A program made the position numbers and the translations under genes. A stretch of 14,948 nt of DNA from Spirochaetaceae bacterium (GTDB taxonomy: Bacteria > Spirochaetota > Spirochaetia > Treponematales > Treponemataceae): NCBI GenBank assembly GCA_017382775.1, contig JAFNZQ010000159.1, forward strand, positions 1-14,948. Reading direction: 5' to 3'. Positions 1-14,948 of the stretch are shown piece by piece. The notes below the pieces were generated by a model. It saw nothing but the letters and a program-made list of their open reading frames with translations. It was not told the DNA's origin and did no database searches. The first letter of the stretch is position 1; each line of letters opens with the position of its first letter.

Positions 1-75
1 CAGAAAGCGGAATTCAGCAAAAACCGTACCGGTGAAAAACAGAGCAAAAGCGAAACAAAAAATTTTCTTGTTCAA
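1..75 (-). CDS. N-terminus of a secreted protein (partial, runs off the left edge)
   Basis: Read on the minus strand, a TTG at 75-73 opens a frame that runs to the window edge (25 codons). It gives a textbook signal peptide: positive start (MNKK), a hydrophobic core rich in F, A and L, and a V-F-A cleavage site at residue 20, followed by EFRFL. In-frame codons upstream reach a TGA with no ATG or GTG between, and a short G-rich stretch (AGGGG) lies about 5 nt ahead, so TTG is the likely start. It lies 63 bp downstream of gltX and is probably the last visible member of that operon, although a weak hairpin sits in the gap. The mature domain is outside the window, so no function can be given. An exported envelope or periplasmic protein is the most that can be said. 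Confidence 0.55.
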   Translation of the reverse strand, partial: MNKKIFCFAFALFFTGTVFAEFRFL

Positions 76-92
76 AAAAACCCCTAACGCAA

Positions 93-109
93 AAATCCAA
101 ATCGGATTT
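93..109 (-). terminator. Weak hairpin after gltX
   Basis: On the minus strand AAATCC and GGATTT form a 6-bp stem around a 5-nt loop, followed by a short T run. A T7 run lies slightly further on, just before the next start codon. The stem is short and AT-rich, so it would be a poor terminator. It may only reduce transcription into the downstream secreted-protein gene. Confidence 0.25.
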
Positions 110-138
110 GCTCAAAATAGTTTTCACACATTTTCGAG

Positions 139-1587
139 TTAAAGTAATTTTTCCGCAGCCTGTAAGCGTTCCAATGCCTTGTCGCAACCAAGGACACGAA
201 TTGAGCCTATCAGAGGCGGGCTAATTCGGCTTCCGGTAACGGCAATTCGTATTGGCATCATGAAGTCACCAAGTTTTATCCCCAACTTTTCCGCCAATTC
301 CCGAGCCAATTCTTCCGCCGCTTCATCATCGCCGCCGCGAATTTTTTCCACAAAAAGAGGCGCATTTTGCAAAACGGCCTTTGTTCCTTCCGCGGTTTGC
401 TTCTTGGGAATTAAATCCTCCACAGCAGGAGACACATCGCAAAAAAGGAATTTAACCATTTCCGCCACATCACTGAGGAAGTGCAATCTTTCCTTTATAT
501 GGGGAATTATTTCTTTCAAAACGGATTTTGCCCCATCGCTTCCGTCGAAATAGTCGCAACCTTCCAGAAATGGCAAAATGGACGCCAACAATTCGTCGTC
601 ACTCATGGCGCGAATGTATTGTCCGTTAAACCATTCCAATTTTTTGTAGTCAAAAACCGCCGGAGCCTTGTTCAAATGGGCCACATCGAATTTTTTCTCC
701 AAATCGGAAAGAGGGAAAATATCGCGACCTTCTTCGTAGGAACATCCCAACATGGCAACGTAATTAACCAAGGCCGCGGGAACGTAGCCCTTGGAACGAA
801 ATTCGTTCACACTGGTGGCACCGTGTCGTTTGGACAACTTTTGTCCATCCTGCCCCATAACCATTGGAAGATGACAAAAAATCGGCGGTTCCCAACCAAA
901 GGCCCGGTACATCAAAACGTGAAGAGGCGTGGATGGAATCCATTCCTGGGCACGCATAACATGGGTGATTTTCATAAAATGATCGTCAACTACGTTGGCC
1001 AAATGATATGTGGGAAAACCATCGGATTTTAACAAAACCGGATCGGGAGAAACGTCTTCGTTTTTCCATTCGATGTCACCCAAAAGGGCATCGGTGAATT
1101 TGGTAACGCCCTCCAAAGGGATTTTAAGGCGAATTACGTAAGGTTCACCGGCGGCAAGTTTTTCCGCAATCTCTTCCTTTGTAAGATGACGGCAATTTCG
1201 ATCGTATCCCGGAGGCATTTTGTTCTTTGTTTGCAAAAGTCTAATTCGCTCCAAACGTTCTTCATCACAAAAACAGTAGTAGGCCTTATCGTCATCAACA
1301 AGTTTTTGAGCATACTCCTTGTAAAGCTCGAATCGCTCACTCTGAACATAAGGGCCAAATTCGCCGCCCTTTGTTCCGCCCTCATCCCAGTCGATTCCCA
1401 ACCAGTCCAAGGTATCGTACAGATTCTGAACGTATTCTTCACCATAACGGGTGCGATCCGTATCTTCCAAACGAAGAATGAACTTTCCGCCTTTGGATCG
1501 TGCAAAAAGATAATTGAAAAGCGCTGTTCTAACTCCACCTATGTGTTGCATGCCCGTGGGAGAAGGGGCGTATCTAACTCTAACCAT
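139..1587 (-). CDS. gltX: Glutamyl-tRNA synthetase (GluRS)
   Basis: Class I aminoacyl-tRNA synthetase that charges tRNA-Glu with glutamate in the cytoplasm, 482 aa, the normal bacterial length. The N-terminus carries the signature RYAPSPTGMQHIGG, with the HIGH-type motif HIGG at residues 15-18. The KMSKS-type loop is KLSKR at 250-254. A zinc-binding Cys-x-Cys (105, 107) and Cys-x-His (132, 134) set, as in E. coli GluRS, sits in the acceptor-binding insertion. The C-terminal third is the helical anticodon-binding region. ATG at 1587 is preceded by AGGAGA at good spacing and follows the lipid-kinase stop by 14 nt, so it is probably co-transcribed from the hisS promoter. Whether it is a discriminating or non-discriminating GluRS cannot be told by eye. 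Confidence 0.97.
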   Translation of the reverse strand: MVRVRYAPSPTGMQHIGGVRTALFNYLFARSKGGKFILRLEDTDRTRYGEEYVQNLYDTLDWLGIDWDEGGTKGGEFGPYVQSERFELYKEYAQKLVDDDKAYYCFCDEERLERIRLLQTKNKMPPGYDRNCRHLTKEEIAEKLAAGEPYVIRLKIPLEGVTKFTDALLGDIEWKNEDVSPDPVLLKSDGFPTYHLANVVDDHFMKITHVMRAQEWIPSTPLHVLMYRAFGWEPPIFCHLPMVMGQDGQKLSKRHGATSVNEFRSKGYVPAALVNYVAMLGCSYEEGRDIFPLSDLEKKFDVAHLNKAPAVFDYKKLEWFNGQYIRAMSDDELLASILPFLEGCDYFDGSDGAKSVLKEIIPHIKERLHFLSDVAEMVKFLFCDVSPAVEDLIPKKQTAEGTKAVLQNAPLFVEKIRGGDDEAAEELARELAEKLGIKLGDFMMPIRIAVTGSRISPPLIGSIRVLGCDKALERLQAAEKLL

Positions 1588-1601
1588 GTTATCTCCTAAA
1601 A

Positions 1602-2477
1602 TCAGCAGTTTACGGAATATTCCGACACATCCCGAACGGTTTCACCGTCTATTTGCAAATCCCTGGGACTGTCAAATTCCACTTTAACCTGTTTTCCGGT
1701 AAAGTAGGAAACGTATTTCGGGTATTGGGACAAAAGCCCCTCAAAAATTTTCGGAAACATCATCAAAGTTTTTAAAACCCCGGAGCCGTGCCAAACCGCC
1801 ACAGTTACCGTTCGTTCTTTATTCAATCGATTCTGCTGAGGTGTGATTTTCATTCCACCGCCGTAATAATTTCCGTTCATTGTGGGGGCCAACCAAACCT
1901 TTTTGAATTTATGCACTTGTCCGTCCACAGTTACCGTGGCATTGGCGGGTTTAAAATAGAAGAAAATTCCCTTTATGGCAATGGCGGCGTAATTTATGGG
2001 CTTATCACCGGTGGATGTGGCACGAATGTCGTCGCCCACACGGCAGCAGTAGCCGTCAATTCCGTATCCGATTCCGTTAAGAAACAAGGATGTCTTACCC
2101 TTAACGGTAACCGTGGGCAAATTAACGATATAGGGCTTCAAATCGATACAACCGTTTTCGTCCATTTTATCTTCCGTAAATTCTCGGGCAAAATCATTTC
2201 CGCTACCCGCTGCGTGATACAATATGGAACACCTAACGGAATCGACGGAAACTTTTTTATCACGGAAAAAATTCGCCAAAAAGTTGATTGTACCATCTCC
2301 ACCACAAAGAATTACACTTTCTTCAGCGGGCATGGAAACCAAATATTCCACCGCATCCGGTATTTGAGTAACATCTTTCAAAACTGCCTCGGAGGAGCCG
2401 ATTTTTTCAAGTAACTGCTCAGCGATAACTTTTCCGTTTTTGTTATTCGACAAGGGATTAAACAAAATATGTGTCAT
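1602..2477 (-). CDS. Diacylglycerol kinase / YegS-family lipid kinase
   Basis: ATP-dependent lipid kinase of the DAGK catalytic family, 291 aa. It probably phosphorylates diacylglycerol to phosphatidic acid at the inner face of the membrane. Visible motifs are the nucleotide-binding GGDGT at residues 59-63, the GSGND motif at 91-95 (characteristic of DgkB/YegS proteins), the NGIGYGIDG segment near 134-142, and the QIDGE near the C-terminus (275-279) that closes the active site. There is no signal peptide or membrane segment, as expected for this soluble, membrane-associated family. ATG at 2477 overlaps the acyltransferase stop by 4 nt (ATGA) and has GGAGA upstream, indicating translational coupling. 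The true lipid substrate (diacylglycerol, or another lipid alcohol as in YegS or sphingosine kinases) is inferred from its partner, an acyltransferase that also yields phosphatidic acid. Confidence 0.88.
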   Translation of the reverse strand: MTHILFNPLSNNKNGKVIAEQLLEKIGSSEAVLKDVTQIPDAVEYLVSMPAEESVILCGGDGTINFLANFFRDKKVSVDSVRCSILYHAAGSGNDFAREFTEDKMDENGCIDLKPYIVNLPTVTVKGKTSLFLNGIGYGIDGYCCRVGDDIRATSTGDKPINYAAIAIKGIFFYFKPANATVTVDGQVHKFKKVWLAPTMNGNYYGGGMKITPQQNRLNKERTVTVAVWHGSGVLKTLMMFPKIFEGLLSQYPKYVSYFTGKQVKVEFDSPRDLQIDGETVRDVSEYSVNC

Positions 2478-3358
2478 ACTTTCTCTCCATTATTTTCAAT
2501 ATTTTTGATATGTTCATCCATCATTTTATAAATCATTTCGCCTATTTCGTTGGTTTTCATGTCCTTTATTTTTTCGTAAGGGATGACATCCAATATATCC
2601 ATTTGAACAGTTGTACGTCGCCAAGGGAAATTTTTGTGGATGTTTTCCGTTCCCACAATGGTGGAAACCACAATGGGGCAATGTCCGCGCAGGGCAATTT
2701 TGAAGCAACCGTTTTTAAATTCCAATAATTCCCCGGTTTTGGAACGAGTTCCTTCGGGATAAATCCCTATGGAAAGGACCTGATTTTTCAAAAAATTTAT
2801 TGCATCACTTATAGTCTGAGCAGACTGTTTTATGTCGGTCCTGTCCAGTTTCAAGTAACAAGCACGGCGAATGTACCGATTTCCGAAAGGGATTTTGAAG
2901 TTTGACGGTTTCGAAACGAAGGCCAAATCGGTATTGTTTAAAACCGGGCTCTGAATCATATTGTCGAAACGCGACCGATGATTGGAAACAAACATAAAGC
3001 AAGTGTCGGTGGGAATTTTTTCCAAACCGGTGGCGAAAATCCGAATGCGAGCACAAAAATTCAGTGTTTCATAGCCTAAATTCAACATCCAATAACAAAA
3101 GCGACTGGGTTTTGTGTAAACACGTCGGGGAATAAACAAAGCAATGAAGAAAAACACCAACCAAAAAATAACGATTATGGCAAGATACACAAAAAGGCCG
3201 TTCATGAGTATTGCGCCCAAAACTTCCCAATCCTGCGTTGCCACATTCATGTTTTCATAAAAACCGGCGCAAATCGCCAAAACAGCCAAAATTTTTGCCA
3301 AAGTTGCCACAGATCTGCCGGAATTATCCTTGATTCTAAAATAAAAAAGACTTTTCAC
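2474..3358 (-). CDS. plsC: 1-acyl-glycerol-3-phosphate acyltransferase (PlsC-like)
   Basis: Membrane acyltransferase of the PlsC/LPLAT family, 294 aa, expected to transfer an acyl group to lysophosphatidic acid to give phosphatidic acid. The catalytic H-x4-D motif is NHRSRFD (His127, Asp132), and the glycerol-phosphate binding motif is PEGTRSKTG (residues 201-209). Two hydrophobic stretches (about 18-34 and 48-76) form an N-terminal membrane anchor ahead of the catalytic domain. The start is GTG at 3358, with a strong AAGGAGG 4 nt upstream; it overlaps the hisS stop (GTGA). The downstream overlap with the lipid kinase pairs two routes to phosphatidic acid. The exact acyl acceptor cannot be read from the sequence; a lysophospholipid acyltransferase of another specificity is possible. 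Confidence 0.88.
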   Translation of the reverse strand: MKSLFYFRIKDNSGRSVATLAKILAVLAICAGFYENMNVATQDWEVLGAILMNGLFVYLAIIVIFWLVFFFIALFIPRRVYTKPSRFCYWMLNLGYETLNFCARIRIFATGLEKIPTDTCFMFVSNHRSRFDNMIQSPVLNNTDLAFVSKPSNFKIPFGNRYIRRACYLKLDRTDIKQSAQTISDAINFLKNQVLSIGIYPEGTRSKTGELLEFKNGCFKIALRGHCPIVVSTIVGTENIHKNFPWRRTTVQMDILDVIPYEKIKDMKTNEIGEMIYKMMDEHIKNIENNGEKV

Positions 3359-4704
3359 ACATCCTCCTTACTCTGACACTGACATTTTTTTTGGTATAAA
3401 ATTTTTTCCGCAATTTCGGTTACGGAAAGATTTTTAAATTCGCTTCGGTCGGAAAGATTTTTCAGCGTAGCAAGTCCGTTTTTGGCAGCCTCTTCGTCAA
3501 TTATAACGGCAAATGGAATTTTCTTTTTTTCCGCAACGGAATATTGCTGAATCATCTTCTTTGCGCTTAAAAAAACTTCGCAGTTTACGCCTTTTTCCCG
3601 CAACTCCGTCGCCACCGAAATGTAGTGGGGAAGAAGTTCTTCATCCAAGCAGAGAATTTCCGCATCCAAGAAAGCTGCATTTACGGTGCTTATTCCCAAC
3701 TCGCCCAAGGCCGCAATCAATCGGTCCAATCCGATGGAGGCACCCACTCCGGAAATTTTTTCCTTCATGTAAAGAGATGTCAAATTGTCATATCTTCCGC
3801 CGGAACAAACAGAACCGATGGAAGGCAAATCCGTCAAAAAGGTTTCGAAAACAAGGCCGGTGTAGTAATCCAAACCGCGGGTGACGGAGGGGTCCAAAAC
3901 GAAACTGTCCGCAATTTTTGCCGCAGTCAAAAGGGTACGAATTTGTTCCAGACGTTTTGTGTCTTCCTCCGGGCCGCCGGCCAAATTTGTTATGTGGGAA
4001 AGGGTTTCCTCAAAGGATGATTTCGGAGTGATGAAATCCAAAATTTTTTCGGGAACATCGGATGAAACTTCGTGGAGAGAGCACAACTGTCGAAGTTGAG
4101 CAATTACGTCATCTTTACCGTTTTTGGCCAATTTGTCCACAATACGAAGAACATCTTCGGAAAATTCACCAATTCCCATTTTTGCCAAAAACCGATTGAA
4201 AACTCCCCGATGATTTATCTTCACAGTGAAATTTTTTATTCCCAAAGAATCGAAACAAGATTTTATCAGTTGTAAAATTTCAAAATCGCAAGCTCCATTG
4301 TCAGCACCAACGCAGTCGAAATCGCATTGAACAAATTCACGGTAACGTCCCACCTGGGGCTTTTCCCCCCGCCAAACCTTGGCAATGTGGTAACGTTTAA
4401 AAGGATAATACATTTCGTCTTTGTGAACCGCAATAAATCGGGCAAAGGGAACGGTCAAATCGAACCGAAGAGCCACATCTCGACCACCGTTGTCGTTAAA
4501 ACGAAAAACCTGTTTTTCCGTTTCGCCGCCACTTTTGCGAAGAAGAATTTCCGAATATTCCAAAACCGGAGTGTCAATGGGAACAAATCCGTTTTTGCGA
4601 AAAATTGATGTTAATTTTTCTGTGAGTAAGGCCCGCTCCGTTTCCGCTTCGGGAAGAAAATCCCGAAATCCTTTAAGAATTTTAGCTTCAATTAAATTTC
4701 CCAT
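3355..4704 (-). CDS. hisS: Histidyl-tRNA synthetase
   Basis: Class II synthetase that charges tRNA-His, 449 aa from the chosen start. Motif 2 is the KVWRGEKPQVGRYREF region (residues 109-124). The histidine-binding signature RGLDYYTG is at 276-283, SGGRYDN at 301-307, and motif 3 (GVGASIGLDR) at 319-328. The last ~110 residues are the anticodon-binding domain. An in-frame GTG at 4722 would add six residues, but it lies just before and runs into the probable -10 box (4713-4718). The ATG at 4704 is therefore preferred, giving MGNLIEAKILKGFRDFLPEAE. There is no Shine-Dalgarno ahead of it: the inferred transcript begins 0-3 nt before the ATG. It is the first gene of the minus-strand operon and its stop overlaps the GTG start of the acyltransferase. 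No T-box or histidine leader peptide fits in so short a leader. Confidence 0.95.
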   Translation of the reverse strand: MGNLIEAKILKGFRDFLPEAETERALLTEKLTSIFRKNGFVPIDTPVLEYSEILLRKSGGETEKQVFRFNDNGGRDVALRFDLTVPFARFIAVHKDEMYYPFKRYHIAKVWRGEKPQVGRYREFVQCDFDCVGADNGACDFEILQLIKSCFDSLGIKNFTVKINHRGVFNRFLAKMGIGEFSEDVLRIVDKLAKNGKDDVIAQLRQLCSLHEVSSDVPEKILDFITPKSSFEETLSHITNLAGGPEEDTKRLEQIRTLLTAAKIADSFVLDPSVTRGLDYYTGLVFETFLTDLPSIGSVCSGGRYDNLTSLYMKEKISGVGASIGLDRLIAALGELGISTVNAAFLDAEILCLDEELLPHYISVATELREKGVNCEVFLSAKKMIQQYSVAEKKKIPFAVIIDEEAAKNGLATLKNLSDRSEFKNLSVTEIAEKILYQKKCQCQSKEDV

Positions 4705-4712
4705 ACTGCCAT

Positions 4713-4741
4713 ATTTTATCACATAAGCAAAAAAAAATCAA
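4713..4741 (-). promoter_or_regulatory. hisS operon promoter
   Basis: On the minus strand, TTGATT (4741-4736) and TAAAAT (4718-4713) are separated by exactly 17 nt, a good sigma-70 type promoter. The purines 6-7 nt past the -10 box are A4707 and G4706, so the mRNA should start 2-3 nt before, or at, the ATG at 4704. The promoter diverges from that of pckG about 110 bp away. Confidence 0.6.
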
Positions 4742-4742
4742 G

Positions 4743-4758
4743 TATTTTTTCGAAAATA
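4743..4758. repeat. Small AT-rich inverted repeat upstream of the hisS -35
   Basis: TATTTT and AAAATA form 6-bp arms around TTCG, directly upstream of the hisS -35 box. It could be an operator shared by the divergent hisS and pckG promoters, but short AT-rich palindromes arise easily by chance. The rest of this 185-nt divergent gap is AT-rich and shows nothing else apart from the two promoters. Confidence 0.2.
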
Positions 4759-4851
4759 TGTATCAAAAGCGATGGAACTTAAAGAATTTTTCAATTTATT
4801 TAAAAACTTTATGATTTTTCAAACAAAAATTTTAAAAGGTAAAATAAATGC

Positions 4852-4880
4852 TTGACTTTTCGCAAAAAATGACGTAAAAT
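4852..4880 (+). promoter_or_regulatory. pckG promoter
   Basis: TTGACT (4852-4857), a 17-nt spacer and TAAAAT (4875-4880) predict a start near 4887. That leaves a leader of about 20 nt containing TTTTGGAGGC before the ATG, a normal SD-led arrangement. Confidence 0.65.
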
Positions 4881-4907
4881 AATTTATAGAACATTTTGGA
4901 GGCAATT

Positions 4908-6728
4908 ATGAACTTGAATGAGTTAAAGCACGGAAAAGCACGTGCTTGGATAGACGAAATGGTTAAAATTTGCGAACCTGACCAAGTCTATTTGTGTGAC
5001 GGTTCCAAGGCTGAATACGATCGTCTTATGCAAGAAATGATTGATTCGGGATTGGCAATTCCTTTGAAAAAACGTCCCAATTCAGTGCTTTTCCGTTCTC
5101 AGCCGTCCGATGTAGCTCGTGTTGAAGGACGAACCTACATCGCTTCTCAAAAAGAAGAAGATGCCGGCCCCACCAACAACTGGATTGATCCCGTTGAATT
5201 AAAAAAGACAATGACAAAATTGTATACAGGCTGTATGCACGGACGTACAATGTACGTTATTCCCTACTGCATGGGCCCCGTGGGTTCTCCCATTTCCAAA
5301 ATCGGTTTCGAAATTACCGATTCCGCCTACGTTGTTTGCAACATGATTATTATGACTCGTGTTGGAACAAAGGTTTTGGAAGCCTTGGGAACCGATGGTG
5401 AATTCGTTCCCTGTTTGCATTCCGTCGGAAAACCCTTGGCAAAGGGCGAAAGCGACAACGGACAGTGGCCCTGCGCTGATATGGAAAACAAGTACATCAG
5501 CCAGTTTCCGGAAGAACGAACAATTTGGTCCTACGGATCAGGCTACGGCGGAAATGCCCTTTTGGGTAAAAAATGTTTCGCATTACGAATTGCCAGCGTT
5601 TTGGCTCGAGACGAAGGCTGGCTCGCTGAACACATGTTGATTCTCAAACTGACCAATCCTGAAGGAAAGGTCAAATATGTAACCGGCGCCTTCCCATCAG
5701 CTTGCGGAAAAACCAACTTGGCAATGCTTATTCCCACAATCCCCGGATGGAAGGTGGAAACCATCGGTGACGACATTGCCTGGATGAAATTCGGCGACGA
5801 CGGACGCCTTTACGCAATCAACCCCGAAGCCGGCTTCTTCGGAGTGGCCCCCGGAACTTCAGATCAGTCCAACAAGAACGCAATGGAATCCTGCAAAGAA
5901 AATTCAATTTTCACCAACTGTGCCTTAACCGAAGACGGCGACATTTGGTGGGAACTCATTGGATATCCCGCCAAAGGCAAACTTGTGGATTGGAAAGGAA
6001 ATGTTCGTGACGCATTACCCAAAGACAAAAGCCCCAAAGGGGAAGAGTTCGCCCATCCCAATGCACGCTTTACCGCACCGGCCAAACAGTGTCCCTGTAT
6101 TGCCCCGGAATGGGAAGATCCCAAAGGCGTGCCCATCAGCGCATTCCTTTTCGGCGGACGTCGTCCTTCAACAATTCCTTTGGTACACCAAGCTCGTAGC
6201 TGGAACCACGGCGTTTTCTTGGGCTCAATCGTGGGAAGTGAAGTAACCGCAGCCGTTATTTCCGACCAGGTTGGACAGGTTCGTCGCGATCCCTTTGCCA
6301 TGTTGCCCTTCTGCGGATATCACATGGGTGATTACTTCAAACATTGGATTAACATCGGCAAGAAAACCACTGCGGAAAAATTGCCGAAAATTTTCTATGT
6401 CAACTGGTTCCGAAAGGATGAGGAAGGCAACTTTATGTGGCCCGGTTACGGAGACAACTCTCGCGTATTGGCCTGGATCTTCGATCGCTGTGACGAAAAA
6501 GACAACGCAGTGGAAACGGAAATCGGCTTTATGCCCAAAGACGGTGCAATCAACACCGACGGATTGGACGTTTCTGCCGAAGCAATGAAGGAAATCCTCA
6601 GCGTGGACAAAGAAGGCTGGAAAAAGGAAATCGACGACATTCGAAAAAATCACTATCCCAAGTTTGGAGCAAAATTGCCCAAAGAACTTATGGAAGAATT
6701 GGATGCCCTTGAAGGTCGCCTGAAATAA
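4908..6728 (+). CDS. pckG: Phosphoenolpyruvate carboxykinase, GTP-dependent
   Basis: GTP-type PEPCK of about 606 aa, which interconverts oxaloacetate and PEP with GTP/GDP in the cytoplasm. In fermentative bacteria it may run in the CO2-fixing direction. Diagnostic features are the P-loop with the reactive cysteine, FPSACGKTN (residues 262-270, Cys266), the metal/nucleotide motif [10 protein letters not shown] that follows, and [12 protein letters not shown] in the substrate region. Length matches the GTP family (about 600-620 aa), not the ATP family (about 530). A TTG at 4896 is in frame but lies inside the SD region; GGAGG (4897-4901) sits 6 nt before ATG 4908, which fixes the start. It has its own promoter and a strong terminator, so it is probably monocistronic. 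Confidence 0.97.
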
Positions 6729-6743
6729 TTTATTTTAGCCATT

Positions 6744-6791
6744 CAAACGGCGGATTTTGCTGTTATTCCGGTAATTTCCGCCGTTTGTTTT
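6744..6791 (+). terminator. Rho-independent terminator of pckG
   Basis: CAAACGGCGGA (6744-6754) and TCCGCCGTTTG (6777-6787) are perfect 11-nt complements around a 22-nt loop, followed at once by TTTT. It begins 15 nt past the pckG stop. The loop is longer than typical, but the GC-rich stem plus T run supports termination. Confidence 0.75.
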
Positions 6792-6806
6792 CCCCTGCGG
6801 TTAGCC

Positions 6807-6835
6807 GGGATTTTCACAAAAAATCTTAAAATCCC
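6807..6835 (+). repeat. Inverted repeat just upstream of the malQ promoter
   Basis: GGGATTTT (6807-6814) and AAAATCCC (6828-6835) form an 8-bp stem with a 13-nt spacer. It ends 11 nt before the malQ -35 box, so it could be a binding site for a regulator of the malQ operon, or a backup terminator for pckG read-through. Neither role can be decided from sequence. Confidence 0.35.
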
Positions 6836-6846
6836 CCGAAAAAATC

Positions 6847-6875
6847 TTGACAAAGTTCTCTTTGTGTCGTATAAT
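6847..6875 (+). promoter_or_regulatory. Perfect-consensus promoter giving a leaderless malQ mRNA
   Basis: TTGACA (6847-6852), a 17-nt spacer and TATAAT (6870-6875) match the sigma-70 consensus at every position. The ATG of malQ begins 6 nt after the -10 box, where transcription normally starts. An in-frame TAA lies inside the -10 box at 6872-6874, so translation cannot begin further upstream. Confidence 0.8.
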
Positions 6876-6880
6876 ATTGT

Positions 6881-8437
6881 ATGTTTTCAAGAAGAAAAAG
6901 TGGTATTTTGTTGCACATTTCATCATTGCCGGATTCTCCGGGAATCGGAACTTTAGGTGAAAGTGCTTTTGAGTTTGTTAATTGGTTGAAGGCCGGAAAC
7001 CAGTCCTTTTGGCAAATGCTTCCCATCGGTCCCACCGGATATGGGGATTCACCCTATGCATCATTTTCCTCCTTTGCGGGAAATCCCCTTTTTGTGGATT
7101 TGAACTTACTTGCAAAAAATGGTTGGGCCACAGAAGAAGAAATTCGACATCCTTATAAAATAAAAACCACGGGAAATGTGAATTATCCCGGAGTAATCAA
7201 GTGGAAAATCCCCCTTTTGCTGGAAATCGGCGGTAGATTCGCAAAAAATCCGGGAAATGCCGGAGACGCTTTCCGAGAATTCAAAGAGGCAAATTCCCAT
7301 TGGCTGGATGATTATGCTCTTTTTATGAACATAAAGGATTTTTACGAAAAAAAATTGGCAAATCGCAAAAATCCCCATGGAATTACATGGTTTCATTCAT
7401 GGCCGAAACCTCTTGCCCGAAAGGAAGAAGAGGCGGTGGAAAAATGGCGTGGAGAACATAATGATGAAATAGAGGCCCACAAGGCTATTCAGTTCTTCTT
7501 CCGAGTTCAATGGGATGCATTGAAAAGGTATGCCAACGACAACGGAATTTGCCTAATCGGTGATATCCCCATTTTTGTGGCACCCAATTCCGCCGACGTT
7601 TGGGCAAATCAGAAGGAATTTTTGCTGGGAAGAAGCGGAAAACCCACCTTGGTGTCCGGAGTTCCGCCGGATTATTTCAGCGAAACGGGACAGCTTTGGG
7701 GAAATCCCCTTTTTAATTGGAAAAAAATGGCTCGCGACGATTTTGCCTGGTGGATTTCCCGAATTCGTCAAACATTGACATTTTTCGATGCCATTCGGGT
7801 TGATCACTTCCGAGGATTTGAAGCCTTTTGGGCTGTTCCCTCAAGCGAAACGACCGCTCAAAACGGAACATGGATAAAGGCTCCGGGAGAAAAATTTTTC
7901 AAGGCGGTTAAGGCGCAACTGGGGGATGTTCCCATAATTGCGGAAGATTTGGGAGTTATCACTGATGAAGTGACGCGGTTGCGGACGAAATTTAATTTTC
8001 CGGGAATGAAAATTCTTCAATTTGCCTTTAATAAAGGAGAGATTGACCAACGAGGTTATGTAAATCCCTACATGCCCCATCAATTTGAAAATCCCAACTG
8101 TGTCGCCTATACGGGAACTCACGACAACACAACCTTGGCAGCCTACATCGATTCCCTTTCACCCGACGAACTTATGTGCATAAAAAAATATGTGGGAACG
8201 GGGATTAAATATTCCGGATTGCACAACGAGATGATACGGTTGCTTTTCGCATCCATAGCCAACACGGTGATTATCCCAATGCAGGACGTTTTCGGCCTTG
8301 GGGAGAAAACCAGAATGAACGCACCTTCAACCACCGGAGGAACGAATTGGCAGTGGCGGATGATACAACGAAATTTTTCCCACAAGAAGGCTGAGGGGCT
8401 GGCACGACTTTCGTACCTGTACGGAAGAAATTTATGA
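6881..8437 (+). CDS. malQ: 4-alpha-glucanotransferase (amylomaltase)
   Basis: GH77 enzyme of 518 aa that transfers alpha-1,4-glucan segments between maltodextrins, releasing glucose. It serves maltodextrin or glycogen use in the cytoplasm. The N-terminus SGILLHISSLPDSPGIGTLG is typical. Catalytic residues are all visible: nucleophile Asp308 (IRVDHFRGF), acid/base Glu355 (AEDLG) and Asp415 (THDNTT). The start is fixed at ATG 6881 by an in-frame TAA at 6872. There is no Shine-Dalgarno and the promoter sits immediately upstream, so translation should be leaderless. It is the first gene of a three-gene cluster: its stop overlaps the transporter start (ATGA). No glycogen- or maltose-uptake genes lie nearby. 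Confidence 0.96.
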   Translation: MFSRRKSGILLHISSLPDSPGIGTLGESAFEFVNWLKAGNQSFWQMLPIGPTGYGDSPYASFSSFAGNPLFVDLNLLAKNGWATEEEIRHPYKIKTTGNVNYPGVIKWKIPLLLEIGGRFAKNPGNAGDAFREFKEANSHWLDDYALFMNIKDFYEKKLANRKNPHGITWFHSWPKPLARKEEEAVEKWRGEHNDEIEAHKAIQFFFRVQWDALKRYANDNGICLIGDIPIFVAPNSADVWANQKEFLLGRSGKPTLVSGVPPDYFSETGQLWGNPLFNWKKMARDDFAWWISRIRQTLTFFDAIRVDHFRGFEAFWAVPSSETTAQNGTWIKAPGEKFFKAVKAQLGDVPIIAEDLGVITDEVTRLRTKFNFPGMKILQFAFNKGEIDQRGYVNPYMPHQFENPNCVAYTGTHDNTTLAAYIDSLSPDELMCIKKYVGTGIKYSGLHNEMIRLLFASIANTVIIPMQDVFGLGEKTRMNAPSTTGGTNWQWRMIQRNFSHKKAEGLARLSYLYGRNL

Positions 8438-9672
8438 GAAAAATTTCTTTTATACAGAAAGTTTTTATTTCATTCTTTGGGGGAATTATCCTGGGATTTG
8501 TTTGTTTCCGAATGGATGCGACGGAATTTGTAATAAATTACGTTAAGCCCTTCGGGACGATTTTTATAAATCTTTTGAAATTTACCTTGGTTCCGATGGT
8601 TTTGCTGTCCCTAACCGACGGAATTGTCTCTTCCGGAAACATGCGGCGGTTGGGAGTTGCCAGCGGAAAAACTGTTGTGCTTTTTGTGGCCACTTCCGTG
8701 GTTGCAGCCTTTATCGGAATTTTTTTCGCAACGCTTTTCAAAAACCTGGGATGGTTCCCCGATGGGATTGCTTCCGGTGCTCAATGGAACCCATCGCCGA
8801 AATTAAGTTTTATGGACAACTTGGTGGCGATTTTTCCCGATAATATGCACAATGCCTTTGCCACAAGTTCCATGATGCAAGTGATAGTCATTGCCTTTCT
8901 TTTGGGCGGATCCATAATTGCGGCTAAGGAAAAAGGGATTTTGGCACGAGAAGTGCTGCGATCTTTTTTTTCAGTTGTGCAAAAGTTGATTCAATTTGTT
9001 ATTTCCCTCAGCCCAATCGGTATTTTTGCAATGATGGCTGACGTTGTGGCCACACAAGGAGTTGAAATTCTCGGATCACTGGCAATAGTTATTTTGTGCG
9101 CCTATGTGGGATACATTGTCCACATAATAGTCGCTTTCCCGATTATGACATTTTTGTTGGCCAAAATTTCTTTGTGGAAATATTTTAAGGTGGCATCGCC
9201 CGCATTGATTTTTGCCTTTACCACAGCATCTTCCACAGCGACACTTCCTTTATCAAAGGATTGTTCCGAAAAATTAGGGTGCGAACCCGGGATTGCATCC
9301 TTTGTTCTTTCATTGGGAGCCAGCATGAACTTAAACGGAACTTCCATTTATCATGCTGTTGCAATAGTGTTTTTATCATCACTTTCCGGAGCAGATTTTT
9401 CCATGGCACAAATAATAATGGCAACGTTGACTGCAATGATTGCCACCATGGGTGCGGCAGGAGTGTCGGGAACGGCGGTTCTAATGCTGGCAATGGTTTT
9501 GGAACCCCTGGGAATCCCGCTGGATTTGATAATGATAATTTACGGAATAGATAGACTTTTCGATATGGGACGCACAGCATTGAATGTGGGTAGCAATATT
9601 TGCATTTCTCTCGTTGTTTCAGAATCGATGAAACCAATTTCCACGGAGCCAAAGTTTGAACCAAAATGTTGA
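8434..9672 (+). CDS. Dicarboxylate/amino acid:cation symporter (DAACS family)
   Basis: Inner-membrane secondary transporter of 412 aa with the GltP/DctA fold: several hydrophobic helices, the serine-rich hairpin TASSTATLPLSKD (residues 264-276), the second hairpin GAAGVSGTAVLMLAMVLEP (340-358), and the TM8 motif DMGRTALNV (377-385). Asp377, Arg380, Thr381 and Asn384 correspond to GltPh D394, R397, T398 and N401. The retained Arg points to an acidic substrate such as aspartate, glutamate or a dicarboxylate. Two sodium-site aspartates look replaced: the usual NMDGT motif reads NLNGT (Asn301), and the Asp eleven residues after D377 is Asn388. ATG 8434 overlaps the malQ stop, with GGAAG upstream. 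Substrate and coupling ion are uncertain. Confidence 0.9.
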   Translation: MRKISFIQKVFISFFGGIILGFVCFRMDATEFVINYVKPFGTIFINLLKFTLVPMVLLSLTDGIVSSGNMRRLGVASGKTVVLFVATSVVAAFIGIFFATLFKNLGWFPDGIASGAQWNPSPKLSFMDNLVAIFPDNMHNAFATSSMMQVIVIAFLLGGSIIAAKEKGILAREVLRSFFSVVQKLIQFVISLSPIGIFAMMADVVATQGVEILGSLAIVILCAYVGYIVHIIVAFPIMTFLLAKISLWKYFKVASPALIFAFTTASSTATLPLSKDCSEKLGCEPGIASFVLSLGASMNLNGTSIYHAVAIVFLSSLSGADFSMAQIIMATLTAMIATMGAAGVSGTAVLMLAMVLEPLGIPLDLIMIIYGIDRLFDMGRTALNVGSNICISLVVSESMKPISTEPKFEPKC

Positions 9673-10408
9673 CCTTAATGCCAAAGTGACGAAACTGTAC
9701 GGATACGTTAAACGGGCGCGAAAATGCTATATTTATACGGAAAAAGGTGTGCGTCTTACGGATATGCATCTGCAAGGCGGACGAGCCATACTTGGTTGGG
9801 GCGAAGGAGGTGCTCGTTCCCAACTGAAGGATTCCTTGGCGCAGAATCACTCCGGAATGCTTCCCGGTCGCCATCGGAATCGGCTAAATCGGGTTTTGAA
9901 GGAACTTTTTCCTGCATTTGAACACTTCGCCTGCTTTTTTGATTATCAATCCGCCGAATTGTTTCTTGAAAAAATTGGAATTGAGACTTTCTCAGTCATT
10001 TTTCCCTTGCACAGCGGCGATTGTGAAAATTCTTCTGCAGCGATAATTATTCCGCCCTTCCCCTTCGGAGAAATAACCATAGTCGCTTTCAATTCGGAAA
10101 ACCCAATTCCCGTGGAATGTAATGTTCCGGGGGCAATATTGGCCGCCGTTACGAAAGCCTTTTACGATTCCAAATCAGAAAAATTTCAGCCCACGGAAGA
10201 GGCTCTCCGCAAATTTGACGACAAAATCGGTCGTTTTTGGACACGGGATAAAATGCTTTTGTTTCCCAAAATTTCCGAAAAGGATTATCCCGATTTTTTT
10301 TCGGAATGTTTACATCGCAAAATTTTGATTTCGCCTTGTTTTTCCGCTCCATCCTTTTTACCCCATTGGGCAAATTCCGGCGATTTGAAAGGCCTATTGG
10401 AAATTTGA
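9656..10408 (+). CDS. Conserved hypothetical, shrunken aminotransferase-like protein
   Basis: A 250-aa soluble protein with no signal peptide or membrane segment. The N-terminus (about residues 17-49: RARKCYIYTEKGVRLTD then GGRAILGWG) resembles the opening of class III PLP aminotransferases. The C-terminus (KILISPCFSAPSFLPHWANS, 222-241) resembles their closing segment. The middle is far too short for a complete PLP domain, and no PLP-lysine signature is seen, so catalysis is doubtful. The start is TTG 9656: GGAG at 9645-9648 lies 7 nt upstream, and the only in-frame alternative nearby (GTG 9686) has no SD. It overlaps the transporter's last 17 nt and probably depends on translational coupling. 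The aminotransferase resemblance is from memory, not a search. Real function unknown. Confidence 0.75.
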   Translation: MNQNVDLNAKVTKLYGYVKRARKCYIYTEKGVRLTDMHLQGGRAILGWGEGGARSQLKDSLAQNHSGMLPGRHRNRLNRVLKELFPAFEHFACFFDYQSAELFLEKIGIETFSVIFPLHSGDCENSSAAIIIPPFPFGEITIVAFNSENPIPVECNVPGAILAAVTKAFYDSKSEKFQPTEEALRKFDDKIGRFWTRDKMLLFPKISEKDYPDFFSECLHRKILISPCFSAPSFLPHWANSGDLKGLLEI

Positions 10409-10464
10409 TTTTACCCACATTTTTTCTCGCATCGTCATCTCAACCCGGCGAAAGACGAACAGGG

Positions 10465-10491
10465 CAACTATTCGAATTTTTAGAATAGTTG
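10465..10491. repeat. AACTATT palindrome, copy 1
   Basis: CAACTATTC (10465-10473) and GAATAGTTG (10483-10491) form a 9-bp stem around a 9-nt T-rich loop. It is the first of three related hairpins in the gap after the aminotransferase-like gene. Its arms differ from copy 3 by only a few bases, which suggests duplication of one element. Confidence 0.6.
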
Positions 10492-10507
10492 GGGATGATA
10501 CATCCCC
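10491..10507. repeat. GC-rich hairpin GGGGATG/CATCCCC
   Basis: Seven perfect base pairs around an ATA loop, directly abutting copy 1 (they share G10491). It is not followed by a T run, so it is not an obvious terminator. Confidence 0.55.
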
Positions 10508-10530
10508 GGTTCTTGAAACAAAGGCGGTGA

Positions 10531-10559
10531 GCAACTATTAGAAAAATTGCAACAGTTGC
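10531..10559. repeat. AACTATT palindrome, copy 2 (imperfect)
   Basis: GCAACTATT (10531-10539) pairs with AACAGTTGC (10551-10559) with one A-C mismatch. It shares the AACTATT core and the adjacent purine-rich loop with copies 1 and 3 and looks like a diverged member. It runs into GCGGCCGC at 10558-10565. Confidence 0.45.
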
Positions 10560-10571
10560 GGCCGCGAAGTT

Positions 10572-10598
10572 GAACTATTCGAATTTTTCGAATAGTTC
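10572..10598. repeat. AACTATT palindrome, copy 3 (perfect 12-bp stem)
   Basis: GAACTATTCGAA (10572-10583) and TTCGAATAGTTC (10587-10598) are perfect complements around TTT, followed by GTTTT. It could act as a bidirectional terminator for the malQ cluster. A 6-bp helix GGTGAG (10526-10531) with CTCACC (10607-10612) could enclose copies 2 and 3 in a branched RNA fold, sharing G10531 with copy 2. Confidence 0.6.
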
Positions 10599-10627
10599 GT
10601 TTTCCCCTCACCTGGCACATCTCCCAC

Positions 10628-10656
10628 TTGACAAAAAAATAAAGATATGATAGAAT
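10628..10656 (+). promoter_or_regulatory. corA operon promoter
   Basis: TTGACA (10628-10633), a 17-nt spacer and TAGAAT (10651-10656) predict a start near 10663. That gives a leader of about 110 nt before corA, holding a short ORF and a hairpin. Confidence 0.7.
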
Positions 10657-10684
10657 ACTAACGGTAGTTTACATTGGAGGTAAT

Positions 10685-10720
10685 ATGGAGGATTATCCGA
10701 GTAAAAACAACTCAGATTGA
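10685..10720 (+). CDS. Candidate 11-aa leader peptide upstream of corA
   Basis: An ATG with GGAGG (10676-10680) 4 nt upstream opens a frame reading MEDYPSKNNSD, ending in TGA at 10718-10720. It lies between the promoter and corA. Two acidic residues next to a proline at the N-terminus resemble the MgtL leader of Salmonella, whose acidic/proline start destabilises ribosomes at low Mg2+. Only 2 nt separate the stop from the hairpin before corA, so a ribosome finishing this ORF would cover the 5' arm. A role as Mg2+-responsive attenuator or coupler is inference; the ORF is too short for coding statistics. Confidence 0.5.
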   Translation: MEDYPSKNNSD

Positions 10721-10722
10721 GC

Positions 10723-10759
10723 CAAACCTGACAACCTTTTCGTCAAATCGTCAGGTTTG
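10723..10759 (+). promoter_or_regulatory. Leader hairpin abutting the corA Shine-Dalgarno
   Basis: CAAACCTGAC (10723-10732) and GTCAGGTTTG (10750-10759) are perfect 10-bp complements around a 17-nt loop. No T run follows, so it is not a Rho-independent terminator. The corA SD (GAGGAGG, 10761-10767) begins two nt after the stem, so folding could affect ribosome loading. Leader translation would unwind the 5' arm. Confidence 0.6.
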
Positions 10760-10771
10760 CGAGGAGGAATT

Positions 10772-11764
10772 ATGATTACATTTTGGCAACAAATTGATGG
10801 AATGCTCCAAAAATGTGACAAAACGGGGATCGACCCCGAGAAAAACCTGTGGGTGGATGCACGGTCTGTGACCAAAGATGATATTACCGTTCTGCGTAAC
10901 GATTACGGAATAGAAATGGATGACATAGTCGACATTTTGGACCAAGAAGAACTTTCCCGTGTGGAAAGAGACGACAGCTACACACTTATTGTGCTTCGAG
11001 CCCCGGTGGCATCCGATGATGCCGGCGTCCCCTATTTCACCGTGCCCCTGGGAATTGTATTCTATGGGAAAGCCCTCATCACTGTATGCTGGACGGACTG
11101 CGAAGTTCTACGGGGAATTTCATCCCGCCGCATAAAGGATTTGGACCTAAGCGATTTTGCAGCCTTTGCAATACAAATATTAAACCGGTCATCTTTGCTG
11201 TTTTTGCGGTGTCTAAAAGAAATAAATCGACGCTCAAATGTAATTCAAAATGAATTGCAAGTGTCCATCGAAAACGATGCTCTATTGGAGCTGCTGAACT
11301 TGGAAAAATCCCTGGTGCTGTTTACAACCAGCCTTTCCAGCAATCAGCTTTTAATTGAAAAACTTTTGCGTTCATCCATTCTGACTTGGGATCAAAACGA
11401 CCGCGAATGGCTTAACGATGTTGAAATTGATAACAGACAGGCGATTGAAATGGCACGAACATACAGCAATATTTTAATGGGGACAATCGAAAGTTTCGCA
11501 TCGGTTATTTCCAACAACCTTAACGTTATAATGAAAAAACTCACGGTAATCTCCCTGGTTTTGATGATTCCGACCTTTATTGTGAGTTTCTTTGGGATGA
11601 ACGTGCCTCTTCCCTTTGCCGGGAAAGGTCACTTGGGAACCGTAATTATATCCGGAATATGCATCGTAAGTATGTGTATAGCGACACTTTTCCTTCGAAA
11701 TAAGCCCGTTCAGACATTGCGACGATATCACCGGAGCAAAAATCGAAAAGGTGGATTAAAATGA
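10772..11764 (+). CDS. corA: CorA-family Mg2+/divalent cation transporter
   Basis: Inner-membrane channel of the CorA/Mrs2 family, 330 aa, normally a homopentamer importing Mg2+ (sometimes Co2+ or Zn2+). A long acidic and helical cytoplasmic domain (about 1-250) is followed by two membrane helices (about 254-274 and 287-307) joined by the signature GMN at 275-277. The periplasmic loop reads GMNVPLPFAGKGH rather than the MPEL type, as in the broader CorA subgroup, so cation preference is uncertain. A basic tail (RRYHRSKNRK) ends the protein. ATG 10772 follows GAGGAGG; an in-frame TTG at 10757 lies inside the hairpin and is rejected. It heads the operon and its stop overlaps the next start (ATGA). 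Its leader carries a short ORF and a hairpin. Confidence 0.93.
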   Translation: MITFWQQIDGMLQKCDKTGIDPEKNLWVDARSVTKDDITVLRNDYGIEMDDIVDILDQEELSRVERDDSYTLIVLRAPVASDDAGVPYFTVPLGIVFYGKALITVCWTDCEVLRGISSRRIKDLDLSDFAAFAIQILNRSSLLFLRCLKEINRRSNVIQNELQVSIENDALLELLNLEKSLVLFTTSLSSNQLLIEKLLRSSILTWDQNDREWLNDVEIDNRQAIEMARTYSNILMGTIESFASVISNNLNVIMKKLTVISLVLMIPTFIVSFFGMNVPLPFAGKGHLGTVIISGICIVSMCIATLFLRNKPVQTLRRYHRSKNRKGGLK

Positions 11765-12765
11765 ATGAAAAAATCAAAATAATTTTCTCTCTTCTAATCT
11801 TTATTTCCTTCTGTGGATTTGGATTTTCTGCGGAAATTGAAGATTTGGAAAACACCAATGAGGATTTTTCATCCGAAGAAGAGGGAAATCTGGTTGAATT
11901 ACCCGATGTTTCCCTCGTGTCCATCGTAATTCCGGTGGAATTCGACACCTTTTTAATTGGTGAACATACCCAAACAATTGTGGAAAAACGTTATGTACGC
12001 TCATTTAAAATAAACAAATTTGAAACATCCTATCAACTTTGGTTCGAAATCCGAACCATTGGGGAGAAAATGGGATATAAATTCGCCAATCCCGGGCAGG
12101 AAGGAACCGGCGGACGACGGGGACGGCTCCCATCCGAAGAGGGTAAAAAATTGCCCGTTACCACAATCAGTTGGAGAGACGCCATTGTTTGGTGCAACGC
12201 CCTCAGCGAAATATGCGGATTTGACTGTGCCTATAAATTTCGCGGTGAAGTCCTTCGCGATTCAACGGATTCCGCCAAATGCGATTTAGCCGAGTGCGAT
12301 TTAACATCCAATGGATTTCGCCTACCCACCGAGGCCGAATGGGAATATGCAGCGAGAAAGCAAAAGGACGGAACTTACCAACGGGGTGATTTCCCCAGCG
12401 GAGTTTTAACAGTGAAGCAAAATCTGGAAAACGGTGGCGGAGATGTGGCATGGTTTGACGGAAATGCCACCGAAGCCCGGCCCGTAGGATCAACCCAATC
12501 TCCCAATGCGCTGGGAGTATTCGATATGAGCGGGAACGTTCTTGAATTTTGCTGGGATTGGATCGCACCCTATTCGTCAGTAAAAAAAGGAAATGCAGCC
12601 ACCGGCCCTTCCTACGGATACGAACGAGTATGCCGTGGCGGAAGTTGGAGCCCTTATGCATCCTTCATACTCACAGGCGACCGTTACGGATTTACCTCCG
12701 ACGAAGCCTACAACTATTTGGGATTTCGCTTTGTTCAAACTATAATTCCGGCAAAATCGGAATAA
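11761..12765 (+). CDS. Secreted SUMF1/FGE-sulfatase domain protein
   Basis: A 334-aa exported protein. Residues 1-24 form a signal peptide (hydrophobic LLIFISFCGFGFSA, cleavage after FSA). An acidic linker rich in E, D, N and S (25-49) follows, then a SUMF1 / formylglycine-generating-enzyme-like domain (about 55-328). Domain hallmarks are GFRLPTEAEWEYAAR (185-199), DMSGNVLEFCWDW (255-267), RGGSW (292-296) and the terminal GFRFV (321-325). The paired cysteines that follow RGGSW in true FGE are absent (it reads SPYASFILTGDR), so it is unlikely to make formylglycine. It is better seen as a SUMF1-fold binding or structural protein. The cysteine in the signal peptide is preceded by Phe, so a lipobox is unlikely. 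It is coupled to corA by a 4-nt overlap, with AAGGTGG upstream. Substrate unknown. Confidence 0.88.
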   Translation: MNEKIKIIFSLLIFISFCGFGFSAEIEDLENTNEDFSSEEEGNLVELPDVSLVSIVIPVEFDTFLIGEHTQTIVEKRYVRSFKINKFETSYQLWFEIRTIGEKMGYKFANPGQEGTGGRRGRLPSEEGKKLPVTTISWRDAIVWCNALSEICGFDCAYKFRGEVLRDSTDSAKCDLAECDLTSNGFRLPTEAEWEYAARKQKDGTYQRGDFPSGVLTVKQNLENGGGDVAWFDGNATEARPVGSTQSPNALGVFDMSGNVLEFCWDWIAPYSSVKKGNAATGPSYGYERVCRGGSWSPYASFILTGDRYGFTSDEAYNYLGFRFVQTIIPAKSE

Positions 12766-12775
12766 AGGATTTTTT

Positions 12776-13885
12776 ATGGCATTAAATTGTGGAATTGTTG
12801 GATTGCCCAACGTTGGAAAATCGACTATTTTCTCGGCATTAACCTCGGCTCCGGCAGAGGCTGCAAATTACCCTTTCTGTACAATCAACCCCAATGTGGG
12901 AATTGTGTCTTTACCCGATCAGCGATTGGATTTTTTGACAGAAACCTTTTCGCCAAAAAAAGTTGTTCCGGCAACTGTGGAGTTTGTGGACATTGCCGGT
13001 CTCGTTAAAGGTGCATCCAAGGGTGAAGGCTTGGGAAATCAGTTTTTAAGTCACATACGAGAAGTTTCCGTAATTGCCCATGTGGTTCGATGCTTTGAAG
13101 ACGGCGATATCGTCCATGTGTCCGGTAAAATCGATCCCGCCGATGATATTGAAACAATCAATTTGGAACTATCCTACGCGGATTTGGACAGCTTGGAAAA
13201 ACGCCTTGAAAAGGCCCAGCGTTCTTTGCGAGTGCAGGGAAAAGACGAGCAGAAAAAAGCCGCCGTTGTAATAAGCGCCTTGGAAAAAATAAAGCCGGCT
13301 TTGGAAAACGGCAAACCGGCTCGTTCCGTGGAACTAACCGACGACGAAAAAGCTGCCGTTTATGACTGTCACCTAATCACAATGAAGCCAATGCTTTACG
13401 TTTGCAATGTGGATGAAGATGGAATTAAAAACGGAAATTCCCACATCGAAACCGTAAAAAAAATCGCCGATGAAGAAAATTCCCGGGTCGTTGTGATTTG
13501 CGGAAAATTCGAGGCCGAACTTTGCGATGTGGAAGATAAAGACGAACGGAAAGAATTCCTCCAAGAGTTGGGATTGACAGAATCCGGGCTGGCAAGTCTT
13601 TCCCACGCAGTATATCGCCTAATGGGGCTGCGAACCTTTTTCACTGCCGGAAGCGACGAATGCCGAGCGTGGACAATTCGCGCCGGGGATTTTGCCCCAA
13701 AGGCTGCCGGAGTAATCCACAGTGATTTTGAACGCGGGTTTATCAAGGCGGAAGTCTATTCAATAGAAGATTTGAAACAATTCGGTACTGAAACTAAAAT
13801 TCGCGAAGCCGGAAAATATCGCATCGAAGGCAAGGAATACGAGGTTAAGGACGGAGATGTTATTTTCTTCAAATTTAACATTTAA
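12776..13885 (+). CDS. ychF: Ribosome-associated ATPase/GTPase YchF (OLA1 family)
   Basis: Obg-related P-loop nucleotidase of 369 aa, nearly universal; family members prefer ATP and bind ribosomes. The G1 motif is GLPNVGKS (residues 9-16). G3 is the DIAGLVKGASKGEGLGNQFL segment (72-91), with the GLVKGA diagnostic of YchF. The G4-like sequence is NVDE instead of NKxD. A coiled-coil insertion precedes it and a C-terminal TGS domain ends the protein. AAAGGA overlapping the previous stop provides the SD for ATG 12776; the intergenic gap is 10 nt, so it is co-transcribed with corA. The last 29 nt overlap the start of mtgA. Confidence 0.97.
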   Translation: MALNCGIVGLPNVGKSTIFSALTSAPAEAANYPFCTINPNVGIVSLPDQRLDFLTETFSPKKVVPATVEFVDIAGLVKGASKGEGLGNQFLSHIREVSVIAHVVRCFEDGDIVHVSGKIDPADDIETINLELSYADLDSLEKRLEKAQRSLRVQGKDEQKKAAVVISALEKIKPALENGKPARSVELTDDEKAAVYDCHLITMKPMLYVCNVDEDGIKNGNSHIETVKKIADEENSRVVVICGKFEAELCDVEDKDERKEFLQELGLTESGLASLSHAVYRLMGLRTFFTAGSDECRAWTIRAGDFAPKAAGVIHSDFERGFIKAEVYSIEDLKQFGTETKIREAGKYRIEGKEYEVKDGDVIFFKFNI

Positions 13886-14579
13886 GCAAATTACCGATTT
13901 AATCGTTAAAATTATTTTATCCCTCATTGTCGCATCATTTATTTATGTGATTATTTTACGGTGGTTTCCCGTTTACTACACACCTTTGTACACAATGCGT
14001 AAGGTTCAGGCTTTCAAACAAGAAAAAACAATTCCATTTTTGAAAAGTTGGGTTCCCATCGATGAAATTTCACCACATTTGATTCGGGGAGTCTTGGCAG
14101 CAGAGGATGATCAATTTCTAAAACACTACGGATTTTCCATTGAAAACATAAAAATGGCAATGTCTCAAAACAAAAAAGCCGGGAAAATTGTCCGTGGAGG
14201 AAGTACCATCTCCCAGCAAACCGCCAAAAACGTATTTTTGCTCCCCACAAAATCCTATTTTCGAAAAATTCTTGAAGCCTACTTCACCATTTTGATCGAA
14301 CTTTTTTGGGGGAAAAAGCGAATAATGGAAGTTTACCTCAACGTAATCGAAATGGGAAACGGAATTTACGGAGCCCAAGCTGCGGCAATTCACTTCTACG
14401 GATGCAATGCTTCGGAATTATCAAAACATCAGGCGGCAATGATTGCAATATCCCTTCCCAATCCGCGAAGATTCCGTGTCGATTCCCCATCGGAATACAT
14501 GGTGGAACGACAAAAGAAAATAATGGGCTACATGAGTTCAACGGATGCAAGTTATTTTACGGAAGAAAAAAACAACTAG
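13857..14579 (+). CDS. mtgA: Monofunctional peptidoglycan glycosyltransferase
   Basis: GT51 transglycosylase of 240 aa that polymerises lipid II into glycan strands on the outer face of the inner membrane. One membrane helix (about 13-35) anchors it. The catalytic domain shows AAEDDQFLKHYG with general-base Glu83, the GGSTISQQ motif (114-121) and RIMEVYLN with the second glutamate (Glu158). There is no transpeptidase domain, so it is not a bifunctional PBP. The start at 13857 lies inside ychF in another frame (29-nt overlap), with AAGGA and GGAG just upstream, so translation probably relies on ychF ribosomes. The stop TAG shares a CTAG with the convergent histidine kinase gene. Confidence 0.94.
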   Translation: MLFSSNLTFKQITDLIVKIILSLIVASFIYVIILRWFPVYYTPLYTMRKVQAFKQEKTIPFLKSWVPIDEISPHLIRGVLAAEDDQFLKHYGFSIENIKMAMSQNKKAGKIVRGGSTISQQTAKNVFLLPTKSYFRKILEAYFTILIELFWGKKRIMEVYLNVIEMGNGIYGAQAAAIHFYGCNASELSKHQAAMIAISLPNPRRFRVDSPSEYMVERQKKIMGYMSSTDASYFTEEKNN

Positions 14580-14948
14580 GCTAAATCAAGAGAGAATGAA
14601 AAATCCGCCCACTTGCCTTCTTCACTTTTTACATGGATAATCGTTTTATGCAAAGTTGCAATTTCAAATGCAATGGATAATCCCAATCCATGACCTTGAA
14701 CCTCATCGGAATGGGATTTGTCGCCACGGTAAAAGCGCTGGAAAATTTTTTGTTGGTCGTCCGTTCCAATTCCCTTTCCCGTATTATAAACGTGCACAAT
14801 GGCCTTTCCGCCTTTTTTATCCACAATAATGGCTATCTTACCGTGGTCATCGGAATACTTCAATGCATTATCCAAAAGAATTAAAATCAGTTTATGAATT
14901 TTACTTCTGTATCCGTGAACATAAACGTTGGATTCAATTCGCCAAATG
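14576..14948 (-). CDS. Sensor histidine kinase, C-terminal ATPase domain (partial)
   Basis: The window holds the last 124 codons of a gene entering from the right edge. The frame is open to the border, so the TTG at 14875 is internal rather than a start. ATPase-domain motifs appear in order: N box in the LLDNALKYS segment, G1 box YNTGKGIG, F box IFQRFYRGDKS, and G2 box GHGLGLSIA, ending in ...FSFSLDLA. This is the HATPase_c domain of a two-component sensor kinase; sensor, membrane and His-box regions lie outside. The usual G1 aspartate is asparagine, seen in other kinases of this class. It is convergent with mtgA and their stop codons interlock. The partner response regulator is not in the window. 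Confidence 0.93.
   Translation of the reverse strand, partial: IWRIESNVYVHGYRSKIHKLILILLDNALKYSDDHGKIAIIVDKKGGKAIVHVYNTGKGIGTDDQQKIFQRFYRGDKSHSDEVQGHGLGLSIAFEIATLHKTIIHVKSEEGKWADFSFSLDLA

Follow-up and report, generated by a model that had tools for sequence, protein, structure and literature searches.

A conserved acidic-start leader ORF ahead of corA and mgtE in Treponema and its relatives, a candidate Mg2+-responsive leader peptide

In a Spirochaetaceae bacterium, the gene for a CorA-type Mg2+ transporter is preceded by a short open reading frame (ORF) with its own Shine-Dalgarno (SD) sequence and by an inverted repeat. This arrangement raises the question of whether translation of the leader controls the transporter according to Mg2+. 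The locus lies in a stretch of 14,948 nucleotides (the window) from a genome of 1.44 Mb that is 81.5% complete and belongs to the family of Treponema. We lean toward the explanation that the ORF encodes an MgtL-like, Mg2+-responsive leader peptide, which would act through ribosome drop-off when Mg2+ is low, would raise corA expression under that condition and probably evolved independently. A sequence-only reading had already described the SD, the 11-codon ORF and a 10-bp stem ahead of the corA SD, and its coordinates and description were borne out when the sequence was read again (Table 1). The 5′ arm of the stem begins 2 nt past the leader stop, and the corA SD begins 2 nt past the end of the stem. 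Promoter-like sites numbered 3 in the 601 bases scanned, against 1.1 expected by shuffling. Nothing in the window reached the gathering score of an Rfam family, and a permissive search of 10600–10800 returned only the abiF RNA family, at 21.2 bits where the cut-off is 37, and a hit to a lncRNA (E 1.1). This weak abiF hit, at 10727–10756 with E 0.12, is probably due to chance. A reading as an intrinsic terminator was dropped because both terminator-like sites within 10300–10900 sit on the minus strand.

Two further features were observed upstream. A palindromic repeat, AACTATTCGAATTTTTCGAATAGTT, occurs in two copies ahead of the corA promoter (10466–10490 and 10573–10597). Of 57 matches across the genome of the window (G000 contigs C56, C57, C152, C161, C239 and others), about 55 are due to this repeat, which is in places arrayed in units of about 105 bp (L007: period 106, 2.3 copies). 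An ORF of 250 amino acids at 9656–10408 is without a Pfam match.

Table 1. Elements of the corA leader region, in window coordinates
Feature	Position	Strand	Basis
Promoter TTGACA-17-TAGAAT, TG before second hexamer	10628..10656	+	consensus scan only, 11/12 matches
SD of leader ORF, GGAGG	10676..10680	+	sequence
Leader ORF MEDYPSKNNSD, 11 codons, ATG at 10685, stop TGA 10718–10720	10685..10720	+	sequence; similar leaders in relatives; profile test
5′ arm of 10-bp stem, CAAACCTGAC, proposed anti-sequestor	10723..10732	+	sequence, folding
5′ side of sequestor helix, 10735–10742 and 10744–10749, T10743 bulged	10735..10749	+	folding
3′ arm of 10-bp stem, GTCAGGTTTG	10750..10759	+	sequence, folding
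3′ side of sequestor helix, contains corA SD AGGAGG at 10762–10767	10760..10767	+	sequence, folding
corA, CorA-type Mg2+ transporter, 330 aa, ATG at 10772	10772..11764	+	Pfam PF01544, E 1.1e-51

The 10-bp stem exceeds chance: when the 111-nt leader was shuffled 2000 times by mononucleotide, a perfect stem of at least 10 bp arose in 4 cases. As a whole, the leader folds with an energy only slightly out of the ordinary (z −1.60, equally low in 16 of 200 shuffles), and the stem region, 10718–10775, has a z of −2.03 (7 of 200 shuffles). Folding also revealed a second helix that was absent from the earlier description. It comprises 14 bp with one bulged base, pairing 10735–10742 with 10760–10767 and 10744–10749 with 10754–10759, and it buries the corA SD. 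Nucleotides 10754–10759 are common to this sequestor helix and the 3′ arm of the 10-bp stem, and the two folds are mutually exclusive. The 10-bp hairpin is the weaker of the two, with −13.3 kcal/mol against −16.8 for the sequestor, and the ensemble energy is −34.0 with the sequestor and −28.5 when the 10-bp stem is forced. When the transcript was lengthened step by step, the 10-bp stem was the best fold at 10759–10761 and the sequestor took over from 10763. Deletion of the RNA up to 10731, mimicking a ribosome at the leader stop, also led to the sequestor. The AGGAGGA of the corA SD has a mean unpaired probability of 0.14, and at equilibrium this SD was masked in every modeled state, whatever the leader ribosome does; because of this, the anatomy of the window fits a translational attenuator only with kinetic folding.

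The corA upstream regions of relatives were compared. CorA was found in 49 of 59 genomes of relatives and, by rank, in 217 of 274 genomes at family level, 104 of 194 at order level and 41 of 247 at phylum level; further CorA loci came from the best 80 of 200 named loci, and upstream regions were read for part of the CorA-positive genomes. SD-preceded short ORFs with an acidic start were then scored with a caller that was written after corA leaders had been seen and is thus shaped on these data, on a set from which duplicates and loci with less than 110 nt upstream had been removed. The sequence-only reading had staked itself on conservation of the ORF among relatives, and the ORF is conserved: leaders were called at 73 of 134 distinct loci of the Treponema family (f1), at 35 of 43 in three other families of the order (f3–f5) and at 3 of 4 in two further families of the class (f11, f13), the fourth, MSTTDDGGS, falling below threshold. 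None was called at 9 loci in other classes. The controls gave 0 of 95 inside corA and 1 of 190 on the reverse complement. At several of the loci without a call, which number 61 in the Treponema family, promoter-like sequence was seen by eye near the corA SD. The position of the leader stop, also expected to be kept, is not conserved, and 13 of 106 corA leaders extend beyond the corA start.

The starts of these ORFs fall into recurrent forms. MD[STAP][DEY]PGS occurs in many genera of the Treponema family and MDxGSS-(x)-Y[PH] in many Treponema; MPDPDS, MPDSDx and MDPDGS are found in f3 and f4, MSDxD(G/D)GGS in f5 and some f3, and MDETPGS, MDDGS and MSTTDDGGS in the two further families. Single examples are MDSDPGS at L010, MDTDPGS at L091 (Brucepastera parasyntrophica), MPDPDS at L210 and MDGGSSYP at L064. 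On the CorA tree, leader presence is clustered, with 14 changes against 26 in shuffles. The figure of 14 is too high because in six rows labeled as lacking a leader one is visible by eye or present in a near copy (L017, at a contig edge; L028, with a weak SD; L041, a near-duplicate that was removed; and L272, L274 and L275, which were not given to the caller).

The RNA around these ORFs is less constant. Among 103 leaders, each compared with 60 shuffles and with the short leaders L011, L012 and L180 left out, the SD of the leader paired with the region from leader start to corA SD better than expected (mean z −1.66, 43% at p ≤ 0.05), and pairing of the corA SD was weaker (mean z −0.81, 22%). 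The window leader SD is without a significant stem (z +1.1). RNAalifold returned a stem on the leader SD in three groups and a hairpin on the corA SD in f5, and the MDxGSS leaders that carry YH yielded no consensus fold. The stems show modest covariation, with mixed controls: A2 has 3 pairs with two-sided changes, a number reached in 16 of 500 shuffles and again upon sliding by −1, and A3 has 6 such pairs (30 of 500 shuffles), with 7 upon sliding by −1. Equilibrium folding of 106 leaders showed no common switch direction. A ribosome placed at codon 6 opened the corA SD in 19 of 106 and closed it in 9 of 106, and one placed at the stop opened it in 13 of 93 and closed it in 5 of 93. The 10-bp stem of the window had been expected to be a conserved, covarying element; the leaders of relatives that were read by eye did not show it, other pairings being dominant there, and many relatives pair the leader's own SD instead. 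The constant part is the start of the peptide, and the RNA device varies.

In family f4, RNAalifold paired GCCCCC within the leader with GGGGGC at the corA SD, with a two-sided change in only 1 of 13 pairs, and this is noted as a lead only. The second half of the f4 leader (e.g., PPFLRWPPR) is coded over the GCCCCC (L036, L037, L202, L204, L209–L213, L223 and L227).

The leader-SD stem in many relatives and the consensus folds would also agree with conservation of an RNA element, riboswitch-like or formed by the leader-SD stem, in which the ORF is incidental or serves only to open the RNA. Codon-level differences bear on this alternative. Over codons 2–7, third positions varied more than first and second positions in three of four groups (differences at positions 1, 2 and 3 of 0.20, 0.11 and 0.43 for MDxxPGS; 0.33, 0.31 and 0.54 for MDxGSS; 0.16, 0.15 and 0.35 for MSDxD), and in MPDxD the third-position excess was not clean (0.30, 0.17 and 0.30). 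In a control stretch 45 to 22 bases upstream, the three values lay between 0.60 and 0.75. The synonymous share of codon differences in the four groups was 0.47, 0.53, 0.39 and 0.34 in frame and 0.05–0.28 in the other frames, a difference that speaks against an RNA element, as does residue 5 of MDxGSS, which is Ser in 35 of 35 leaders and is written with TCG (17), AGT (12), AGC (4) and TCC (2), switching between TCN and AGY. These patterns are given without p values because sequence pairs are not independent. They point to selection on the leader peptide. The codon of Ser7 in the MDxxPGS group, AGT in 32 of 35 leaders, would favor the RNA element; elsewhere several synonymous codons are used. 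No Rfam family was matched at gathering score in the 20 relatives searched, as in the window, and this too stands against an RNA element, which we regard as improbable.

The leaders were then sought without reference to the gene that follows. The pattern of an SD and MDxDPGS gave 18 matches in 270 family genomes, all before corA. An SD with MSDxD..GGxS gave 11 matches in 194 order genomes, 10 before corA and 1 before mgtE; the product of this mgtE carries the Pfam domains MgtE, MgtE_N and CBS, and its genome is without a corA match at 1e-60. A looser pattern in the same 194 genomes gave 8 matches, comprising 4 corA sites already counted and 4 sites before mgtE. Combined, the three patterns mark 33 distinct sites, 28 before corA, 5 before mgtE and none elsewhere, and reversed patterns gave no matches. 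A search for mgtE in the order found the gene in 73 of 194 genomes. The caller, unchanged, took leaders at 21 of 70 distinct mgtE upstream regions, the controls being 1 of 70 for the reverse complement and 0 of 30 within mgtE. An acidic pair is present in 16 of the 21, and forms include MSDSDGGGS, MDDPDGSTDYHI, MNDSDGPGSSQPPEP and MGDGSSSGSYPG. At mgtE locus L356, the leader reads MGDGSSDGSYPG. No leader was called at eleven mgtE loci (L337–L347) from two genera of the family, g16 and g20.

Two side observations concern these loci. A second form of mgtE leader, which the caller does not take, has its acidic stretch further in (e.g., MSLRKTGDTDSDPYGSKN) and an ATG, GTG or TTG start; it was seen at nine loci (L310, L311, L315, L316, L321, L329, L330, L335 and L358). 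Genera g16 and g20 are also without this type of corA in the family genomes listed.

CorA and MgtE are unrelated protein families. The same type of leader before both therefore points to their shared substrate, and it is the strongest single argument that the leader may have a role connected with Mg2+. Judged from sequence comparison, the leader kind is conserved in position, constrained at the level of the peptide and specific to Mg2+ transporters in the class of Treponema and its relatives. A Mg2+-linked leader peptide can be inferred with good reason because an acidic-start ORF is conserved, the peptide is constrained and the leader recurs before mgtE. To this extent the sequence-only reading stands, and the 10-bp hairpin and the stop position fall away from it.

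How the leader could respond to Mg2+ is suggested by its first residues. In E. coli, according to PMC11282234, ribosomes can be stalled or dislodged, although not always, by acidic residues that follow one another directly or with a single residue between them close to the start, and the EPDP of MgtL is the motif for ribosome drop-off at low Mg2+. The window leader begins E2 D3 Y4 P5, with an acidic pair and a proline. Within the first 10 residues, an acidic pair is present in 27 of 34 f1 leaders not belonging to the MDxGSS group (27 with Pro) and in 31 of 35 f3–f5 leaders (21 with Pro), compared with 12 of 136 ordinary N termini (5 with Pro). In the MDxGSS group of Treponema the pair occurs in 4 of 37 leaders, none with Pro. 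Conservation of the acidic, proline-bearing start, which had been predicted, is thus seen outside this branch and fails within it; the MDxGSS branch may either sense by other means or have lost its sensitivity. The EttA family TIGR03719 scored above cut-off in 16 of 21 genomes searched and not in the incomplete genome of the window, an observation that decides nothing.

The MDxGSS branch, whose peptide is constrained although the acidic pair is missing, would be more readily explained if the leader is a real regulatory one that does not sense Mg2+ through ribosome destabilization but stalls on another signal (another divalent cation, charged tRNA or translation capacity) or merely couples the transporter to ribosome supply. 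The further apparent constraint on Y-[HP]-x-[CR] in some groups also fits such a signal. Against it, the leader precedes two unrelated Mg2+ transporters and the acidic pair is frequent outside MDxGSS, and we consider another signal unlikely, with a small but real share of the probability.

Does the window itself carry a genuine member of this leader kind? With a profile of 92 leader starts from which the window ORF was excluded, that ORF ranks at the top of the window's 24 SD-preceded ATGs, and its score of 6.4 bits is exceeded by 1 of 564 non-leader candidates from relatives. The top 54 rows of the profile search, at 13 bits or more, are all corA leaders, one row being the second start of a leader already counted. 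The distance of the window ORF from these clear leaders may reflect a copy that has decayed, or an ORF that arose by chance, with corA under the hairpins alone or uncontrolled, even though the leader kind is real in relatives. This alternative would also account for the ORF being the shortest among 106 leaders, for the missing leader-SD stem and for the long branch (1.2) of the window CorA, and the set searched was without a congener of the window organism. It is countered by the retention of the SD, the position, the acidic pair and the Pro, by the rank of the ORF among the candidates of the window, and by the Y-P-S that the leader has in common with L021 (MDTYPSSY) and L050 (MDPYPSCS). The CorA proteins of these two loci, and of L013 (MDTYPGSS), belong to the same 18-row group as the window CorA (support 91/85, not starred). 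Decay or chance is, in our judgment, quite improbable, if a little less so than a conserved RNA element, and we take the window copy as what appears to be a divergent member of the leader kind.

For a Mg2+-responsive leader peptide, the following course of events is proposed. At low Mg2+, the acidic, mostly Pro-bearing start would make ribosomes fall off, in the manner of the EPDP motif in MgtL. For the window, complete translation of the leader would place a ribosome over 10723–10732, so that the sequestor takes the corA SD and corA expression stays low. If the ribosome is lost at E-D-Y-P, the 5′ arm would stay free; the 10-bp stem would form first, the sequestor would be delayed or prevented, and corA expression would be high. 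In relatives with other layouts, the signal may act via the stem that masks the leader SD, and where leaders overlap the transporter gene, ribosomes would run across the corA start.

A broader proposal, on which our opinion is evenly divided, is that the Treponema lineage has an old ribosome-based Mg2+ sensor, independent of that of enterics, in which a family of acidic-start, G/S/P leaders would control corA and mgtE. The output RNA device would have been exchanged between genera and the peptide kept, the exchangeable devices being the leader-SD stem, the overlap with the transporter start or a pair of sequestor and anti-sequestor as in the window. MgtL and CorL have been described in enteric bacteria, and because of this, Mg2+ sensing via unstable leader translation could look like a local invention. 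If the proposal is true, a leader of this kind in another phylum, on two unrelated Mg2+ transporters, would mean that the solution recurs. About 100 natural variants, including a branch without the acidic pair, would then make the sequence rules of ribosome destabilization by the nascent chain directly testable.

A limited literature search showed no spirochete corA or mgtE leader among the titles listed. M-box and the mgtA leader are Mg2+ riboswitches of Rfam that act as 5′ control elements of Mg2+ transporter genes. The leaders described here differ from these in that neither the window nor the 20 relatives gave a match at gathering score and in that the conserved part is the start of a peptide. 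In the enteric corA leader, according to PMC11552253, the ORF lies within a stem that masks the SD of this same ORF, and the start codon of E. coli corL is UUG. A short ORF before corA is common to both, and the layout of many relatives here looks similar to the enteric one, with a predicted stem on the leader's own SD. The window departs from CorL in its lack of a significant leader-SD stem. To MgtL of E. coli and Salmonella mgtA, the likeness lies in a short ORF with an SD immediately ahead of a Mg2+ transporter gene, which holds in the window and in relatives, in acidic residues and Pro at positions 2–5 (EPDP in MgtL, EDYP in the window) and in alternative mRNA folds downstream (PMC11282234 and PMC11552253). 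In contrast, the transporter is CorA or MgtE and not MgtA, the phylum and the peptide are different, and the folds in the window act on the corA SD. Given the taxonomic gap and the different transporter, an origin independent of the enteric MgtL is plausible.
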